From assembly GCF_024345995.1 (NCBI RefSeq), contig NZ_JAGQCE010000002.1, positions 310,001 through 374,000 of the forward strand: DNA of 64,000 bases. The letters run 5' to 3'. The position numbers and the translations under genes are program-made. Positions 1-64,000 of the stretch are shown piece by piece. This DNA is from Synechococcus sp. Cruz-7E5 (GTDB lineage Bacteria > Cyanobacteriota > Cyanobacteriia > PCC-6307 > Cyanobiaceae). The notes below the pieces were generated by a model. The model was given only the letters and a program-made list of their open reading frames with translations, ran no database searches and was not told the origin of the DNA. Position 1 is the stretch's first letter. The number at the start of each line of letters is the position of its first letter.

Positions 1-46
1 AGGGGATGCCTGCCTACTTGGATGACTGCCAGAAACATGGTTCTTC

Positions 47-2215
47 ATGCCCAGCCCCAACCGTCTCGCCGCCATTCAGCGCACCCAGGAACGCCCAGCG
101 GCGGTCACTGCCCCCATCGCTTCCCTTGATGAGATCTGGGCTGCGGACGTCTTCAACCTCTCCAAGATGAAGTCGTCCTTGCCCAAGGACATCTTCAAGT
201 CGGTTCAGAAAACCGTCCAGGAGGGAGGCAAGCTCGACGTCACCGTCGCCAACGTGGTGGCTCAGGCGATGAAGGACTGGGCCGTGGGCCGCGGTGCCCT
301 GTACTACGCCCACGTCTTCTACCCGCTCACCAACTCCACCGCTGAGAAGCACGACGGTTTCATCTCCACCCAGAGCGACGGATCCGCCATCTGCGAATTC
401 ACCGGCAAGGTGCTGGTGCAGGGTGAACCGGATGGTTCCTCCTTTCCCAACGGCGGCATCCGCTCCACCTTCGAGGCCCGCGGCTACACCGCCTGGGACA
501 TCACCAGTCCGGCCTTCCTGATGTCGACGCCCAATGGCGTCACCCTCTGCATCCCCACGGTTTTCGTGTCGTGGACAGGTGAGGCCCTCGACAAGAAAAC
601 GCCTCTGCTGCGCTCCAACGCGGCCATGAACAAGCAGGCCCAGCGTCTGCTCAGGCTTCTCGGCAACACCGACGTGGCTCCGGTGAACTCCAGCTGCGGC
701 GCTGAGCAGGAGTATTTCCTGGTGGACAGCGCTTTCGTGAGCCTGCGCCCCGACCTGCTGCTCTCGGGCCGCACCCTGTTCGGCAACCCGTCACCCAAGG
801 GTCAGCAGTTCGACGACCATTATTTCGGTGCCATCCCCCAGCGGGTCCAGGTCTTCATGCAGGACGTGGAGCACCAGATGTACCGGTTGGGCATCCCTGC
901 CAAGACCCGTCACAACGAAGTGGCGCCCGGCCAGTTCGAGTTGGCCCCCTTCTTCGAGGCGGCCAACGTGGCCACCGATCACCAGCAGCTGACCATGACG
1001 CTGCTCAAGAACACTGCTCGCAAGCACGGCATGAATTGCCTGCTGCATGAGAAGCCTTTCGAGGGCATCAACGGCTCCGGCAAGCACGTGAACTGGTCGG
1101 TGGGTAACGCCACCCAGGGCAACCTGCTGGATCCCGGCAGCAGCCCCGAGGAGAACATGCAGTTCCTGCTGTTCTGCGGTGCGGTGATCCGTGGCGTTCA
1201 TCTCTACGGGCCGCTGCTGCGTGCCGTGGTGGCCACGGCTGGCAATGATCACCGCCTGGGTGCCAACGAAGCCCCTCCGGCGATCATCTCCGTCTACCTC
1301 GGCAGCCAGCTGGAAGAGGTGTACACGATGATCAAGAACGGCAACCTCGGCAGCACCGATCACGGTGGTCTGATGCAACTGGGTGTCGACACCCTGCCGG
1401 AGTTCCCCAAGGATCCCGGCGATCGCAACCGCACCTCCCCCTTTGCCTTCACCGGCAATCGCTTTGAGTTCAGGGCAGTGGGTTCGAACCAGTCGGTGGC
1501 CGGTCCGCTGGTGGCCATGAACACGATGCTGGCGGACTCGCTCCAATACATCTGCGATGAGATGGAGGCGAAGATGGCTGCCGGAGCCACTCTTCAGGAT
1601 GCTGCCACCGCGGTGCTCAAGTCGATCATGGAGCAGCACGGTGACGTCGTCTTCGGCGGAGACGGCTACTCCAGCGAGTGGCACCAGATGGCCGTCAACG
1701 AGCGGGGGCTGGAGAACCTGCCCACAACCGCCGATGCCCTGCTCGTGCTCGAACGGGACAACGTCAAGGACCTGTTTGCGCGCATGGGGGTGCTCACCCC
1801 GGTGGAACTGCAGAGCCGCTTTGAGGTGTACGCCGAGCAGTACGTTCTCGCGGTGGAAGTGGAGGCCAAGCTGGCCCTGCAGATCGCCCGCACTCAGGTT
1901 TATCCCGCGGTCATGGAGTATCTCGGCGGTCTGGCCAATTCCCTGCGCTATCAGGAAGATCTGGGCCTTCCCCCCGATCGCGCCATGGCTGGCCGTATCG
2001 CCAGCCTCAACCAGGAGCTCCTGGCCAACTGCACGGCACTGGAGGCGGCCGTGAAGAATCCACCCCACGGCCCCGTGGCCCACATGCGCCACTGTGCAGA
2101 CACCCTGCTGCCACTGATGCACAAGATCCGTGAGGCCGTCGACGGACTGGAGACCCTGGTGGACGACAAAACCTGGCCGCTGCCCACCTACCAGGAGATG
2201 CTCTTCGTCCGCTGA
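47..2215 (+). CDS. glnN: Glutamine synthetase type III (GlnN)
   Basis: ATP-dependent ligation of ammonium to glutamate in the cytoplasm. The 722-residue length is typical of the GSIII family and far longer than GlnA (about 470). Visible family signatures are the [10 protein letters not shown] block near residue 95, the APGQFELAP...ANVATDHQQ stretch around 293-315, and [10 protein letters not shown] near 343, which form the glutamate and ATP sites. The start is the first ATG in frame, and only 46 bases of upstream sequence are in view, so any NtcA-type control site lies outside the window. It converges on recD with a 16-base gap. In cyanobacteria GlnN is usually a second, nitrogen-stress enzyme alongside GlnA; that role here is inferred from the family. 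Confidence 0.95.
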
Positions 2216-2231
2216 GTCTCCGCGGCAGTCA

Positions 2232-3956
2232 TCAGGCGGGGAGCCAGCCCTGGCCTTCGGGGGTGATCAGCACCGCCTGCTGCCGGGCCCTTGTCAATGC
2301 TGTGTAGAGAAGCCGCTGGTCCCAGTGGCCTTCCCTCTCCGGCATCAGGACCAGCACCTGTTGGTACTGGCTGCCTTGCGACTTGTGGATGGTGATCGCG
2401 AAAGCCGCCTCTGCTGCGGCCATGCGGCTGGGATGGACCAGCCGCGACCTTCCGCCGGCGGCGCCGTTGCCGCCACTGCTTTCCTCGCCAGGATCCTGGC
2501 TTCCCCAGAACAGCAGCCTGCGCTGGCCCTCCACCATCACCACCACCCCCACATCGCCATTGGCGAGCCCCTGCTCCGGCAGGTTGCGCTGACACAGCAC
2601 GGGAGTGCCGGGGGGCCAGCCGGCGGGTCCCCGGCTCCAGTCAGCTCCGAGCAGCCGCTGGTTCAGTGATTCCACACCCCAGCGTCCGCGCCTGGTGGGG
2701 GCCAGCACCACGCAGCGCTCCACCTCCTCCAGCAGCTCCATGGTCAGGCCCTCAGAATCCTCACTCCAGCGGGCGGCCAGCTGAGCCAGCTGCTGCTGAT
2801 GGGCCCTGAGCCGCGCCAGTAACTCGACTGGTAATCGTCCTGGTGCGCAGCGCCACCAGCTGAGGTTGTCGGAGGCCTCGAGCAGGCTGAGCTGTTGCAG
2901 AAATCCAGGGGTGTCACCACGCCGCAACCGGCCGGCAGCCAGGGCCACGGCCCCGTCATTGCGATAGGTGGTGCTCAGCTCGATCGACGCGTCACCCAGG
3001 GCATGGCGCCTGGCCGGGGCCTGCAGTTCCTGCAGCACAGCCCCTGGGCCCACTGGTGCCAGCTGATCGGGATCTCCAACCAGCAGCAGCTGGGCTTCGG
3101 CCGGCAAGGCCTCCAGCAGGGCGGCCATCAGGGGGAGATCCAGCATCGACACCTCATCCACCACCAGCAGATCCAGCTCCAGGGGCCGCTCCCGGTTGCG
3201 TCCGAACCCCTCGCCGCGGCTCTCCAGCAGGCGATGCAGGGTGGTGCAGGGACTGGCCGTCAGCTGAGCGGCCAGATCCGGCGACAGGGTGGAGCCTCCG
3301 GCGGCGATGGCCTGGCGCAGGCGGGCGGCGGCCTTGCCGGTGGGTGCCGCCAGGTGCAGCCGCCAACCAGGGCGTTCCTCCAGCACCGCTGCGAGCATCT
3401 GCACGATCGTGCTGGTTTTGCCGGTGCCGGGTCCGCCTCCGAGCAGCACCAGGCCCTGCCTGAGCAAGGCCGCCACCGCTGCCTGCTGATGGGAATCCAG
3501 CCCACCCCGCCGCTGGGCCAGCAGCGCAGCGGCCTCCAGGCGCTTTGGGCTCAGGGGTGGCTGGACGCAAGCTGTGGCCCGCTGCTCCAGCTCGGCCATC
3601 GTGCTCTCCAGCAGCAACAGCCAGCGCCGCCAGCCCACACCCCGTTCGCTGAGCATCAGCGGGGGCGGGGAGTCGTCCGCTGGCGGCGCCGGCTGCTGCG
3701 GGCCCTGGATCCAGCCGCAGCGCATCAGGGCCTGGCGGTGGCCTTCAGGCCAGTGCTCCAAGCTGACGATGCCCTCGGGAACTGGTCCGTCCAGGGGCAG
3801 GTGCAACTCACCGCGCACCAGGGCGGCACTCAGCGCCTCGATCAGCTCGGCCAGCAACGGATCGCTCTTGATGCCGTAGAGCCTGGGCAGGGCTTCCGCC
3901 AGGGCTCGCCCCAGCGGGCTGAGGGCGGGCGGCTGGGGAGTCATCCGCAGAGTCAT
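2232..3956 (-). CDS. recD: Exodeoxyribonuclease V alpha subunit RecD
   Basis: 5'-3' SF1 helicase subunit of the RecBCD double-strand-break nuclease. 574 residues, slightly shorter than the E. coli protein. The Walker A motif GGPGTGKTS lies at residues 174-182, a Walker B DEVSML follows in the middle, and a UvrD-like C-terminal box with ITIHKSQGSQ marks motif V/VI. It is the last gene of recC-recB-recD: its ATG overlaps the recB stop by four bases (ATGA), which suggests translational coupling. The N-terminal ~150 residues are divergent, as expected for the RecB-contacting domain. Confidence 0.95.
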   Translation of the reverse strand: MTLRMTPQPPALSPLGRALAEALPRLYGIKSDPLLAELIEALSAALVRGELHLPLDGPVPEGIVSLEHWPEGHRQALMRCGWIQGPQQPAPPADDSPPPLMLSERGVGWRRWLLLLESTMAELEQRATACVQPPLSPKRLEAAALLAQRRGGLDSHQQAAVAALLRQGLVLLGGGPGTGKTSTIVQMLAAVLEERPGWRLHLAAPTGKAAARLRQAIAAGGSTLSPDLAAQLTASPCTTLHRLLESRGEGFGRNRERPLELDLLVVDEVSMLDLPLMAALLEALPAEAQLLLVGDPDQLAPVGPGAVLQELQAPARRHALGDASIELSTTYRNDGAVALAAGRLRRGDTPGFLQQLSLLEASDNLSWWRCAPGRLPVELLARLRAHQQQLAQLAARWSEDSEGLTMELLEEVERCVVLAPTRRGRWGVESLNQRLLGADWSRGPAGWPPGTPVLCQRNLPEQGLANGDVGVVVMVEGQRRLLFWGSQDPGEESSGGNGAAGGRSRLVHPSRMAAAEAAFAITIHKSQGSQYQQVLVLMPEREGHWDQRLLYTALTRARQQAVLITPEGQGWLPA

Positions 3957-6900
3957 CGCTGGCCCTCCCGCAGCAGAGCATCAAGGGCCAGGAGGCGATC
4001 CAGCGGTGCTGGCTCCACGAACATCCCGGGCACAGACGGCTCCGCCATGGCCAGGCCCGGCGGCGGGCTGACGGCACCGGGGACGCCCCGCAGGAACACA
4101 TACAGGTAGCCGCCGAGATCGCGCTGGGGGGTGTACCCCGGCAGACGCCAGCCCAGATAGCGGTGCAGGGCCACCAGATAGAGGTGGGCCTGGAGCGGGT
4201 AATGGTGGCTTTCCATCAGTGCTGCCATCTCGGCTTGTCCGTAGTCGAGAGGGCCACAGGCGAGGGGTTGGCCCTGGGGGTCACGCTGTCCCAGCCAGTT
4301 GCTTTTCCAGTCCGCCACCCACCAACGCTCCCGCCCGTCCGGCCCCGGTGCGGTGAAGACCAGATCGATCGAGCCGGTGAGGAAGCCGCGGCTGGCCACG
4401 TTCAGTTGCGCCAGCCGTTGGGCGTAAGCCCCGCCGAAGCACCCCTGTGGATGCCGGCTGAACACCTCGGCCAACCCCTGGGCCCTCACCAGAGCACGCC
4501 CAGTTGAGGTCTCCGCTCCCAGGGCCAGGGGCAGATCGAAGGGCATTTCGCGCAGCTGTCGGCGCGGATTCAGCTGGGCCAGAGACACATTCCCCAGTGC
4601 CCCTCCCATGGGTGTGTGACGCAGCTGCTCGAGGAACTTGAGGGTGGCCTGGGCATGCTCCAGATCCAGTCCAGCCCGCTCCAGCTCCAGCTCCACCAGC
4701 TTCTGGTGGAGCGGGTCGTCGCCGGGCTGGCGGTGATCGATCCGCTCCAGGATGCGGTGCAGGCAATCCCCGGCAGCGGCGCCGCGGGGAAACATCGCCA
4801 GAGGTCCGCTGCGGGGACCCCAGGCATCCGGTCCCTGCTCCGGGCTGACGGGCCCAGTGGCCTGAGGATCAGAGTCGTCCGCATCGACGGCGGCACGATC
4901 GATGCCATCGGTTTCGCGGCCCTCTTCCATCGCCTCCGGCGCCAGGGGTTCCCCGTGGGCACCCTGGGTCCAGCTGGAGTAGCTGCTGCGCCCCCAGCCC
5001 GACAGCAGGGGCCAGCGGGGCACCGGACCGGTGTCCAGATCTCCGGCCTCTGCAGGGGTTTGCCAGCGCACGGAGTTCTGCTGCCAGGGCTCGCCGCTGA
5101 TCAAGGTGATCGGCAGGGCTCGCCGCTGGATCTCTGAGTCGAGATGGTCAAGCCACTCCTGATCGGAGCAAGCGGTGTAAAGGTCGTCCTCGTCGTTGTT
5201 GGGGCCAAGGGGCGGCAGGGGGTGCCTGCTGAACAGCCACGGGATCAGGGGATTGCTCGCCTGGCCCAGGGCCGGACCGAAGCCGAGCACCAGCAGCTCC
5301 CGCGCGCGGGTGAGGGCCACGTAGGCCAGCCGTTCCCGCTCTGCCGCCAGCGCGGCCTGCTCCTGCTCCGCCGCCACCTGCCCCGGCCCCCAGCGCTGAT
5401 CGAGATGCACATCCAGCTGCGGCCCGCCGGCGTGCTCCGAGGTCCAGCGACGCCCGATTCGGCGGCTGCCCCGGCGGCTGGCATTGCTCACCCCCTGCCA
5501 GAAATAGGGGCAGATCACCACGGGGAATTCCAGTCCCTTGCTGCGATGCACCGTCACCACCCCCACGGCGGATGTCACCGCATCGCTGTGGGGCAACTGG
5601 TTCTCCGGCACGGTTTCGGGCGGGTGCAATCGCCGCCGCCTCAACCAGTCGGCGCTGGCGGCCGCCCCGAGCCTCTGCTGGTGCAGCCGCTCCTGTACCA
5701 GCTCCGCGCACTGCTGGAGGTCGGCCAGCCAGCGACCTTGCAGGGAGAGCTGTGCCAGCTCCTCACTGCGCAGCATCTGCCCCAGGGTGGCGAGCAAGCC
5801 GTCGCTGGGCAGGCGCTCGGCCAGGCGGGCCAGCTGGCCGGACAGGCGATCCCACTCCTGGCTGCCGGCTTCCGCCAGCTGGCGCGGACTCCAGCCCATC
5901 AGGGGGGAGGCGGCCAGCAGCCGCAGGCGTGCGCCGCTGCCGGGCTCCGCCAGGGCATCGAGCAACCGCTGCAGCAGGGCGGCCCCCTCGCCGGCGAACA
6001 CATCCCCCTGGCTGAGCAGGCGGCTGGGCAGGCCGCGGCGCTCCAGTGCCTCGCGCAGTTGTTCGGCTTGCTGGTGCCGGTCCACCAACAGGCAGATGTC
6101 GGCGGGTTGCAGGGGCCGGCTCAGCTCTGCTCCGCCCATCCGCCATCCGCTCAGCAGCAGATCCAGGACCAGGGCCGCCACCCGATCAGCCGTTCGGCTC
6201 TCCAGTTCGCTGCGACTGGGGGGAGCTTCGCCAGCGGCGCGATCGTTTCCGAGCCAGAGCAGCTGCAGGGGCTGCTGCCCCGCCGGCAGGATCAACGGCT
6301 CCCCCCCATCCGGCCGGGCGGACCGCAGGGGCGGCACCGGCAGGGCAGAGCGAGGCAGGCCCGGGGCCATCAGTCGGTTCAGCGCCTCCAGCAGGGGAGG
6401 TGAGGAGCGGAAGTTGCGCATGAGCCGGTGGCTGGCTGTGGCGGTCCTGCTGGCGGCGCGGTAGGTGTCGAGATCGCCGCCCCGGAAGCGGTAAATGGCC
6501 TGCTTGGGATCTCCCACCAGCACCAACAGCTGCCGGGGCCTGCCATCACCGGCCGGGAAGACCCGCTGGAGGATGCGCCACTGCAGGGGATCGGTGTCCT
6601 GGAACTCATCGATCAGCGCGGCCTCGTAGCGCTGGGAGAGGGCCTCGATCAGAGTTGGACGCTGGCTGCCGTCGGCACCGGGATCGAGGCTGCTCAGCAG
6701 GTCGCCATAGCTCATGCGTCCTCCGCGCTGCCGTCGCCGCGCCAGTTCCGCCCGGGCCCAGTGGCAGAAATGGCTGAGCACCGCCTCGGCAGGAGCGTCC
6801 ACCAGGGCCGCCGCCGCTGCCAGCAATCGGGGTTGGGGCAGCCGCGGCACCGGCCCCGCCAGTGCCGTCGCCTGGCTGATCGGCCCTGGGTGGAAGTAGT

Positions 6901-7840
6901 CGGGAATCCAGCTGGTCCTGTCCTCCAGCAGCTCTGCGTAGGAGCCCGGGCACGGCTGTGCCTGCAGCCAGGCGCTGAGCAGCTCGACGCGATTGTGGCG
7001 GGGCTTGGCGCTGTAGGGCCCCTTGCTCTTGATGCCTGCCTGCTTGCGCTCTGCCGCTGCCGCGCGGAGAGCCTGTTCCAGGCCCTCACCCTCCTGCTCC
7101 CAGAGGGCCTGGAAACGGAGCCAGTCGGTCTCCCACTGGCCGAGCCACTGGGGGGGCAGGGGCTGCTCAGGGTCCCAGCCGGGTGGCAGATCCGGGCTTG
7201 CCAGGGTCGGATCCCCCTCCAGGCTGGCCAGCAGGGTTTGCAGTCCTTTGATCTCGACACCCCGGCTGATCAGTCCCCGCAGGGCATGGGCCGGCAGGGG
7301 CAACACCTGCTGCTGCCAGTAGTCGTGCACCACCTGTTCCTGCAGGAGCGCACCGTCCTCCTCCAGTTCCACCTCAGGGGCCAGGCCCGCTTCCAGGGCC
7401 TGACGCTGCAGGCTGCGGTGGCAGAACCCGTGGATCGTGGTGATGTCGGCGGCGTCAAGCTCCTCAAGGGCCAGCAGCAGTTGGGCGCGCAACCGTTCGC
7501 AGTCCTCCGGGAGGATGGTCCCAAGCCAATCCTTCAGTTCCTGATCAAGTCCCTCATGGCGGGCAGGATCTGGGGTCTGCAGCAACTGCTGGGCCTGCTG
7601 CAGCCGCCGGCCGATCCGGTCCCTGAGCTCGGCGGCGGCAGCCTTGGTGAAGGTGACCACCAGCAGCGATCGCAGCGACAGCTGCCGCTCCCCCACCAGC
7701 CGCAGCACCAGATGGGCGAGGGTGAAGGTCTTGCCGGTGCCGGCACTGGCTTCAATCAGGTGCACCCCTGGATCCAGCGGGAATCCGTTGGCCGCCAGCT
7801 CCCCAGCCGCTGCCGCTGACTGGGTTTTGGTGACACTCAT
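3953..7840 (-). CDS. recB: Exodeoxyribonuclease V beta subunit RecB
   Basis: 3'-5' SF1 helicase plus nuclease of RecBCD, 1295 residues. Walker A EASAGTGKTFT occupies residues 30-40, the UvrD Walker B reads LIDEFQDTDP, and a C-terminal helicase box has TVHRSKGLEFPVV. The C-terminal nuclease domain shows the metal-binding pattern SIDLVF...VADWKSNWLG, so both activities look intact. There is an acidic, low-conservation linker before the nuclease domain. The start overlaps the recC stop by four bases and the stop overlaps the recD start likewise. Confidence 0.96.
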   Translation of the reverse strand: MSVTKTQSAAAAGELAANGFPLDPGVHLIEASAGTGKTFTLAHLVLRLVGERQLSLRSLLVVTFTKAAAAELRDRIGRRLQQAQQLLQTPDPARHEGLDQELKDWLGTILPEDCERLRAQLLLALEELDAADITTIHGFCHRSLQRQALEAGLAPEVELEEDGALLQEQVVHDYWQQQVLPLPAHALRGLISRGVEIKGLQTLLASLEGDPTLASPDLPPGWDPEQPLPPQWLGQWETDWLRFQALWEQEGEGLEQALRAAAAERKQAGIKSKGPYSAKPRHNRVELLSAWLQAQPCPGSYAELLEDRTSWIPDYFHPGPISQATALAGPVPRLPQPRLLAAAAALVDAPAEAVLSHFCHWARAELARRRQRGGRMSYGDLLSSLDPGADGSQRPTLIEALSQRYEAALIDEFQDTDPLQWRILQRVFPAGDGRPRQLLVLVGDPKQAIYRFRGGDLDTYRAASRTATASHRLMRNFRSSPPLLEALNRLMAPGLPRSALPVPPLRSARPDGGEPLILPAGQQPLQLLWLGNDRAAGEAPPSRSELESRTADRVAALVLDLLLSGWRMGGAELSRPLQPADICLLVDRHQQAEQLREALERRGLPSRLLSQGDVFAGEGAALLQRLLDALAEPGSGARLRLLAASPLMGWSPRQLAEAGSQEWDRLSGQLARLAERLPSDGLLATLGQMLRSEELAQLSLQGRWLADLQQCAELVQERLHQQRLGAAASADWLRRRRLHPPETVPENQLPHSDAVTSAVGVVTVHRSKGLEFPVVICPYFWQGVSNASRRGSRRIGRRWTSEHAGGPQLDVHLDQRWGPGQVAAEQEQAALAAERERLAYVALTRARELLVLGFGPALGQASNPLIPWLFSRHPLPPLGPNNDEDDLYTACSDQEWLDHLDSEIQRRALPITLISGEPWQQNSVRWQTPAEAGDLDTGPVPRWPLLSGWGRSSYSSWTQGAHGEPLAPEAMEEGRETDGIDRAAVDADDSDPQATGPVSPEQGPDAWGPRSGPLAMFPRGAAAGDCLHRILERIDHRQPGDDPLHQKLVELELERAGLDLEHAQATLKFLEQLRHTPMGGALGNVSLAQLNPRRQLREMPFDLPLALGAETSTGRALVRAQGLAEVFSRHPQGCFGGAYAQRLAQLNVASRGFLTGSIDLVFTAPGPDGRERWWVADWKSNWLGQRDPQGQPLACGPLDYGQAEMAALMESHHYPLQAHLYLVALHRYLGWRLPGYTPQRDLGGYLYVFLRGVPGAVSPPPGLAMAEPSVPGMFVEPAPLDRLLALDALLREGQR

Positions 7841-10800
7841 GGCTTCAGCTGCTGAAGCAGCAGCGGTTCATGCAGGGCCATGGCCAGGGCGGAGAAAGCT
7901 CCGAAATCGCCCCGGAGGAGGGATTCGGCCGGGCAGTCGCGACCGAAACAGAGGGCCATCGCCTCCTGCTCCCGTTCGCCATCGGTCCAGGGGGGAGCCC
8001 CCTCCCAGCACTGCAACGCCTTGGTGGAGCCATCGCCGGGGCGTTTGTGCTCTGCCTGGGCATAGGCCCAGCCGGTTTCAGGTGGCACCGGCCAGCAGTG
8101 GTGGCGGTGGATCTGCCGCCAGCGGAGCAACTGCTGGAGCTGCTCTGCCGCGGCCCCCGCTGCGATCGCCTGCAGCCGCTGCGCCACCACGAAATGGTTC
8201 TTGTCGCGGGCGATCAGGACGGCCTGCCGCGGGGCCTGGCCGCTGGCAGCCGCCAGCAACAGCCGCAGCCAGAGATCGAGACGGTGGGGGATGCGGGCCC
8301 GGGCGGTGTGCACCAGCACCAGCAGATCGTCGCGCCAGTCGAGATCAGCCTCCAGGTCCCAGCCCAGACCTGGGTCCTGCCGCTCCTGCCACCGGTGCCG
8401 CTGACGCCGGGGTTCCCCCAGTCGCTCGAGGAGCTGCTGCAGCGACGACCAGCGCTGGCTGAGGGCGTCAGCCTCCAGCACCCCAGCAGTCAGTGGAGGC
8501 GCCAGGCCCCGCCCCCGCCACAGCCAGGGCCAGTCGGGCGGGGCGGGCTCATGGCCGCCGCGGGCGAGCTGATCCCGCAGCAGCCGGGAGCGCCGCAGCT
8601 CATCGAGGCTGAGGTCTTCGAGGTCCTCCAGCGGCTCGGACCATTCCCGCGGCCTCAGGCCCAGTTGCTGCAGCCAGCTCTCCTGGGGCGCCATCAACCA
8701 GCGGCGCAGATCCTCAAAAGGATCGTTGCAGGACTCCCGCGCCCATCCTGTGGTGCCGGCCGCAGCCCCGGGCTCAGCTGGCTCCCGTCGGGCGAGGGGT
8801 TGAAGTGGTCGCGCTGCCATGGCCGGATCCTCGAGGCGCTGGCGGGCCTGGCGCAGGCGCTGGTCACAGCTGGGGGGCGGTCGCTGACCTGCCGCCAGGA
8901 AATTGCGGCGATCGAGCGGACTGACGGGGTGGTCCACCACCAGCCCCTCGAAGCCCTCCGCGCCGAGCTCCGCCCGGAGCTGATCCAGCCACTGGCTGAC
9001 CGGGGCCGGCGGTGGCAGGGGGTCGCCCCTGCGCTCGTCCCGGCTGCTCCAGCTGACCAGCAGATGATCGCGGGCCGAGAGCAGGGCCTCAAGCAGCACA
9101 TAGCGATCCTGGTCGGCCGGATCGGGGTCCCCCAGCAGGCGCTGGTGCTCCATCGGATGGAAGTTGGGCCGCTGGCGCCGGCGCGGGAACACCTCCGCGT
9201 CGAGGCCCATCAGCACGATCACCCGGTAGGGGATGGCCCGCATCGGTTCGAGGGCGCTGATCGTCAGGGCGCCGCTGCGGTGGCCGAAGCGGCCGCTGTC
9301 TGCGGCCAGCCGCTCCTGCAGCACCGCTGCCAGCACCGTGGCCGGGATCGTCAGGCTGCACCCGGCTGCCCCGGCTGTCCACTCGGCGATGGCCTGGTGA
9401 ATTGAGATCAGCTCCCAGGCCCTCTCGCCGCCGTCGCCGAACAGATCCTCGAGCAGTTCCCTGAGGCACGGGCCCCAGTCTTCGGCGCGGCGGCTGCGGC
9501 GTAGCTGGATCAACCACCGCTTGATGCGGGTGAGCAGCAGGATCCAGCGCCCCTGGCTCTCCGGCGTGCCGGAAAGGCGATGGGGCGCGCAGGCGCCGAT
9601 GGCCAGTCCGGGCTGGTCGGGGAGCACCAGGCCCAGTAAAAGTCGGTCGATCGCCCAGCTCAGGCTGTGTTGCTCGCTGCCGCCCCGCTCGGCCCCGTCC
9701 AGCCCCCAGCGGAAGCCACTGGCCTGGAGCGCCCTGGTGATGGCGGCCGCCTCCTGGGGCTCCAGTTGATGGTGCTCCTGCAGGGCAGTGCTTTCCAGCA
9801 GGCCCTCCAGTCCCGAGGCCGTCAGGCGCTCTCCGGCCAGGCGCAGCAACTGCAACAGGGACTGGGCAATGCCGGCGTCATCGAGCTGGCTGCGGTCGGT
9901 GAGCCGCCAGGGCAGTTCAACGCCTGTGGCGTCGCTGTCGGAGAAGACCGAGGCCAGGAGAGGTGCCAGCTGGTCCACCTGGGGAGTCATCACCAGGATG
10001 TGGCGCGGCTCGAGGCTGGGGTCAGCGGCCAGCAGCTGCAGCAAGCGATCACGCACGATCTGCACCTGCCGCAGCTTTCCCGGACAGGGGTGGAACTCCA
10101 GGGAGTGGTCCTCCGGAGCGCGCTGCAGGGGATTGCCTTCCGCCGGCTGGGCAAGCTGCTCCTGGAGCTGCTCCAGCAGGGTGGGGCTGCGCTGGCTGCT
10201 AGACGCTGCCGTGGCCGGCAACAGAAACAGATCCCGCTCCTGGGCCTCGCCCAGCTCCGACTCCCCGGTGCCCTCCAGCAACTGCTGGAATTCCCCGCCC
10301 AGGCGGCCAAAGCGAGCCTCGAGTCCAGGGGTCTGCAGCAACCAGTCGAGGCCGAAGGGCTGCTCCAGGGCCAGAGCGTCCTGCAGCTCGCGGCGGCGCT
10401 CGATGCAGCGCTGCCAGAGGTCGGCGCAGGGGGTGAGCAGGTAGAGGTCCACGGTGACCACCAGGGCCAGGGCCTGGAGCAGCTGCACCTGCACGGGCGG
10501 GGCGCTGCTGAGGCCGAAGAGGCGCAGGGGGGAGGGGATCGCTTCGACGTTGATGCGGCCCTGGCGCAGACGCTCGATCAACTCCAGGGCCTGGAGCCCG
10601 AAGGGTTTCCGTCCCAGCCGATCCCGCAGGCGCTGAACCAGCAGGGGCTGCCAGGCCAGCGACTCCGGCAGGGGGTTGCCGCGGTTGTCGCCACAGCCGC
10701 CCTGCCACCAGGCCAGGGCCATGGCGGGCCTGTAGAGGCAGAGGTCGTCGAGGCCATCGGCGATGGCGCGGGCCAGTTGCCAGAGAGGGGTATCCAGCTC

Positions 10801-11169
10801 GCCCGCGTCGTCGCGGTGCTCCAGCCAGCGCCGCAGCGGCGCGGCTTCAGGGGCCTCCACCAGCTGGGGCAGCAACTCCAGCACAGGCCAGACCAGGTCG
10901 CTGGCTCGCCATGGGTCGCTGTCCTCGTTGCTGTCTCCCAGCAGCTGCTGGACAATGGTGCGCAGCTGGCTGCCTGGAAAGGGGAAGCGGATGTTGGCGG
11001 CGATTCCCCCCAGCTCGAGGGCCAGCTGCTCCCCCAGCCATCGGCTGGTGGGCCAGGTGTTCACCACCACCGAGACCGTTTCAAAGAGGTCTGGAGGGGC
11101 CAGAAGCAGGTGTTGTCCCAGGAGCTGGGCGAGCAGGTCGGCCCTGTTGCTGCGATAGACCGTCAGCAT
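7837..11169 (-). CDS. recC: Exodeoxyribonuclease V gamma subunit RecC
   Basis: Scaffold and Chi-recognition subunit of RecBCD, 1110 residues (E. coli 1122). It begins with the family-typical LTVYRSNRADLLAQLL, has the TWPTSRWLGEQL and FPFPGSQLR segments of the inactive helicase fold, and later HSCPGKLRQVQ-like and VIVLMGLDAEVFPRR blocks that are characteristic of RecC. First gene of the three-gene operon; a metallophosphatase ends 10 bases upstream on the same strand and may be cotranscribed. The Chi sequence it would recognise cannot be read from this gene by eye. Confidence 0.95.
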   Translation of the reverse strand: MLTVYRSNRADLLAQLLGQHLLLAPPDLFETVSVVVNTWPTSRWLGEQLALELGGIAANIRFPFPGSQLRTIVQQLLGDSNEDSDPWRASDLVWPVLELLPQLVEAPEAAPLRRWLEHRDDAGELDTPLWQLARAIADGLDDLCLYRPAMALAWWQGGCGDNRGNPLPESLAWQPLLVQRLRDRLGRKPFGLQALELIERLRQGRINVEAIPSPLRLFGLSSAPPVQVQLLQALALVVTVDLYLLTPCADLWQRCIERRRELQDALALEQPFGLDWLLQTPGLEARFGRLGGEFQQLLEGTGESELGEAQERDLFLLPATAASSSQRSPTLLEQLQEQLAQPAEGNPLQRAPEDHSLEFHPCPGKLRQVQIVRDRLLQLLAADPSLEPRHILVMTPQVDQLAPLLASVFSDSDATGVELPWRLTDRSQLDDAGIAQSLLQLLRLAGERLTASGLEGLLESTALQEHHQLEPQEAAAITRALQASGFRWGLDGAERGGSEQHSLSWAIDRLLLGLVLPDQPGLAIGACAPHRLSGTPESQGRWILLLTRIKRWLIQLRRSRRAEDWGPCLRELLEDLFGDGGERAWELISIHQAIAEWTAGAAGCSLTIPATVLAAVLQERLAADSGRFGHRSGALTISALEPMRAIPYRVIVLMGLDAEVFPRRRQRPNFHPMEHQRLLGDPDPADQDRYVLLEALLSARDHLLVSWSSRDERRGDPLPPPAPVSQWLDQLRAELGAEGFEGLVVDHPVSPLDRRNFLAAGQRPPPSCDQRLRQARQRLEDPAMAARPLQPLARREPAEPGAAAGTTGWARESCNDPFEDLRRWLMAPQESWLQQLGLRPREWSEPLEDLEDLSLDELRRSRLLRDQLARGGHEPAPPDWPWLWRGRGLAPPLTAGVLEADALSQRWSSLQQLLERLGEPRRQRHRWQERQDPGLGWDLEADLDWRDDLLVLVHTARARIPHRLDLWLRLLLAAASGQAPRQAVLIARDKNHFVVAQRLQAIAAGAAAEQLQQLLRWRQIHRHHCWPVPPETGWAYAQAEHKRPGDGSTKALQCWEGAPPWTDGEREQEAMALCFGRDCPAESLLRGDFGAFSALAMALHEPLLLQQLKP

Positions 11170-11179
11170 CGAGCTGCTC

Positions 11180-11866
11180 TCAGCAGGAGCCGGCCACCGC
11201 TTTGCCAGAACGCCGTCGGCTCAGGGCCGGCAGCTGGGAGTGGATGCTGCGCAGGCCGGGGACGCTGATCAACTCGGCGGTTTCCGGGCAGTAGGCACTG
11301 AGCCGACCGCCGTAACAGGCACCGGTATCGATCTTGACGATGCCGTTGGCACTGCGCTCGACCCGGGCCACGGGGGTGTGCCCGATGATCACATCCCCGA
11401 AGCGGCCGTCGTACTGGCTCCAGAAGGGCTGGCGGATGGAGAGATGGGGCAACCAGGTGCTGGGATCGAAGCCAGCATGGGTGGCGACCCAGTCTTCCCC
11501 CCAGTAGGCCAGGGGCAGGCCCTCCAGGCGCTCCCGCCAGAGGCGGCATTGACGGCTGCCCAGCTGCCGGTAGGTGTCGGACCCCTCCAGGGCAGGGTCG
11601 CTGGTGCTGGTGCCGCGCCGCCTGCTGAGAGCCTTGAGCAGGCTCTGCTCGTGGTTGCCCCGAAGCCATACGGCCCGACCCTGTCCGACCAGATCCCAGG
11701 CCAGGATCAAGGTGCGCTCGATCTGGGGTCCTCGATTGATCAGATCACCACAGAAGATCAAACGGTCGCTGAGCGGCAGTCGGGTGATCAGGTCCTGGAG
11801 AGCCGTGGCGCAGCCATGAACGTCACCGATCACCCAGTGACGGGGGGGCTGCGGTGTGGACGCCAT
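11180..11866 (-). CDS. Calcineurin-like metallophosphatase (protein phosphatase / ApaH-like)
   Basis: 228 residues from the ATG at 11866; an upstream in-frame ATG exists but would add an unconserved 19-residue tail. The metallophosphoesterase motifs are in order: GDVHG near residue 13, GDLINRGP near 43, RGNHEQ near 70, then IGHTP and a late histidine. This is the dinuclear-metal site of PPP-type serine/threonine phosphatases and diadenosine-tetraphosphatases. The substrate is not determinable. It lies immediately upstream of recC on the same strand, which may only reflect tight packing. Confidence 0.85.
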   Translation of the reverse strand: MASTPQPPRHWVIGDVHGCATALQDLITRLPLSDRLIFCGDLINRGPQIERTLILAWDLVGQGRAVWLRGNHEQSLLKALSRRRGTSTSDPALEGSDTYRQLGSRQCRLWRERLEGLPLAYWGEDWVATHAGFDPSTWLPHLSIRQPFWSQYDGRFGDVIIGHTPVARVERSANGIVKIDTGACYGGRLSAYCPETAELISVPGLRSIHSQLPALSRRRSGKAVAGSC

Positions 11867-12013
11867 GCAAAGGATGCGCCGAAGTGGAACTGCGCTACGA
11901 CCAGTGTGGCCTCTGATCTCCACTTCTGTCAGCCCGATCGCGATCAGTCCTGGCGCAGAGCCTTCACCTGCAGCCTCGGACTGGTACGGTCCGACTCATG
12001 CGGCTGGGGTCTG

Positions 12014-12355
12014 ATGAATCCTGCTTCCCTTCCGGTGTCCCAGAGAGTTCAGGCGCTGGTGAAGGCCCTGAACGGGGCAAAGCGCACCAATGAAGCGCTT
12101 GCTCGCTGTAGTGACGGTGAAGCGATGATCGAGGTGCTGGTGGATGCCTCGCGCAAGCTTGGTCTGGGGCTCAGCCGCGATGATCTCTTGGCGACACCGC
12201 CCATCCGCGACTGGATCTGGTGGAAGAACAAGGAAGCGCTGCTCACCGTCGGTGACAACGTTCCCCGCTATCACCAGGACGGAGGCCGGGGGCGTGCCCC
12301 GAAGGCCAGCGAGGCAGAAACGCAACCCCGCCGCCGCTTTCTAGGGCTGTTCTGA
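12014..12355 (+). CDS. Nif11-like small protein
   Basis: 113 residues from ATG at 12014. Residues ~8-50 (regularly spaced hydrophobics, then ARCSDGEAMIEVLVDAS and LGLSRDDL) resemble the Nif11 leader-like domain found in many cyanobacterial small proteins and in lanthipeptide precursors. The segment after it, TPPIRDWIWWKNKEALLTVG, is Trp-rich and does not look like a cleavable core peptide; there is no double-Gly junction and no modification enzyme in the window. I therefore call it a stand-alone Nif11-like protein of unknown function. Confidence 0.6.
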   Translation: MNPASLPVSQRVQALVKALNGAKRTNEALARCSDGEAMIEVLVDASRKLGLGLSRDDLLATPPIRDWIWWKNKEALLTVGDNVPRYHQDGGRGRAPKASEAETQPRRRFLGLF

Positions 12356-12487
12356 ACCAGAGCTCGCTGGCAGGTCGAAAGGGCCCGGCCAGAGGCGGAA
12401 GCCCAAGCGATCTGCAGTCTCTGTCCAGGGATCTCTCAAGGAAATCATCGGATTTCAGCCGGGTTAGGGCGGGTGCCAACTGACACC

Positions 12488-12679
12488 ATGGACCAAGAAA
12501 GACGTCAGCACCTCAACACCTTGATGACCACGGATCTCCACTGGCAAAAGAATGGAGAGCTGCATCCTGAGGATCTCGCTCGTCTGAGGGAACGGCTTCT
12601 CGCTGATGCCGCCCTCAATCCAGTGCAGGTTCAATTACTTGATGGCTGGATGCTCACCAAGCAGAAACAGGCGGCCTGA
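12488..12679 (+). CDS. Small hypothetical protein
   Basis: 63 residues from ATG at 12488; a GTG 15 bases upstream (12473) is an alternative. Charged, helical-looking protein (LARLRERLLADAALNPVQVQLLDGWMLTKQ) without signal peptide or membrane segment. No family recognised. Codon use resembles the neighbours, and it sits alone between a Nif11-like gene and the convergent ycf54. Confidence 0.5.
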   Translation: MDQERRQHLNTLMTTDLHWQKNGELHPEDLARLRERLLADAALNPVQVQLLDGWMLTKQKQAA

Positions 12680-12706
12680 CAAGCAGGAGCAGTCGGCCTG
12701 ATCGGT

Positions 12707-13045
12707 TCAGATAGTCTGCTGAGCCAGTGGATCCTCAATGGTGCTGCTGGGGGCTTGAAAGCTTCCCTTGGCTACAAATTCCAGCCGTAGCTTCAGAAAA
12801 TCGATGAATTTCGGGTCGGTCGACACCACGGCTGCAGCTGGGTTTGGCACCGTGGTGGCCAGGGCCGAGAGCTCGGGAGCGTTCAGAAAGGCCGGGCGCT
12901 TGAGCAGCCAGAAATCGATCGCTTTGCCCACCTCGCCGTAGTTGCGCACCCGCTCGCGCAGAACCTCCTCAAGGGGTTCCTCCACTGTCAGAAATTGCTC
13001 ACTGGCGGCGATGAAGTGATACGTGGTGGACGGGGAGGCGCTCAT
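12707..13045 (-). CDS. ycf54: Ycf54 (DUF2488), Mg-protoporphyrin ester cyclase partner
   Basis: 112 residues. It begins with the highly characteristic [30 protein letters not shown] pattern (residues 7-36) and has [22 protein letters not shown] in the middle, which identifies Ycf54. The protein binds and is needed for normal level and activity of the aerobic Mg-protoporphyrin IX monomethyl ester cyclase in chlorophyll synthesis; the catalytic subunit acsF is also in this window (38957-40048). Its ATG overlaps the pdxJ stop by four bases, so the two are probably cotranscribed. Confidence 0.92.
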
Positions 13046-13791
13046 GGGGTGCTGCCGCTGAACAGGGGGTCGCGACGTGGATTCTGAATCAGGGCGCGCA
13101 TCTCCCTCACCGCGCTCTGCAATCCCACCGCAAGGGCTCTGGCCACGATCGTGTGGCCGATGTTCAGCTCCTCCATCCCCTCGATCGCGGCGATCGGCTC
13201 CACGTTCTGATACGTGAGGCCATGGCCGGCATTGACCCTCAGCCCCAGGGAGCGGGCCACGAAGCTGCCTTCCTCGAGGCGGGCCAGTTCCCGTGGTTGC
13301 CCATCCCAGTGGGCTTCGGCGTAGGCGCCGGTGTGCAGCTCCACCCAGCGGGCGCCGCTGGCACGGCTGGCCTCCAGCTGAGAGACCTCCGGGTCCACGA
13401 ACAGGCTGACGGGAATGCCTGAGCCCTGCAGTCGGCCCACCAGTCCCTGCAGCGTGCTGAGCTGGCTCAACACGTCGAGCCCTCCTTCGGTGGTGACTTC
13501 CTGGCGATGTTCCGGCACCAGGGTCACCATGTCCGGGCGGATCCGCAGGGCGATCGCCTCCATCTCAGAGGTGGCCGCCATCTCCAGGTTGAGGCGGCTG
13601 CGCACGGTGGCTCGCAGTAACTCCACGTCACGCTCCTGGATGTGGCGCCGGTCCTCGCGCAGGTGAACGGTGATTCCATCGGCGCCCCCCAGCTCAGCCA
13701 GCAGCGCCAGGGTGACCGGATCGGGTTCGAGCGCCCGGCGGGCCTGACGCACGTTGGCGATGTGATCGATATTCACGCCAAGGCTGGCCAT
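13042..13791 (-). CDS. pdxJ: Pyridoxine 5'-phosphate synthase PdxJ
   Basis: Condenses 1-deoxyxylulose 5-phosphate with 3-amino-2-oxopropyl phosphate in the DXP-dependent vitamin B6 route. 249 residues from ATG 13791; the open frame runs 39 codons further upstream, but the conserved N-terminus [17 protein letters not shown] starts right after this ATG. Other PdxJ blocks are [40 protein letters not shown] and [12 protein letters not shown]. The stop overlaps the ycf54 start. Divergent from plsC. Confidence 0.95.
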
Positions 13792-13940
13792 GGCTCGCGC
13801 AGGGACTCGTTGGCCTTTGATCCTATGGATCAGCTCAGGCCCAACAGGGGACTTGGCAGGGTCGCGCTCAACCGCAGAGGCAACTGCCCGTGCCCTGAAA
13901 CGAAGCACTGCCGCTCCCTCTAGCTTGCATCGATTGGCGA

Positions 13941-14708
13941 ATGCGGCTTCAGGTGACGGCCGAGACGACGCAAGTGATCGAGGGACCAGCGAGGACCGAG
14001 CCGAAGCCCAGCTCCAACCTGGTGGCCAGGGAGAGCAGTGTCTGTCGCGGCATCAGTCCCGTTCTGTCCCCGCTGGCGATGCTGGTGACCCAGGACCTCG
14101 CCCTGCCCGGCTTCTTCAGCTCGATCGAGGTGCTGGGATCGGAGCACCTGCCTCTGCAGGGGCCGGTGTTGCTGGCCCCCACCCACCGGGCCCGCTGGGA
14201 CGCCCTGCTCCTGCCCCATGCCGCCGGCCGCCGTATCAGTGGCCGCGATTGCCGCTTCATGGTCACCGTCACGGAGATGAAGGGAATTCAGGGCTGGTTT
14301 CTCGACCGCCTCGGCTGCTTCCCGATCGACCAGGGACGGCCGGGCACCAGTTCCCTTCGCTACGCCGTCGACCTGCTGGCCGCCTCGGAGCAGCTGGTGG
14401 TGTTTCCGGAGGGCCAGATCCGCCGTCAGGATGGGCCGATTCGGGTGCATCAGGGCCTGGGACGGCTGGCGGTCCTTGCTGCCAGCCAGGGCGTTGATGT
14501 GCGAGTGGTTCCGATCGGGATCGGCTACAGCCAGGGGCCCCCGCGCTGCCGGGGCCGGGCTGCTCTGGTCTTTGCCCCCGCCATGGCCGTGGATGGAGAT
14601 GGCGGCCGCTCCGAGGTCCGGGCGCTCAACGACCGGCTGGCGGTGGCGATGCAATCAGCTGAGGAAGCGGCCCGCCTCGCAGTGGGCCGTCCCATCACTC
14701 CCCCGTAG
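13941..14708 (+). CDS. plsC: 1-acyl-glycerol-3-phosphate acyltransferase (PlsC family)
   Basis: Transfers an acyl chain to lysophosphatidate in membrane lipid synthesis. The catalytic HX4D box is HRARWD at residues 82-87, and the glycerol-phosphate-binding FPEG motif is at 155-158 followed by an Arg-rich stretch. 255 residues, normal for the family. Only a weakly hydrophobic N-terminal segment is present, so it is probably peripheral to the membrane. Which acyltransferase step it carries out cannot be told from sequence alone. Confidence 0.85.
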
Positions 14709-14725
14709 AGTCCAACTGCATTTCT

Positions 14726-15274
14726 GTGTTGTCCCCCGTGCGCCGGCCCCACCTAGCCCTCGGGCTTGCCCTGGCGGCAACCCTGCTGTCTGCTGCCCCG
14801 ATCCTGCCCCTTCAGGCCCAGGGTGAGCCCCCGAAGGTGCTTGAGGGTTCGGCTGGAACCTTCAACCTCCAGGCCGTCAAGGATCTGCTGAGCCGTGGTG
14901 ATGCGGCCGTGGCCCGCGGTGATCTGGCTGCCGCCCGCAAGGACTATGACCAGGCCAGGGATGCCAGCCTGCGCCTGCTCGGCTTCTACCGGGATCTGAG
15001 CGGATCCTTCCGCGGCCTTGATGCGCGCATTCCCAGGGAGATGGATCAGAAAGGCCGTGAGTCGCTGGAACTGCTCGCCCAGTCCAATCTCCGTCTGGCA
15101 GCCCTGCTCCGCCGCCAGAACCAGCCTGAGGTGGCCGTCCCCCTGCTGGTGGAGGTGGTGAAGGTGATGACCCCGACCCGTGAGGAAGGACGCCGCGCTT
15201 ACCAGACTCTGGTGGAACTCGGCTTCGCCACCATCCCTTACACCGCCGTGAGCGATGCCCCGGCATCGCCGTAA
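14726..15274 (+). CDS. Exported helical protein of unknown function
   Basis: 182 residues starting at GTG 14726. The N-terminus has two basic residues, a hydrophobic core (LALGLALAATLLSAAPIL) and a likely cleavage near residue 32, so it is predicted to be periplasmic or lumenal. The mature part is mostly alpha-helical and TPR-like in rhythm (AAARKDYDQARDASLRLLGFYRDL; LLAQSNLRLAALLRR). No catalytic motif seen. It starts 17 bases after plsC and may share its transcript. Confidence 0.65.
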   Translation: MLSPVRRPHLALGLALAATLLSAAPILPLQAQGEPPKVLEGSAGTFNLQAVKDLLSRGDAAVARGDLAAARKDYDQARDASLRLLGFYRDLSGSFRGLDARIPREMDQKGRESLELLAQSNLRLAALLRRQNQPEVAVPLLVEVVKVMTPTREEGRRAYQTLVELGFATIPYTAVSDAPASP

Positions 15275-15329
15275 GGCAGCTGGACGTTCCGGCTTCTAGA
15301 TTCCGTCCTGAGTGGATGGAATCTCGGAC

Positions 15330-15572
15330 ATGGTGCAATCGGAGCAGGTGAAAGAAGCGATCTGCGCCAGCCTTCCCGATGCCGAGGTGGAGGTCGAGGA
15401 TCTCACCGGTGGTGGCGACCATCTCCAGGTGAAAGTGGTGTCCTCAGCCTTTGCCGGTCTCTCGAGGATCAAGCAGCACCAGTTGGTTTACGCGGCCCTG
15501 CGCCGTGAGCTGGCCAGTGAGGCCATCCATGCCCTCGCATTGCAGACCACAACCCCCGTTGGTGTGGGCTGA
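15330..15572 (+). CDS. BolA family protein
   Basis: 80 residues from ATG 15330; a GTG six codons earlier (15312) is also possible. It shows the BolA/YrbA core: N-terminal helix, acidic [19 protein letters not shown] strand region and a [17 protein letters not shown] helix. BolA proteins bind monothiol glutaredoxins through a shared [2Fe-2S] cluster, and grxD follows 45 bases downstream, supporting a working pair in iron-sulfur trafficking. The His of the DHLQ segment is a plausible cluster ligand. Confidence 0.85.
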
Positions 15573-15617
15573 TTTTGCCGCTCCTTCCCCCCTTCAATCG
15601 TTTTACCCCTGGCATCC

Positions 15618-15941
15618 ATGGACAGCGCCGTCAAGCAACGCATCGACAGCCTTCTGAGCAGCAGCCCGATCGTGGTGTTCATGAAGGGCTCGAAGCTGAT
15701 GCCCCAGTGTGGGTTTTCCAACAACGTGGTTCAGATCCTCAATTCCCTGGGCATGCCGTTCGAAACTTTTGATGTGCTCTCCGATCCGGAGATTCGTCAG
15801 GGCATCAAGGAGTTTTCGGAATGGCCCACCATTCCCCAGGTGTATGTGAATGGCGAGTTCATCGGTGGCTCAGACATCCTGATCGAGATGTACAACTCCG
15901 GCGAGCTGCGTGAAACCCTCACGGTGGCCCTGGCCAGCTAG
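15618..15941 (+). CDS. grxD: Monothiol glutaredoxin, Grx4/GrxD type
   Basis: 107 residues with the CGFS active site at residues 31-34 (preceded by KGSKLMPQ), followed by the TIPQVYVNGEFIGGSDI glutathione-binding region. CGFS glutaredoxins assemble glutathione-ligated [2Fe-2S] clusters and deliver them or sense iron. Located directly downstream of a BolA gene, its known partner family. Full family length; start ATG at 15618. Confidence 0.93.
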   Translation: MDSAVKQRIDSLLSSSPIVVFMKGSKLMPQCGFSNNVVQILNSLGMPFETFDVLSDPEIRQGIKEFSEWPTIPQVYVNGEFIGGSDILIEMYNSGELRETLTVALAS

Positions 15942-16025
15942 GGATCCAGACGGACGCCTTCTTCAGATATTCCATCCAGTCGGTGCCCGGCCGTTTTTCC
16001 TGATAAGTTGCGGCTCGTCTGGAAT

Positions 16026-16292
16026 TCAGTTGCGGCTGTTCTCGAACAGGGTGCTGACATTGCCGTCCGGCCCGATGAAGCTGGAGGGATCCATGATCCA
16101 ACGCTCGATCAGGTCTTCAAGGCGACGTTGATCCAGAGGTTGCAGCACGGAACCGCGGCGTAGGGCATGCAGGTAGCCATCCGCATAGAGCCTGAGTTCC
16201 GAGGGGCTGTGGTAGCGGCTGGCCAGATCCTGGCAGGCGTCACAGATTGACTGGAAGTGACGGATGGCGTCAGGATTCTGCAGCGCGGTCAT
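16026..16292 (-). CDS. Small conserved-looking cyanobacterial protein (possibly DUF6761)
   Basis: 88 residues, cytoplasmic and helical. The segment NPDAIRHFQSICDACQDLASRY, then LRLYADGYLHALRR and IERWIMDPSSFIGPDG, matches my memory of a small family found across cyanobacteria (probably DUF6761), but no function is known to me. Convergent with grxD (84-base gap) and divergent from the response regulator. Confidence 0.65.
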   Translation of the reverse strand: MTALQNPDAIRHFQSICDACQDLASRYHSPSELRLYADGYLHALRRGSVLQPLDQRRLEDLIERWIMDPSSFIGPDGNVSTLFENSRN

Positions 16293-16466
16293 GGGGCACA
16301 GGCTGTCTGGGCGGGCGTGGCATCGATGGATACCGACTGCTCCCGGCGTGTATCAGGTAGCCTAGAGACTCACCCGTGGCCGCGTGTGGAGCTCACACCC
16401 AAGCCGGATTCCGTTGATCCAACCCCCGCCAAGCTGACGCTTGAGCCACGTACCGGCGGGGCCTCC

Positions 16467-17204
16467 ATGCTGAAGCGGGTTCTGGTCGTCGATCCCCATC
16501 CGACCCTGCGAACGGTCCTGGCCCAGCGCCTCCGTCAGGATGGATATCTGGCAGCAGCCGTGGCCACGGCTGCTGAAGCCCTCCAGCTCTGCGACGACCA
16601 GACTCCCGACCTGCTGGTGAGCGCCGAACTGCTAGAGGAGAGCACGGCCCTGCGCCTGGCGGCCCATCTGCGTTCCCCGGTGATGGTGCTCACGGCCCGC
16701 ACCGGTGCTGATTCGTTGGTGGCCCTGCTTGATGCTGGCGCCGACGACGTCCTGCGCAAGCCCTTCGGTCTGGAGGAACTGGCTGCCCGCTGTCGCAGCC
16801 TGCTGCGTCGCAGCGGCACCGGCCTGCAGGAGCGGGTCTGCGTTGGTCCGCTGGAGGTGCACCTGCTGCTGCGCCAGGTGACCCTGCGCGATCAGCCAGT
16901 GGAGCTCAGCCCCCGTGAATTCGCCCTGCTCTGTGCCCTGCTGATGCCACCGGGGATGGTTCGCAGTCGCCAGGAGCTGCTGCGCATGGCCTGGCCTCCG
17001 TTCAGTGGGGGTCCCCGCTCGGTCGACACCCAGGTACTCACCCTGCGCCGCAAGCTTGAACTGGCTGGCCTTGGCGAGGGCGGTGGCATCGAAACGGTGC
17101 GCCAGCAGGGATACCGCTTCAGCCTGGAAACTCTTCCCGAAGCGCCTGAGCCTTCCCTAAGCCCGGCTGGCGGTGTCCGTCCCCAGAGCGCGAGCGCCAG
17201 CTGA
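16467..17204 (+). CDS. Atypical OmpR-type response regulator
   Basis: 245 residues from ATG 16467. Residues 4-115 are a receiver-like domain and ~125-220 an OmpR/PhoB winged helix (PVELSPREFALLCALL, RSVDTQVLTLRRKLE, ETVRQQGYRF). The receiver keeps the switch Thr (LTART, ~76) and the Lys (RKPF, K98). The position of the phospho-accepting Asp reads LLVSAELLEE, with Ala53 aligned to that Asp, and the usual N-terminal acidic pair is reduced to a single Asp (VVDPHP). It is therefore unlikely to be controlled by phosphorylation of that residue. No sensor kinase is adjacent. The C-terminus after 222 is a Pro/Ser-rich tail. The open frame extends 70 codons upstream of this ATG, but that part shows no domain. 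Confidence 0.85.
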   Translation: MLKRVLVVDPHPTLRTVLAQRLRQDGYLAAAVATAAEALQLCDDQTPDLLVSAELLEESTALRLAAHLRSPVMVLTARTGADSLVALLDAGADDVLRKPFGLEELAARCRSLLRRSGTGLQERVCVGPLEVHLLLRQVTLRDQPVELSPREFALLCALLMPPGMVRSRQELLRMAWPPFSGGPRSVDTQVLTLRRKLELAGLGEGGGIETVRQQGYRFSLETLPEAPEPSLSPAGGVRPQSASAS

Positions 17205-17218
17205 AGAACCGGTTCTGC

Positions 17219-17788
17219 TCAGTTCAGGCCTGGGACACTGACTGTGGGCAAGGCCGAGAGCACGACCAGCTCCCCCAGAAGCATGGCCAGGGTGAGAGCC
17301 GCCAGGGCCCAGTAGGTCCATGGCGGGGATAGACGGCCGACTGTTGATAGATCCAGGCCGGTGGTGCGTTGCACCTGCAGCAGGAAGGAAGGGAAGCGGT
17401 CCACCCGCTGCGGCAGCAGCAGTCGGCGGCCATCCTGAGCATGAAGGTAGTAGACACGCCCGCCCTGGCTCGTACCCAGGCTGGTGAGACCCTCCACCTG
17501 CTTCCAGGGAAGCTGCCAGCCCCGGCGCAGCAGCCAGGCGCACCAGCGGGGATGGCCCACCGTGATGCCATCTTGATCGAGCCTGACCCGCTCACTCAGC
17601 AAGGCGGCCACCAGCACAAATCCGACCGGCAGGGCAGCGATCAGCCACGGACGCAGCGTTGGTGTGGCCAGCAGCGGCAGGGGCAGAACCAGGGAGAGAT
17701 AAAGCCCCAGCAGGGTGAAGCGAATCAATGGTGCCACCGGGTAGGTCTGGGGCTGATCCGGTGCCGCTACAGGCGGATTGGAGGCCAT
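17219..17788 (-). CDS. Membrane protein of unknown function, PH-like
   Basis: 189 residues. Two hydrophobic segments near residues 21-42 and 48-65, then a soluble middle (RVRLDQDGITVGHPRW, WKQVEGLTSLG, GRVYYLHAQDGRRLLLPQ) with the strand pattern of bacterial PH-like membrane proteins, and a final hydrophobic segment near 160-180. Its start is 5 bases after the stop of the 77-residue upstream gene, so the two are probably cotranscribed. No function assigned. Confidence 0.65.
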   Translation of the reverse strand: MASNPPVAAPDQPQTYPVAPLIRFTLLGLYLSLVLPLPLLATPTLRPWLIAALPVGFVLVAALLSERVRLDQDGITVGHPRWCAWLLRRGWQLPWKQVEGLTSLGTSQGGRVYYLHAQDGRRLLLPQRVDRFPSFLLQVQRTTGLDLSTVGRLSPPWTYWALAALTLAMLLGELVVLSALPTVSVPGLN

Positions 17789-17793
17789 GGGGC

Positions 17794-18027
17794 TCAGCTC
17801 AGGCCGAACAGTTCTGCTTCACGGCCACGCCAGAAGCTGCCCAGTCGCATCAGGTCGTTGTGGGCATCCTGCACCCGGCGCAGATACTCATCGGGACCAA
17901 GCGAATCCTTCTCTTCCTTGAGACGGCTCATACGCAATTGCAGCATCAGCCAGGGCTTGCTGAGAGCGTCGTTCTGCTCCAGGTAGCGAGCTAGATCCTC
18001 GTGGTTCGGGGTGGGGACGGGACCCAT
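17794..18027 (-). CDS. Small helical hypothetical protein
   Basis: 77 residues from ATG 18027; the open frame extends 37 codons upstream, but the extension is Pro/Ser-rich and unconvincing. The protein is helical and highly charged (LARYLEQNDALSKPWLMLQL, RVQDAHNDLMRLGSFWRGREAELFGL). No family recognised. It lies in the crtH direction, 107 bases downstream of crtH. Confidence 0.65.
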   Translation of the reverse strand: MGPVPTPNHEDLARYLEQNDALSKPWLMLQLRMSRLKEEKDSLGPDEYLRRVQDAHNDLMRLGSFWRGREAELFGLS

Positions 18028-18134
18028 GGGGACATGACCATCAATGGCGCTCACCCTATGGAGCGTGAACGATGGGCGCGAGGATGCCGGGGTCGGGTTA
18101 CCGCTCGGCGCCTTGGCGGGGCCTTCGTGGTGGC

Positions 18135-19700
18135 TCACGCGGGCAGGGCCCAGGGGTTCAGGCCCAGGTCTGCACCCACCCGATGGGCGCAGGCGAAGCC
18201 GCTGAAGGCCACCGCGTTCAACCCCTGACCCGGGAAGCAGGAATCACCCACGAGGTACAGCCCGGGGATGCCGCTGCGGTTGAAGGGCATCGGCAGCAGC
18301 CCCGGCAGGCGCATGGCTGGCACCGGGCCATAGCTGCCCTGGTGACGGCCGAGGAAGCGTCGATGACTGCGGGGGGTGCCCACCTCCCGATGGACGATCG
18401 CTCCACTCAGGCCGGGCAGGATCTGCTCCAGCCGGTGGATCAGGCGATCGGCTGCGGCTTGCTTTGTCGTGCGGTAGTCGCTGGGGGAGAGTCCCTGCCA
18501 GGCCTCCAGGGTCGATGGGGTGAAGGCATGGACGATGTGCCTGCCCTCCGGCGCCAGGTCCGGATCGAGCAGGGTGGGAATCGAGACGAAAACCGTGCCC
18601 TGCTCCGCCTCCATGGCGCTCCACTCCTCCAGCAGCAGGTGGTGGCAGTGGCTGCCGGCAGGAATGGCCTCAGCCTTCACTCCCAGATGCAGTGAAAGGA
18701 AGGAGGGCGAGGGCTTGTAGCGCCGCCGCCAGGTGTGCTCGGCTGCCGGCACCTGGGCCTCCGCCACCAGCCCGCCGAAAGTGTCCCAGCGGGTGGCGTT
18801 GGAGATCACCCGGCTGGCACGGATCGTTTCGCCGGCCGCCAGCTCGACCCCCACAGCCTTGCCTCCCTCGATCAGCACCCGGGTCACCCGGGAGCGGTAG
18901 CGGATCGTGCCGCCGTGGCGTTCCAGGCCCCGAACCAGGTGGCGCGCGATTGAGCCCACACCTCCGCGGGGGTAGTTGATGCCGCCGGCATGACGGTCGG
19001 AGAAGACCATGCCGGCGTTGATCATCGGCGTCAGGTCCGCTGGCATCACCGACCAGCAGAAGCACTCCATGTCGATGAACTTCAGCAGCGCAGGATCCTT
19101 GATATGCCGGCGGGCCACATCGCCCACATTCACCGGCAGCCAGCGGGCCAGGCCAAGGCAGGCCAGTGGTGCCCGCACAAACACCTTCGCCAGGTAGGCC
19201 GGATCCTCGAGCGAGAGCAAGGGCATCGCGTCGAGACATCGAAAGACGCTCCAGCAGGTGTCGTAGAAGCGACGGATGCCGGTGGCCTCATGGGGGAACA
19301 GAGCCGAAAGCCGGTCGATGAAGCTGTCGTAGTCACGGTCGACCGCCACGGTCAGACCGCCGGGGAGGTGGTACTCGAGCTGGGCCGGATCGGGGATGGT
19401 CTCCTGGCGCTCGCCCACATCGGCCAGGGCGCGGGTCAGCAGGTTGGTGTGCCCTTTCTCGCCGAAGCCGAAGATCATCGAGGCGCCCACGTCGAAGGTG
19501 TAGCCCTCACGCTTGAAGCTCCCGCCCGAACCGCCCGGGATCAGGTAGCTCTCCAGCACCAGCACCCGCGCCCCCTTTGCGGCGAGCTGGGTGGCCGTCA
19601 CCAGACCGCCGATCCCGGAGCCGATCACCACGGCGTCCCAGTCCTGGGAGGACGCCTGGCTGGTGGCTGCCGCATTGGCGGGGCTGGAGATGACGCTCAC
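18135..19700 (-). CDS. crtH: Carotenoid (prolycopene) isomerase CrtH / CRTISO
   Basis: FAD-dependent enzyme that isomerises tetra-cis-lycopene to all-trans lycopene in the poly-cis carotenoid pathway. The N-terminal dinucleotide fold AVVIGSGIGGLVTATQLA is followed by LESYLIPGGSGGSFKREGYTFDVGASMIFGFG-type sequence, diagnostic of CRTISO rather than CrtI. The C-terminal FAD box PGLYLVGDSCFPGQGLNAV is intact. I use GTG 19700 (521 residues); a TTG at 19736 would overlap trmFO by 8 bases. Downstream of trmFO on the same strand. Confidence 0.93.
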   Translation of the reverse strand: MSVISSPANAAATSQASSQDWDAVVIGSGIGGLVTATQLAAKGARVLVLESYLIPGGSGGSFKREGYTFDVGASMIFGFGEKGHTNLLTRALADVGERQETIPDPAQLEYHLPGGLTVAVDRDYDSFIDRLSALFPHEATGIRRFYDTCWSVFRCLDAMPLLSLEDPAYLAKVFVRAPLACLGLARWLPVNVGDVARRHIKDPALLKFIDMECFCWSVMPADLTPMINAGMVFSDRHAGGINYPRGGVGSIARHLVRGLERHGGTIRYRSRVTRVLIEGGKAVGVELAAGETIRASRVISNATRWDTFGGLVAEAQVPAAEHTWRRRYKPSPSFLSLHLGVKAEAIPAGSHCHHLLLEEWSAMEAEQGTVFVSIPTLLDPDLAPEGRHIVHAFTPSTLEAWQGLSPSDYRTTKQAAADRLIHRLEQILPGLSGAIVHREVGTPRSHRRFLGRHQGSYGPVPAMRLPGLLPMPFNRSGIPGLYLVGDSCFPGQGLNAVAFSGFACAHRVGADLGLNPWALPA

Positions 19701-19728
19701 GGGGGTGGGCCTGCTGGCAGGCTTGACC

Positions 19729-21090
19729 CTAGGCAAAGGTCAGGGCAGCACTGCGGGCTGCAGGCCTGAACGGTGCCAGATCAGCCAGGGCACGGTCGCG
19801 GTAGGCGCCGTAGCGGGCCCGCTTCTCCCGGACCCGCACGCTCAGCTCGGGCATCAGGCCGAAGTTGGGGGGCATCGGCTGGAACTTCGCGCTGGTGGCT
19901 TCGGCGATGAAGTGGGTGAGGGCGCCGATCATGGTGGTGGGCGGCAGGACGATCGGGCTCTGGCCATGGGCGAGCCGGGCGGCGTTGGTGCCTGCCAGCC
20001 AGCCCCCGGCGACGGCGGCGGCATAGCCCTCGGTGCCGGTGATCTGGCCCGCCGCCAGCAGGCTGGGCCGCTGCCGGAACTGCAGGGTGGGATCCAGCAG
20101 CTGTGGCGACTGCAGGAAGGTGTTGCGGTGCATCACTCCGAAGCGCACGAACTCGGCGCTCTCCAGGCCTGGAATCAGACGCAGCACCCGTTTCTGCTCA
20201 CTCCACTTCAGGTTGGTCTGGAAGCCCACCAGGTTCCAGAGACGGCCGCCTTTATCTTCCTGGCGCAGCTGCACCACGGCATGGGCCCTTCTGGCGCGGC
20301 GCACGTCGCGGTCCTGCAGGTCGCCCCAGCGCGGATCCCAGAGGCCGATTGGCTTGAGCGGGCCGTAGCGCATGGTGTCGTCGCCGCGACGGGCCAGCTC
20401 CTCGATCGGCAGGCAGCCCTCGAAGAAGCTGGCACTCTCCTGCTCGAAATCCTTGAGCTCGGCCTGCTCCGCCGCCAGCAGTGCCTCCCGGAACAGCTCG
20501 TACTGCTCCCGGTTCATGGGGCAGTTGATGTAGTCGGCGTCGCCCTTGTCGTAGCGGCTGGCGCGGAAGGCCACCTCCAGGTCGATGCTCTCGCCCGCCA
20601 CGATCGGACTGGCTGCATCAAAGAAATGGCAGTCGTCACGGCCGGTGAAACGGCGCAGATCCTCGGCCAGGGCATCACTGGTGAGGGGTCCCGTGGCCAG
20701 GACGGTGATCTCTCCTGGCTCGGGCAGACGCAGCAGCTCCGCCCGCTCCACCTGGATCAGAGGATGGGTTTCAAGGGTGCGGGTGAGTGTGGCGCTGAAC
20801 TGGCCGCGATCCACCGCCAGCGCACCTCCGGCCGGAACCGCGTGGCCGTCGGCTGTGCTGATCACCAGTGAACCCAGCTGGCGCAGTTCCTCCTGCAGCA
20901 GACCGGCAGCCCGATCACTGGAGAGGGCACCGAAGCTGTTGCTGCAGACCAGTTCGGCGAATTCAGCGCTGTGGTGAGCAGGAGAGGGCCGCACGGGCCG
21001 CATCTCCACCAGCCGCACCGGCAGACCTGCCTGGGCTATCTGCCAGGCCGCTTCAGTGCCGGCCAGGCCGGCACCGATCACCAGGACCAT
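19729..21090 (-). CDS. trmFO: tRNA (uracil-54) methyltransferase, folate/FAD-dependent TrmFO
   Basis: Makes m5U54 in the tRNA T-loop using methylene-tetrahydrofolate and FADH2. 453 residues; the N-terminus [18 protein letters not shown] (FAD-binding GxGxxG at 6-11) followed by [17 protein letters not shown] is diagnostic of TrmFO. Later [12 protein letters not shown] and [16 protein letters not shown] blocks are also family-typical. Its ATG shares one base with the psbY stop (TGATG), indicating coupling. Confidence 0.95.
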
Positions 21091-21212
21091 CAGGCGCGGG
21101 AACGCTTGAGCATCAGTTGCAACTGACCTACGGCCGCCCGGCCGATGTTGAACACAGCCCAGGCAACGGCGAGCAGGATGGGAGCAGTAACCAGCAGCAG
21201 CCGAGCGTCCAT
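21090..21212 (-). CDS. psbY: Photosystem II protein Y (PsbY)
   Basis: 40 residues from ATG 21212: [20 protein letters not shown] as a single membrane span, then [14 protein letters not shown] and a basic tail KRSRA. The APxxxAxxWAxxNIxRAAxGQ pattern is that of cyanobacterial PsbY, a peripheral one-helix subunit near cytochrome b559. The frame is open 29 codons further upstream, but the extension is not PsbY-like. The stop overlaps the trmFO start by one base. Confidence 0.88.
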
Positions 21213-21299
21213 CGAGGAAGAATCATCGTTTGCCAATCTTACGGACACCACACGCCTGCCCAGAAGTGCTCCTGAGCCGGTTGATCCAAATCGCAGCAT

Positions 21300-21803
21300 T
21301 CAGCCACCGCGGCCGGCATGGGAGGCGGCCAGCTGGCTGTAGCGCAAGGCGTGCTGGATCTGCTCGGCGGCCTCTTGCTCGCTGAGCGTTCGCTTCGCCT
21401 GTGCAGGGATGCCCGCCACCAGAGTGCGGGCCGGCACGTCCCGAGTCACCACCGCCCCTGCCGCCACCAGGGCGCCCTCCCCAACCCGCACCCCATTGAG
21501 AACGATGGCGCCGATGCCGATCAGGCAGCCATCCTCAAGGGTGGCCCCATGCACCACAGCCCGGTGGCCGATGGTCACCCCCGCGCCGATCAGCACCGGC
21601 TGGCCTGGATCCCCGTGCAGCACGGCCCCGTCCTGGACGTTGCTGTTGGCCCCGATCTGGATGCTGCAGAGATCGCCCCGGGCCACGGCCAGCGGCCAGA
21701 TGCTCGCTCCGGCGCTGATGGCCACATCCCCGATCACCACGGCCGAGGGGGCCACCCAGGCTGCGGGGTGAACGCTGGGCTCGGGCCAGGGGGAGGAGGA
21801 CAT
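21300..21803 (-). CDS. Gamma-carbonic-anhydrase-like left-handed beta-helix protein
   Basis: 167 residues of hexapeptide repeats ([55 protein letters not shown]), the fold of gamma carbonic anhydrases and CcmM's N-terminal domain. The three zinc histidines seem present: VLHG in the centre and the HxxxxH pair in GHRAVVHG; the conserved ARGD and SNVQDG segments are also there. It could hydrate CO2 or be a related YrdA/PaaY-type protein of unknown activity. It lacks the RuBisCO-small-subunit repeats of CcmM. Confidence 0.8.
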
Positions 21804-21872
21804 GGCAGCGCGCGGGCAACCGGGGGATCAGCACCCCCTGATGACTCAACCATGCTCTCTTGGAGGAGGTGC

Positions 21873-21896
21873 CCCCTGGGTGATACGTTCCAGGGG
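21873..21896. repeat. Inverted repeat (7-bp stem, 10-base loop)
   Basis: CCCCTGG at 21873-21879 pairs with CCAGGGG at 21890-21896 around a 10-base loop. It lies between the divergent gamma-CA gene (start 21803) and tRNA-Lys (start 21923), and is flanked on both sides by GGTGCC. It has no T-tract, so it is not an obvious terminator; an operator or chance hairpin are both possible in such GC-rich DNA. Confidence 0.4.
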
Positions 21897-21922
21897 TGCC
21901 CGCGAGGGCAGCCCACCAGGGC

Positions 21923-21994
21923 GGGTCGCTAGCTCAGCGGTAGAGCACTCGGCTTTTAACCGATTGGTCCTGAGTTCGAATCTCAGGCGACCCA
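21923..21994 (+). tRNA. trnK: tRNA-Lys (UUU)
   Basis: 72 bases with all four arms: acceptor GGGTCGC / GCGACCC plus discriminator A, D-arm GCTC-AGCGGTA-GAGC, anticodon loop CTTTTAA giving anticodon UUU (Lys), variable loop TGGTC, and T-arm CTGAG-TTCGAAT-CTCAG. The top pair of the anticodon stem (positions 27/43) is a C.U mismatch. CCA is not encoded, as usual in cyanobacteria. Confidence 0.96.
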
Positions 21995-22094
21995 TACCCT
22001 CTCCTATCCGGCTGGCCGACGCCACACCCCTGCCGGCTGAGCCAGGACCGATTGAGCTGATCCAGCTAGGGATCCGCAGGCGCTGAAGAGCTGA

Positions 22095-22526
22095 TCATGG
22101 ATTGATGTTTTCCAGCGCATCCAGGCCCTTGCGCAACAGCTTTTCAGATTGCTCACGCAGCCGTTGCTGGTCTGTTTTTCTGATGCAATTCTGGGTCAGG
22201 TAGTTGATGCTGCGAGTGGCCGGATGATAGCCAACTGAGCGCAATCCACAGAGCTCGCGCCCTGGCTTGCCGGCTTCCCGCCGGAGCACTTCTCCCTGCA
22301 GGCATCGATAGCCACTTGACCCATCACGCCGGCACAGGGCGAGGTTGCGGAAGACCACATCTTTACCCTGAGCTTTCATGCGGCTGTTGGCAAAGCTTGT
22401 GAACGAGACAGGGTCGTAGCTGAAGGGTGCAGCAATGGCCAGGTCAGCCAGCAGCAGTTTGGCCAGTCCCAGCGACGAAGCTGCGGTCCAGCTGAACCAT
22501 CTGCGCAACCCAGGTGAGTTTCCCAT
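22095..22526 (-). CDS. Exported Cys-containing hypothetical protein
   Basis: 143 residues from ATG 22526 (an ATG 54 bases upstream is an alternative). The N-terminal region has arginines followed by a hydrophobic stretch (FSWTAASSLGLAKLLLADLAIAAP), a likely signal peptide. The mature part has cysteines at regular intervals (LALCRRDG, GYRCLQGE, RELCGLRS, TQNCIRK), suggesting two disulfides in the periplasm, and a charged helical C-terminus. Family not recognised. Resembles in layout the exported genes 22865-24354. Confidence 0.6.
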   Translation of the reverse strand: MGNSPGLRRWFSWTAASSLGLAKLLLADLAIAAPFSYDPVSFTSFANSRMKAQGKDVVFRNLALCRRDGSSGYRCLQGEVLRREAGKPGRELCGLRSVGYHPATRSINYLTQNCIRKTDQQRLREQSEKLLRKGLDALENINP

Positions 22527-22585
22527 GACTGAATGGCGTCTGAAACTCAACGGTACAGTCGGAAACTGCATTGATTTCATGCTGC

Positions 22586-22822
22586 ATGGCTGAACCCTTG
22601 GCTCACTCGGCCTCCATGGATGACAGCGTCCCTCAGGCGCCCAACTGCAGCAACGAGGACTGGCGGCGGATCCGTGATGCCCTGCGCTATCTGGGTCGGG
22701 ATCTACACCGGCGCTCCTACGCTGTCGAGGCTCAGAGGCGGAAGTTGCTCTGGGCCGAGATGGACGCCTGTCTGCTGCTGGCGGAGCAGATTGACGCCAC
22801 GCTGTCCGAGGCAGAACCCTGA
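22586..22822 (+). CDS. Small hypothetical protein
   Basis: 78 residues from ATG 22586; ATG 22616 is an equally plausible start. A charged helical protein (WRRIRDALRYLGRDLHRRSYAVEAQRRK and MDACLLLAEQIDATLSEAE). No domain recognised. Divergent from the exported protein at 22095-22526. Confidence 0.5.
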   Translation: MAEPLAHSASMDDSVPQAPNCSNEDWRRIRDALRYLGRDLHRRSYAVEAQRRKLLWAEMDACLLLAEQIDATLSEAEP

Positions 22823-22864
22823 CCGAGTTGAGTCTCCTTCAGGAGCTACCCCACGCTGTGGAGT

Positions 22865-23836
22865 TCAGACGGAGCCGAAGGCCACCTGACAGGCTGCATT
22901 CACCAGCTCTGCTTCAGCAGCATTGCTTGGTTCGCGGCCATCCAGAAGGCCCTGGTTGCAATCGGCCGAGAGCTGGTAAGTGCTGCCATCGCTAGTGACG
23001 GCGAAGCTGACTCCCTGGGAGCCGGAGGGCTGAATCGAGCCGTAGAGCAGCTGGTAGTCGGTGTTGGGAACAACGATGTAGGTGGCGTTGCTGCTGATTG
23101 CATTGTCGACAGCATTGTTGATGACGGCTGCAGTGGCCAGGGAGGCCACACCCCAAGTTGCGGCTCTTGCCCCCCACCATCCCCAGGAGGGAGAGGACCA
23201 GCCGCCATACCAGCCGGCATTCCATGGCCGGGCCACCCCCCAGCCCGGACGAGCCCAGCCTGGGCTGACATTCACATTGCCGATGTTGACGCGCCGATTC
23301 GTATTCCAATTCACGTTTCGGTTGATATTTCTATTCACGTCCCGACTGATATTCCTATTTATATCCCGATTGATGTTCCGGTTCACATCCCGATTCACGT
23401 CCCGGTTGATGGACCTGTTGCCGTCGAAATTTCCGCTTCTATTGAAGTCGCGGTTGCCGCTGCGATTGAGATCGCGGCTGATGTTGTTCGATCCGGAGGG
23501 CCGTTGGATTGATGGCCGCGCTGAGGGTGACGACACCCTGTTGCTCCAGCCGCCATTGGGTCGGCTGTTGCCGCGGTTCAGGCTCGCGCCTCCGCCGCTC
23601 ATGCCTGTGCGAACACGGTTGCTTCCACCACCGCCACGGCTACCGCCACCGCCACGGCTCCCACCGCCACCACGACTGCCGCCGCCACGGCTTCCACCGC
23701 CTCCTCCCCTGGCCAGCAGCTCAGTGGTGATGGGGTTCTGGCTGTCTCCAGGCCATCTGTCCAGTGCCAGTGCTGAGCTTGCCGGGAAGGCGAGCACGCC
23801 GGAGAGTAATAGGCTTAATCCAGGGATTCCTTTCAT
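22865..23836 (-). CDS. Exported repeat protein, Gly/Ser/Arg then Asn/Arg repeats
   Basis: 323 residues. Signal peptide 1-25 (LSLLLSGVLAFPASSALA). Residues 44-73 are GGGGSR repeats, and 118-190 are a 4-residue Asn-Arg register (units such as NRDV, NRNI, NRDI). A Trp/Gly/Pro-rich stretch follows at ~190-235 with a short hydrophobic part, and the C-terminal ~90 residues look folded, with two cysteines (SADCNQGLLDGREPS, NAACQVAFG). It has no catalytic motif. The basic, low-complexity design suggests binding to a polyanion such as cell-surface polysaccharide; that is inference. Its ATG overlaps the stop of the upstream gene by four bases. Confidence 0.75.
   Translation of the reverse strand: MKGIPGLSLLLSGVLAFPASSALALDRWPGDSQNPITTELLARGGGGGSRGGGSRGGGGSRGGGGSRGGGGSNRVRTGMSGGGASLNRGNSRPNGGWSNRVSSPSARPSIQRPSGSNNISRDLNRSGNRDFNRSGNFDGNRSINRDVNRDVNRNINRDINRNISRDVNRNINRNVNWNTNRRVNIGNVNVSPGWARPGWGVARPWNAGWYGGWSSPSWGWWGARAATWGVASLATAAVINNAVDNAISSNATYIVVPNTDYQLLYGSIQPSGSQGVSFAVTSDGSTYQLSADCNQGLLDGREPSNAAEAELVNAACQVAFGSV
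23267..23485 (-). repeat. 12-base-period repeat encoding Asn-Arg units
   Basis: Inside the exported repeat protein. The unit encodes N-R-(D/N)-(V/I/L), sometimes with an inserted Ser-Gly, in about 15 imperfect copies. The copies vary at the DNA level (ATT/GTT/GTG, GAC/AAT swaps), so the array has diverged while keeping the Asn-Arg register. Confidence 0.8.
23621..23707 (-). repeat. Gly-Ser-Arg coding repeat
   Basis: Tandem GGGGSR / GGGSR coding units, residues 44-72 of the same protein. On the plus strand this reads as CCACCGCCACGG-type units, a register prone to slippage, so copy number may vary between strains. Confidence 0.8.
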
Positions 23837-24354
23837 TTGCGCACCACGTCGCAGCCTTCGTCGTAGCAGCTGGCATCGACGCGGCCGTCGCTGCCGAAGT
23901 GGACCATCACGTGGTCACGGCCCTTCATGGCAGATGTCTGGTTCTGAAGGACGCTGTTGAGATAGTTGGGGTTGACGACACACAGATCCGTGCCGTTGAA
24001 GCAAACCGTGTTGGTGGAGAAACGGGCTTCGGCTCGCTTCAGAGATGTCCAGGCTTTCAATTCCTTGGACCAGAGGTCCATGCGAACGGGTTGATCTCTT
24101 ACCCGGACAGTCATTACGTCACCGCCGATCTTGTGGCGGTACAGGGTTGATTGACCCTCATTGACCGCTTCGACGATGCAGGCTTTGGCGGGCTCGCCAT
24201 TGAGGCTGCACTGGGTGGTGAGGGTGTACATAACCTCGCTTTTGCCCCCACCGGCGTTCAGAACGACCAAGGAGGTGGCTGTCGCTATGGCAAGGCCGCC
24301 GTGCAGCAGATGGTGACGTAATGACATGAAGCGTGATTGCCGTCGTGGTGACAT
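23833..24354 (-). CDS. Exported hypothetical protein
   Basis: 173 residues; an internal ATG (24327) is an alternative start. A basic N-terminus (RRQSRFMSLRHH) precedes a hydrophobic segment (GGLAIATATSLVVLNAGG), giving a probable signal peptide or anchor. The rest is beta-rich with several cysteines (TTQCSLNGEPAKACIVEA, TVCFNGTDLCVV, ASCYDEGCDVV) that could form three disulfides. Upstream partner of the repeat protein, with a four-base overlap. Function unknown. Confidence 0.65.
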   Translation of the reverse strand: MSPRRQSRFMSLRHHLLHGGLAIATATSLVVLNAGGGKSEVMYTLTTQCSLNGEPAKACIVEAVNEGQSTLYRHKIGGDVMTVRVRDQPVRMDLWSKELKAWTSLKRAEARFSTNTVCFNGTDLCVVNPNYLNSVLQNQTSAMKGRDHVMVHFGSDGRVDASCYDEGCDVVRK

Positions 24355-24479
24355 CAGGGTCGAAGGACGCGAAGAGCTGCAATCAACCTTCTTTCAACGT
24401 ACCAGCATGTTTCCCGTCAGGCCGCGACGGGATCGCTTATTCCTTCATCAACTGAAGTCTCGGTAACTGATGCCAGCGG

Positions 24480-24623
24480 CTAGTCCCCGGCGCCCTGGTC
24501 CCCCATCAGTGTCTGCATGAGCTGATCCAGATCGCGGCTCTCGAGCAGGACCTTGCCGGCATGGTCGTCCAGCCGGGCGGCATCGATCGGTGAGATCAGC
24601 AATTCAAGTAGGCCTGAATTCAT
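24480..24623 (-). CDS. Tentative 47-residue protein
   Basis: ATG 24623 to TAG 24480. The product is NSGLLELLISPIDAARLDDH...LLESRDLDQLMQTLMGDQGAGD: acidic and amphipathic, with codon-like third-position GC. The frame is open 12 codons upstream of the ATG without another start codon, so it might be the tail of a decayed longer gene. No ribosome binding site is obvious. Family unknown. Confidence 0.35.
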   Translation of the reverse strand: MNSGLLELLISPIDAARLDDHAGKVLLESRDLDQLMQTLMGDQGAGD

Positions 24624-24803
24624 GGAGGGCTGACTGAAGAACTTCTGGACGATGCCAACGCGCTAACGGAGGGCCTCCGTTTGCCAGGTCGTGATCACCG
24701 GCAGGATCGTGACGGGCAGAACTGCCAGAGCAGCCGCTCAATCCGTTGCTCACAGCGCTTGAGGCAGCTTTTGCAGGACGCGCAGACCCCCTACGATTCA
24801 GAA

Positions 24804-24965
24804 ATGCCTGAAGCACAGTCCCTTCCCGAGATCACCCATTGGCTTGAACCTGAAGAACCCAGCCAACGGGGCAACATTCCCAGCCACCGCCGCGACGAGC
24901 CCGGCGCCTCTGCTCAACGCAAGCGATACCTCGCCTCCCTGGATGCGGCTGATCCAGCTGGCTGA
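24804..24965 (+). CDS. Tentative 53-residue protein
   Basis: ATG 24804 opens a short hydrophilic protein (MPEAQSLPEITHWLEPEEP... RKRYLASLDAADPAG). No family, and no clear ribosome binding site; it converges on the small membrane ORF at 24985-25140. It could equally be non-coding sequence. Confidence 0.25.
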   Translation: MPEAQSLPEITHWLEPEEPSQRGNIPSHRRDEPGASAQRKRYLASLDAADPAG

Positions 24966-24984
24966 GTACTCAAGGCCGGTTTCT

Positions 24985-25140
24985 TCAGCCTGGCGGTGCA
25001 CTGAAGAATCCAAGCGAATTCAGCCATATCCCCAGCAGCAGCAGCGGCAGCAACACCGCACCGGCGATCTGGAGTTTCACGGTGGTGGCGGACCGTTCCT
25101 TGGGGGCCATGGCAGCGGCGAAGCTGACGTGAGCCGTCAT
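24985..25140 (-). CDS. Single-span small membrane protein
   Basis: 51 residues from ATG 25140, or 41 from ATG 25110 (MAPKERSATT...). A short basic N-terminus is followed by one strongly hydrophobic segment (LQIAGAVLLPLLLLGIWLNSLGFF), ending in SAPPG. This is the size and shape of thylakoid one-helix subunits, but I cannot match it to a named Psb/Psa/Pet/Ndh subunit. It is divergent from the PfkB gene, with 23 bases between the start codons. Opposite-strand reading frames here look non-coding. Confidence 0.55.
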   Translation of the reverse strand: MTAHVSFAAAMAPKERSATTVKLQIAGAVLLPLLLLGIWLNSLGFFSAPPG

Positions 25141-25163
25141 CCTGGAGCACCCGCTCAGCCTGG

Positions 25164-26042
25164 ATGTCTGCTGCTGCCCCAGCTGAGCTGCCAGGTCCGC
25201 CTCCCTTGCCCCCGCTGCGCCTGGCAGTGGTGGGTCACGTGGAGTGGGTCAGCTTCGTGATGGTGGAGCGGCTGCCGTCTGCCGGTCAGATCCAGCACGC
25301 GCTCGAAACCCTGGAGCAACCCGCCGGTGGCGGCGCTGTGGTGGCAGCCCAGTTCAGCCGGCTCACAAATCAGCCGGTGGCCTTCTACACAGCCCTGGGC
25401 CGCGATGCCCTCGGAGAGCGGGCGGCTGCCGAGCTGCGGGCCATGGGGCTGGAACTGCATGTGGCCTGGCGAGAGAGCCCCACCCGTCGGGCGATCACCT
25501 TCGTGGAGGCGAGCGGGGAGCGCACCATCACGGTGATTGGCGAAAGGCTCTCTCCTGCCGCCAGCGATCCTTTGCCCTGGGCCGAGCTGGCTGGCTGCGA
25601 CGGGGTGTTCGTGACCGCCGCCGATGAAGCCGCCCTGCGGCTGGCCCGTCGGGCGCGAGTGCTGGCGGCTACGCCCCGGGTCCGTTTGCCGGTTCTGCAG
25701 GCGGCCGCCGTGGAGCTTGACGCACTGATCGGTAGTGCCCGCGACCCCGGGGAGAAATTCCGGGATGGGGATCTCTTTCCCGCACCTCGCATTTATGTGG
25801 CCACGGAGGCCGAGCAGGGGGGATTCACTGTCCCTGGAGGTCGCTTCAGAGCGATCGAGCGACGCCACCCCCCGGTGGATGCTTACGGGGCTGGCGACAG
25901 CTTTGCTGCCGGCTTCACAGCGGGCCTGGCGGCCGGCTGGGAGCGCCCAGACGCCCTGGCGCTGGCCTGCCGCTGCGGCGCCTCTGCCCTTGATGGCCGC
26001 GGCGCCTATGCCTCCCAGTGGGGTGTGCCACAGCCCCTCTGA
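25164..26042 (+). CDS. PfkB-family sugar/nucleoside kinase
   Basis: 292 residues, ribokinase fold. The N-terminal GG-containing signature (EQPAGGGAVVAAQFSRL, ~50) and the C-terminal signature PPVDAYGAGDSFAAGFTAGLA (near 235), with GAGD and the catalytic Asp, are both intact. Substrate specificity cannot be inferred. The first residues are Pro-rich; a downstream start is possible but no better. Followed 42 bases later by an unknown gene on the same strand. Confidence 0.85.
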   Translation: MSAAAPAELPGPPPLPPLRLAVVGHVEWVSFVMVERLPSAGQIQHALETLEQPAGGGAVVAAQFSRLTNQPVAFYTALGRDALGERAAAELRAMGLELHVAWRESPTRRAITFVEASGERTITVIGERLSPAASDPLPWAELAGCDGVFVTAADEAALRLARRARVLAATPRVRLPVLQAAAVELDALIGSARDPGEKFRDGDLFPAPRIYVATEAEQGGFTVPGGRFRAIERRHPPVDAYGAGDSFAAGFTAGLAAGWERPDALALACRCGASALDGRGAYASQWGVPQPL

Positions 26043-26084
26043 GCCAGGCTGGGTTCCGCTCCAGTCCCCGCACAGCGCTTTCAG

Positions 26085-26627
26085 ATGGACCCGACACTCC
26101 CTGGCACTCCCGACGGGGCGGACCTGCTCCGGATGGAGGCGATCGTCCGCAAGCATGGAGGTGCTGTTGAGGCTGCCCAGCTGATCGGCAGCTGGCGTCT
26201 GCAGCGCACCTGGCCGCGGGGATCCCAGCGGCCGGCTGAGCTGGTCAGTGGACTCCTGCGGGCCCTGGGCGCAAGGCTGGTGATCGAAGCCCCTGGGGGG
26301 GAGGGCGAGGAGCTGGTGATCCGCAACAGCGTGCAGCTCGGGGAACTTGGGCTCACATTTGCTGGCCAGGCCAGGCTCGAGGGCAAGCGGCCCCTGCTGC
26401 TGTTTCGTTTTGAGCGTCTGTATCTGGCACTGGGCGCCTGGCGGCCCCTCGATCGCCCACTACCCCAGCCGCTTCCGTTTGGCCAGCAACGGGCCGGGGA
26501 GCTGCCCTTCTTCGCCCTGATCGGTGGCGGGGCCAGCCATGGCTGGCTGGCGGCCAGGGGCCGTGGCGGGGGTCTGGCGCTCTGGACCATCGATCCCTCT
26601 GATGACAGAGCCCATGGGGCTGCCTAA
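26085..26627 (+). CDS. Hypothetical protein, possibly PAP/fibrillin-like
   Basis: 180 residues. The pattern LIGSWRLQRTWPRG (~35-48), then several beta-strand segments (VIRNSVQLGELGLTFAGQARLEGKRPLLLFRFERLYLALG) and GGLALWTID near the C-terminus resembles the lipocalin-like plastid lipid-associated (PAP/fibrillin) fold, but this is a weak impression. No signal peptide. Confidence 0.5.
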   Translation: MDPTLPGTPDGADLLRMEAIVRKHGGAVEAAQLIGSWRLQRTWPRGSQRPAELVSGLLRALGARLVIEAPGGEGEELVIRNSVQLGELGLTFAGQARLEGKRPLLLFRFERLYLALGAWRPLDRPLPQPLPFGQQRAGELPFFALIGGGASHGWLAARGRGGGLALWTIDPSDDRAHGAA

Positions 26628-26656
26628 ATTCAATTCAGAGCCCGGTCCTCCCGACC

Positions 26657-26812
26657 CTGAAACCCTTCCTGCAGGTTCTGTTCCTCACCTGGGTGCTGTT
26701 CCGTTGCCTCGACTGGTACGGCCGCTGGCATGCCTTTCGGGCCAGGAACCGACTCGCCAGTGAATTCGCCCGGGAACTGCGGCGTCGCGGGCTGATCAGC
26801 ACCCTGCGCTGA
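26657..26812 (+). CDS. Small basic protein, non-ATG start
   Basis: 51 residues if read from CTG 26657: a hydrophobic segment (FLQVLFLTWVLFRCL) followed by a strongly basic amphipathic helix (RWHAFRARNRLASEFARELRRRG) and ISTLR. No ATG, GTG or TTG lies in frame between the preceding in-frame stop and this CTG; an internal GTG at 26693 would give 39 residues and remove most of the hydrophobic part. The frame opens inside the end of the upstream gene, whose stop is 30 bases before, so coupled translation is plausible. The regular amphipathic pattern argues that it is coding. Confidence 0.45.
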   Translation: MKPFLQVLFLTWVLFRCLDWYGRWHAFRARNRLASEFARELRRRGLISTLR

Positions 26813-26964
26813 GGCAACGCCCGCGCCATGGTCCCTGGCTGATTCGCTTTTGGTGTTCTTGATTTCGGGTTGATGTCGGGCAGGTCAACATTGGCGAAGC
26901 TCTGTCACATCTCCCTGCTGCCTGAGGCGTGACTCGTCGGCCGCGGCCACGCTGGAGGCAGCCG

Positions 26965-27156
26965 ATGAACCCACTCATGCATACCCATGATCTTGAAAAC
27001 CACGACAACCTCTATGCCCAGGAGGTGCCGATCCATGGCCGTGAATCGGCCGAGGAGGCCCGTCACCATGTCTCCTGGGCTGTCGCAGCCCTGATCGCCG
27101 CCGTGGGTGTGCTGACCGGGGTGGCCTCCATGGGTCATGGTGGGCCATTGGGCTGA
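26965..27156 (+). CDS. Small membrane protein
   Basis: 63 residues from ATG 26965, preceded by a clear ribosome binding site GGAGG at 26954-26958. His-rich, acidic N-terminus (MHTHDLENHDNLYAQEVPIHGRES), then one hydrophobic span (VSWAVAALIAAVGVLTGVASMG). No family recognised. It ends 6 bases before the MAPEG gene, so the two are probably cotranscribed. Confidence 0.6.
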   Translation: MNPLMHTHDLENHDNLYAQEVPIHGRESAEEARHHVSWAVAALIAAVGVLTGVASMGHGGPLG

Positions 27157-27162
27157 CTTGCC

Positions 27163-27555
27163 GTGACGATCGCCCCCCTTGCCGGGCTCATCACCCTGCT
27201 GGCTGTGATCACCTTTCAGGCCACCGCCATGCAGGTGGGTCGGGCGCGCATGCGCTACGGGGTGAAGCCACCGCTGATGAGCGGTCCGCCGGCCTTTGAG
27301 CGGGCCATGCGGGTGCAGCAGAACACCCTGGAGCAGATCGTGGTGTTCCTGCCAGCCTTCTGGCTGGCAGTGCTGTTCTCCAACGCCACTGCGGCCTCGG
27401 TGCTGGGGGCTGTCTGGGTGCTGGGTCGGGTGCTCTATGCGGTCGGCTATCTGCGAGCTCCTGAGCAGCGGGGATTGGGATTCGCCATCAGCTTCATCGC
27501 TACGACGGTGCTGCTGGTGATGGCCCTGGTGGGCAGCGTGATGCGTCTGCTCTGA
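27163..27555 (+). CDS. MAPEG-family membrane protein
   Basis: 130 residues from GTG 27163. Four hydrophobic segments and the MAPEG pattern: RARMRYGVKPP after the first helix, then FERAMRVQQNTLEQIVVFLPAFWLA, where the conserved Arg, Gln-Asn and Glu residues of the glutathione site lie, then GRVLYAVGYL. Family members conjugate glutathione or reduce lipid hydroperoxides in membranes; the actual activity here is unknown. Confidence 0.82.
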   Translation: MTIAPLAGLITLLAVITFQATAMQVGRARMRYGVKPPLMSGPPAFERAMRVQQNTLEQIVVFLPAFWLAVLFSNATAASVLGAVWVLGRVLYAVGYLRAPEQRGLGFAISFIATTVLLVMALVGSVMRLL

Positions 27556-27595
27556 GCCCCTGGCCTACGCTCCGCTGCCAGGTTGCTGAATCCTC

Positions 27596-29287
27596 CTGGC
27601 CAGCCCAACGTTTCCCCAGAGCACCCGCCTGCGGGGCCGCGATCTTCTCGCCGATCCCTGCCTCAACAAGGGCACGGCCTTCAGCCGCCAGGAACGCCAG
27701 GCGTTCGGGCTCGATGGCCTTCTGCCCCACGCCGTGGAGAGCCTGGATACCCAGGTGGAGCGCCACTGGCAGGCATTCCTCACTCTGGGGAGCGACCTGG
27801 AGAAGTTCCGCTTCGCTGCGGCCCTGCGCCAGGCGAATCTCACCCTGTTCCATCGCTTCCTGGCCGATCACATCGAGGCGGTGATGCCGATCGTCTACAC
27901 CCCCACGGTGGGGGCGGCGATCCAGCGCTTCAGCCTCGATTACCGCACCCCCTCAGGCGGTGTGTTCCTGGCGGCACCGGATCTGGAGCGGATCGATTCG
28001 GTGCTGAGCCAGGCGGCGACCGGGCCGGTGGATCTGATCCTGATCACTGATTCGCAGGGAATCCTCGGCATCGGCGATCAGGGCATCGGCGGAATCGAGA
28101 TCTGTCTTGGCAAGCTGGCGGTGTACACCCTCTGCGCCGGGCTGGATCCCTCCCGGGTGCTGCCCTTGGTGCTTGATGTGGGCACTGACCGCCCGCAGCT
28201 GCTGGACGACCCTCTCTACCCCGGTTGGCGCCACCCGCGCCTCGATGGCCCCGACTATGATTACTTCCTGGCCAGAACCGTGGAGGCCCTGCAGCGCCAG
28301 TTCCCGGGAGCGCTGCTGCACTGGGAAGACTTCGGCACCGGCCATGCCCACCAGCTGCTGGCGGAGTACCGCGAGCGCGTGCCCAGCTTCAACGACGACA
28401 TCCAGGGCACCCGCGGAGTGGCTTGCGCGGTGGTGCAGGCGGCCTCCCACGGTGCTGGCCTGCCTCTGGAAGACCACCGCATCGTGGTTTTCGGGGCGGG
28501 CACCGCGGGTTGTGGCATCGCCGAAGGTCTGGTGCGCCTGCTCACCAGGGCAGGCTTGAGCGAGCCAGAGGCGCGCCGCCGTATCTGGGCGATCGATCGG
28601 GAGGGCCTGGTGCTGGCCGATCAGCCCGATCTTTCCCCCATGGCCCAGGCCCTGGCCAGGGATCCTTCCGAGCGCTCGGCATTCGAGCCCGACGTGCAGG
28701 GCCGGATCGGCCTGCTGCAGGTGGTGCGGACGGTGCGACCCACCGTGCTGATCGGCACCTCCACCGTGGCGGGGGCCTTCAGTCGCGAGGTGGTGGAAAC
28801 GATGGCTGCGACGGTGGATCGGCCGATCATCCTGCCCCTCTCCAATCCCACCAGTCTGGCGGAGGCCACTCCCGCCGATCTCTATGCCTGGACAGGCGGA
28901 AAGGCCCTGGTGGCCAGCGGCAGCCCGTTCGAGCCGGTGAGCTGGCAGGGCAGCCTGCGCCGGATCGGGCAGTGCAACAACTGCTTCCTGTTCCCCGGCC
29001 TGGGCTTCGCCAGCGTGGCGGTGGGAGCCACCCAGGTGAGCGAGGGAATGATCGATGCGGGACTTGATGCCCTGGCCGACCGAATTCCGGCTTACCGGGA
29101 TCCGGATGCTCCCTTGATGCCTGAGCTCACCCAGGTGCAGTCGGTGTCGCGGGCGGTGGCGGAAGCGGTGGCGCTGGCGGCAGTGCACGAAGGCCTCGCC
29201 AGCCGAGCCGCCAGCGCCGAGGAGGCGATCGAGCGGCTCGATCAGGCCACCTGGATGGCGGTCTACAGGGAGCTGGAAGCGCTCTGA
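27596..29287 (+). CDS. NAD-dependent malic enzyme, non-ATG start
   Basis: Oxidative decarboxylation of malate to pyruvate. From CTG 27596 the protein is 563 residues, the length of MaeA-type enzymes. Conserved blocks: NKGTAFSRQER near 28-38, GLDGLLP, MPIVYTPTVG, ITDSQGILGIGDQGIGG, FNDDIQGTRG and the NAD fold IVVFGAGTAGCGIAEG, then PLSNPTSLAEAT. The first ATG/GTG/TTG in frame is GTG 27734, which would cut off the NKGTAF block; the frame is closed by TGA at 27587-27589, so the start must be CTG 27596, ATC 27590 or CTG 27629, or a sequencing frameshift hides it. The stop lies in a hairpin shared with the ferredoxin gene. Confidence 0.88.
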   Translation: MASPTFPQSTRLRGRDLLADPCLNKGTAFSRQERQAFGLDGLLPHAVESLDTQVERHWQAFLTLGSDLEKFRFAAALRQANLTLFHRFLADHIEAVMPIVYTPTVGAAIQRFSLDYRTPSGGVFLAAPDLERIDSVLSQAATGPVDLILITDSQGILGIGDQGIGGIEICLGKLAVYTLCAGLDPSRVLPLVLDVGTDRPQLLDDPLYPGWRHPRLDGPDYDYFLARTVEALQRQFPGALLHWEDFGTGHAHQLLAEYRERVPSFNDDIQGTRGVACAVVQAASHGAGLPLEDHRIVVFGAGTAGCGIAEGLVRLLTRAGLSEPEARRRIWAIDREGLVLADQPDLSPMAQALARDPSERSAFEPDVQGRIGLLQVVRTVRPTVLIGTSTVAGAFSREVVETMAATVDRPIILPLSNPTSLAEATPADLYAWTGGKALVASGSPFEPVSWQGSLRRIGQCNNCFLFPGLGFASVAVGATQVSEGMIDAGLDALADRIPAYRDPDAPLMPELTQVQSVSRAVAEAVALAAVHEGLASRAASAEEAIERLDQATWMAVYRELEAL

Positions 29288-29321
29288 AGGCATGGGGGCC
29301 GCGCCCCCGTGCCGGCTTCAG
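29284..29321. terminator. Shared hairpin between convergent genes
   Basis: An inner stem GCATGGGGGC (29290-29299) pairs with GCCCCCGTGC (29303-29312, one G.T), extended by CTGAAG (29284-29289) with CTTCAG (29316-29321) across a 3-base bulge. It contains the malic enzyme stop (29285-29287) and the ferredoxin stop (29318-29320) within its outer arms. There is no long T-run on either strand, so this is a strong structural barrier rather than a textbook intrinsic terminator. Confidence 0.6.
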
Positions 29322-29599
29322 AGGTCGTCCTCGACGTTGGGCTTGATCGTGCAGTCGGAGAGGGGGTAGCTGACGCAAAGCAGCGCAAAGCCCTCGGCGA
29401 TCTGCTCGTCATCGAGGAAGCTCTGATCGGATTGATCAACGCTGCCGGAGAGGATCTTGCCGGCGCAGGTGCTGCAGGCCCCGGCGCGGCAGGAGTAGGG
29501 CAGATCGATTGACTGCTCCTCGGCGGCATCGAGGATGTACTGATCGTCGGGGCAACTGAACGACTTGCCGTCTTCCAGGGTGATGGTGAAGGAGGCCAT
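29318..29599 (-). CDS. Plant-type [2Fe-2S] ferredoxin
   Basis: 93 residues. Cluster ligands Cys37, Cys42, Cys45 ([15 protein letters not shown]) and Cys75 ([13 protein letters not shown]) have the plant-type CX4CX2C...C spacing. Acidic surface and short length match photosynthetic PetF-type ferredoxins, but the N-terminal region ([27 protein letters not shown]) and the shortened C-terminus (KPNVEDDL) differ from the main PetF1, so it is probably one of the alternative ferredoxins. Divergent from pntA. Confidence 0.9.
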
Positions 29600-29808
29600 G
29601 GCTGGGGATCAGCGCAGGATTGCCCACACTTGCTAGGCAACGCGTGCCCGCTTTGGGGTAGCCCTCGTGACAGTGGGCTGCCATCGCCACGGCAGACGGG
29701 TCCGAACCAGCGTCTGTGTGGTGGCTTGAACACAACGTTCAGTGCTGACTTGCGCCCCTCCCGCGCTCTGTCCATCAATGGGGATAGTGAGGATCGCCGG
29801 AGTCGTCT
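29600..29808. other. Divergent intergenic region
   Basis: 209 bases between the ferredoxin and pntA start codons. It must carry promoters for both. I do not see a convincing NtcA box (GTA-N8-TAC) or a long repeat in it. Confidence 0.4.
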
Positions 29809-30972
29809 GTGGTCAGGGTCTTGGTTCCTGCGGAAAGCCGGGGAGGGGAGAGGCGTGTCGCCGCCACACCGGAGACGGTGCGCCGCCTGGTGGCGAAGAA
29901 CTCCGAGGTGTTCATCGAATCGGGCGCCGGCCTGGAGGCCGGATTCAACGACGAGGTCTTCATCGAAGCCGGCGCCTCGATCGTGGTCAAGGGCTGCTCA
30001 GACACCTGGAGCGCCGCCGAAGTGGTGCTCTGCGTGCAACCGCCCCTTCAGGACACTGAAGGCGGCAGTGGCGGGCTCGAGCGGCTGGCGTCCGGCTCCC
30101 TGCTGGTGGGTCTGCTGGATCCCTACCTGAACCGGGCCCTGATCGAGCGCCTCAACAGCCGTGGGCTCTCGACCCTGGCCCTTGAGCTGCTGCCGCGCAT
30201 CAGCCGCGCCCAGTCGATGGATGTTCTCTCTTCCCAGGCCAACATCGCCGGCTACAAGGCGGTGCTCCTGGCGGCCGCTGAACTGGATCGCTTCTTCCCG
30301 ATGCTGATGACCGCCGCCGGCACGGTTCAGCCCGCAAAGGTGTTGGTGCTCGGGGCCGGTGTGGCCGGTCTGCAGGCCGTCGCCACAGCCCGCCGCCTCG
30401 GCGCGATGGTGAAGGTGAGCGATGTGCGGGCGGCCGCGAAGGAACAGGTGGAATCCCTGGGCGCGCGCTTCATCGATCCCCCCAGCCGTGAAGCCCCAGG
30501 TGAAACCGGCGGCTATGCCCGCGAGGCCGGCGCCGCCTTCCTGGAGGCTCAGCGCCAGCAGCTCACCACACACCTGTCCGAAGCCGACGCGGTGATCACC
30601 ACCGCCCAGGTGCCTGGGCGGCCGGCGCCACTGCTGATCACCGAGGAGATGCTCAAGGCGCTGCGCCCCGGATCGGTGGTGGTCGATCTGGCCGTGTCGA
30701 CCGGAGGAAACTGCGCCGGCAGCCAGCCTGATCGCACGGTAGAGATCGGCGGAGTGCGCATCATCGGCTCCTCCAACCTGCCCGCTTCGGTGCCCCACCA
30801 CGCCAGCGCCCTCTACGCGCGCAACCTGGCGGCCTTCCTCGAGCCCCTGTTTTCCGATGACGGCCTCCAACTCAACCCCGAGGACCCATTGCTTGACCCC
30901 TGCCTGATTTCCCATCAGGGCGCCTGCCGCCGACCTGAACTGTGGCCCAGCCTCGAGGAGGTGACGGCATGA
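29809..30972 (+). CDS. pntA: NAD(P) transhydrogenase alpha subunit, part 1 (NAD-binding)
   Basis: Soluble NAD(H)-binding domain I of the proton-translocating transhydrogenase. 387 residues from GTG 29809. The N-terminus VRVLVPAESRGGERRVAATPETV and the fold VLVLGAGVAGLQAVATARRLGA (near 180) are typical of the PntA/AlaDH family; the RAAAKEQVESLGARF mobile-loop region is also present. In cyanobacteria the alpha subunit is split in two genes, as here. The stop overlaps the next start by four bases. Confidence 0.95.
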   Translation: MVRVLVPAESRGGERRVAATPETVRRLVAKNSEVFIESGAGLEAGFNDEVFIEAGASIVVKGCSDTWSAAEVVLCVQPPLQDTEGGSGGLERLASGSLLVGLLDPYLNRALIERLNSRGLSTLALELLPRISRAQSMDVLSSQANIAGYKAVLLAAAELDRFFPMLMTAAGTVQPAKVLVLGAGVAGLQAVATARRLGAMVKVSDVRAAAKEQVESLGARFIDPPSREAPGETGGYAREAGAAFLEAQRQQLTTHLSEADAVITTAQVPGRPAPLLITEEMLKALRPGSVVVDLAVSTGGNCAGSQPDRTVEIGGVRIIGSSNLPASVPHHASALYARNLAAFLEPLFSDDGLQLNPEDPLLDPCLISHQGACRRPELWPSLEEVTA

Positions 30973-31265
30973 GCGTTCCTCTCAGTGGCACCTCCGCCCT
31001 CTGGGTGCTGGTGCTCGGCAGCCTGCTGGGGCTTGAACTGATCGGCAAGGTGCCCCCCACCCTCCACACTCCGTTGATGTCCGGAGCCAATGCCATCAGT
31101 GGCATCACGCTGCTGGCAGCCCTGGCCCTGATCGGTGAAGCCCCCACCCCGGCCCTGAAGCTGATCGGTGCGGTGGCCCTGGGTTTTGCCCTCTTCAACG
31201 TGGTGGGCGGCTTTCTCGTGACTGACCGGATGCTGGCGATGTTCCGTCGCAGGGAGGCGAACTGA
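30969..31265 (+). CDS. NAD(P) transhydrogenase alpha subunit, part 2 (membrane)
   Basis: 98 residues from ATG 30969, overlapping the pntA stop (ATGA). Several membrane helices (LWVLVLGSLLGLELIG, ISGITLLAALALIGE, LIGAVALGFALFNVVGGFLVTDRML), matching the C-terminal half of E. coli PntA (domain II). The HTPLMSGANAISGI block is highly conserved in proton-channel helices. Confidence 0.93.
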   Translation: MSVPLSGTSALWVLVLGSLLGLELIGKVPPTLHTPLMSGANAISGITLLAALALIGEAPTPALKLIGAVALGFALFNVVGGFLVTDRMLAMFRRREAN

Positions 31266-32680
31266 TGGTTGAACTCTCGATCGAACTGGGCTCAGTGCTG
31301 CTGCTGGCCTTCGGGCTCAAGGGCCTGGCCAAGATCCGTACGGCCCGCACAGCCAACGGCCTCGCAGCCCTGGCCATCGGCCTGGCGGTTGTCGGACTGC
31401 TGCTGCAGCAGGGTCTGGACGGCTGGCCCTGGATGCTGCTGGGGCTGGGCATCGGCGGAGGCCTCGGGGCTGTGCTTGCCCTGAGGGTGGCGATGACATC
31501 GATGCCCGAAACGGTGGCACTCTTCAATGGCTGCGGCGGCATGTCGTCGCTTCTGGTGGCGATCGGTGCGGTGCAGCTGCCCACACCCCTGAACCTGGTT
31601 GGCCAGGTGTCGGTGCTGGTGTCGGTCCTGGTGGGTGCGATCACGTTCAGTGGCTCGCTTGTGGCGATGGGCAAGCTTCAGGAGTGGCTGGGCACACCCG
31701 GCTGGACCCTGAGGCCCCAGCGCCATGCAGTGAACATCATGCTGGCAGTGGCCTGCCTGGTCTGCTGCGTCCTGGTCCTCAAGGGAATGGCGGTGACCCT
31801 GATTCCCCTCACCGTGCTGTCACTGCTCCTCGGAGTGGGCCTCACCCTTCCAGTTGGCGGCGCCGACATGCCGGTGGTGATCTCCCTGCTCAATTCCTAT
31901 TCGGGGGTGGCTGCGGCTGCCGCTGGTTTCGTGGTGGGCAGTGAGCTGCTGATCGTGGCAGGCGCCATGGTTGGAGCGGCCGGTCTGATTCTCACCCAGG
32001 TGATGTGCACGGCCATGAACCGCTCACTCACTTCGGTGCTGTTCGGCGGAGCCCTGGGCGCTGGCTCGAGCGAGGCCGGTGATGGCGCCGGCGGACGCGA
32101 GGAGTACACCAACGTCACCTCCTGCAGCCCCGAGGAATGTGCCCTCACCCTCGAAGCTGCTGAGCGGGTAATCTTCGTGCCCGGCTATGGACTCGCCGTA
32201 GCTCAGGCCCAGCACAGCCTCAAGGAGCTCGCCCGCCTGCTCGAGCAGCACGGCATCGAGGTGCGCTACGCCATCCACCCTGTGGCCGGCCGGATGCCAG
32301 GGCACATGAACGTGCTGCTGGCTGAGGCCGATGTGCCTTACGACCAGCTGGTGGAGATGGATGACATCAACCCTGACTTCCCGCGCACCGATGTGGTGAT
32401 CGTGCTGGGGGCCAATGATGTGGTCAACCCTCGAGCCAAGAGCGACCCGGCCAGCCCTCTCTACGGCATGCCCGTCCTGGAGGTGGATCAGGCCCGCACG
32501 GTGTTTGTGGTCAAGCGCAGCCTCGGCTCCGGATACGCCGGCATCCGCAACGATCTATTCGAGCTGCCCCAGACCTCAATGGTGTTCGGGGACGCCAAGC
32601 AGGTGCTTCAGAGCCTGCTCCAGGAGCTGCGCTCCCTTGGAGTGGGCAAGGTTGCTGTCGGCTCTGGCAGTGCACGCTGA
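31265..32680 (+). CDS. pntB: NAD(P) transhydrogenase beta subunit
   Basis: 471 residues. N-terminal half with about eight membrane helices (domain II) and the proton-channel region LLNSYSGVAAAAAGFVVG; C-terminal NADP(H)-binding domain III with VIFVPGYGLAVAQAQHSL, IHPVAGRMPGHMNVLLAEADVPYD and VIVLGANDVVNP. Complete. The start shares a base with the preceding stop (TGATG). With the two alpha genes it forms a full Pnt complex that uses the proton gradient to reduce NADP+ with NADH. Confidence 0.95.
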   Translation: MVELSIELGSVLLLAFGLKGLAKIRTARTANGLAALAIGLAVVGLLLQQGLDGWPWMLLGLGIGGGLGAVLALRVAMTSMPETVALFNGCGGMSSLLVAIGAVQLPTPLNLVGQVSVLVSVLVGAITFSGSLVAMGKLQEWLGTPGWTLRPQRHAVNIMLAVACLVCCVLVLKGMAVTLIPLTVLSLLLGVGLTLPVGGADMPVVISLLNSYSGVAAAAAGFVVGSELLIVAGAMVGAAGLILTQVMCTAMNRSLTSVLFGGALGAGSSEAGDGAGGREEYTNVTSCSPEECALTLEAAERVIFVPGYGLAVAQAQHSLKELARLLEQHGIEVRYAIHPVAGRMPGHMNVLLAEADVPYDQLVEMDDINPDFPRTDVVIVLGANDVVNPRAKSDPASPLYGMPVLEVDQARTVFVVKRSLGSGYAGIRNDLFELPQTSMVFGDAKQVLQSLLQELRSLGVGKVAVGSGSAR

Positions 32681-32704
32681 GCGGGAGGCACTTCGCCTCT
32701 GGAC

Positions 32705-33130
32705 TCAGGGCAGGCCGGCCGCCTGGGCCTGCCAGCTCCCTCTGATTGCCCCGTGGGTCCGCCTTTGCCAGCGGCTCCACGGGGCTTTGTCTTGCAGGAG
32801 TGCAGCCCAAGGCTCAGCCAGTTCCTTCAGGGCCATGGCCGCATCGATCAGCACGACCGCAGCCCAGACCAGCAGCATGAGCAACTCTCTGCCGGTGTCT
32901 TCGCTCAGCTGTGGCTGCCTGGCCGGTGCGGGTGTCGGCAGAACAGCTGTCGCCTGAACTTCTGAATCCTGAACTGGTCGAGGAACCATCGAACTCTCCG
33001 CTCCCACTTCAATCACAACTCCCGTGGTCAGCAGGGCCTGGCTGGCTTTCCAGGACGTTGGCGGATGCCGCCGCCAGTAGGCCGCCTCTGCAGTGCCCGG
33101 ACGACCACGGCTGGAGAAGGTGGGAATCAT
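32705..33130 (-). CDS. Hypothetical protein with one membrane segment
   Basis: 141 residues from ATG 33130. The N-terminal half is low complexity; near residues 85-105 there is a hydrophobic segment (ELLMLLVWAAVVLIDAAMAL) and the C-terminus is basic, Trp-rich and helical (APWSRWQRRTHGAIRGSW). Convergent with pntB and divergent from the helicase. No family recognised; the moderate confidence reflects possible chance coding. Confidence 0.45.
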   Translation of the reverse strand: MIPTFSSRGRPGTAEAAYWRRHPPTSWKASQALLTTGVVIEVGAESSMVPRPVQDSEVQATAVLPTPAPARQPQLSEDTGRELLMLLVWAAVVLIDAAMALKELAEPWAALLQDKAPWSRWQRRTHGAIRGSWQAQAAGLP

Positions 33131-33233
33131 CGCCGCATCAAGACATGGATCCCAGGGCCTGGTCGCTGTTCTCATCGTCACAGCCCCGTTCTCTTAGGGT
33201 AGGGCTCTTCCGAGGACTGCTCCGATTTCCCGT

Positions 33234-34604
33234 CTGACCCACCCAGCTCCGGGAGAGGAGCAGATCAGCCCGACCGTTTCAGGGGCCGATCCAGCCGCCT
33301 CCGGAAGCCCGGTCCAGGATTTCGCCTCCTTCGGGTTGTCCGAGCCACTGCTCAAGGCCATCGCGCTCAAGGGCTACACCTGCCCGTCGCCGATCCAGGT
33401 GCAGTCGATTCCGGCTGTGCTCAGCGGCCGTGATGTGATGGCCGCCGCCCAGACCGGCACCGGCAAGACGGCCGGGTTCACGTTGCCGATGCTGGAGCGC
33501 CTGCGCCACGGGCCCCATGCCCGCAACAATCAGGTGCGCGCCCTTGTGCTCACTCCCACTCGCGAGCTGGCGGCCCAGGTTGCGGAGAGCGTCCAGGCCT
33601 ATGGCCGCTTCCTCGACCTGCGTGGCGATGTGGTGTTCGGCGGCGTCAAGGTCAACCCCCAGATGCAGCGGCTGCGCCGCGGCGCCGATGTGCTGGTGGC
33701 CACCCCCGGCCGCCTGATGGACCTCTACCAGCAGAACGCGATCCGCTTCGACCGGCTCGAGATCCTGGTGCTTGATGAAGCCGATCGCATGCTCGACATG
33801 GGCTTCATCCGCGACATCCAGAAGATCCTGGCCCTGCTGCCGCCCAAGCGCCAGAACCTGCTGTTCTCCGCCACCTTCAACCCCTCGATCCGCAAGCTCG
33901 CCCACGGCCTGCTCCACCAGCCCGTACAGCTCCAGGCCACACCCGAGAACAGGGCGGCCCCCCTTGTGGAGCAGGTGATGCACCCCTGTGACATGGCGCG
34001 CAAGGGCGATCTGCTCTCCCACCTGATCCGCAGCAACGACTGGCAGCAGGTGTTGGTGTTCTCGCGCACCAAGCACGGCGCCAACCGGCTGGCGGAACGC
34101 CTGAGCCAGGAGGGCGTGGCCGCTATGGCCATCCACGGCAACAAGAGCCAGGGTGCCCGCACCCGGGCCCTGGCCAGCTTCAAGAGCGGTGAGCTGCGGG
34201 TGCTGGTGGCCACCGATCTTGCCGCTCGCGGCCTCGACATCGAGCAGCTGCCCCATGTGGTGAACCTGGATCTTCCCAACGTGGCCGAGGACTACGTGCA
34301 CCGCATCGGACGCACCGGGCGGGCCGGCCAGAGCGGCCATGCCCTCTCCCTGGTGGCTGCCGAGGAACACGAACTGCTGCGGGCGATCGAGAAAGTGATC
34401 GGCAACGCTCTGCCCCGGGCGGAGATCCCCGGCTTCGAGCCCACCATCCTGTCAGCCCCCCCCCTCGACCTCAGCGGCGGTCGCGGCAAGGGCGGCGGCC
34501 GTCGTGGTTCCGGATCCCCAGCCCCCAGACGCAACAGTCCCCGCAGCGGCTCTCCCCGCAGTCAGCCCCTCTCGCGCGAAAGCCGGCCCCGGGGTCGGGG
34601 CTGA
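33234..34604 (+). CDS. DEAD-box RNA helicase, non-ATG start
   Basis: Cytoplasmic ATP-dependent RNA unwinding (RhlE/DeaD-like). Motifs in order: Q-motif [17 protein letters not shown] (I), PTRELA (Ia), DEAD (II), SAT (III), and [18 protein letters not shown] (V, VI). The C-terminal tail is Gly/Arg/Ser-rich and likely binds RNA. TTG 33336 is the first standard start codon in frame, but the conserved upstream Phe of the Q-motif ([10 protein letters not shown]) lies before it. The frame is open back to TAG 33195-33197, with ATT 33225 and CTG 33234 as the plausible starts; CTG gives 456 residues. Confidence 0.9.
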
Positions 34605-34676
34605 TCAGGGGGTGGATCTGACTGACTCCAGCAACTTTCTGAGGGTTGGCAGACTCCCCAGATCTGAGCTGATTGA

Positions 34677-34790
34677 CCAGCCCGATTTCTCCCGGTGCCC
34701 GGCATCAGCTTCGCCAAGGGGAGTTTTAGTGTGCCGGCCTCAATCGACGACGACAGTCCGCTGATTCTCGACCTGTTCGAACAGCCCTGA
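34677..34790 (+). pseudogene. Antitoxin C-terminal remnant
   Basis: The frame reads PGISFAKGSFSVPASIDDDS...LDLFEQP and stops at 34788-34790. The G-x-A-K-G-x-F-x-V-P-x-x-x-D-D pattern followed by a short acidic tail is the usual end of Phd/VapB-like antitoxins encoded before PIN toxins. The N-terminal DNA-binding part is missing: an in-frame TGA lies at 34674-34676. Directly followed by a PIN-domain remnant with a four-base overlap. Confidence 0.5.
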
Positions 34791-35019
34791 TACGGATCTT
34801 GCTGGACACCCATGCCTTCCTCTTGGCAATAGCGGACGACGCACGGTTTGGTCCGATCAGCCGAGAGCTGATCGATTTCTGCCTGTAGGGCCTGCCGCCA
34901 CCCCACCACCGCGATCCTTTCGACCGCCTGCTCATCGCCCAGGCGATCAGCGAGGACCACACCCTCCTCAGCGCCGATGCAGTCTTCAGCTCCTACGCAG
35001 CTCAGTTTCAACCCAGCCT
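34787..35019 (+). pseudogene. Truncated PIN-domain (VapC-type) toxin remnant
   Basis: The frame reads LIRILLDTHAFLLAIADDARFG (canonical VapC N-terminus, with the first catalytic Asp), then DFCL and an in-frame TAG at 34886-34888. The same frame then continues with PPPHHRDPFDRLLIAQAISEDHTLLSADAVF, the canonical VapC C-terminus. The ~60 residues normally between them are absent. The end runs into the 3' end of fmt on the other strand without its own stop. The toxin is therefore inactivated by an internal deletion. The first codon of the frame is CTG or ATA. Confidence 0.75.
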
Positions 35020-36063
35020 CTCCCCTACAGATGCACTCAGCTGTTGGAGAAACGCCTGCCCCTCGCTGGCCCCCTTCCCCTCAAGCTGGGCCCCGCGGAT
35101 CAGCAGCGGGCAACCGGCCGTGGCCACCACCACGCCAGTCCGTTCAACCAGCTCCAGCACCGTGCCGGGCGCAACTGCCGCGCTATCAGCTGAAGCCTCG
35201 CCACCAGAGGCAGCCTCCGCCGGCAGGCCCCAGCGCTCCGCTAATGCGGCTCCTTCGGGGCTGAGCTGATCGGCCAGTCGCCGAACCAGGGGTTCGGTGG
35301 CCAGCAGCTTGAGCCGCTTGCCTCTCCAGGTGGTGTGCGCGCCGGGATGCAGTCCCATCACCCGCCGATGGATGGCCAGGCACGGAGCGTTCCAGCTGAT
35401 CGCATAGTCGTCCTTCTGCAGTAGCCGGGCATGGGTGAAGCCCACCTGCGGCTGGGGATCCAGGCCAAGCCGCCGCCAGCGCTCCGCCTCAGGGCCAGGA
35501 CCGGCCGCGGCAATCAGGGGCATGGCCTCCACCATCAACTGAGCGGTTAGCTGGCTCAGACGCGCCCCCAGTTGCGTCGCGTTCTCGAGCAGGCCGATCG
35601 TCAGACGCCGCTCCAGCAGCACCGGTCCTGTGTCGAGGCCTTCCTCCATGGCCATGATCCCCACGCCGGTCTCAGCGTCGCCTTCGATCAGGCACCACTG
35701 AATCGGGGCGGCGCCGCGCCAGCGGGGCAGCAGCGAACCATGCCCGTTCCAGCAGCCCAGCGGCGGCACGGCCAGCACTTCGGGGGGCAGCAGTTGTCCG
35801 AAGGCCACCACCACTGAGGCCTCTGCCCCCAGGGCCGCCAGCTTGGCCTGCAGCTCGGGTTCACGCCGGATCCTGCTGGGGGTGAACACCGGCACCCCCA
35901 GCTCCAGGGCCCGGGCCTTCACCGCCGAGGGCATCAGGGCCGCGCCGCGCCCCCGGCGGCGATCGGGCTGGCTCACCACCCCCACCAGCTCATTGCCCGC
36001 CGCCACCAGCGCCTCAAGGCTTGGCACCGCGTAGGCCGGGGTGCCCCAGAACAGGATCTTCAT
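35008..36063 (-). CDS. fmt: Methionyl-tRNA formyltransferase
   Basis: Formylates initiator Met-tRNA with 10-formyl-THF. 351 residues, slightly longer than E. coli Fmt (315). The N-terminus KILFWGTPAYAVPSLEAL and the catalytic-site block GSLLPRWRGAAPIQ, followed by GIMAMEEGLDTGPVL, are all family-typical. The expected Asn-x-His precedes the SLLPRWRG loop (WNGHGS). A low-complexity stretch near residue 285 (EAASGGEASADSAAVAP) accounts for the extra length. Its 3' end overlaps the antisense PIN remnant. Confidence 0.95.
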   Translation of the reverse strand: MKILFWGTPAYAVPSLEALVAAGNELVGVVSQPDRRRGRGAALMPSAVKARALELGVPVFTPSRIRREPELQAKLAALGAEASVVVAFGQLLPPEVLAVPPLGCWNGHGSLLPRWRGAAPIQWCLIEGDAETGVGIMAMEEGLDTGPVLLERRLTIGLLENATQLGARLSQLTAQLMVEAMPLIAAAGPGPEAERWRRLGLDPQPQVGFTHARLLQKDDYAISWNAPCLAIHRRVMGLHPGAHTTWRGKRLKLLATEPLVRRLADQLSPEGAALAERWGLPAEAASGGEASADSAAVAPGTVLELVERTGVVVATAGCPLLIRGAQLEGKGASEGQAFLQQLSASVGERLG

Positions 36064-36087
36064 CCCCTGATCCTCAGGCCTCAGCCC

Positions 36088-37479
36088 TCAGGCGTCGCCG
36101 GTGATCGAGAGTTCGTCCACCCACACCAGTGGGCAGATCCCATCGGGGGTGACCTTGGCTTGCCCCTCGAAGCCCACCAGGCCCTTGAGCACGGCGCGAA
36201 TGTCGCCTGCCACGGTGGCTGCTTCGATCGAGCGGGCTTCACCACCCTGGATCAACCAGCCATCGAAGGGAAGGGAGAACGATCCCTGACTGGCCTTGAC
36301 GCCGGCGTGCAGGGCCGAGAGGGAATCAATCCAGACGATGCCGTCCTGGCTGAAGCGATCGAGGTTGGCCGCTCCCGCCAGCTCGCCTGTGCTGCCCGCC
36401 GGGCCGATCTCGAACCAGTGCGGTCCCACCGACACCTTGGCACCCAGGCCGGCATGGCCGGTGGGGGGCACACCGAAGGCGCGGGCGGTGGCTTCCGAAT
36501 GCAGGAAGTGCCGCAGGATGCCGCCCTCCACCAGAGGCAGCCGTGCCACGGGTGTGCCCTCACCATCGAAGCTTGTGGCGCCGATGTTGCCGGGGTGCAG
36601 ACCGTTGTCGTGGATGGAGAGGAAGGGCACTGCCAGCTGGCTGCCGAGGGAGTCGCGCTGGCTGAGGCTGACGCCATCGAGCACGGCGCGGGCATTGAAC
36701 AGACCGCTGAAGGCGCCGACCAGATCGAGGAAGGCCTCTGGGCTGAACACGCAGGTGTAGCGGCCGGTGGCGATCGGGGCGTAATCGAGATGCTGGATCG
36801 TGCGTTCCGCCGCCTCTTCGATGCAGCCGGCCACGTCCAGCTGCTCGGCGCCGTAGGCCAGCCTGACGGCGCCACTGCTGCGGGGTTTGCGGCCGTCTTC
36901 CTCGGCGCGGGCGTAAAGGTAGAGGCTGGCCGTGCTCAGCTGCTGCTCGCGACAGGCCCCCTCGCTGTTGAGGTAGATCCGCTGGCTGCTGCGCTGGGCC
37001 AGACCGTTATACGGAACGGTGCTGATGGCGGGATGGCGGCCCAGCAGATCTGCTTCGGCTTGCTTGAGGGTGTCCAGCAGCTCCAGGATGCCCCTGGGTT
37101 CACTGATGGGCTGCTCCAGCTGGGCCAGGGGAGCCGTGGCCAGGGGCGAAAAACCGGGGCTGTCGTCGGGATTGCCATAGGTGCTTGCCTCACTGGCACC
37201 TGCCAGGGCGCGGGCCAGGCCAGCGGGGGAGAGATCGGAGGTGCTGGTGATGCCCACCAGACCGTCGCTGTTCCAGGCCCTGACGGTGATCGAGCTGCGC
37301 TGGGCTCCCTTGAGCTGCTTGGCTTCACCCCGGTCCACCTGCACGGAGGTGTCGGTGCTGCAGGCCGCGCCCAGGTCCCAGCGGCTCACTCCCAGTTCCT
37401 TGGCCAGGGATTGCAACTGTCCGGCCAGATCACTGGCATGAAGGGCGCTGGGGCGGGCGGTGATGATGTTGGCTCCCAT
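36088..37479 (-). CDS. TldD/PmbA-family protein, PmbA-like partner
   Basis: 463 residues from ATG 37479; the longer open frame upstream lies inside tldD. No zinc-binding HEXXH, as in PmbA/TldE, which pairs with the catalytic TldD. Conserved blocks include VDRGEAKQL, NSDGLVGITSTSDL, VFSPEAFLDLVGAF and EGTPVARLPLVEGG. In bacteria the heterodimer degrades unfolded peptides and processes some modified peptides. Starts 2 bases after the tldD stop. Confidence 0.88.
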   Translation of the reverse strand: MGANIITARPSALHASDLAGQLQSLAKELGVSRWDLGAACSTDTSVQVDRGEAKQLKGAQRSSITVRAWNSDGLVGITSTSDLSPAGLARALAGASEASTYGNPDDSPGFSPLATAPLAQLEQPISEPRGILELLDTLKQAEADLLGRHPAISTVPYNGLAQRSSQRIYLNSEGACREQQLSTASLYLYARAEEDGRKPRSSGAVRLAYGAEQLDVAGCIEEAAERTIQHLDYAPIATGRYTCVFSPEAFLDLVGAFSGLFNARAVLDGVSLSQRDSLGSQLAVPFLSIHDNGLHPGNIGATSFDGEGTPVARLPLVEGGILRHFLHSEATARAFGVPPTGHAGLGAKVSVGPHWFEIGPAGSTGELAGAANLDRFSQDGIVWIDSLSALHAGVKASQGSFSLPFDGWLIQGGEARSIEAATVAGDIRAVLKGLVGFEGQAKVTPDGICPLVWVDELSITGDA

Positions 37480-37481
37480 GA

Positions 37482-38915
37482 TCAGCGGCCCCCCACGGTG
37501 ATGGTGTCCACCTTGATGTGGGGCTGGCCGACGGTCACGAAGATGCTGCCGCTTACCGAACCGCAGAAGCCCGCGGCCAGCTCCAGATCGTTGGCGCACA
37601 TCGAGATGCGAGGCATCACCTCCTTGGCCTCGCCGATCAGGGTGGCCCCCTTCACCGGTTTGGTGAGCTGGCCGTCTTCGATCAGGTAGCCCTCTTCCAC
37701 GGCGAAGTTGAACTGGCCGGTGGGCCCCACGCTGCCTCCCCCCATCGACTTGCAGTAGAGCCCACGGTCCACCGAGCCGATCAGCTGCTCGGGGGTATGG
37801 GGGCCGGCGGCGATGAAGGTGTTGCGCATACGGCTGGCGGCGGCGAAGTTATGGCTCTGGCGCCGCCCGCTGCCGGTGCGGGCATGGCCGGTGCGCAGCT
37901 CGCCGGCGCGGTCGGAGATGAACCGCTGCAGCACGCCGTTCTCGATCAGCACCGTGCGCTGGGGCTCCATGCCCTCGTCGTCCATCGAGAGGCTGCCGAA
38001 GGCCCCGTCACTCAGGCCTTCATCCACGGCGGTGACCGCCTCATGGGCGATGGTGTCGCCCACCTTGTCGGCGAAGGGGGTGGTGCCCCGCTCCACCTGG
38101 GTGGTTTCCAGCAGGTGGCCGCAGGCTTCGTGGAAGATCACCCCACCGAAGCGGTTGGCGAGTACCACGGGGTAGTTGCCGGCCTCCACGTAGTCGGCGT
38201 AGAGCATCGAGCGGGCGCTGCTGCAGAGATCGATCGCCGAGGCTTCCGCATCCCACTGGCGCAGATCGTCCGGACGGCCGGAGCTGCCGTAGCGGCGACC
38301 CAGGCTGGCGCGATGATCGCCATCGGCCGCCAGAGCGTTGATCCCCACCGACTGGTGCAGCCGGATGTCACGGGCGAAGGTGCCGTCGCTGGCGGCCACC
38401 AGCACCTCCTGCCAGTCGCGGGCATAGCTGCCGCGGCGGGCCTGGAGATGATCTCCGTGGCGATTGAGCAGGGCCGTGGCCTCCAGCAGCCGTGCCGTGG
38501 ATTCATCCAGGCCTGGGCAGTTGCGTAACCAGTTCTCCTTGCTTGCCCCGTGGTCGCGCAGGGCGGCCAGGCCGGCGAAGCCATGGGCGCCGAAGTTGGC
38601 GCGAGTGAGGCCGAGCATGCCCAGGGCTTGATCCAGGGCTTGCAGCAGGCCGGCCTCACTCAGGTCGTTGGTGGAGACGAAGCCGTCTTTGTCGCCCAGG
38701 AAAACCCGCAGGCCAACACCGCGACCGAAAGCCGGACTGACGTTGGTGATCCGCTCCTGCTCAGCCAGCAGCCCGATGTGGTCGGTGCTCTCGATGAACA
38801 CCTCCACCAGACTGGCTCCGGCGGCCGCCCCTGCGGCCAGCACTGTTTCAAGCCGGTCACGCCAGCGTTGATCGAGGCTGTCGCCTGTCAGGGACGTGGT
38901 TGGAGTGGCGAGCAA
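37482..38915 (-). CDS. tldD: Metallopeptidase TldD
   Basis: 477 residues from TTG 38915 (no better start seen nearby). The zinc motif HEACGH (in [15 protein letters not shown]) is a variant of HEXXH characteristic of TldD, followed by [11 protein letters not shown] and SLSMDDEG. C-terminal block [16 protein letters not shown] is also family-typical. Forms the heterodimer with the downstream PmbA-like protein. Confidence 0.92.
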
Positions 38916-38956
38916 GACGGGTTAAGTGAGGGGTGCCAGGCTAGCCAGGCAGAGCC

Positions 38957-40048
38957 TCAACGCACGGCGGGTTGGAACTGCTCGCTGCGGATCGGTGCCA
39001 TCAGGAACAGCTTGGCCATCTCCAGCCCATTGGCCATCCAGTAGGGGAGCTTGCGCAGGGCCCTGATCGGTGCCGGGCCGCCGCTCGCATCGGCATCACT
39101 GAGGGCGGCGTTGTTGGTGACGATCCGCTCGAGGCGCGTATAGAACTTGGGATGCTCCACGTTGAGCACCACAGGAAACACGCGCGCCGATGTTTCGTTG
39201 GTCTTGGCGATCACCATCTTGTCGTACTCGCGTGCATCCAGGCCGAGTGCCTCGTAGAACTCCTTGCGGGCCACATCGCGCACATACATGGTGGCGAACA
39301 CTGCCAGCAGGAAGAAGCGGCACCACAGCCTGGCCTGCAGTCCACGGACGGTGTCTGGCTGGGCCTTCATCAGGGCATCGAAGAAGTCGCCGTGGCGGTT
39401 CTCGTCCTGGCACCAGTTCTCGAAGAAGTTGAAGATCGGGAAGATCTTGCTCTCCGGATGCTTCTGCAGGTGGCGATAGATGGCGATGTAGCGCCAGTAG
39501 CCAATCTTCTCCGAGAGGTAGGTGGCGTAGAAGATGAACTTGGGCTTGAAGAAGGTGTATGACTTGTTGGCTGTGAGGAAGCCGAGATCCAACTGCAGGC
39601 CGAAATCACCCATCGCCTTGTTCAGGAAGCCGGCATGGCGGGCTTCATCGCGGGCCATGTGGGCAAAGCACTCAGCCAGCAGCGGATTCTTTTCCTTGAT
39701 CCGGCGGCTCAGCTCCTTGTAGAGGAGGAATCCAGAGAACTCGGAGGTGCAGCTCTGCTCGAGGAACTCAACGAACACCTTGCGGGTGTCGGGATCCAGC
39801 TTGTCGGCGGCGCCCTCGAACTCCTCGTTGCGCACGAAGTGGTGGCGGTTGTAGTCCTTGCGGAACTCCTCGCAGATCGCTTCAAGCTCCTGCTCGTTGG
39901 GCCGCAGATCCATGGCGGCCATCGCCTCGAAATCCGTGGTGTAGAAGCGCGGGGTGAGGATCGTGTCCTTCACCGGCTCCTTGAAGGCCTTGGCCTCGGC
40001 GGCATTGGTGCCACGGGTGGCGGTGGGCGCAGCGACGGGGGGCACCAT
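38957..40048 (-). CDS. acsF: Aerobic Mg-protoporphyrin IX monomethyl ester cyclase AcsF
   Basis: Di-iron oxygenase that forms the fifth ring of chlorophyll in the oxygen-dependent route. 363 residues. Iron-ligand motifs: the Glu of [19 protein letters not shown], and DENRHGDFF, giving the EX(n)DEXRH repeats. [23 protein letters not shown] is a typical N-terminal block. It works with Ycf54, also in the window at 12707-13045. Gap to DUF2996 upstream gene is 106 bases. Confidence 0.95.
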
Positions 40049-40154
40049 GCGTGCAGGACAGTGGATTGGTCAGCCCATCGTAGGTGGGCTTTCCGCGCAC
40101 CCGGCCTGGATGTAAAGCCCCCGCAGGCAGGTCGTTGCGCTTGAGGTGAGCAGT

Positions 40155-40604
40155 TCAGTTAGGGCCAAGCCACTTCTGGCTGTTGAGCCTGGAGACCACA
40201 CGCGAGACCAGCAGGGCCAGGGTCGTCTTCTTCTCGTCGATCAGGAACGACTCCAGCAGGCTGGGATCGCTGCCCGTCTCCGCCAGGGCGAAGGTCTTGG
40301 CTGAGCTGATGCCGGCCTCGGTGAAACAGAGCCAGAAACGCCGGCCACCAGGGAAGGTTCCCAGCACCATCCAGCAGGGGCTGCCCACCACCGGCATCGG
40401 CCCCTGCTCAAAGCTCAGCTGGGGGGCGTCTCCGCCGAAAGCATTGATCTCCTTGATCAGGGCCGGAAGGAACAGCTGGGGGATGAATTCGCCGAACGGC
40501 TTGTCTTCTGGAGCCGGTGGCTTGACCTTGACGGCCGCCGGGGCTGGATTGCTGGCGGCGTCGGCCTTGGTGGGATTCGGTTCGGGGCTGGCGGAATCGC
40601 TCAC
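40155..40604 (-). CDS. DUF2996 family protein
   Basis: 149 residues. A Pro/Ala-rich N-terminus of ~35 residues precedes a conserved domain with EDKPFGEFIPQLFLPAL, FWLCFTEAGISSAKTFAL, LESFLIDEKKTTLALLVSRVVSRLNSQKWLG, the DUF2996 signature known from cyanobacteria and plastid-bearing organisms. No signal peptide. Function unknown to me. Confidence 0.8.
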   Translation of the reverse strand: MSDSASPEPNPTKADAASNPAPAAVKVKPPAPEDKPFGEFIPQLFLPALIKEINAFGGDAPQLSFEQGPMPVVGSPCWMVLGTFPGGRRFWLCFTEAGISSAKTFALAETGSDPSLLESFLIDEKKTTLALLVSRVVSRLNSQKWLGPN

Positions 40605-40680
40605 GGGCTGGAGCCTCAGCTCGAAACACTGCAGACGACTTTAGGCATCTCCTGTTGCGGATCTGTCCAGTTACCCAGCT

Positions 40681-41202
40681 TCACCAGTCGTCGCTTGAAG
40701 GTGTGTCCCAGCCCTCGGCGTCGCCGTTGCCGGGGCTGGGCGTTGCGGCCGCTGCTGCTGGTCCAGCCGCTGCGGCCGGTGCAGCTTCACCACTGCCGGT
40801 GCGCAGGATCCTGAAGGGCACCGAGAGGGTGGGAGGTGGGTCCTGGGGCGCGCGCTCGGGGCCCGCGTACCAAGCGGGGGCTTCCTGCCGCGCAGGCCTG
40901 GCCCGTGGCTCAGGCATTCCCTCCCAGGGTTCCGGTTCACGCCGGTCGCCGGCGCCGAAACTCTCAACTGATCGACGCCTCAGCAGCTGATCCCCCGGTT
41001 GCTGCAGGGCCAGGGCCGTGAGTCCGGCGCTCACGGCGGCTCCGCCGCTGGCGGCCAGAGCCATCCAGACCCCGATCGGCAGGGCCGGGGAGGTCCAGAT
41101 CAACAGCCGCAGGCGGTTTGCGGGGGTGGGGTTCAGGGCCGCCACCAGCAGAACGACCAGCAGCGGGGCCAGCAGAGGCAGGAGCAGGAGGCGTTGCAGC
41201 AC
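40681..41202 (-). CDS. Membrane protein with Pro-rich tail, hypothetical
   Basis: 173 residues from GTG 41202. Two hydrophobic helices at residues 4-22 and ~34-66, then a long hydrophilic Pro/Ala/Gly-rich tail rich in RPARQEAPAW-type sequence. 38 bases downstream of ubiX on the same strand. No family recognised. Confidence 0.6.
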   Translation of the reverse strand: MLQRLLLLPLLAPLLVVLLVAALNPTPANRLRLLIWTSPALPIGVWMALAASGGAAVSAGLTALALQQPGDQLLRRRSVESFGAGDRREPEPWEGMPEPRARPARQEAPAWYAGPERAPQDPPPTLSVPFRILRTGSGEAAPAAAAGPAAAAATPSPGNGDAEGWDTPSSDDW

Positions 41203-41240
41203 GGCGGGGATCAGTCCGGGAATCAGACCGGCGGGCGGGC

Positions 41241-41864
41241 TCAGAGGCTGGCCGCGGCGGCCACCGGGCCATCCCAGCGGCGCAGGGAGCCGAGGTCGTA
41301 GCCCAGGCCATCGAACACCCGGATCACCAGAAAGTCGACCATCTCCTCCAGGGTGGTGGGGCGGTGATACCAGGCGGGAATCGGTGGAGCGATGCGTGCA
41401 CCCGCCTCCGCCAGGGCCGTGAGGTTGCGCAGGTGAACCAGGCTCCAGGGCATTTCCCGGGGGGAGATCACCAGGGGCCGTCCCTCCTTGAGGTGTACAT
41501 CGGCCACCCGCTCCACCAGATCGAGGGCCACGCCGCTGGCGATCCGCCCCACCGTTCCCATGCTCGCCGGCAGGATCACCATGCCGCGGGTGCGAAAGCT
41601 GCCACTGGCGATCGCCGCCGCCTGATCGTTCCAGCGGTGACAGCGCAGCTGGCCTGTTGCCACGCCAGTGCGATCCCGCCAGAAGCGGGCCTGGAGGTCG
41701 GGTTCGGCTGGAATGCGAACCCCCTGCTCTGCCAGCCAGACCCCCAAGGCACCGCGACTGGCCACCAGCTCAACCGTTTCACCGGCCTCCAGCAGCAACT
41801 GCAGACCCCGCTCCGCCAGCGGCATGGCGGAGGCACCCGTTACCGCCAGTACCACCGGATCCAT
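41241..41864 (-). CDS. ubiX: Flavin prenyltransferase UbiX
   Basis: 207 residues. Attaches dimethylallyl phosphate to FMN to make prenyl-FMN for UbiD-type decarboxylases. FMN-binding N-terminus VVLAVTGASAMPLAERGL, then MVILPASMGTVGRIASG and the REMPWSLVHLRNL block that is diagnostic of UbiX. Start is 3 bases after the stop of the RNase II/R-like gene. Confidence 0.93.
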   Translation of the reverse strand: MDPVVLAVTGASAMPLAERGLQLLLEAGETVELVASRGALGVWLAEQGVRIPAEPDLQARFWRDRTGVATGQLRCHRWNDQAAAIASGSFRTRGMVILPASMGTVGRIASGVALDLVERVADVHLKEGRPLVISPREMPWSLVHLRNLTALAEAGARIAPPIPAWYHRPTTLEEMVDFLVIRVFDGLGYDLGSLRRWDGPVAAAASL

Positions 41865-41867
41865 CGC

Positions 41868-44123
41868 TCAGGCCTCCCCCTCGCCGCTCTCCTCGTCGAG
41901 CTCAGGCAGGAGCACCACCAGATCGATCTGATGGCGCAGCGCATCGACGTTCTGGATCTGCACGTCCACCTGATCGCCAAGCATGTAAGTGCGGCGGTTC
42001 TTGCGGCCCACCAGGCGGTTCTGGCGCGAGCGGTATTCGTACCAGTCGTCCTTGAGTGAACTCACGTGCACCAGCCCCTCCACCTGGGAGGGGGGAATCT
42101 CCACGAAGAACCCGTAGCTCTGTACGCCGCTGATCACACCGGTGAGGGTCTGACCCACCAGGGGTTCTGCCGCCCGGGCCTGGGCCATGGCCAGCAGGTC
42201 GGACTCCACCTCGGCGACAAAACGGACCCGGCCGTTCAGCCGCTGCAGCATCGAATCACTGCGCCCCTGCTGCAGCTCGGAGAGCTGGGTGGGGGTGAGC
42301 AGGGGCCAGTCGATGGCACCGTGGCAGCTGGCGCTAGCCAGGTCGACCCGGGTCTTGTGTCGAACGCTGGGCCGGTCCTTGCCCTCTGTGAGCAGCAGCA
42401 CCAGCAGCTGCTGATTCCAGAGATCGGCGTAGTGCAGCGAGGGCAGGCACCAGGGTGCGTAAGCCGTCGGTTCGCCAGCCAGCACGTGGACCTCGGCGCT
42501 GGCGCTCAGCTGGATCGGGGAGGTCACCTCACTGAGCTGGCGCTGCAGCACGCGGCTGCGATCGGTGGCAGCGAACGTGGCTGCCAGCTCACTCGGGGCG
42601 GGGGCATTGCCGTCGTCGCTGAGCTCGACTGGGATGTCGAGGCCCAGGGCCGCCTTGGCCACCTCGTTGATCTCGGTGCCATCGGCCGGCGGGTTGACCG
42701 CAAACAGGGCCGGCAGCCCCAGGGCAAAGAGATGGGCGCCGAGAGCGCGATTCGCCAGGATCACCAGCTCCCGCAGCAAGGCGGTGGGCTGGTGGTCGGG
42801 CAGCTGCACCATCCAGCCCTGGCGACGTTCCTCAGGAGCGGGGATGCTGAGGTCGCCTAGGGAGTCGAGGCTGGGCCGCGGCAGATCCAGTTCAAGGGAG
42901 CCGCGCTCCAGTCGCTGCTGGCGCAGCAGGGCCGCGACTTCCAGCAGCCGCTCAAGCTGGGGCAGCTGATCCTTGAGGGGCTTGAGCGCCGCCGGCACGG
43001 TTCGGGACTTGGGCTTGCGCTCCGCCAGGGCCTGCAGGGCGCTCCCATCGACAACGGCGTCAACCTGGATGCGAGTGAGCGCAAATCGATAGTCGCTCAG
43101 CTCACCTTGTTCGTTGCAGCGCAGCCCCACCGAGACAGCGGCCTGAGCTTCACCGGGTTTGAACGCAGCGGCCTTGCTCAAGGCCGGGCTGAGCAGGGGC
43201 AGCCAGCGGCGGCCCAGGCAGATCGACTCCCCCTGCTCCCGTAGCCAGAGGTCGAGGCTGCCGCCGGTGGTGAAGCGTTCCGCCAGTGCCGGCACGTGAA
43301 TCCACAGGCGCAAGCCCTCATCGCCGTCCTCCAGGGAGATGGCGGGCAGGATCGGGGCGTCGGCGCCGCTCCAGCAATTGATCACGAGGGTCGGCAGAGC
43401 CGTCAGGTCGGTGCGCTCCTTCTCACTGGGGGCCTTGAGGCTGGAGCGCGGCGCTGCCGGCCGCTGGCGCAGACCATGCTTGGTGAGCAGCAGATCCAGG
43501 TCGGCTTCCTCGCCGCCGTTGATGGGCAGGCGCCGCTCCACGTGGCCCAGGGGCGGGAACTGCGCCACTGGATAGCGGTCGAGCAGCACTTCCACCACCG
43601 ACTGCTTCTCGGGGTCGAGGTAGCTGGCGTCGGAGCTTGGCAGCTCCACCGAGGTCAGCAGACGGTCGTCCAGGGGCACGGCCAGGAGCCGTTCGTCCTG
43701 CTGCTCCACCTGGGCCAGGAGGTGGGTGGTGGCCCGCTCCAGGATGCATTGAACGCCACCCTCCGGGGAGCGGCGGCGGCCACCCTCCCGGGTGATGCGC
43801 ACCAGCACCCGATCGCCGTTCCAGGCGTGGTTGAGCTGGTGATCGCGGATGTAGATGTCCTCACCACCGTCTTCGCGCAGGGCGAAACAGAAACCCTTGC
43901 TGGAGCAGCGCAGGCGAGCTTCGATCAGGGTGTCGTCCTGCCGCCGCTGGATGCCGTCCTCTGTTTCCACCAGCACCCCCAGCCGGCTCAGGCCCTCCAG
44001 GGCGATGCGCAGCTGCGACTTGTCCGGCTTGAGGCTCAGGCCCAGCGCTTTCTCGAGCTTGGCCACCGGCAGGGCATCGGCGGCAGGGAGCTGGTCGAGC
44101 AGATGGGCGACCGTGAACTTCAT
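41868..44123 (-). CDS. RNase II/R-family protein lacking catalytic residues
   Basis: 751 residues from ATG 44123. Cold-shock-like domain around 68-112 (FCFALREDGGEDIYIRDHQL, DRVLVRI), RNB-like domain ~240-640, S1 domain ~655-740 (GVISGVQSYGFFVEIP, VEGLVHVSSL). Where active RNB enzymes have the Asp cluster (IDGEDARDFDDA-type), this protein reads VINCWSGADAPILPA (~247-261), and the catalytic Arg block TSPIRRYADL reads CLPSLHYADL (559-568). Flanking conservation (LRLWIHVPALAERFTTGGSLD, ICLGRRWLPLLSPALSKAAAF) is good, so this is not decay but a probable RNA-binding pseudoenzyme, perhaps related to the Zam protein of other cyanobacteria. Confidence 0.85.
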   Translation of the reverse strand: MKFTVAHLLDQLPAADALPVAKLEKALGLSLKPDKSQLRIALEGLSRLGVLVETEDGIQRRQDDTLIEARLRCSSKGFCFALREDGGEDIYIRDHQLNHAWNGDRVLVRITREGGRRRSPEGGVQCILERATTHLLAQVEQQDERLLAVPLDDRLLTSVELPSSDASYLDPEKQSVVEVLLDRYPVAQFPPLGHVERRLPINGGEEADLDLLLTKHGLRQRPAAPRSSLKAPSEKERTDLTALPTLVINCWSGADAPILPAISLEDGDEGLRLWIHVPALAERFTTGGSLDLWLREQGESICLGRRWLPLLSPALSKAAAFKPGEAQAAVSVGLRCNEQGELSDYRFALTRIQVDAVVDGSALQALAERKPKSRTVPAALKPLKDQLPQLERLLEVAALLRQQRLERGSLELDLPRPSLDSLGDLSIPAPEERRQGWMVQLPDHQPTALLRELVILANRALGAHLFALGLPALFAVNPPADGTEINEVAKAALGLDIPVELSDDGNAPAPSELAATFAATDRSRVLQRQLSEVTSPIQLSASAEVHVLAGEPTAYAPWCLPSLHYADLWNQQLLVLLLTEGKDRPSVRHKTRVDLASASCHGAIDWPLLTPTQLSELQQGRSDSMLQRLNGRVRFVAEVESDLLAMAQARAAEPLVGQTLTGVISGVQSYGFFVEIPPSQVEGLVHVSSLKDDWYEYRSRQNRLVGRKNRRTYMLGDQVDVQIQNVDALRHQIDLVVLLPELDEESGEGEA

Positions 44124-44218
44124 TAATGGCAACGCGGAGTTGGAGGTGAGGCGCGCGGCATGATGCCGGCAGGGGCGTGCAGCGAAGCCCCGGGGCATCG
44201 ATGTCTCCGTCGATAACT

Positions 44219-44503
44219 TTACGGAGCGTCGGTTCCTGAGCGCAGGATCAGCCTCAGGCCGATCACCAGGAAGCCCAGGGAGGCAGCCAGCTGCAGGGCA
44301 TCGGCGGGAATCACAGTGGACAGGGAGCCTCCCGCCAGGGCCCCCAGCAGGCTGGCGAGCACCAGGGCGCCAGCACTGCCCAGGAAGACGGCCAGCGTGT
44401 TGTTGGAGGTACCGCTGATCGTCACGATCGTGAGCTGGGTCTTGTCACCAAGTTCGGCCACGAACACGGTCAGGAAGGTGGAGGCAAGGAGAGGGAGCTG
44501 CAT
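44219..44503 (-). CDS. Half-size UPF0016 (Gdt1/TMEM165-like) cation transporter, copy 1
   Basis: 94 residues from ATG 44503 with three membrane helices. The UPF0016 motif E-x-G-D-K-T occurs as VFVAELGDKTQL in the first helix. Full-length family members carry two such repeats; here each repeat is a separate gene, so the two neighbouring proteins probably pair as a heterodimer. Family members export Mn2+ or Ca2+ (Mnx in Synechocystis); the substrate here is inferred. 16 bases downstream of copy 2. Confidence 0.85.
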   Translation of the reverse strand: MQLPLLASTFLTVFVAELGDKTQLTIVTISGTSNNTLAVFLGSAGALVLASLLGALAGGSLSTVIPADALQLAASLGFLVIGLRLILRSGTDAP

Positions 44504-44519
44504 GGCTTGCCGCGGGGGC

Positions 44520-44930
44520 TCAGGGAGTCGAAAGATCGAGGACGGGCTGGAGCAGGCCGAAGGTGGCCTGACCCCCCAGCCAGAGGCCAAGGGACACCAT
44601 CAACACCCCGGAGATCCGCTCCAGACGCTGGGCCGGCAGCACCGCCGCAAGCCAGCGTCCCAACAGCACCCCCGCCAGGCTGGAACAGATCAGGGCCAGG
44701 GCGGCCCCGGCGAACACCACGCCGGGCCGACCGGACTCAGCGGAGAGCAAAAGCGCCGCCAGCTGGGTCTTGTCGCCCAGCTCGGCGAGAAAAACCGTGG
44801 TGAAGGTGGTGGCGGCCACCGCCACAAAATCTGACGACTCCGGGGTCTCAATTTCATGGTTGGCGCTGGCCTCGGGGCTGCCGCTGGCCTCCGGGCTGGC
44901 GCTGGAATCGGGATCGACGGGGTCGCTCAT
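44520..44930 (-). CDS. Half-size UPF0016 cation transporter, copy 2
   Basis: 136 residues from ATG 44930. A Ser/Pro/Glu-rich N-terminal extension of ~38 residues (ASPEASGSPEASANHEIETP) precedes three helices with the motif TVFLAELGDKTQL. Together the two genes reconstitute the duplicated UPF0016 fold with two ELGDKT motifs. The ATG overlaps the stop of the upstream Cys-cluster gene by four bases. Confidence 0.85.
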   Translation of the reverse strand: MSDPVDPDSSASPEASGSPEASANHEIETPESSDFVAVAATTFTTVFLAELGDKTQLAALLLSAESGRPGVVFAGAALALICSSLAGVLLGRWLAAVLPAQRLERISGVLMVSLGLWLGGQATFGLLQPVLDLSTP

Positions 44931-45331
44931 GTCTGGTTCTGGAGCTCGCTGGGGATCGGGGCCGCAGGGTGGCCACCAGGCTGACGGGTGGCCCGCTCGA
45001 AGCGACGCATCACAACCGAGCGACCCCCATATTCCTCGCGGATCTGCTGCTGGCAGCAGGCGATCGCAAAGGCTTCCCCCTGCTCGAGCGGTATGGCGAA
45101 CAGCTGGGCGAGGGCGCCCACCCGGCAGAACTCGGGCCGATCGGCGTAGATGCGGCAGGTTCTCGAGCCCGTGTTGAAGTGGCGGCACCAGCCGTCGGCC
45201 CCCACCATCGAGAGGTAGAGCTGGCGCTGCTCCTCACTGAGGGCGTCGAGCGCTTCGCCCCGTTGCTCCGGGTCAAGACGGCAGCAGGCGCCGCAGCCGC
45301 TGATGCAGCTCCAGTGGGATCCTGCGCCCAT
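44927..45331 (-). CDS. YkgJ-like zinc/iron-binding cysteine-cluster protein
   Basis: 134 residues. N-terminal CISGCGACCRL at residues 9-19 (CxxxCxxCC cluster), then DGWCRHFN, TCRIYADRPEFCR and AIACCQQQI give the full UPF0153 metal-binding cysteine set. Function of the family is not established. Operon leader of the two UPF0016 transporters (four-base overlap), so a role around metal homeostasis is a reasonable inference. Confidence 0.85.
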   Translation of the reverse strand: MGAGSHWSCISGCGACCRLDPEQRGEALDALSEEQRQLYLSMVGADGWCRHFNTGSRTCRIYADRPEFCRVGALAQLFAIPLEQGEAFAIACCQQQIREEYGGRSVVMRRFERATRQPGGHPAAPIPSELQNQT

Positions 45332-45348
45332 CCGATCTGCTCCAACGG

Positions 45349-45367
45349 CTGTGACAAGGCGTCACAG
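45349..45367. promoter_or_regulatory. Perfect palindrome, candidate operator
   Basis: CTGTGAC at 45349-45355 and GTCACAG at 45361-45367 with a 5-base spacer. It lies between the divergent Cys-cluster gene (start 45331) and psb30 (start 45448). The half sites resemble Crp/Fnr-family TGTGA...TCACA, but the TGTGA-TCACA spacing is 7 rather than 6, so I do not assign it to a named regulator. Confidence 0.45.
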
Positions 45368-45447
45368 TGGCATGGGGACGGCGCTGCCGGGGGCCTGGGC
45401 GACCCGTACGCTGATTCCTCGAATTCCTTTATCCGAGCGCCGCATCC

Positions 45448-45555
45448 ATGGGAATCGATTTCCATCTGATCGCCAACTTCCTGGCGCTGGCCCTGATCAC
45501 CCTGGCGGGCCCGGCCGTGATCTTCATTCTCTTCTACAAACGCGGCGCCCTCTGA
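45448..45555 (+). CDS. psb30: Photosystem II protein Psb30 (Ycf12)
   Basis: 35 residues: [35 protein letters not shown]-like, i.e. one membrane helix starting with IDFHLIANF, the [11 protein letters not shown] core and the FYKRGAL end, which is the canonical Psb30/Ycf12 sequence. One-helix subunit of the PSII core near cytochrome b559. Its stop is only 6 bases from the convergent recJ stop. Confidence 0.93.
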
Positions 45556-45557
45556 TC

Positions 45558-45576
45558 GGGCTCAGGCCTGAAGCCC
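45558..45576. terminator. Possible shared hairpin, psb30/recJ 3' ends
   Basis: GGGCTCAGG (45558-45566) against CCTGAAGCCC (45567-45576, one bulged A). It overlaps the recJ stop and sits 3 bases after psb30. The stem would need its central bases as the loop. No T-run; a weak candidate. Confidence 0.35.
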
Positions 45577-47451
45577 AAGGGCCAGGGCTGCCTCATCGAT
45601 CAGTGCCCGCACATAAGCAGGCTGATCCAGCGCCGGGAGCTCCACTTGGAGTTCCCGGCCTTCTTGATTGCGGATCAACACGCCATCCCCCTGACGCCGG
45701 CACCAGTAGGAACGCTGGCGCCGTCTGAGCAGGACATCGCCGCCACCACTGCCGCGCAATCCCACCAGGTCCAGTTGCAGGCGCTCCTCTCCCTGCCAGC
45801 TGTCGCTACGCAGGCGGTAGGCCACATCCACCAATTCCGGCACAGTGCCCTCTCCCTGCCAGCGCCAGGCAATCGCCCGCAGGCGGCTGCCCTGTTGCTC
45901 CAGCTCCAGTTGAAGGTGGCCGCCACGCAGCAGCCGCTGGCTGATCACCCGGCAGGAGTTGCTCCAGAACGTTGGTGTCGGCAGCCCCGCCCCCAGGGGC
46001 TCCAGCCGCTGAAGGTCGCGCCAGAAGCCACGGCTGATTCGGTTCAGGGCCAGGCAGGCTTCCGGCTCCACCGGCGAGCCACCGCCCCGGTCGCCAAGCC
46101 AGCTGGCCGCCAGGCCGTTGAGCTGTTCATGCAGATCCGCCAGCCGTTCGGCTTTCACCGTGAAGCCGCCGGCGGCGGGATGGCCACCATGGCGCTCCAG
46201 CAAGGCGCCGCAATGGGTCAGGGCCTGATCGACAGCAAACCCCCTGGGTGCCCGCACCGAAGCCCTCAGCCTGCCGCCCCCTTCACCGGCGAGCAGGGCC
46301 ACGGGCAAGCCGTAACGCTCCACGAGCCTGGCGGCCACGATGCCGATCACTCCGTGATGCCAGTGGGTCTGGGCGAGAAGGACAAAAGGGCTGGGCTCGG
46401 GGCCATCGGCCTCCACCAGGGCCACCGCCTCCGCCTCGATTGCCTCACAGAGCTCTCGCCGCTGACGGTTGAGGGCCTCGCAGTCCTGGGCCAGGGCCAT
46501 GGCGCGCTCGCGGTCGGCGGTGGTGAGCAGATCCACCACGAGCGCCGGATCGCCAAGCCTCCCCACCGCATTGATACGCGGCGCCAGTTTGAAGGCCACC
46601 GCCGTGGCATCGAGGGGCTCCTCCCCCAGCCCCGCCAGCCGTTGCAGCGCCTGCAGGCCGGGCAGAGGTGATGCATGCAGATGCCTGAGGCCATCCCGCA
46701 GCCAGCGCCGGTTGACCCCCAGCAGAGGAGCCATGTCGGCCACCGTGCCGATGCAGAACAGATCCAGGGCCATGGCGGTGGCGTCGGCGCGACCCAGTTC
46801 CGTGGCCAGCACCATCGCCAGCAGATAGGCCAGCCCGACCCCTGCCAGGCCCCGGTAGGGGGAGCCCACAGGGGTGCAGGCGGGATGAAGCAACGCCAGA
46901 TAAGGCGGGGGCTCGGCGGGCAGGCTGTGGTGATCGGTGAGGATCACCTCAAGCCCAAGATCCCGGGCTCGATCGAGGGCCTCCCGGGCGGCTATGCCGT
47001 TGTCGACCGTGACCAGCAGGCGCACCCCCTCCCCCCAGAGGCGTTCCACCATGCCGGCATTGAGGCCGTAACCCTCCTCCTGGCGGCTGGGGATGGCGGC
47101 TTGTGGCCGGGCCCCCAGTCGCTCCAGTACCCCCACCAGCAGTGCCGTGCTGGTCATGCCGTCGGCGTCGTAATCGCCGCAGATCGCCACCGGCTCCGCC
47201 ACGGCGCAGGCTCGCACCAGCCGCTGCACCGCCACGGTCAGATCGGCGAAGTGCAGCCGGGGATCGGGAGCGGCGGGGGGCTCCAGCAGTTCGGCGATCG
47301 CTTCTGGGCTGTCGAAACCCCGCCGGCGCAGCACCGCCAGCAGTTCCGGCGGCAGGCCCAAGGCCGCCATCCCCCTGGCCTGGGCTTCATCCTCGATGGT
47401 CGGCAGGGGTGCTGGCAGTTGCCAGCGTTGCTCGGGCGGAGTGAAGGGCAG
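45562..47451 (-). CDS. recJ: Single-stranded-DNA exonuclease RecJ, non-ATG start
   Basis: 5'-3' ssDNA exonuclease in mismatch repair and RecF-type recombination. DHH motifs: AICGDYDADGMTSTALL (near 70 from the ATG), VILTDHHSLP, and RINAVGRLGD; the DHHA1 motif is HGGHPAAGGF. The first ATG in frame is 47370 (602 residues), but the RecJ-like coding continues upstream (QRWQLPAPLP, with the family Trp) as far as a TGA at 47473-47475. No ATG/GTG/TTG lies between; CTG 47451 gives 629 residues, with ATC 47466 as the alternative. Confidence 0.92.
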   Translation of the reverse strand: MPFTPPEQRWQLPAPLPTIEDEAQARGMAALGLPPELLAVLRRRGFDSPEAIAELLEPPAAPDPRLHFADLTVAVQRLVRACAVAEPVAICGDYDADGMTSTALLVGVLERLGARPQAAIPSRQEEGYGLNAGMVERLWGEGVRLLVTVDNGIAAREALDRARDLGLEVILTDHHSLPAEPPPYLALLHPACTPVGSPYRGLAGVGLAYLLAMVLATELGRADATAMALDLFCIGTVADMAPLLGVNRRWLRDGLRHLHASPLPGLQALQRLAGLGEEPLDATAVAFKLAPRINAVGRLGDPALVVDLLTTADRERAMALAQDCEALNRQRRELCEAIEAEAVALVEADGPEPSPFVLLAQTHWHHGVIGIVAARLVERYGLPVALLAGEGGGRLRASVRAPRGFAVDQALTHCGALLERHGGHPAAGGFTVKAERLADLHEQLNGLAASWLGDRGGGSPVEPEACLALNRISRGFWRDLQRLEPLGAGLPTPTFWSNSCRVISQRLLRGGHLQLELEQQGSRLRAIAWRWQGEGTVPELVDVAYRLRSDSWQGEERLQLDLVGLRGSGGGDVLLRRRQRSYWCRRQGDGVLIRNQEGRELQVELPALDQPAYVRALIDEAALALGLQA

Positions 47452-47511
47452 GGGAACCTCGGGGATCGGGACTCATTCTGATCGGCTGGCCCCAGCTCCT
47501 AGCCTGGGTCG

Positions 47512-48288
47512 ATGCAAGTCCGTGCCGCCCAGGGTTCCCTGCGTGCCCTGCTCTGGGACGTGGACGGCACGCTGGCTGAAACTGAACTTGACGGCCACCG
47601 GGTCGCCTTCAACCGGGCCTTTGCGGAGCTGGGTCTCCCCTGGCAGTGGGACCGCTCCACCTACATCGAGCTGCTGGCGATCAGCGGCGGGCGTGAGCGC
47701 ATGCGCTGGTTTTTCCTGCAGCAGCAGGGAAGGGAGCCTGAGGAGTCGTTGCTGGAAGCGTTGCACAAAAGTAAGCAGGGTCACTACCGCGAGCTTGTGG
47801 TGGCTGGCGAGGTGCGGCTGCGGCCAGGGGTGCGGCGCCTGATCGAGGCGGCGGCGGCGGCCGGCCTTCAGCAGGCGATCGTCACCACCAGCGGTCGCGA
47901 GGCGGTGGCGGCTCTGCTGGAGAACCAGCTCAGGGAGCAGAGCCGGCTGCTGCCGCTGCGGATCTGTGGAGACGAAGTGCGCACCAAGAAGCCCGATCCC
48001 GAGGCCTATGCCCTGGCTTTGCAGCGTCTGGGGCTGGACCCTGCCCAGGCGGTGGCCCTTGAGGATTCCCCTGCAGGCCTGGCGGCGGCCGCGGCAGCCG
48101 GTCTGCGCTGCCTGGTGACCCTCAGTGCCGCGTCCAGCCAGGCCTCAGCCTCGGTGTTCAGCGCCGCCTCCAGCCTCACCGATGGCCTGGGTGAGGTCAC
48201 GGCGCCCGCGAGGGTGCTGCGTGGCCCCGCTTGTGCCGGCGGCCTGATCACGCTCTCCTACCTGGAGCAGTTGCCACCAGTGCCATGA
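47512..48288 (+). CDS. cbbY: CbbY-type HAD phosphatase
   Basis: 258 residues, HAD subclass IA. Motif I DVDGTLAETE near 17-26, cap region with AFNRAFAELGLPWQWDRSTYIELLAISGGRERM very like Rhodobacter CbbY, Ser/Thr motif TTSG, and KKPDPEAY...ALEDSPAGL (motifs III/IV). CbbY removes xylulose-1,5-bisphosphate, a RuBisCO inhibitor. First gene of an overlapping trio with ycf20-like and glycerate kinase genes. Confidence 0.85.
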   Translation: MQVRAAQGSLRALLWDVDGTLAETELDGHRVAFNRAFAELGLPWQWDRSTYIELLAISGGRERMRWFFLQQQGREPEESLLEALHKSKQGHYRELVVAGEVRLRPGVRRLIEAAAAAGLQQAIVTTSGREAVAALLENQLREQSRLLPLRICGDEVRTKKPDPEAYALALQRLGLDPAQAVALEDSPAGLAAAAAAGLRCLVTLSAASSQASASVFSAASSLTDGLGEVTAPARVLRGPACAGGLITLSYLEQLPPVP

Positions 48289-48629
48289 GCCCGTTGCCCG
48301 TGCAATCCACCCGCCTGCAGCAGGCCCTGGAGAGCAGCGGCCGCACGGCCCTTTCCGGATGGCGTGGCAACTGGCGCCACCGCAGCCTGGCGCTGCTCGC
48401 GCTCCTGCTCGGCTTGTTTGCCGGCAACAACGTCACCTCATTTGTGCTCTACCAGTTCGGACCACGCCCCCTGGCGGTGCTGCTGCTGGTGGTGCTGGTG
48501 GAACTGGTGGCTCGCCTGCGCAGCCACTGGGTGCGCGGTGAACCCTCCCTGGGCTGGGTGCTCTGCGACAACCTGCGCATTGGTGTGGTCTACGCCGTGG
48601 TGCTGGAAGGGTTCAAGCTCGGCTCGTGA
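48285..48629 (+). CDS. Ycf20-like (DUF565) membrane protein
   Basis: 114 residues from ATG 48285, overlapping the cbbY stop (ATGA). NWRHRSLALLALLLGLFAGNNVTSF and the following LAVLLLVVLVELVARLRS have the two-helix layout of Ycf20/DUF565, a small family in cyanobacteria and plastids with suggested links to photoprotection. Its stop overlaps the GTG start of the kinase gene. Confidence 0.75.
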   Translation: MSPLPVQSTRLQQALESSGRTALSGWRGNWRHRSLALLALLLGLFAGNNVTSFVLYQFGPRPLAVLLLVVLVELVARLRSHWVRGEPSLGWVLCDNLRIGVVYAVVLEGFKLGS

Positions 48630-49654
48630 GCGGCCGCTCCTGGCCCTGGGGATTCCCGCCGGAGCCTCACCGCCAGCTGCTGAGCGGCTGCGGCGTGCGT
48701 GATCCCCTCGCCTGGGAGCAGGAGTGGCAGCAACGTCTAGGCGCCTGGCAGGGGCCGCCCCATCCCAGCCTGCTCTGGGGCCTCATCCTGCCCCTGCTCA
48801 GCTGCTGCTTCTCCAGGTCTGGAGGCGGGGAGGCGGGCTGGCGCCCCCCGCTGCTGATCGGTTTGAACGGGCCGGTGGGGGCAGGCAAGACCACCATCGG
48901 CCGGGTGCTGCAGCAGCTGGCCCCCAGCCTCGGCCTGCGCCTGGCGGTGGTCTCGATCGATGACGCCTACCTCCCCTTTGAGCTGAGGCTGCAGCGGCTG
49001 GCGGGCAATCCCTTCGGGGTGAGCCGCGTTCCGCCCGGCAGCCACGATCTGCCCCTGTTGCTGGAGTGCCTGAGGCGCTGGCGCTCGGGAGAGCCGTTGC
49101 AGCTGCCCCGTTTTGACAAACGCCTGAGAGCCGGCCAGGGGGATCGGGCCGGCTGGCAACGCTTCGAGGCCGTCGACGTGCTGGTGCTGGAGGGCTGGCT
49201 GGTGGGCTGCCGGGCTCTGGGGGAAAACGCTCTCTCCAGGGCGATGGCGAGGCCTTTGCAGGAGTGGAGCAGCCCCCTGAGTGCTGCTGAACTGGCCTGG
49301 CTTCCCCGCTGGGACCGGGAGTTGCAGGCCTATCAGCCGCTCTGGGATCAGCTTGATGGGCTCTGGCTGCTCAGGCCCAGCCGCTGGAGCCTGCCATTGC
49401 GCTGGCGTCTTCAGGCCGAAGCACATCAGCGCCGATCAGCCGGCCAGGCACTCCAGGCTTCAGAAGTGGCCTCGTTGGTGAGAGCAACCCTGGCTGCTCT
49501 GCCCCCTGAGCTCTATCAGGACTGTCTGTCCGGTGCACAGCCTGGATCCTCGGCTACCAACGCCTTGATCAGACTTGATGGCCAGCGACGCTGCATCTGG
49601 AGCGGGCCGGCGGAGCAAACGCAGTGGCCTGGATCTCGGACCAAGGGACACTGA
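48626..49654 (+). CDS. D-glycerate 3-kinase (plant/cyanobacterial GLYK type)
   Basis: Final step of photorespiration, ATP-dependent conversion of glycerate to 3-phosphoglycerate. 342 residues from GTG 48626. Walker A GLNGPVGAGKTT near 77-88, then SIDDAYLP and RVPPGSHDLPLLLECL, and LEGWLVGCR, all typical of the P-loop GLYK family. Cotranscribed with cbbY and the Ycf20-like gene by overlapping codons. Confidence 0.88.
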   Translation: MSGRSWPWGFPPEPHRQLLSGCGVRDPLAWEQEWQQRLGAWQGPPHPSLLWGLILPLLSCCFSRSGGGEAGWRPPLLIGLNGPVGAGKTTIGRVLQQLAPSLGLRLAVVSIDDAYLPFELRLQRLAGNPFGVSRVPPGSHDLPLLLECLRRWRSGEPLQLPRFDKRLRAGQGDRAGWQRFEAVDVLVLEGWLVGCRALGENALSRAMARPLQEWSSPLSAAELAWLPRWDRELQAYQPLWDQLDGLWLLRPSRWSLPLRWRLQAEAHQRRSAGQALQASEVASLVRATLAALPPELYQDCLSGAQPGSSATNALIRLDGQRRCIWSGPAEQTQWPGSRTKGH

Positions 49655-49781
49655 ACCAGGTGCAATGCAAATCAGGTCAGCTTTGGTGAAGTCGATCCAG
49701 CAGCCGCTGTGTTACTTACGTTGCCCGATCAAAGTGATCTTCGATCGGTGTGTTGTGCGGCGAGCGTGATCTGAGCAGGGC

Positions 49782-49961
49782 TCAGCTCTCGGCGTCTTCG
49801 GCGGATTCGTCGATCGGATAGACGAAGCCCTGGGCCCGGCCACTCAAGACTGCCTTGCCCAGAGACATGGCCTTTCGAGCGGCAACGGTTGCCTTCGCCT
49901 TCCAGTGGGCATGGCGCTGGTTGCGCTTGCCCTTGGAGGTTTTCTTCTTGGGAACAGCCAT
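49782..49961 (-). CDS. rpmF: 50S ribosomal protein L32
   Basis: 59 residues: [20 protein letters not shown]-type basic N-terminus, then [11 protein letters not shown] and an acidic end DESAEDAES. Typical cyanobacterial L32, without the zinc cysteines of some bacterial forms. Divergent from ftsH, whose plausible starts lie 37-85 bases away. Confidence 0.95.
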
Positions 49962-50045
49962 CCCGCACGATCAGCCAAACAACGATCTTCCGTTGTCGTG
50001 AGGCCTTTCGTCAAATCGCTAAGCTCATTCCAGAAGCAGAACCCT

Positions 50046-51974
50046 GTGAGCAGCCCGCGTCCGGTGCTCCCTCTTTGGCCAGAGGGTACCCCTGCTGTCC
50101 TGGCCGCGGCACCGGCCCAGCCGGAGGCCACTCCCTCCCCAACCCCCACCAGGGAGGGGGGTCTGATGGGCCGCCTGGTGCGACAGCCCGAACCGATTCC
50201 GTCTTACAGCGAGCTGCTCACCCTGATCAAGGGGGGCACGATCAAGGAGCTGGAGCTCTCACCACGGCAGCGGGAGGTGCAGGTCCAGTTCAAGGACGGC
50301 CGCAGCATCCGGGTGCCAGTATTCGCCAACGATTCGCTGTTGCTGCGCACGGCCGAGCAGAGCAGCGTTCCGCTCACGGTGCGCGATGACCGCCAGGACG
50401 ACGCCACCGCCGGGCTGTTGGTGAACGTTCTGCTGGTGGTGCTGCTGCTGGGTGGACTCACCTTGCTGCTGCGACGCTCCTCCCAGGTGGCCAGCAAAGC
50501 TATGGGCTTCGGCCGCAGCCAGCCCCGCCTGCAGCCGGAGGGCTCCGTGGGCGTTCGCTTCGAAGATGTGGCCGGTATCAATGAGGCCAAGGCTGAACTT
50601 CAGGAGGTGGTGAGCTTCCTGCGTCAACCGGAGCGGTTCACCGCCCTTGGAGCCAAGATCCCCAAGGGGGTGCTCCTGGTGGGACCGCCTGGAACCGGCA
50701 AGACCCTGCTGGCCAAGGCGATCGCCGGCGAGGCCGGGGTTCCCTTCTTCTCGATGGCCGCATCGGAGTTCGTGGAGCTGTTCGTGGGGGTGGGTGCCAG
50801 CCGGGTGCGTGATCTGTTCAAACGGGCCAAGGAGAAAGCTCCCTGCATCATTTTCATTGATGAGGTGGACGCGGTGGGACGTCAGCGCGGTGCCGGCATC
50901 GGTGGCGGCAACGACGAGCGGGAGCAGACCCTCAACCAGTTGCTCACGGAGATGGATGGCTTCGAGCAGAACTCGGGCGTGATCCTGATTGCGGCCACCA
51001 ACCGCCCGGATGTGCTCGATGCGGCCCTCACCCGCCCGGGACGCTTCGACCGCCAGATCCAGGTGGACCTGCCCGACCGCCTGGGCCGCGAAGCGATCCT
51101 GGCGGTTCATGCCCGCAGCCGCCCCCTCGATCCCTCAGTCTCGCTGAGCACCTGGGCGGCGCGCACCCCTGGCTTTTCCGGGGCCGATCTGGCCAATCTG
51201 CTCAATGAGGGTGCCATTCTCACCGCCCGCCGCCAGCGCAGCAGCATCGACGACCAGGCGCTCAGCGACGCCCTGGAGCGCATCACCATGGGCCTGGCGG
51301 TTGCCCCTCTGCAGGACAGTGCCAAGAAGCGCCTGATCGCCTACCACGAGATCGGTCACGCCCTGCTGAGCACTCTGGTGCCCCACGCCGACAAGCTCGA
51401 CAAGGTGACCCTGCTGCCCCGCTCCGGTGGTGTCGGCGGCTTTGCCCGCACCATGCCGGATGAGGAGATCCTCGATTCAGGACTGATCAGCAAGGCCTAC
51501 CTGCAGGCCCGGCTGGTGGTGGTCATGGGTGGCCGCGCCGCTGAACTGGTGGTCTTCGGTCCGAGTGAGATCACCCAGGGTGCCTCCGGTGATCTGCAGA
51601 TGGCCACCCGTATCAGCCGGGAGATGGTGACTCGCTATGGCTTTTCTCCCCTCGGTCAGGTGGCCCTGGAGGGGGACGGCCATGAAGTGTTCCTGGGCCG
51701 TGATCTGATCCATACCCGCCCCAGCTACGCCGAATCCACCGGCAGTCAGATCGACCTTCAGGTGCGTCAGCTCTCCCAGCAGGCCCTGGACCAGGCGTTG
51801 GCTCTGCTGCGCCCCAGACGTGCCCTGATGGACGAGCTGGTCGACCGCCTCATTGAGCAGGAAACCCTCGGGGGCGACGATTTCCGCGCCATCGTTGACA
51901 GCTTCGAAGCCAGCGGGGCTTCCCCTGCTGAGGCTGGTTCCCAGGCGGCCCTGCCGGTGGCTGGCCACGCCTGA
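50046..51974 (+). CDS. ftsH: ATP-dependent zinc metalloprotease FtsH
   Basis: Membrane AAA+ protease. Start taken as GTG 50046 (642 residues); GTG 49998 is an alternative, and the longer frame from 49905 would overlap rpmF on the other strand. Walker A GPPGTGKT, Walker [39 protein letters not shown], and the zinc motif HEIGH are intact. Only one convincing membrane helix is seen ([19 protein letters not shown], ~residues 120-138); the N-terminal helix usual for FtsH is not visible with either start. In cyanobacteria FtsH proteins handle PSII repair and other membrane protein turnover; which paralogue this is cannot be decided here. Confidence 0.9.
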
Positions 51975-52002
51975 GCCAGAAACCGAGTCGGGCCAGTGCT
52001 GA

Positions 52003-52958
52003 TCAGGTGAAGCGGATGTCGAGGCTGCGCAGATAGGTGTGCAGGGCGGCGTCCTGGATCGGCAGCAGCAGGGCGTCCTCACCGCTTTCGTTCACATGGC
52101 CGCGCCCGGCTCCCACTCCATCCTCAGCGGGTTGCGAATCGTGCCGTCAGGATTGAGCTCGGGTCCCGAGAGAGTGGCGCAGCCCGGGGCGCAGGCGATC
52201 ACCAGGTCCAGGGCCACCGACTGGTGCCGATGGGGGGCCTGAACAGCCCCGGCAGGCACCAGCCCGTACATGGCCCAGAGGGTGTGGGTCACCGTGCGGC
52301 TGGCAGGGAGATCGCTGTTGGCCAGCAGCAGGCTGAGCCGGTTGCTGCGGGCGCTGCTGGGATCCGCTGCCAGGGCAGCCAGCTCCCGCCGCAGCCATTC
52401 GCCCGGGTAATGGGTGGCCTCGAAACGGGGCTGATCGGCGCTCACCCCCAGGTGGCTGAGCAGCGGGGCGTCATGGACCCAGTAGAGAACGCTCTCCTCG
52501 CTGGCTTCCAGCTGAGCCGCCTCGCCGCAGGGCAGCACGAACAGATCCCCCTGGCTCCAGTTCTGATCCACCGCACCGCCCAGGGCCCCCGCCGGCCGCC
52601 GGCAGCGGCCGGCGCCGCGCCAGACGTAGAACAGGAAGCTGGTGGCGTTGGCCCCGGCGCTGATCGACTCACCAGCCAGGATGCGGATGAAGTTGGCACT
52701 CAGGGCCGGGCTGGTGGCAGGACTGCGGCAACCCAGCTCCCGGCTCAGATCCAGAGGAAGAATGGCGCTGGGGCCGCTGGCGTGCAACTCCGGTCCCCAG
52801 CGCCCTTGGGGAATCGGCTCAGTGAGGCCCCGTCGCACCGGATTGGCCGCCTGACGGTAGTCAAAGAGCAGGGCCTTGCCGGCCGGAGCCATCGACAGGG
52901 CGGCGCTCTCATCAGGCCGCAAGGTCACCAGGGCTTCGGGAGCTTGGGTCATGGACAC
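52003..52958 (-). pseudogene. Frameshifted cupin dioxygenase (gentisate-dioxygenase-like)
   Basis: From ATG 52958 the frame encodes 288 residues with two cupin-like halves (SANFIRILAGESISAGANATSFLFYVWRG; GLVPAGAVQAPHRHQSVALDLV) and stops prematurely after MEWEPGAAM at 52092. In the +1 register the expected C-terminus continues as HVNESGEDALLLPIQDAALHTYLRSLDIRFT and ends at 52003-52005. The conserved block normally between them (roughly a dozen residues with a metal His) is missing, so a small frameshifting deletion occurred near 52100. The total length would have been about 330 residues. Family members are gentisate 1,2-dioxygenase-like cupins of mostly unknown substrate. Confidence 0.75.
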
Positions 52959-53058
52959 AGCCGCACGGAACGTGCGCTGAGCCTATGGAGGATGCCCACC
53001 CCATTGGGTGCCTGCGGTCACACCTGTGCTCGGGGGGGCTGTCGTGAACGGAGCCTGA

Positions 53059-53334
53059 TCAGCCGCCGGCCACGGCGGGTACGATGCTCACCTCATCGCC
53101 GTCGGCGAGGGCCGTGGCCTGGTTGTCGAGGAAGCGGATGTCCTCGCTGTTCACGTAGACGTTGAGGAAGCGCCGAAGCTTGCCGCTCTCATCGGTGAGC
53201 CTGGCAAGGATGCCGGGGAAGCGTCCTTCCAGAGCCTCAAGCAGCCCGTCGACGCTGGTGGCCTCGAGCTCGACGCTGGATTGATCCGCGGTGAACTTCT
53301 GCAGGGGAGTGGGGATCAGAACCTGTATCGCCAT
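53059..53334 (-). CDS. CysO/MoaD-like sulfur carrier protein
   Basis: 91 residues with the ubiquitin-like fold pattern and C-terminal Gly-Gly (VPAVAGG), where a thiocarboxylate is formed. The segment [14 protein letters not shown] and [17 protein letters not shown] closely resembles CysO of Mycobacterium. It lies 62 bases downstream of threonine synthase on the same strand. In Mycobacterium CysO is the sulfur donor of the PLP enzyme CysM; a parallel coupling here is inference. Confidence 0.82.
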
Positions 53335-53396
53335 GGCGTAAGGGAGAGCGGCTTAGCCGCAGGGAACGGGACGTGGATGGGAGCTGGAGAGATGGC

Positions 53397-54683
53397 TCAG
53401 GCGCCGATCGGCTCCCAGCTGGCGCGGTGCAGCGACTGGGCCCGCTCCCAGGCGGCATTGAAGCTGGCGAGCTGGGGTTCGATCGTGTGAGGTTCGCCCA
53501 CTGAGGAGGCCACGGCTTCGGTGGTCTTGAGGCCGTTGCCGGTGATGTAGGCCACTGTTGTTTCGCCGGGATCGATCTTGCCCTGCTCCACCAGCTTCTT
53601 GAGCACCGCGATGGTGGTGCCTCCGGCGGTTTCGGTGAAGACGCCCTCGGTTTCGGCCAGCAGTTTGATGCCGTCGATGATCTCCTGGTCACTCACTGCC
53701 GCGATCGTGCCCTTGGTGCGGTTGGCCAGGTCGATGGCGTAAGGGCCATCGGCCGGGTTGCCGATGGCGATCGACTTGGCGATCGTGTTCGGCTTCACCG
53801 GGGTGATGAAGTCGCGGCCCTCGGCAAAGGCCTGGGCGATCGGGCTGCAACCTTCGGCCTGGGCGCCGCTGAAGCGCACGGGCTTTTCGTCGACCAGCCC
53901 CACCTTGATGAACTCGTCGAAGCCCTTGCGGATCTTGGTGAAGAGGGAACCGGAGGCCAGGGGCGCCACGATGTGGTCGGGCAATTGCCAGCCCAGCTGC
54001 TCGATTACCTCGTAGCCGAGGGTTTTCGAGCCCTCGGAGTAATAAGGGCGCAGGTTGATGTTGACGAAGCCCCAGCCGTAGGTGTTGGCCACCTCGGAGC
54101 AGAGGCGGTTCACCTGGTCGTAGTTGCCCTTCACCGCCATCAGGGTGGGGTTGTAGATGAGGGTGCCGAGCACCTTGCCCATCTCCAGATCGCTGGGGAT
54201 GAAGACGCAGCACTCCATGCCGGCATGGGCGGCGATGGCGGCTGTGGAGTTGGCCAGGTTGCCGGTGGAGGCGCAGCTCACCGTGGTGAAGCCCAGTTCG
54301 CGGGCCCGGGTGAGTGCGACCGACACCACCCGATCCTTGAAGGAGAGCGTCGGCATGTTGACGCCGTCGTTCTTGATGTAGAGGTTCCTGAGGCCGAGGC
54401 GGCGAGCCAGCCGGTTGGCCTTGAGCAGAGGGGTGAAGCCGGTGCCCACATCGATCGGATCCCCCTCGATCGGCAGGAATTCGCGGTAACGCCAGATGGA
54501 GGTGGGGCCGGCTTCGATCGAGGCCCGGCTGACCCGGTTGCGGATGGCTTCGTAGTCGTAGACGACCTCGAGCGGGCCGAAACAGACGTCTTCACAGACG
54601 TGGCGGGCGCCCGCTTCATAGGGGTGGCCGCATTCCTTGCAGCGCAGGCCCGTGAAGGTGGAGCGGGAGAGGGTGGCGGTCAA
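53397..54683 (-). CDS. thrC: Threonine synthase (PLP fold type II)
   Basis: 428 residues from TTG 54683; the frame extends upstream but the extension looks non-coding. N-terminal zinc-ribbon-like CKECGHPYEAGARHVCEDVC (13-32), then TGFTPLLKANRL, NDGVNMPTLSFKDRVVSVAL with the PLP Lys in SFKDR, CASTGNLANSTAAIAA, and C-terminal ETAGGTTIAVLKKL. ThrC-like rather than CysM/CysK-like by length and order of motifs. Followed by the CysO-like carrier. Confidence 0.9.
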   Translation of the reverse strand: MTATLSRSTFTGLRCKECGHPYEAGARHVCEDVCFGPLEVVYDYEAIRNRVSRASIEAGPTSIWRYREFLPIEGDPIDVGTGFTPLLKANRLARRLGLRNLYIKNDGVNMPTLSFKDRVVSVALTRARELGFTTVSCASTGNLANSTAAIAAHAGMECCVFIPSDLEMGKVLGTLIYNPTLMAVKGNYDQVNRLCSEVANTYGWGFVNINLRPYYSEGSKTLGYEVIEQLGWQLPDHIVAPLASGSLFTKIRKGFDEFIKVGLVDEKPVRFSGAQAEGCSPIAQAFAEGRDFITPVKPNTIAKSIAIGNPADGPYAIDLANRTKGTIAAVSDQEIIDGIKLLAETEGVFTETAGGTTIAVLKKLVEQGKIDPGETTVAYITGNGLKTTEAVASSVGEPHTIEPQLASFNAAWERAQSLHRASWEPIGA

Positions 54684-54835
54684 GGCCCGACAACAGCTGT
54701 GGGTGAAAGCTAGCAGCGCCGGAAAGAACGCTCCATTAAAGCCGACTCGTGGGGTCGGGTATTGGGACAGGCTTGTGCTCCCCGCGATCAAGAGCGGAGC
54801 GGGCGTGGTTGCCTGCCGCTGTCTAGCCTCATGCC

Positions 54836-57733
54836 GTGGCCTCCCGTCTCCCGCGCCTGCTGTCGCTGCCTGCAGCCCTGGCTGTGCTGGCGCTCGTTCC
54901 TCTGGCGCTGGTGCTGATCTCCCGGCTGGGCCTGGAGCTCGACTGGTTTGCCCAGTTCGGCTTCGAATCGGTGCTGTGGCGCCGCTGGTGGCTGCAGATC
55001 GGGGCGTTCCTGCTGGTGATGGGGCTGGGGGTCCCCCTGCAGCTGCTGCAACTGCAGCGCTGCTGGCGCCTGCGCAGCGCCAGTGCCACCAAGGTGATGC
55101 CGAACCAGGCGATCCTGCGGCTTGAGCCCCTGCCCATGGTGCTGGTGTTGGCGGGTCTGGAGTTGCTCCTGGCCGCCGGGCTCACTTACCTGATCGTCCA
55201 GGCGTGGGGACTGATCAGCTCCCCTTTCAGTGGCGAGATCTTCAGTGGCTTTCGAGTGCTGGCCGACCTGCCGCTGCCGCTGCTGCTCGCCATGGCAGCC
55301 GGACTGCTGCTGCCGCTGCTGGTCAAGCCCCTGCCGACCCTGCAACTGGTGCTGGTGGCCGCCCTGGCCGGATCAGCCACCGCCCTGGCGCGGGGCTGGA
55401 GTCTGTGGTTGCCCGCCCTGCTGGCGGTGCCGTTCGGCGAGGGGGATCCGCTCACGGGTTTCGACATCAGCTTCACGGTGCTGCGACTGCCGGCGCTGCA
55501 TCTGCTGCTGAGCATTCTTCTGGCCCAGGGAATCGTGGGGTTCGCCGCCTGCCTCTGGCTCACCTTCACCGAGGGATCCAGCCTGAGTGATCTTCGCTTC
55601 GTGGGTCTTAGCCGTGCCCAGCAGGGAGTGCTCAAGCCCCAGCTCGCGGTGCTCTGTCTGATTGCTGCCTTCAGCACCGCCCTGGCCCCCTTCGATCTGA
55701 TGGTGCAGGGCAGCGGGGTGGCTTCCGGCGCCGGATTCGTCGATCTGCACGTGCGCCTGCCGTTGCGGCTGCTGCTTGCCGCCCTGCTGGTGCTCACCGC
55801 CACAGGTCTGCTGGCCTCCGTGCGCCGCCACTGGCTGAGGAGGCTGGCGCTGGTTCCCCTCCTGGCCACGGTGGCGCTGGTACCGATCACAGAGTTCCTG
55901 GTGGCTCCTCTGGTGCAGCGCTTTGTGGTGCAGCCGCGGGAGCTGGTGATGGAGGCGCCCTACATCGAGCGCAGCATCCGCGGCACGCGCCAGGCCTTTG
56001 GGCTGGGGGCGATCCAGGAGGGCACTCTCAATCCAGAGCAGAAGCTCACCCCTGGCGATCTTGAATCGGCGCCGGGAACCCTGGCCAACATTCGTCTGTG
56101 GGACAGCCGGCCGCTGCTGGCCGCTAACAGGCAGCTGCAGCAGTTACGGCTGTACTACACCTTCCCCTCCGCTGCGGTTGATCGCTACCCGCTGCTTGGG
56201 GATCCCCTACGCCGCGGGTCGCAGCAGGTGTTGATTGCGGCCCGGGAACTCGACAGCGGCGCCCTGCCGGCAGGCTCGCGCACCTGGCTGAACCGCCATC
56301 TCGTCTTCACCCACGGCTTCGGCTTCACCGTCTCGCCGGTGAACGTTTTCGGCCCTGACGGCCTGCCGCTGTTCTTCGTCAAGGACCTGGGCCGCAGCGG
56401 CCGGGTGCAGGGCATTCCCAAACTGGGAATCAGTGACGCCGCCGCCGAAGAGTCTCTGCCTTTGGGGCAACCGCGCCTCTACTACGCCTCGGCGCGGTCT
56501 CCTTATGTGATCGCCCCCACCAAGGTGCAGGAGTTCGACTTCCCCGACGGGGAACTGAACGTCTACACCCATTTCTCTGGACGGCTCGGGATCCGGCTCG
56601 ACACTTCCTGGCAACGGTTCAAGGCAGCCGTCTATCTGCGCGAACCGCGGATGCTGTTCAGCGGCTCGTTCACGCCCGACTCGCTGCTGCTGATCCGCAG
56701 GCAGGTGAATGAACGGCTGGAGGCTCTGGCGCCGTTCCTGCACTTCGAGACTGAGCCCTATCTGGTGACGGCGCGGGTGGAGGGCTCGCCTGGCTTCGAG
56801 CCCTCCCAGCATCAGTACTGGATGCTCGACGGGTTCACCACCAGCCGCAGCTATCCCTACAGCGACGCCAATTCCAAGGGCATCCGCTACTTCCGCAACC
56901 CGGTGAAGGCGGTGGTGGACGCCCACGACGGGCGTCTCTGGCTCTACGTGAACGATCCCACCGATCCGGTGCTGAGCACCTGGCAGCGGGCGTTTCCCGA
57001 GCTGTTCAACCCGCTGCTGGAGATGCCGGCCGCTCTGCTCAGCCACATCCGCGTGCCGCTCAGCCAGTTCGCGATCCAGTCGGAGCGTCTGCTGAGATAC
57101 CACGTCACGGATGTGCGCACCTTCTACAACGGCGATGATGTGTGGTCGGTTCCGCTCGAGATCTACGGCTCCAACAACGTGCCTCTGCAGCCGTATCACG
57201 CCACCCTGCAGCTGCCAGGAGAGAAGCGGCCGGAATTCGTGCTGCTGCTGCCTTTCTCGCCGGTGCGGCGCACCAACCTGGTGGGCTGGCTGGCGGCGCG
57301 CAACGATCCACCCCACTACGGCGAACTGGTGTTGGTTCGCTTCCCGCAGCAGCGGCTGCTGCTGGGTCCGCAGCAGATTTCGGCCCTGATCGAGCAGGAC
57401 CCGGTGATCAGCTTTCAGTTCGGTCTGTGGAACCGCACAGGCTCGCAGCTGGTGCGAGGCAATCTGCTGCTGCTGCCTGTGGGCAAGGGGCTTCTCTATG
57501 TGGAGCCGATCTATCTGCAGTCGAAAAACAACGATCTGCCCACCCTGGTACGCGTGGTGGTCACCGACGGCCGCCGGTTCGTGATGGAGCCGGATCTCAA
57601 CACGGCACTGGAGAAGCTGGTCTCCGGCGAGGAGAGTCCGGTGGGTGTGCCCGCAGGCGGAGGCGGACCCGGACCCGTTGTGCCCGGTCCGCTGGGGCTT
57701 CCTGGCCTGTCGACGTTCACGCCAGTTCCGTGA
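54836..57733 (+). CDS. UPF0182 family membrane protein
   Basis: 965 residues from GTG 54836. About seven membrane helices in the first 350 residues (e.g. LPAALAVLALVPLALVLISRL, WLQIGAFLLVMGLGVPLQ, LLLAALLVLTATGLLA), then a large extracytoplasmic domain with YIERSIRGTRQAFGL, NIRLWDSRPLL, LYYTFPSAAVDRY, HFSGRLGIRL and YVEPIYLQS, all signatures of UPF0182. The C-terminus is Gly/Pro-rich. Function unknown. Divergent from thrC. Confidence 0.9.
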   Translation: MASRLPRLLSLPAALAVLALVPLALVLISRLGLELDWFAQFGFESVLWRRWWLQIGAFLLVMGLGVPLQLLQLQRCWRLRSASATKVMPNQAILRLEPLPMVLVLAGLELLLAAGLTYLIVQAWGLISSPFSGEIFSGFRVLADLPLPLLLAMAAGLLLPLLVKPLPTLQLVLVAALAGSATALARGWSLWLPALLAVPFGEGDPLTGFDISFTVLRLPALHLLLSILLAQGIVGFAACLWLTFTEGSSLSDLRFVGLSRAQQGVLKPQLAVLCLIAAFSTALAPFDLMVQGSGVASGAGFVDLHVRLPLRLLLAALLVLTATGLLASVRRHWLRRLALVPLLATVALVPITEFLVAPLVQRFVVQPRELVMEAPYIERSIRGTRQAFGLGAIQEGTLNPEQKLTPGDLESAPGTLANIRLWDSRPLLAANRQLQQLRLYYTFPSAAVDRYPLLGDPLRRGSQQVLIAARELDSGALPAGSRTWLNRHLVFTHGFGFTVSPVNVFGPDGLPLFFVKDLGRSGRVQGIPKLGISDAAAEESLPLGQPRLYYASARSPYVIAPTKVQEFDFPDGELNVYTHFSGRLGIRLDTSWQRFKAAVYLREPRMLFSGSFTPDSLLLIRRQVNERLEALAPFLHFETEPYLVTARVEGSPGFEPSQHQYWMLDGFTTSRSYPYSDANSKGIRYFRNPVKAVVDAHDGRLWLYVNDPTDPVLSTWQRAFPELFNPLLEMPAALLSHIRVPLSQFAIQSERLLRYHVTDVRTFYNGDDVWSVPLEIYGSNNVPLQPYHATLQLPGEKRPEFVLLLPFSPVRRTNLVGWLAARNDPPHYGELVLVRFPQQRLLLGPQQISALIEQDPVISFQFGLWNRTGSQLVRGNLLLLPVGKGLLYVEPIYLQSKNNDLPTLVRVVVTDGRRFVMEPDLNTALEKLVSGEESPVGVPAGGGGPGPVVPGPLGLPGLSTFTPVP

Positions 57734-57742
57734 GCTGGCATG

Positions 57743-57765
57743 AAAAAAGGGAGCCTGGGGCTCCC
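57743..57765 (-). terminator. Intrinsic terminator of fba
   Basis: On the minus strand GGGAGCC, loop CCA, GGCTCCC (57765-57749) is followed by six T (57748-57743). It is 45 bases past the fba stop, and 10 bases past the convergent UPF0182 stop, where the plus-strand copy lacks a T-run. A textbook rho-independent structure. Confidence 0.85.
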
Positions 57766-57809
57766 TGGACAGATCGCGAGTGAGTGTCTGGTCTGAGCTG
57801 AAGAAAGAC

Positions 57810-58883
57810 TCAGACGGCCACAGCGGTCTTGGGATCGAGGGCACCCTTGGCGTAGAGAGCGGCGTAGTAGTTGATGTTCTGCTGCTTGATCTTGCTGGCC
57901 TGGCCGGCGCACCAGAACTGCTGGTAGCGATCAAGGCACACCTTTTTCATGTAGGCCCGGGCCGGCTTGTTGAAGTGGCGGGGGTCGAAGTTGGCGGGAT
58001 CCTTGAAGGCGGCTTCACGCACGGCGGCGGTGAAGGCCAGACGGTTGTCGGTGTCGATGTTGATCTTGCGAACGCCGTTCTTGATGCCGTTCTGAATCTC
58101 TTCCACCGGCACGCCATAGGTTTCGGGAATGGCACCGCCGTACTTGTTGATCATGTCCAGCCATTCCTGGGGCACAGAGCTGGAGCCGTGCATCACCAGG
58201 TGGGTATTGGGGATCGCCTTGTGGATCTCGGCAATGCGGGAAATGGCCAGCACTTCGCCGGTGGGCTTGCGGGTGAACTTGTAGGCGCCGTGGCTGGTGC
58301 CGATGGCGATAGCCAGGGCATCCACCTTCGTTTTGGCGACGAAGTCAGCGGCTTCGGCAGGATCGGTGAGCAGCTGTTCGCGGGAGAGGGCACCTTCGAA
58401 GCCGTGGCCGTCCTCGGCTTCACCCTTGCCGGTTTCCAGCGAGCCAAGGCAACCGAGTTCGCCTTCCACACTCACGCCGATGGCATGGGCCACATCCACC
58501 ACTTCCTTGGTGACGGCCACGTTGTATTCGTAGCTGGCGGGAGTTTTGGCGTCGGCTTCCAGTGATCCATCCATCATCACGGAGGTGAAGCCATTGGCGG
58601 CGGCACCGAAGCAGGTGGCCGGGCTGTTGCCGTGGTCCTGGTGCATCACCACCGGGATGTCGGGATAGGTTTCGGTGGCGGCGATGATCAGGTGACGCAG
58701 GAAGATCTCACCGGCGTACTGGCGGGCTCCGCGGGAGGCCTGCAGGATCACAGGGCTGTCGGTTTCGTAGGCCGCCTCCATGATCGACTGGACCTGCTCC
58801 AGGTTGTTGACGTTGAACGCTGGAATGCCATAGCCGTTCTCAGCGGCGTGGTCGAGGAGCAGCCGAAGCGGAACGAGGGCCAT
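57810..58883 (-). CDS. fba: Class II fructose-1,6-bisphosphate aldolase
   Basis: 357 residues from ATG 58883, with a GAGG-type ribosome binding site a few bases upstream; the longer frame upstream is Pro-rich and not family-like. Zn ligand motifs [10 protein letters not shown] (~80) and [10 protein letters not shown] (~230), active-site GHGFEGAL and [11 protein letters not shown]. Acts in the Calvin cycle and gluconeogenesis, and on sedoheptulose bisphosphate. The gene has its own terminator and is separated from the gene cluster to its right by 220 bases. Confidence 0.95.
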
Positions 58884-59061
58884 GGGAAAAACCTCTGGAG
58901 GTTGGGTGGGTGATGCGTCAGGTTCGGCCCCGGAGGACCGGATCACCGGCGTCGGGACCTTGACGCGGGCTGGCAAGAATCTAGTCGATCCCCTGTAAAT
59001 GAGGTCCCAGCGGCCTCGGCTCAATGCTCAAGCTCAGCCCCAGGCTCTCAGTTTTCACCTC

Positions 59062-59103
59062 GGAGTTCTCAGCTAGGAGTTCCCAGCTCCGAGTTCCCAG
59101 GAT
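59062..59103. repeat. 14-base tandem repeat, three copies
   Basis: Three adjacent units, GGAGTTCTCAGCTA (59062), GGAGTTCCCAGCTC (59076) and CGAGTTCCCAGGAT (59090), in the gap between the Gfo/Idh stop (59104) and the fba upstream region. Copies differ at 3-5 positions. No gene spans it. Confidence 0.75.
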
Positions 59104-60201
59104 TCAGCTGCCGAGGTTCTGGCGCATGCCGCTGGCATCTGACTCAAGGGCCAGGTCGCAGCAGAGCTGGCTGCGTTCTCCTTCCGCCAGGCCCGGCATC
59201 ATGGGGCGTCCTTCGCGCACGCTGTCGCTCCACCAGCCCTGCAGGCGCGCCACCGGGGCGATGCGGCCATCGGCCCAGGTGCGGCCAAAGGCCAGGGCTG
59301 GATCGGCTGGTACCGGCTGAAGCGCCTCCCCAGGCCGGGCCAGCCAGAGATGGAAGCCGTGCACATAGTCGGCCTGGTTGTCGCTGCCAAGAATCAGCGT
59401 GGCCTCGCTGCCATGGAACTCAAGCCAGCAGCCCCTTCCGGCGCGGGTGACCGAAGAGAGGCTGAGCTGGGCTGGCACCGAAGCCCCTGTGGATGTTTCG
59501 AGCTCAAGTTGAAGCAGGGCCACATCGTCGGCGTCGACGACTCCCGATCGTTCCGGGGTTGCGGGCAGGGGGCGCTGGTGGATGGCGGTGGAGAGGCTGG
59601 CGCTCAGCTGGCGCACCGGCCCCACCAGCCACTCCAGGCTGTCGAAGGCATGGGTGCCGAGGGAGCCGAGCACACCGCCACCTTCAGAGCGTTGGGACGC
59701 CCAGCTGAAGGCCCGGCCGGGATCGGCGCGGCTGCTCATCAGCCAGTCGAAGCGCACCAGCCAGGGGTCCCCCAGCACTCCCTGGGTCAGCAGCGCCTTC
59801 AGCTGCTGGAAGACCGGCACGGCCCGGTACTCGAAATCCACCGCCACGCTGAGGCCCCGCTCGATCGCCAGTCGTCTCAGCGCCCGGACCTGGGCCACCT
59901 CCAGGGCAACTGGTTTCTCCAGCAGCAGGTGCTTGCCGGCTTCCAGGGCGGCGCGGGCCAGCTCGAAGCGGGGACCTGGCGGGGTGGCGATCACGACAGC
60001 TTCCACAGCAGGATCTGCCAGCAGCGCTGCAAAATCGCTGTGGCCCGGCAGCTCAGCGGCACGGCAGGCTGCCTCCAGGCGTTCGGGCCTGGGGTGCCAG
60101 AGGGCCACCGGCTCCGTGCCCGGGCAGGCCCGCAAGGCGGGCAGGTGCACCTTCTCTCCGAAGCCGAGGCCGGCCAAGGCGACCTGGAGGGGCTGACTCA
60201 T
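59104..60201 (-). CDS. Gfo/Idh/MocA-family oxidoreductase
   Basis: 365 residues from ATG 60201. N-terminal Rossmann motif VALAGLGFGEKVHLPAL and the conserved EKPVAL box (AGKHLLLEKPVALEVAQ, near 100) that holds the catalytic-region Lys. C-terminal domain DFEYRAVPVFQQLKALL and GGVLGSLGTHAFD. NAD(P)-dependent; the sugar or other substrate cannot be inferred. Starts 19 bases after the upstream gene; likely an operon with accD. Confidence 0.85.
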   Translation of the reverse strand: MSQPLQVALAGLGFGEKVHLPALRACPGTEPVALWHPRPERLEAACRAAELPGHSDFAALLADPAVEAVVIATPPGPRFELARAALEAGKHLLLEKPVALEVAQVRALRRLAIERGLSVAVDFEYRAVPVFQQLKALLTQGVLGDPWLVRFDWLMSSRADPGRAFSWASQRSEGGGVLGSLGTHAFDSLEWLVGPVRQLSASLSTAIHQRPLPATPERSGVVDADDVALLQLELETSTGASVPAQLSLSSVTRAGRGCWLEFHGSEATLILGSDNQADYVHGFHLWLARPGEALQPVPADPALAFGRTWADGRIAPVARLQGWWSDSVREGRPMMPGLAEGERSQLCCDLALESDASGMRQNLGS

Positions 60202-60220
60202 GGGAGGGGGGTTCAGTGGA

Positions 60221-60619
60221 TCAACGGGACGCCAGCAGCTCGGAGCCGGCCGCACATGCCTGATCGAGCACATCGCTGATCAGAGAATCGCCGCCGGTGG
60301 GCTGCCACTCGGCCTTGAAGCGGGGCAAGCCGTTCACTGAGGTGTCGCGGTAGAGCCCCTGATCGCAGTCGAGCTCCATCACGTAGAGCTGCCCACGATC
60401 CTCGGAGGCCGGCTGGAACCGGGTGAGCACCGAAAGCTCACCGCCACGGCTGAGGCGCAGGCTGCCCGTATCCCACCACTGGCGGCCTGCCGGGCTCTCG
60501 GGGACCTCCTGCCAGTTCACCGGACCCGCCCAGGCAGTGGCAGGCCTTGCCGCCAGGACGATCACCAGCAGCGCCACCGCCACCACAGAGGCACGCAGAA
60601 ACCGCTGCAGTCCGCTCAT
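60221..60619 (-). CDS. Exported hypothetical protein
   Basis: 132 residues. Signal peptide: [26 protein letters not shown], cleavage near 31. The mature domain is beta-rich with two cysteines ([20 protein letters not shown]). Its start overlaps the accD stop by four bases. No family recognised. Confidence 0.65.
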
Positions 60620-61491
60620 GCCGCCACCGGAACGCTGACGCCGTGCAGTCTCAACAGGCTGGCGAGAGTGCTGCGCAGTCGGGTTCGCGGCACGATCAGA
60701 TCCACGAACCCATGCTCCTGCAGGTATTCGGCGGTCTGGAAGCCTTCAGGCAGTTTTTCGCGCAGGGTTTGCTCGATCACCCGGCGCCCGGCAAAGCCGA
60801 TCAGTGCCTTGGGCTCGGCCAGGATCAGATCACCAAGCATGGCGAAGCTGGCCGTGACCCCGCCGGTGGTCGGGTGGGTGAGCAGGGGGACATAAAGCAG
60901 GTTCTGCTGGCGGTGGCGTTGCAGGGCACCGGAGACCTTGGCCATCTGCATCAGGCTGAGCATCCCCTCCTGCATGCGGGCGCCGCCGGAGGCGCATACG
61001 ATCAGCAGAGGCTGGCGGAGTTCGGTGGCCTGCTCGATCAGCCGCGTGAGCTTCTCGCCCACCACCGAGCCCATCGAGCCCCCCATGAAGCGGAAATCCA
61101 TCACCCCGAGGGAGAGAGGCATGCCCTCCAGGCGGCAGTGACCGGTGACAACGGCATCACGCAGCCCGGTGGATTGCTGGGTATCGCGCAAACGGTCGGC
61201 GTAGCTGCGACGGTCTTTGAAGGCGAGCGGATCAGTGGGAGCCAGCTCGGTGTCGATGGCGCTGAAGCTGCCCTCATCGGCGATCACCCGGATGCGGGCG
61301 TCGCTGTCGATGCGGTGGTGGTACGAGCAGCCACTGCAGACGCTGGCGTTGGCAATCAGGTCCTTGCGATAAACAACCAGCCCGCATTCCGGGCACTTGC
61401 TCCAGAGGCCGTCCCCATCGTCGACTTCCTGGGTGGCGCGCACGACCGGATTGGCTTTGCGACGATCGGCGAACCAGTCGAACAGGGACAC
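60616..61491 (-). CDS. accD: Acetyl-CoA carboxylase carboxyltransferase beta subunit
   Basis: 291 residues. N-terminal zinc ribbon [16 protein letters not shown]...[10 protein letters not shown] with four Cys, then the crotonase-fold carboxyltransferase: [50 protein letters not shown] and [15 protein letters not shown]. Complete by family comparison. First committed step of fatty acid synthesis, with AccA. Confidence 0.97.
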
Positions 61492-61524
61492 GGGATGGGA
61501 CCTGGCAACGGAGCGGTGAATCCA

Positions 61525-62373
61525 TTAAAGGGTGGCGCCCCACCGGCTCCATTGCTGCAGCCACCAGCCCTCCCCCGCCAGCCATACCGCCACGCCACCA
61601 AGGGAGAGAAAGGGGCCGAAGGGAAAGGGTTGGGACGGCCCGAGCCTGCCGCTCAGGCGGCCCAGCACTCCCACGGCAGCTCCGCTGAAGACCGCCAGAG
61701 CCACCGCCAGACCCAGGCCCGTGAGTCCGAGCCACGCTCCCAGCAGGGCGGTCAGCTTGGCGTCGCCCAGCCCCAGGGCCGGTTTGCCCATCAACCTTTC
61801 GGCCAGGGCACTGAGCCCTTCGAAGGCGAGCAGGCCGAGGCAGGCGGCAAGCACGTGGTTGAAGAGCAGAGCCCGCCAAACCACCTCCGACTGGCTGAGG
61901 CCGGCGGCGAGGGTGACTCCCAGACCCAGCAGCAGACCCCAGCGGCAGAGGGGTTCCGGCAGCCAGAGATGGTCACAGTCGATCAGCACCAGCGGAATCA
62001 ACCAGCTGATCAGCAGCCAGCCCGCGCCGATCTGCAGCCAGGCAGGCGACCCGGCCATGGCACTGGGGCTTGCCTGAAGGGCCGCCACCCACAGCCCGGA
62101 GCAGAGCAGTTCCACCAGGGGGTAACGGGGGGAGATCGGGGCCCGGCAGTTGCCGCAGCGACCCAGCAGCAGCAGCCAGCCCAGCACCGGTAGGTTCTGG
62201 TACCAGGCCAGGGGCACTCCGCAGCGGGGGCAGTGGCTGGAGGGCAGCACCAGTGACTCCCGCCGCGGCAGCCTCCAGGCCACCACGTTCAGAAAGCTGC
62301 CGACGCACGCCCCAAGCAGGGCCACCAGCAGGGGGATCAGGAGATGGGCGGCCGTGTCGGGCTCCACAGGCAT
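61525..62373 (-). CDS. pilD: Prepilin peptidase (PilD/GspO)
   Basis: 282 residues, about eight helices. N-terminal methylase domain with GSFLNVVAWRLPRRES and the zinc cysteines HCPRCGVPL...GRCGNCRAPIS. Aspartate-protease motifs: IDCDHLWLPE (first catalytic Asp) and GLGDAKLTALLGAWLG (second). Cleaves and N-methylates type IV prepilins. 33 bases upstream of accD on the same strand. Confidence 0.93.
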   Translation of the reverse strand: MPVEPDTAAHLLIPLLVALLGACVGSFLNVVAWRLPRRESLVLPSSHCPRCGVPLAWYQNLPVLGWLLLLGRCGNCRAPISPRYPLVELLCSGLWVAALQASPSAMAGSPAWLQIGAGWLLISWLIPLVLIDCDHLWLPEPLCRWGLLLGLGVTLAAGLSQSEVVWRALLFNHVLAACLGLLAFEGLSALAERLMGKPALGLGDAKLTALLGAWLGLTGLGLAVALAVFSGAAVGVLGRLSGRLGPSQPFPFGPFLSLGGVAVWLAGEGWWLQQWSRWGATL

Positions 62374-62399
62374 GGCACTAGGACGCGGATGGCGTTCGC

Positions 62400-62696
62400 T
62401 CAGCCGCGCTGGGGACTGCGGAACGAGCGGGGTCGGCCGGCGCTGCGGCCACGGATCAGATCCAGGGGGACGAACTGCTCATCCGGCAGCAGCACGGGTG
62501 CCTCAAACACCACCCGGCCCAGGCCACCACTGGTCTCGAGCACGATCCCGATCGGTTCCACCCCCCCCGGGCATTGCTCCACGTAGTGGAAATACACACG
62601 CCGAGCCTGCTTGATGACCACACCGCTGTTGATCTGATCCCAGCGCACCGGAGGATTGCCCGGATTGGAGGCCCCGCGGATCTCGAAGGACGGCAT
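62400..62696 (-). CDS. Hypothetical protein
   Basis: 98 residues from ATG 62696. Segments VRWDQINSGVVIKQARRVYFHYVEQ, IGIVLETSGGLGRVVFEAPVLLPDEQFVPLDLI indicate a small beta-rich domain, followed by a basic tail. No signal peptide or named family. Ends 26 bases before pilD and may be cotranscribed. Confidence 0.6.
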   Translation of the reverse strand: MPSFEIRGASNPGNPPVRWDQINSGVVIKQARRVYFHYVEQCPGGVEPIGIVLETSGGLGRVVFEAPVLLPDEQFVPLDLIRGRSAGRPRSFRSPQRG

Positions 62697-62808
62697 GGTC
62701 GGCCTCCCTGAACCGGTGGAAGCCGCCGGGGAAACGGGGTCGAAGGATGGAGGTGTGGCGAAGGTAATCGGCCTCAGCCATTCCGATCGGCCCCTGCAGC
62801 TTAATCGC

Positions 62809-63711
62809 TCAGGCGAGTTTGTTCTTCTCCTCAATCATGCGGTGAATGATCGGGGTGAGGATCAGCTCCATGGCGAAGCCCATCTTGCCGCCGTTGACCA
62901 CGATGCTGGTGGGGCTCGACATGAAGGAGCCGTTGATCATCCGTAGCAGATAGGAGAAATCGATCCCCCATTTCTCACGGGCTCCCTTGCGGAAGTGGAT
63001 GATCACGAAGCTCTCGTCCGGGGTGGGGATGTTGCGGCAGATGAACGGGTTGGAGGTGTCCACCGTGGGCACCCGCTGGAAGTTGATGTCAGTGCGGCTG
63101 AACTGCGGGCAGATGTGGTTGATGTAGTCGGGCATGCGGCGCAGGATCGTGTCCACGATCGTCTCGGCCGAATAGCCCCGCTCGGCGTTGTCGCGGCTGA
63201 TCTTCTGGATCCACTCCAGGTTGGCGATCGGCACCACGCCGATCAGCAGGTCCACCAGGGAGGCCACGTCGTAGCCATCGCCCACCACACCGCCGTGGAG
63301 ACCTTCATAGAAGAGCAGGTCGGTGTTTGGGGGGATCGGCTCCCATGGGGTGAACTGGCCGGGCTCCAGCTGGGTACCGAGCCGGGCGTTGTGCTCGGCT
63401 GCCTCCTCCACAGAGTGGAGGTAGTAGCGCTTCTGGCCACCACCGGTTTCGCCGTAGGACTTGAATTGCTCGGCGAGCTTGTCGAACAGGTTGGCCTCGG
63501 GGCCGAAGTGGGAGAAATTGACCCCGGAGGCCTGGGCCTGGGCCATCTGCTCCTTCATCGGGCCGCGCTCGAAGCGGTGGAAGCTGTCACCTTCGACAAC
63601 CGCTGGCTCGATCCCCTCCCGCTGGAAGATGTGCTCGAAGGCACGCTTGACGGTGCTGGTCCCCGCGCCCGAGGAACCGGTGACCGCTACAACCGGGTGA
63701 CGCTTGGACAT
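62809..63711 (-). CDS. prk: Phosphoribulokinase, class I (proteobacterial type)
   Basis: 300 residues. Makes ribulose-1,5-bisphosphate for RuBisCO. P-loop VAVTGSSGAGTSTVKRAFEHIFQREG (8-33), EGDSFHRFERGPMK, FSHFGPEANLF, LLFYEGLHGGV and NINFQRVPTVDTSNPF match Rhodobacter-type PRK rather than the longer, CP12-controlled plant/cyanobacterial form. The only Cys residues are near 196 and 222; none near the P-loop, so the disulfide control of class II is absent. Consistent with alpha-cyanobacteria, which also carry proteobacterial form IA RuBisCO. Confidence 0.92.
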   Translation of the reverse strand: MSKRHPVVAVTGSSGAGTSTVKRAFEHIFQREGIEPAVVEGDSFHRFERGPMKEQMAQAQASGVNFSHFGPEANLFDKLAEQFKSYGETGGGQKRYYLHSVEEAAEHNARLGTQLEPGQFTPWEPIPPNTDLLFYEGLHGGVVGDGYDVASLVDLLIGVVPIANLEWIQKISRDNAERGYSAETIVDTILRRMPDYINHICPQFSRTDINFQRVPTVDTSNPFICRNIPTPDESFVIIHFRKGAREKWGIDFSYLLRMINGSFMSSPTSIVVNGGKMGFAMELILTPIIHRMIEEKNKLA

Positions 63712-63768
63712 CGGCGCAGGGGGAAGAAGAGCGAACGCGAGTTTGGCAGGTCGCCGGTCCGGAGCCGC

Positions 63769-64000
<232 letters not shown>

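Follow-up and report, generated by a model that had tools for sequence, protein, structure and literature searches.

A picocyanobacterial OmpR-type regulator without its phospho-acceptor aspartate: a very probable NrrA/Rre37 orthologue that is likely to be controlled by its amount

The locus and its features

The window, i.e. the whole stretch of 64,000 nucleotides of Synechococcus sp. Cruz-7E5 that was analysed, encodes an OmpR/PhoB-type regulator composed of a receiver and a winged helix, as the earlier note had described from the translation of 16467-17204 (+). Both domains pass their Pfam cut-offs (Response_reg, 56.6 vs 30.2 bits; Trans_reg_C, 57.9 vs 26.2 bits). The gene, its putative promoter elements and its neighbours are listed below, with residue numbers that follow the ATG at 16467.

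15312..15572, + strand: BolA-like gene, frequent neighbour (PF01722)
15618..15941, + strand: glutaredoxin gene, frequent neighbour (PF00462)
16026..16292, - strand: DUF6761 gene, divergent neighbour (PF20547, 116.7 bits)
16320..16333, + strand: variant NtcA-type box GCA-N8-TAC, a promoter motif of putative function
16358..16363, + strand: -10 element TAGCCT (TAN3T), 24 nt after the GCA-N8-TAC box
16386..17204, + strand: probable full coding sequence of the regulator (very probable NrrA/Rre37 orthologue), putative GTG start, 272 aa
16467..17204, + strand: shorter ATG-started frame, 245 aa
16479..16790, + strand: receiver domain turned pseudo-receiver (PF00072, residues 5-108, 56.6 bits, cut-off 30.2)
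16494..16496, + strand: Pro10 codon, where the second acidic residue (DD2) would stand; Pro in 97/97 unique in-family sequences
16623..16625, + strand: Ala53 codon, phospho-acceptor position (four alignments and an AlphaFold model)
16626..16628, + strand: Glu54 codon, invariant (97/97 and 29/29 further sequences)
16692..16694, + strand: Thr76 codon, conserved pocket Thr (T 96, S 1 of 97)
16749..16751, + strand: Val95 codon, replacing the aromatic switch residue at K-3 (V in 97/97 in the family)
16758..16760, + strand: Lys98 codon, conserved pocket Lys (97/97 in the family, 177/177 elsewhere)
16893..17120, + strand: OmpR/PhoB-type winged helix, DNA-binding domain (PF00486, residues 143-218, 57.9 bits)

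Here, in-family refers to the picocyanobacterial versions of the regulator and outer to its orthologues in other cyanobacteria. The true start is probably the GTG at 16386 rather than the ATG at 16467, which would give a protein of 272 residues. The GTG is preferred because the ATG is not conserved, any start codon being found 3-9 codons before residue 6 in only 24 of 111 in-family rows, and because the in-frame GTG of the window is kept in 8/8 same-genus relatives; many other in-family sequences also carry a GTG at a nearly equal distance.

The DUF6761 gene is present at 108 of the 110 in-family loci, and the glutaredoxin and BolA genes at 106, some genomes being counted twice among these 110. 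Among the outer loci, DUF6761 lies upstream and divergent in 106/181, and glutaredoxin and BolA occur within 1.5 kb in 66/181 and 54/181, respectively. DUF6761, a small family of unknown function, is encoded divergently next to nrrA in numerous cyanobacteria and may be a functional partner; no paper of the open-access literature searched mentions it. One record titled 'MAG: Bifidobacterium breve' (L111, CALPNT020000055.1) carries the picocyanobacterial locus at 82% identity with the same upstream neighbours, and is a mislabelled or mixed assembly. Elsewhere in the window, the predicted protein of 22865-23836 (-) combines a stretch rich in Gly with an extended series of Asn-Arg-Asp/Asn repeats.

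The acceptor position

The acceptor site reads LLVSAELLEE, and Ala53 fell on the column of the acceptor Asp in all four alignments made: MAFFT with 181 orthologues (orthologues being among the comparisons proposed in the earlier note), hhalign between profiles, and, with 32 unrelated regulators of the OmpR type, both a MAFFT alignment and an HMM derived from this set. In an AlphaFold model of mean pLDDT 81 (an earlier model from 28 close relatives, with a pLDDT of 48, was too poor and was discarded), β3 spans residues 49-53, β4 72-76 and β5 94-97; Ala53 is the last residue of β3, and Ala53, Thr76 and Lys98 occupy the D, T and K places of a receiver. The four alignments and the end of β3 thus confirm the proposal of the earlier note that the phospho-acceptor Asp is replaced by Ala53. 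Its description of the remaining pocket also holds, as a single N-terminal acidic residue is left (Asp9, followed by Pro at position 10), and Thr76, Lys98 and the winged helix (PF00486, 57.9 bits) are intact.

A shift of Asp48 into the acceptor column, the outcome that the same note had set against its own reading, was looked for and does not occur in the four alignments. Spacing also rules out Asp48 as the acceptor: it sits after the strand residue Pro47, five residues before the acceptor position, and the six-residue step from Pro47 to Ala53 is identical to that from Pro to Asp in the orthologues. A one-residue register shift within β3 would place Ser52 at the acceptor. It would agree better with some columns of the orthologues, which have a hydrophobic residue at -1, a small one at +1 and an acidic one at +2, but it requires a deletion inside the strand; in neither register does an Asp stand at the acceptor. 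The other receivers of the same genome in the search with the 32-regulator HMM all have the Asp (read by eye), a comparison that does not extend to L015, which is below the Pfam cut-off and unmatched by this HMM. As a domain recognised by PF00072 that lacks the Asp, the receiver is an aspartate-less receiver, or pseudo-receiver, under the definition given in section 3 of PMC12632262.

Conservation within picocyanobacteria

The Asp-less state is common to the picocyanobacterial versions of the regulator (Prochlorococcus, Synechococcus and Cyanobium) and is no local mutation. Following removal of the paralogues L145-L155 and L318 and merging of identical sequences (in-family 111 to 97 rows, outer orthologues 181 to 177), position 53 was found to be Ala in 95 and Ser in 2 of the 97 unique in-family sequences, with no Asp. 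A separate set of 30 additional loci, kept apart from the 97 and extending to the most divergent genus encountered, gave Ala in 22, Thr in 7 and Asp in none of 29 sequences, L427 not covering this position. Glu54 is invariant in both sets, as is Val95 (97/97 and 30/30). The DD2 residue is Pro or Ala in the family. The stretch from acceptor to Thr measures 24 residues in 97/97 in-family sequences vs 28 in 158/177 outer orthologues, four residues after the acceptor having been lost besides the aromatic switch residue, and the K-3 residue is Val throughout the 97 vs Tyr in 175 and Phe in 2 of the 177 elsewhere. The phosphorylation-independence raised in the earlier note is thereby well supported by sequence, as every in-family sequence read lacks the Asp, an acidic residue at DD2 and the aromatic switch residue.

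At E <=1e-50, a match was found in 262 of the 271 family genomes at least 90% complete and in 34/34 genera, the gene being truncated by a contig end in some of the 262 (e.g. G418, G426 and G475); two of the nine genomes without a match are listed as 99% complete. In 11 pairwise comparisons, of which two with identical values probably represent one genome, dN/dS was 0.03-0.16 for the receiver and below 0.06 for the winged helix in 11/11, and the winged helix is 97% conserved on average in the family. The regulator is a functional, constrained protein under purifying selection. A pattern scan of viral contigs gave no in-family relative.

Relationship to NrrA/Rre37 and state of the parent family

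Elsewhere in cyanobacteria, NtcA turns on NrrA/Rre37 when nitrogen is limiting, and NrrA/Rre37 in turn activates glycogen breakdown. The regulator of the window is very probably the picocyanobacterial orthologue of this protein, an orthology that rests on shared neighbours, profile similarity and promoter layout. A profile of the distant orthologues matched at E <=1e-60 in 306 of 388 genomes of the class. Upon rescoring of 80 genomes, all orthologues scored 308 bits or more and the remainder, paralogues or fragments, did not exceed 224 bits, so that a few of the 306 are not orthologues; at least five (G079, G108, G128, G138 and G322) have paralogue-level or fragment scores only. Alignment of the two clades by hhalign gave a probability of 100 and an E-value of 2.3e-41, and the best match of the window protein belongs to the family containing NrrA/Rre37 in 19/23 outer genomes (read by eye). 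In a quick tree with six in-family rows, which does not resolve the sister clade, the family groups with the outer orthologues against six paralogues. The in-family stem is 4.72 changes per column long and the tips are 0.27 at most, a pattern that we read as a probable burst of change followed by near-freezing. Membership of two other regulator families was rejected, the protein scoring 80.3 bits against a cut-off of 300 for NblR (NCBIfam NF045914) and 103.1 bits against 330 for RpaB (NF045944).

The identity of the family with NrrA itself is suggested by a fingerprint. One outer orthologue, L266, read from a GTG, is exactly 250 aa long with Cys at 33, 66 and 116, and its congener L246 has the identical Cys pattern in 258 residues. 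The same length and Cys positions as in L266 are given for Rre37/Sll1330 of Synechocystis in Table 2 of PMC4361706, a match that came after ten published fingerprints and several start codons had been tried; many loci also matched the single-Cys fingerprints of other regulators by chance, always with a protein of the wrong length. In PMC4295605, Rre37 is described as the orthologue of NrrA and both promoters as bound by NtcA.

Outside picocyanobacteria, the parent family appears to have been half-degenerate already before the picocyanobacterial loss. Among the 177 unique outer orthologues, the acceptor is Asp in 159, whereas DD2 is acidic in only 8 and non-acidic in 169, and the Asp occurs together with both acidic residues in only 6. 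Its retention in 163 of the 181 outer rows suggests some use for the Asp there. In a quick tree of 104 rows, from which the acceptor region had been left out, at least seven unpolarised changes between Asp and not-Asp were counted among the outer orthologues. As a control, RpaB-type regulators had the Asp and an intact DDE in 30/30 loci of 26 genomes, of which 8 are in-family and 18 are outer genomes whose NrrA lacks the Asp; as the control is intact throughout, the loss is a property of NrrA rather than of these genomes or the method. Two outer orthologues of one genus with genomes of 2.7-2.8 Mb (L127 and L292) have Ala at the NrrA acceptor with the loop and the Tyr kept, and look intermediate.

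Promoter and nitrogen control

In the canonical NtcA-activated promoter, the centre of GTAN8TAC lies near -41.5 and the -10 box is TAN3T (PMC3898017); the spacing between box and TAN3T used here was measured in this analysis. GTA-N8-TAC followed after 22/23 nt by TAN3T was found in 151 of 178 outer upstream sequences (140/166 after removal of near-duplicates), compared with a mean of 0.74 in shuffled sequences and with 0 and 3 matches in reversed and reverse-complement sequence, and the NtcA-type box is kept in 16 of the 17 Asp-less outer orthologues with upstream sequence. The canonical GTA-N8-TAC promoter was found in 0/100 in-family intergenic regions, including that of the window. Instead, GCA-N8-TA[CA]-N20-25-TAN3T occurs in 58/100 vs 0.36 in shuffled sequences (43/72 without near-duplicates), and 42/100 are without this variant box too. 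NtcA control in the family would thus depend on a half-site differing by one base, to which NtcA is presumed to bind. Canonical class II NtcA boxes (22-nt spacer) number 0-2 per genome, below the control pattern, in 5/5 picocyanobacterial genomes (G000, G003, G026, G232 and G333), and the NtcA promoter grammar of the lineage may have shifted.

A reading of the box as a palindromic self-operator was dropped once the outer orthologues showed GTA-N8-TAC. A search for a regulon from the promoter motif gave no recurring second site, matches to AAGGCATCGCCTGATACC with 0 or 1 mismatch being confined to 4/16 genomes and, in each of these, to the promoter of the regulator itself. Glycogen phosphorylase genes are reported targets of NrrA elsewhere, and a second exact GGYATC-N4-GATRCC palindrome in the genome of the window (L438) lies inside a carbohydrate phosphorylase gene; it was rejected as evidence of an NrrA target, being intragenic and expected about once per genome by our own estimate. 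An RNA element in the intergenic region was likewise rejected, the single Rfam match being far under its gathering score.

Proposed mechanism and alternatives

We consider it likely that the picocyanobacterial NrrA/Rre37 orthologue is a pseudo-receiver regulator that works independently of phosphorylation and is governed by its amount, via nitrogen-dependent expression of its gene. The receiver would be neither phosphorylated on an Asp nor equipped with a complete metal site, and the loss of the aromatic residue would prevent phosphorylation from being transmitted to the dimer face; the Y-T coupling of receivers described in section 7 of PMC12632262 is, judging from the residues present, broken in this regulator. 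The protein is predicted to fold directly into a form competent for DNA binding, probably a dimer through α4-β5-α5 by analogy with other atypical regulators (sections 16 and 18 of PMC12632262). Its output would track protein amount, set by NtcA/2-oxoglutarate via the conserved upstream box and not by a histidine kinase, and its targets are presumed to be NrrA-like. The open-access literature searched yielded no experimental work on the picocyanobacterial protein.

Phosphorylation may have been replaced by a thiol redox switch, in which disulfides or modification of the clade-specific Cys42, Cys109 and Cys156 alter DNA binding; we regard this as unlikely. In its favour, the family has Cys at 42 in 97/97, at 109 in 93/97, at 156 in 97/97 and at 125 in 76/97, against 1, 0, 0 and 0 of 177 elsewhere; C42, C109 and C156 are also present in all 29-30 further sequences covering them, and the receiver Cys at position 65 (174/177 elsewhere) is lost. 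RitR and HP1021-type regulators are described as acting by Cys in PMC12632262, and RpaA, RpaB and ManR as reacting with thioredoxin in PMC4361706. However, C156 stands for a winged-helix Tyr (163/177 elsewhere) and may serve only for packing, and the glutaredoxin and BolA genes that adjoin the regulator also lie beside many outer orthologues and hence do not track the gain of Cys.

A protein partner, e.g. the divergently encoded DUF6761 product, or a small ligand could act through the remodelled β3-α3 surface, a proposal that we hold to be improbable. The β3-α3 loop and α3 are among the usual ligand-binding regions of pseudo-receivers (section 16 of PMC12632262), and the near-constant presence of DUF6761 at in-family loci and its place beside more than half of the outer ones would fit such a partnership. 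Yet orthologues that have the Asp show the same adjacency, which may simply stem from the sharing of a promoter region, and interaction data were not found in the open-access literature. For the ligand sensing suggested in the earlier note, the sequence evidence speaks neither for nor against.

It was also suggested, in the earlier note, that Glu54 mimics a phosphorylated state, and an invariant Glu54 locking an active-like form would provide a built-in phosphomimic. Glu is the commonest residue at the D position of Asp-less receivers (section 18 of PMC12632262), and in the register with a one-residue deletion in β3, Glu54 would fall on the D+2 column, which is acidic in 162/177 orthologues. 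However, Glu54 lies at D+1 or D+2 and not at D, β3 ends at residue 53 in the AlphaFold model, and the aromatic residue that would respond, the Tyr/Phe reader at K-3, is Val in all sequences read. The idea is not supported as stated, and we judge it quite unlikely in its wider form. A decaying pseudogene, a local mutation or a sequencing error, with nothing in favour beyond the lost catalytic residues, is practically excluded by the low dN/dS, the presence in nearly all family genomes, the conserved winged helix and the absence of Asp from both sequence sets.

Beyond control by amount in picocyanobacteria, a broader proposal, whose chances we put at about even, is that NrrA as a whole is not a two-component regulator in practice and that the cyanobacteria-wide NtcA-to-NrrA cascade is kinase-free and signalled by amount. 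The Asp elsewhere would be a relic, its at least seven changes arising most simply by loss, and the receiver would have been rebuilt in one burst in an ancestor common to Prochlorococcus, marine Synechococcus and Cyanobium and have stayed nearly frozen since.

Significance

Asp-less OmpR regulators are already known as a class, and NrrA/Rre37 as a family. No report in print of an Asp-less picocyanobacterial NrrA, or of the rarity of a complete acidic site in NrrA, was found in the open-access literature within the partial coverage of the search. The most reduced genus group of the family (g18, genomes of 1.4-1.8 Mb) has only 2-7 response-regulator candidates in a first look made with this protein, and nearly all of its genomes hold the Asp-less regulator. 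If controlled by amount, it would be one of the few transcription regulators directly under nitrogen control in such genomes, and a search for its cognate kinase would be misplaced. To our knowledge, no cognate kinase is known for NrrA/Rre37; the question of the missing kinase would become one of whether the Asp matters at all, for which the naturally Asp-less outer orthologues offer ready-made variants. Should the kinase-free reading of NrrA hold true, the most abundant phototrophs of the ocean would possess a core regulator with an unstudied control mechanism.

Comparison with known systems

The structural matches of the model include entry 2hqr, which we take to be HP1043, at 23% identity over the model. 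HP1043, ChxR and GlnR are atypical OmpR regulators with pseudo-receivers, as here, although they belong to different lineages, and they are described as dimers without phosphorylation in section 18 of PMC12632262. RitR of Streptococcus, a structural match at 25-26% identity, is likewise an Asp-less OmpR-type regulator and a precedent for Cys control; it acts via one linker Cys (C128 in the titles of structure entries), whereas Cys125 is found in only 76/97 in-family sequences and the invariant Cys lie elsewhere. NblR of Synechococcus elongatus is another cyanobacterial regulator, reported as active without phosphorylation in PMC12632262, but the regulator of the window is not an NblR member. 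The closest likeness is to NrrA (Anabaena all4312) and Rre37 (Synechocystis Sll1330), which share the OmpR-type receiver and winged helix without the second acidic residue, the divergent DUF6761 neighbour in many genomes and an NtcA-type box 22-24 nt before TAN3T. Unlike the picocyanobacterial regulator, most NrrA/Rre37 orthologues keep the Asp, the K-3 Tyr and the full stretch from acceptor to Thr, all three of which are lost here; in addition, the box here is GCA-N8-TAC and about 27 N-terminal residues have probably been added.
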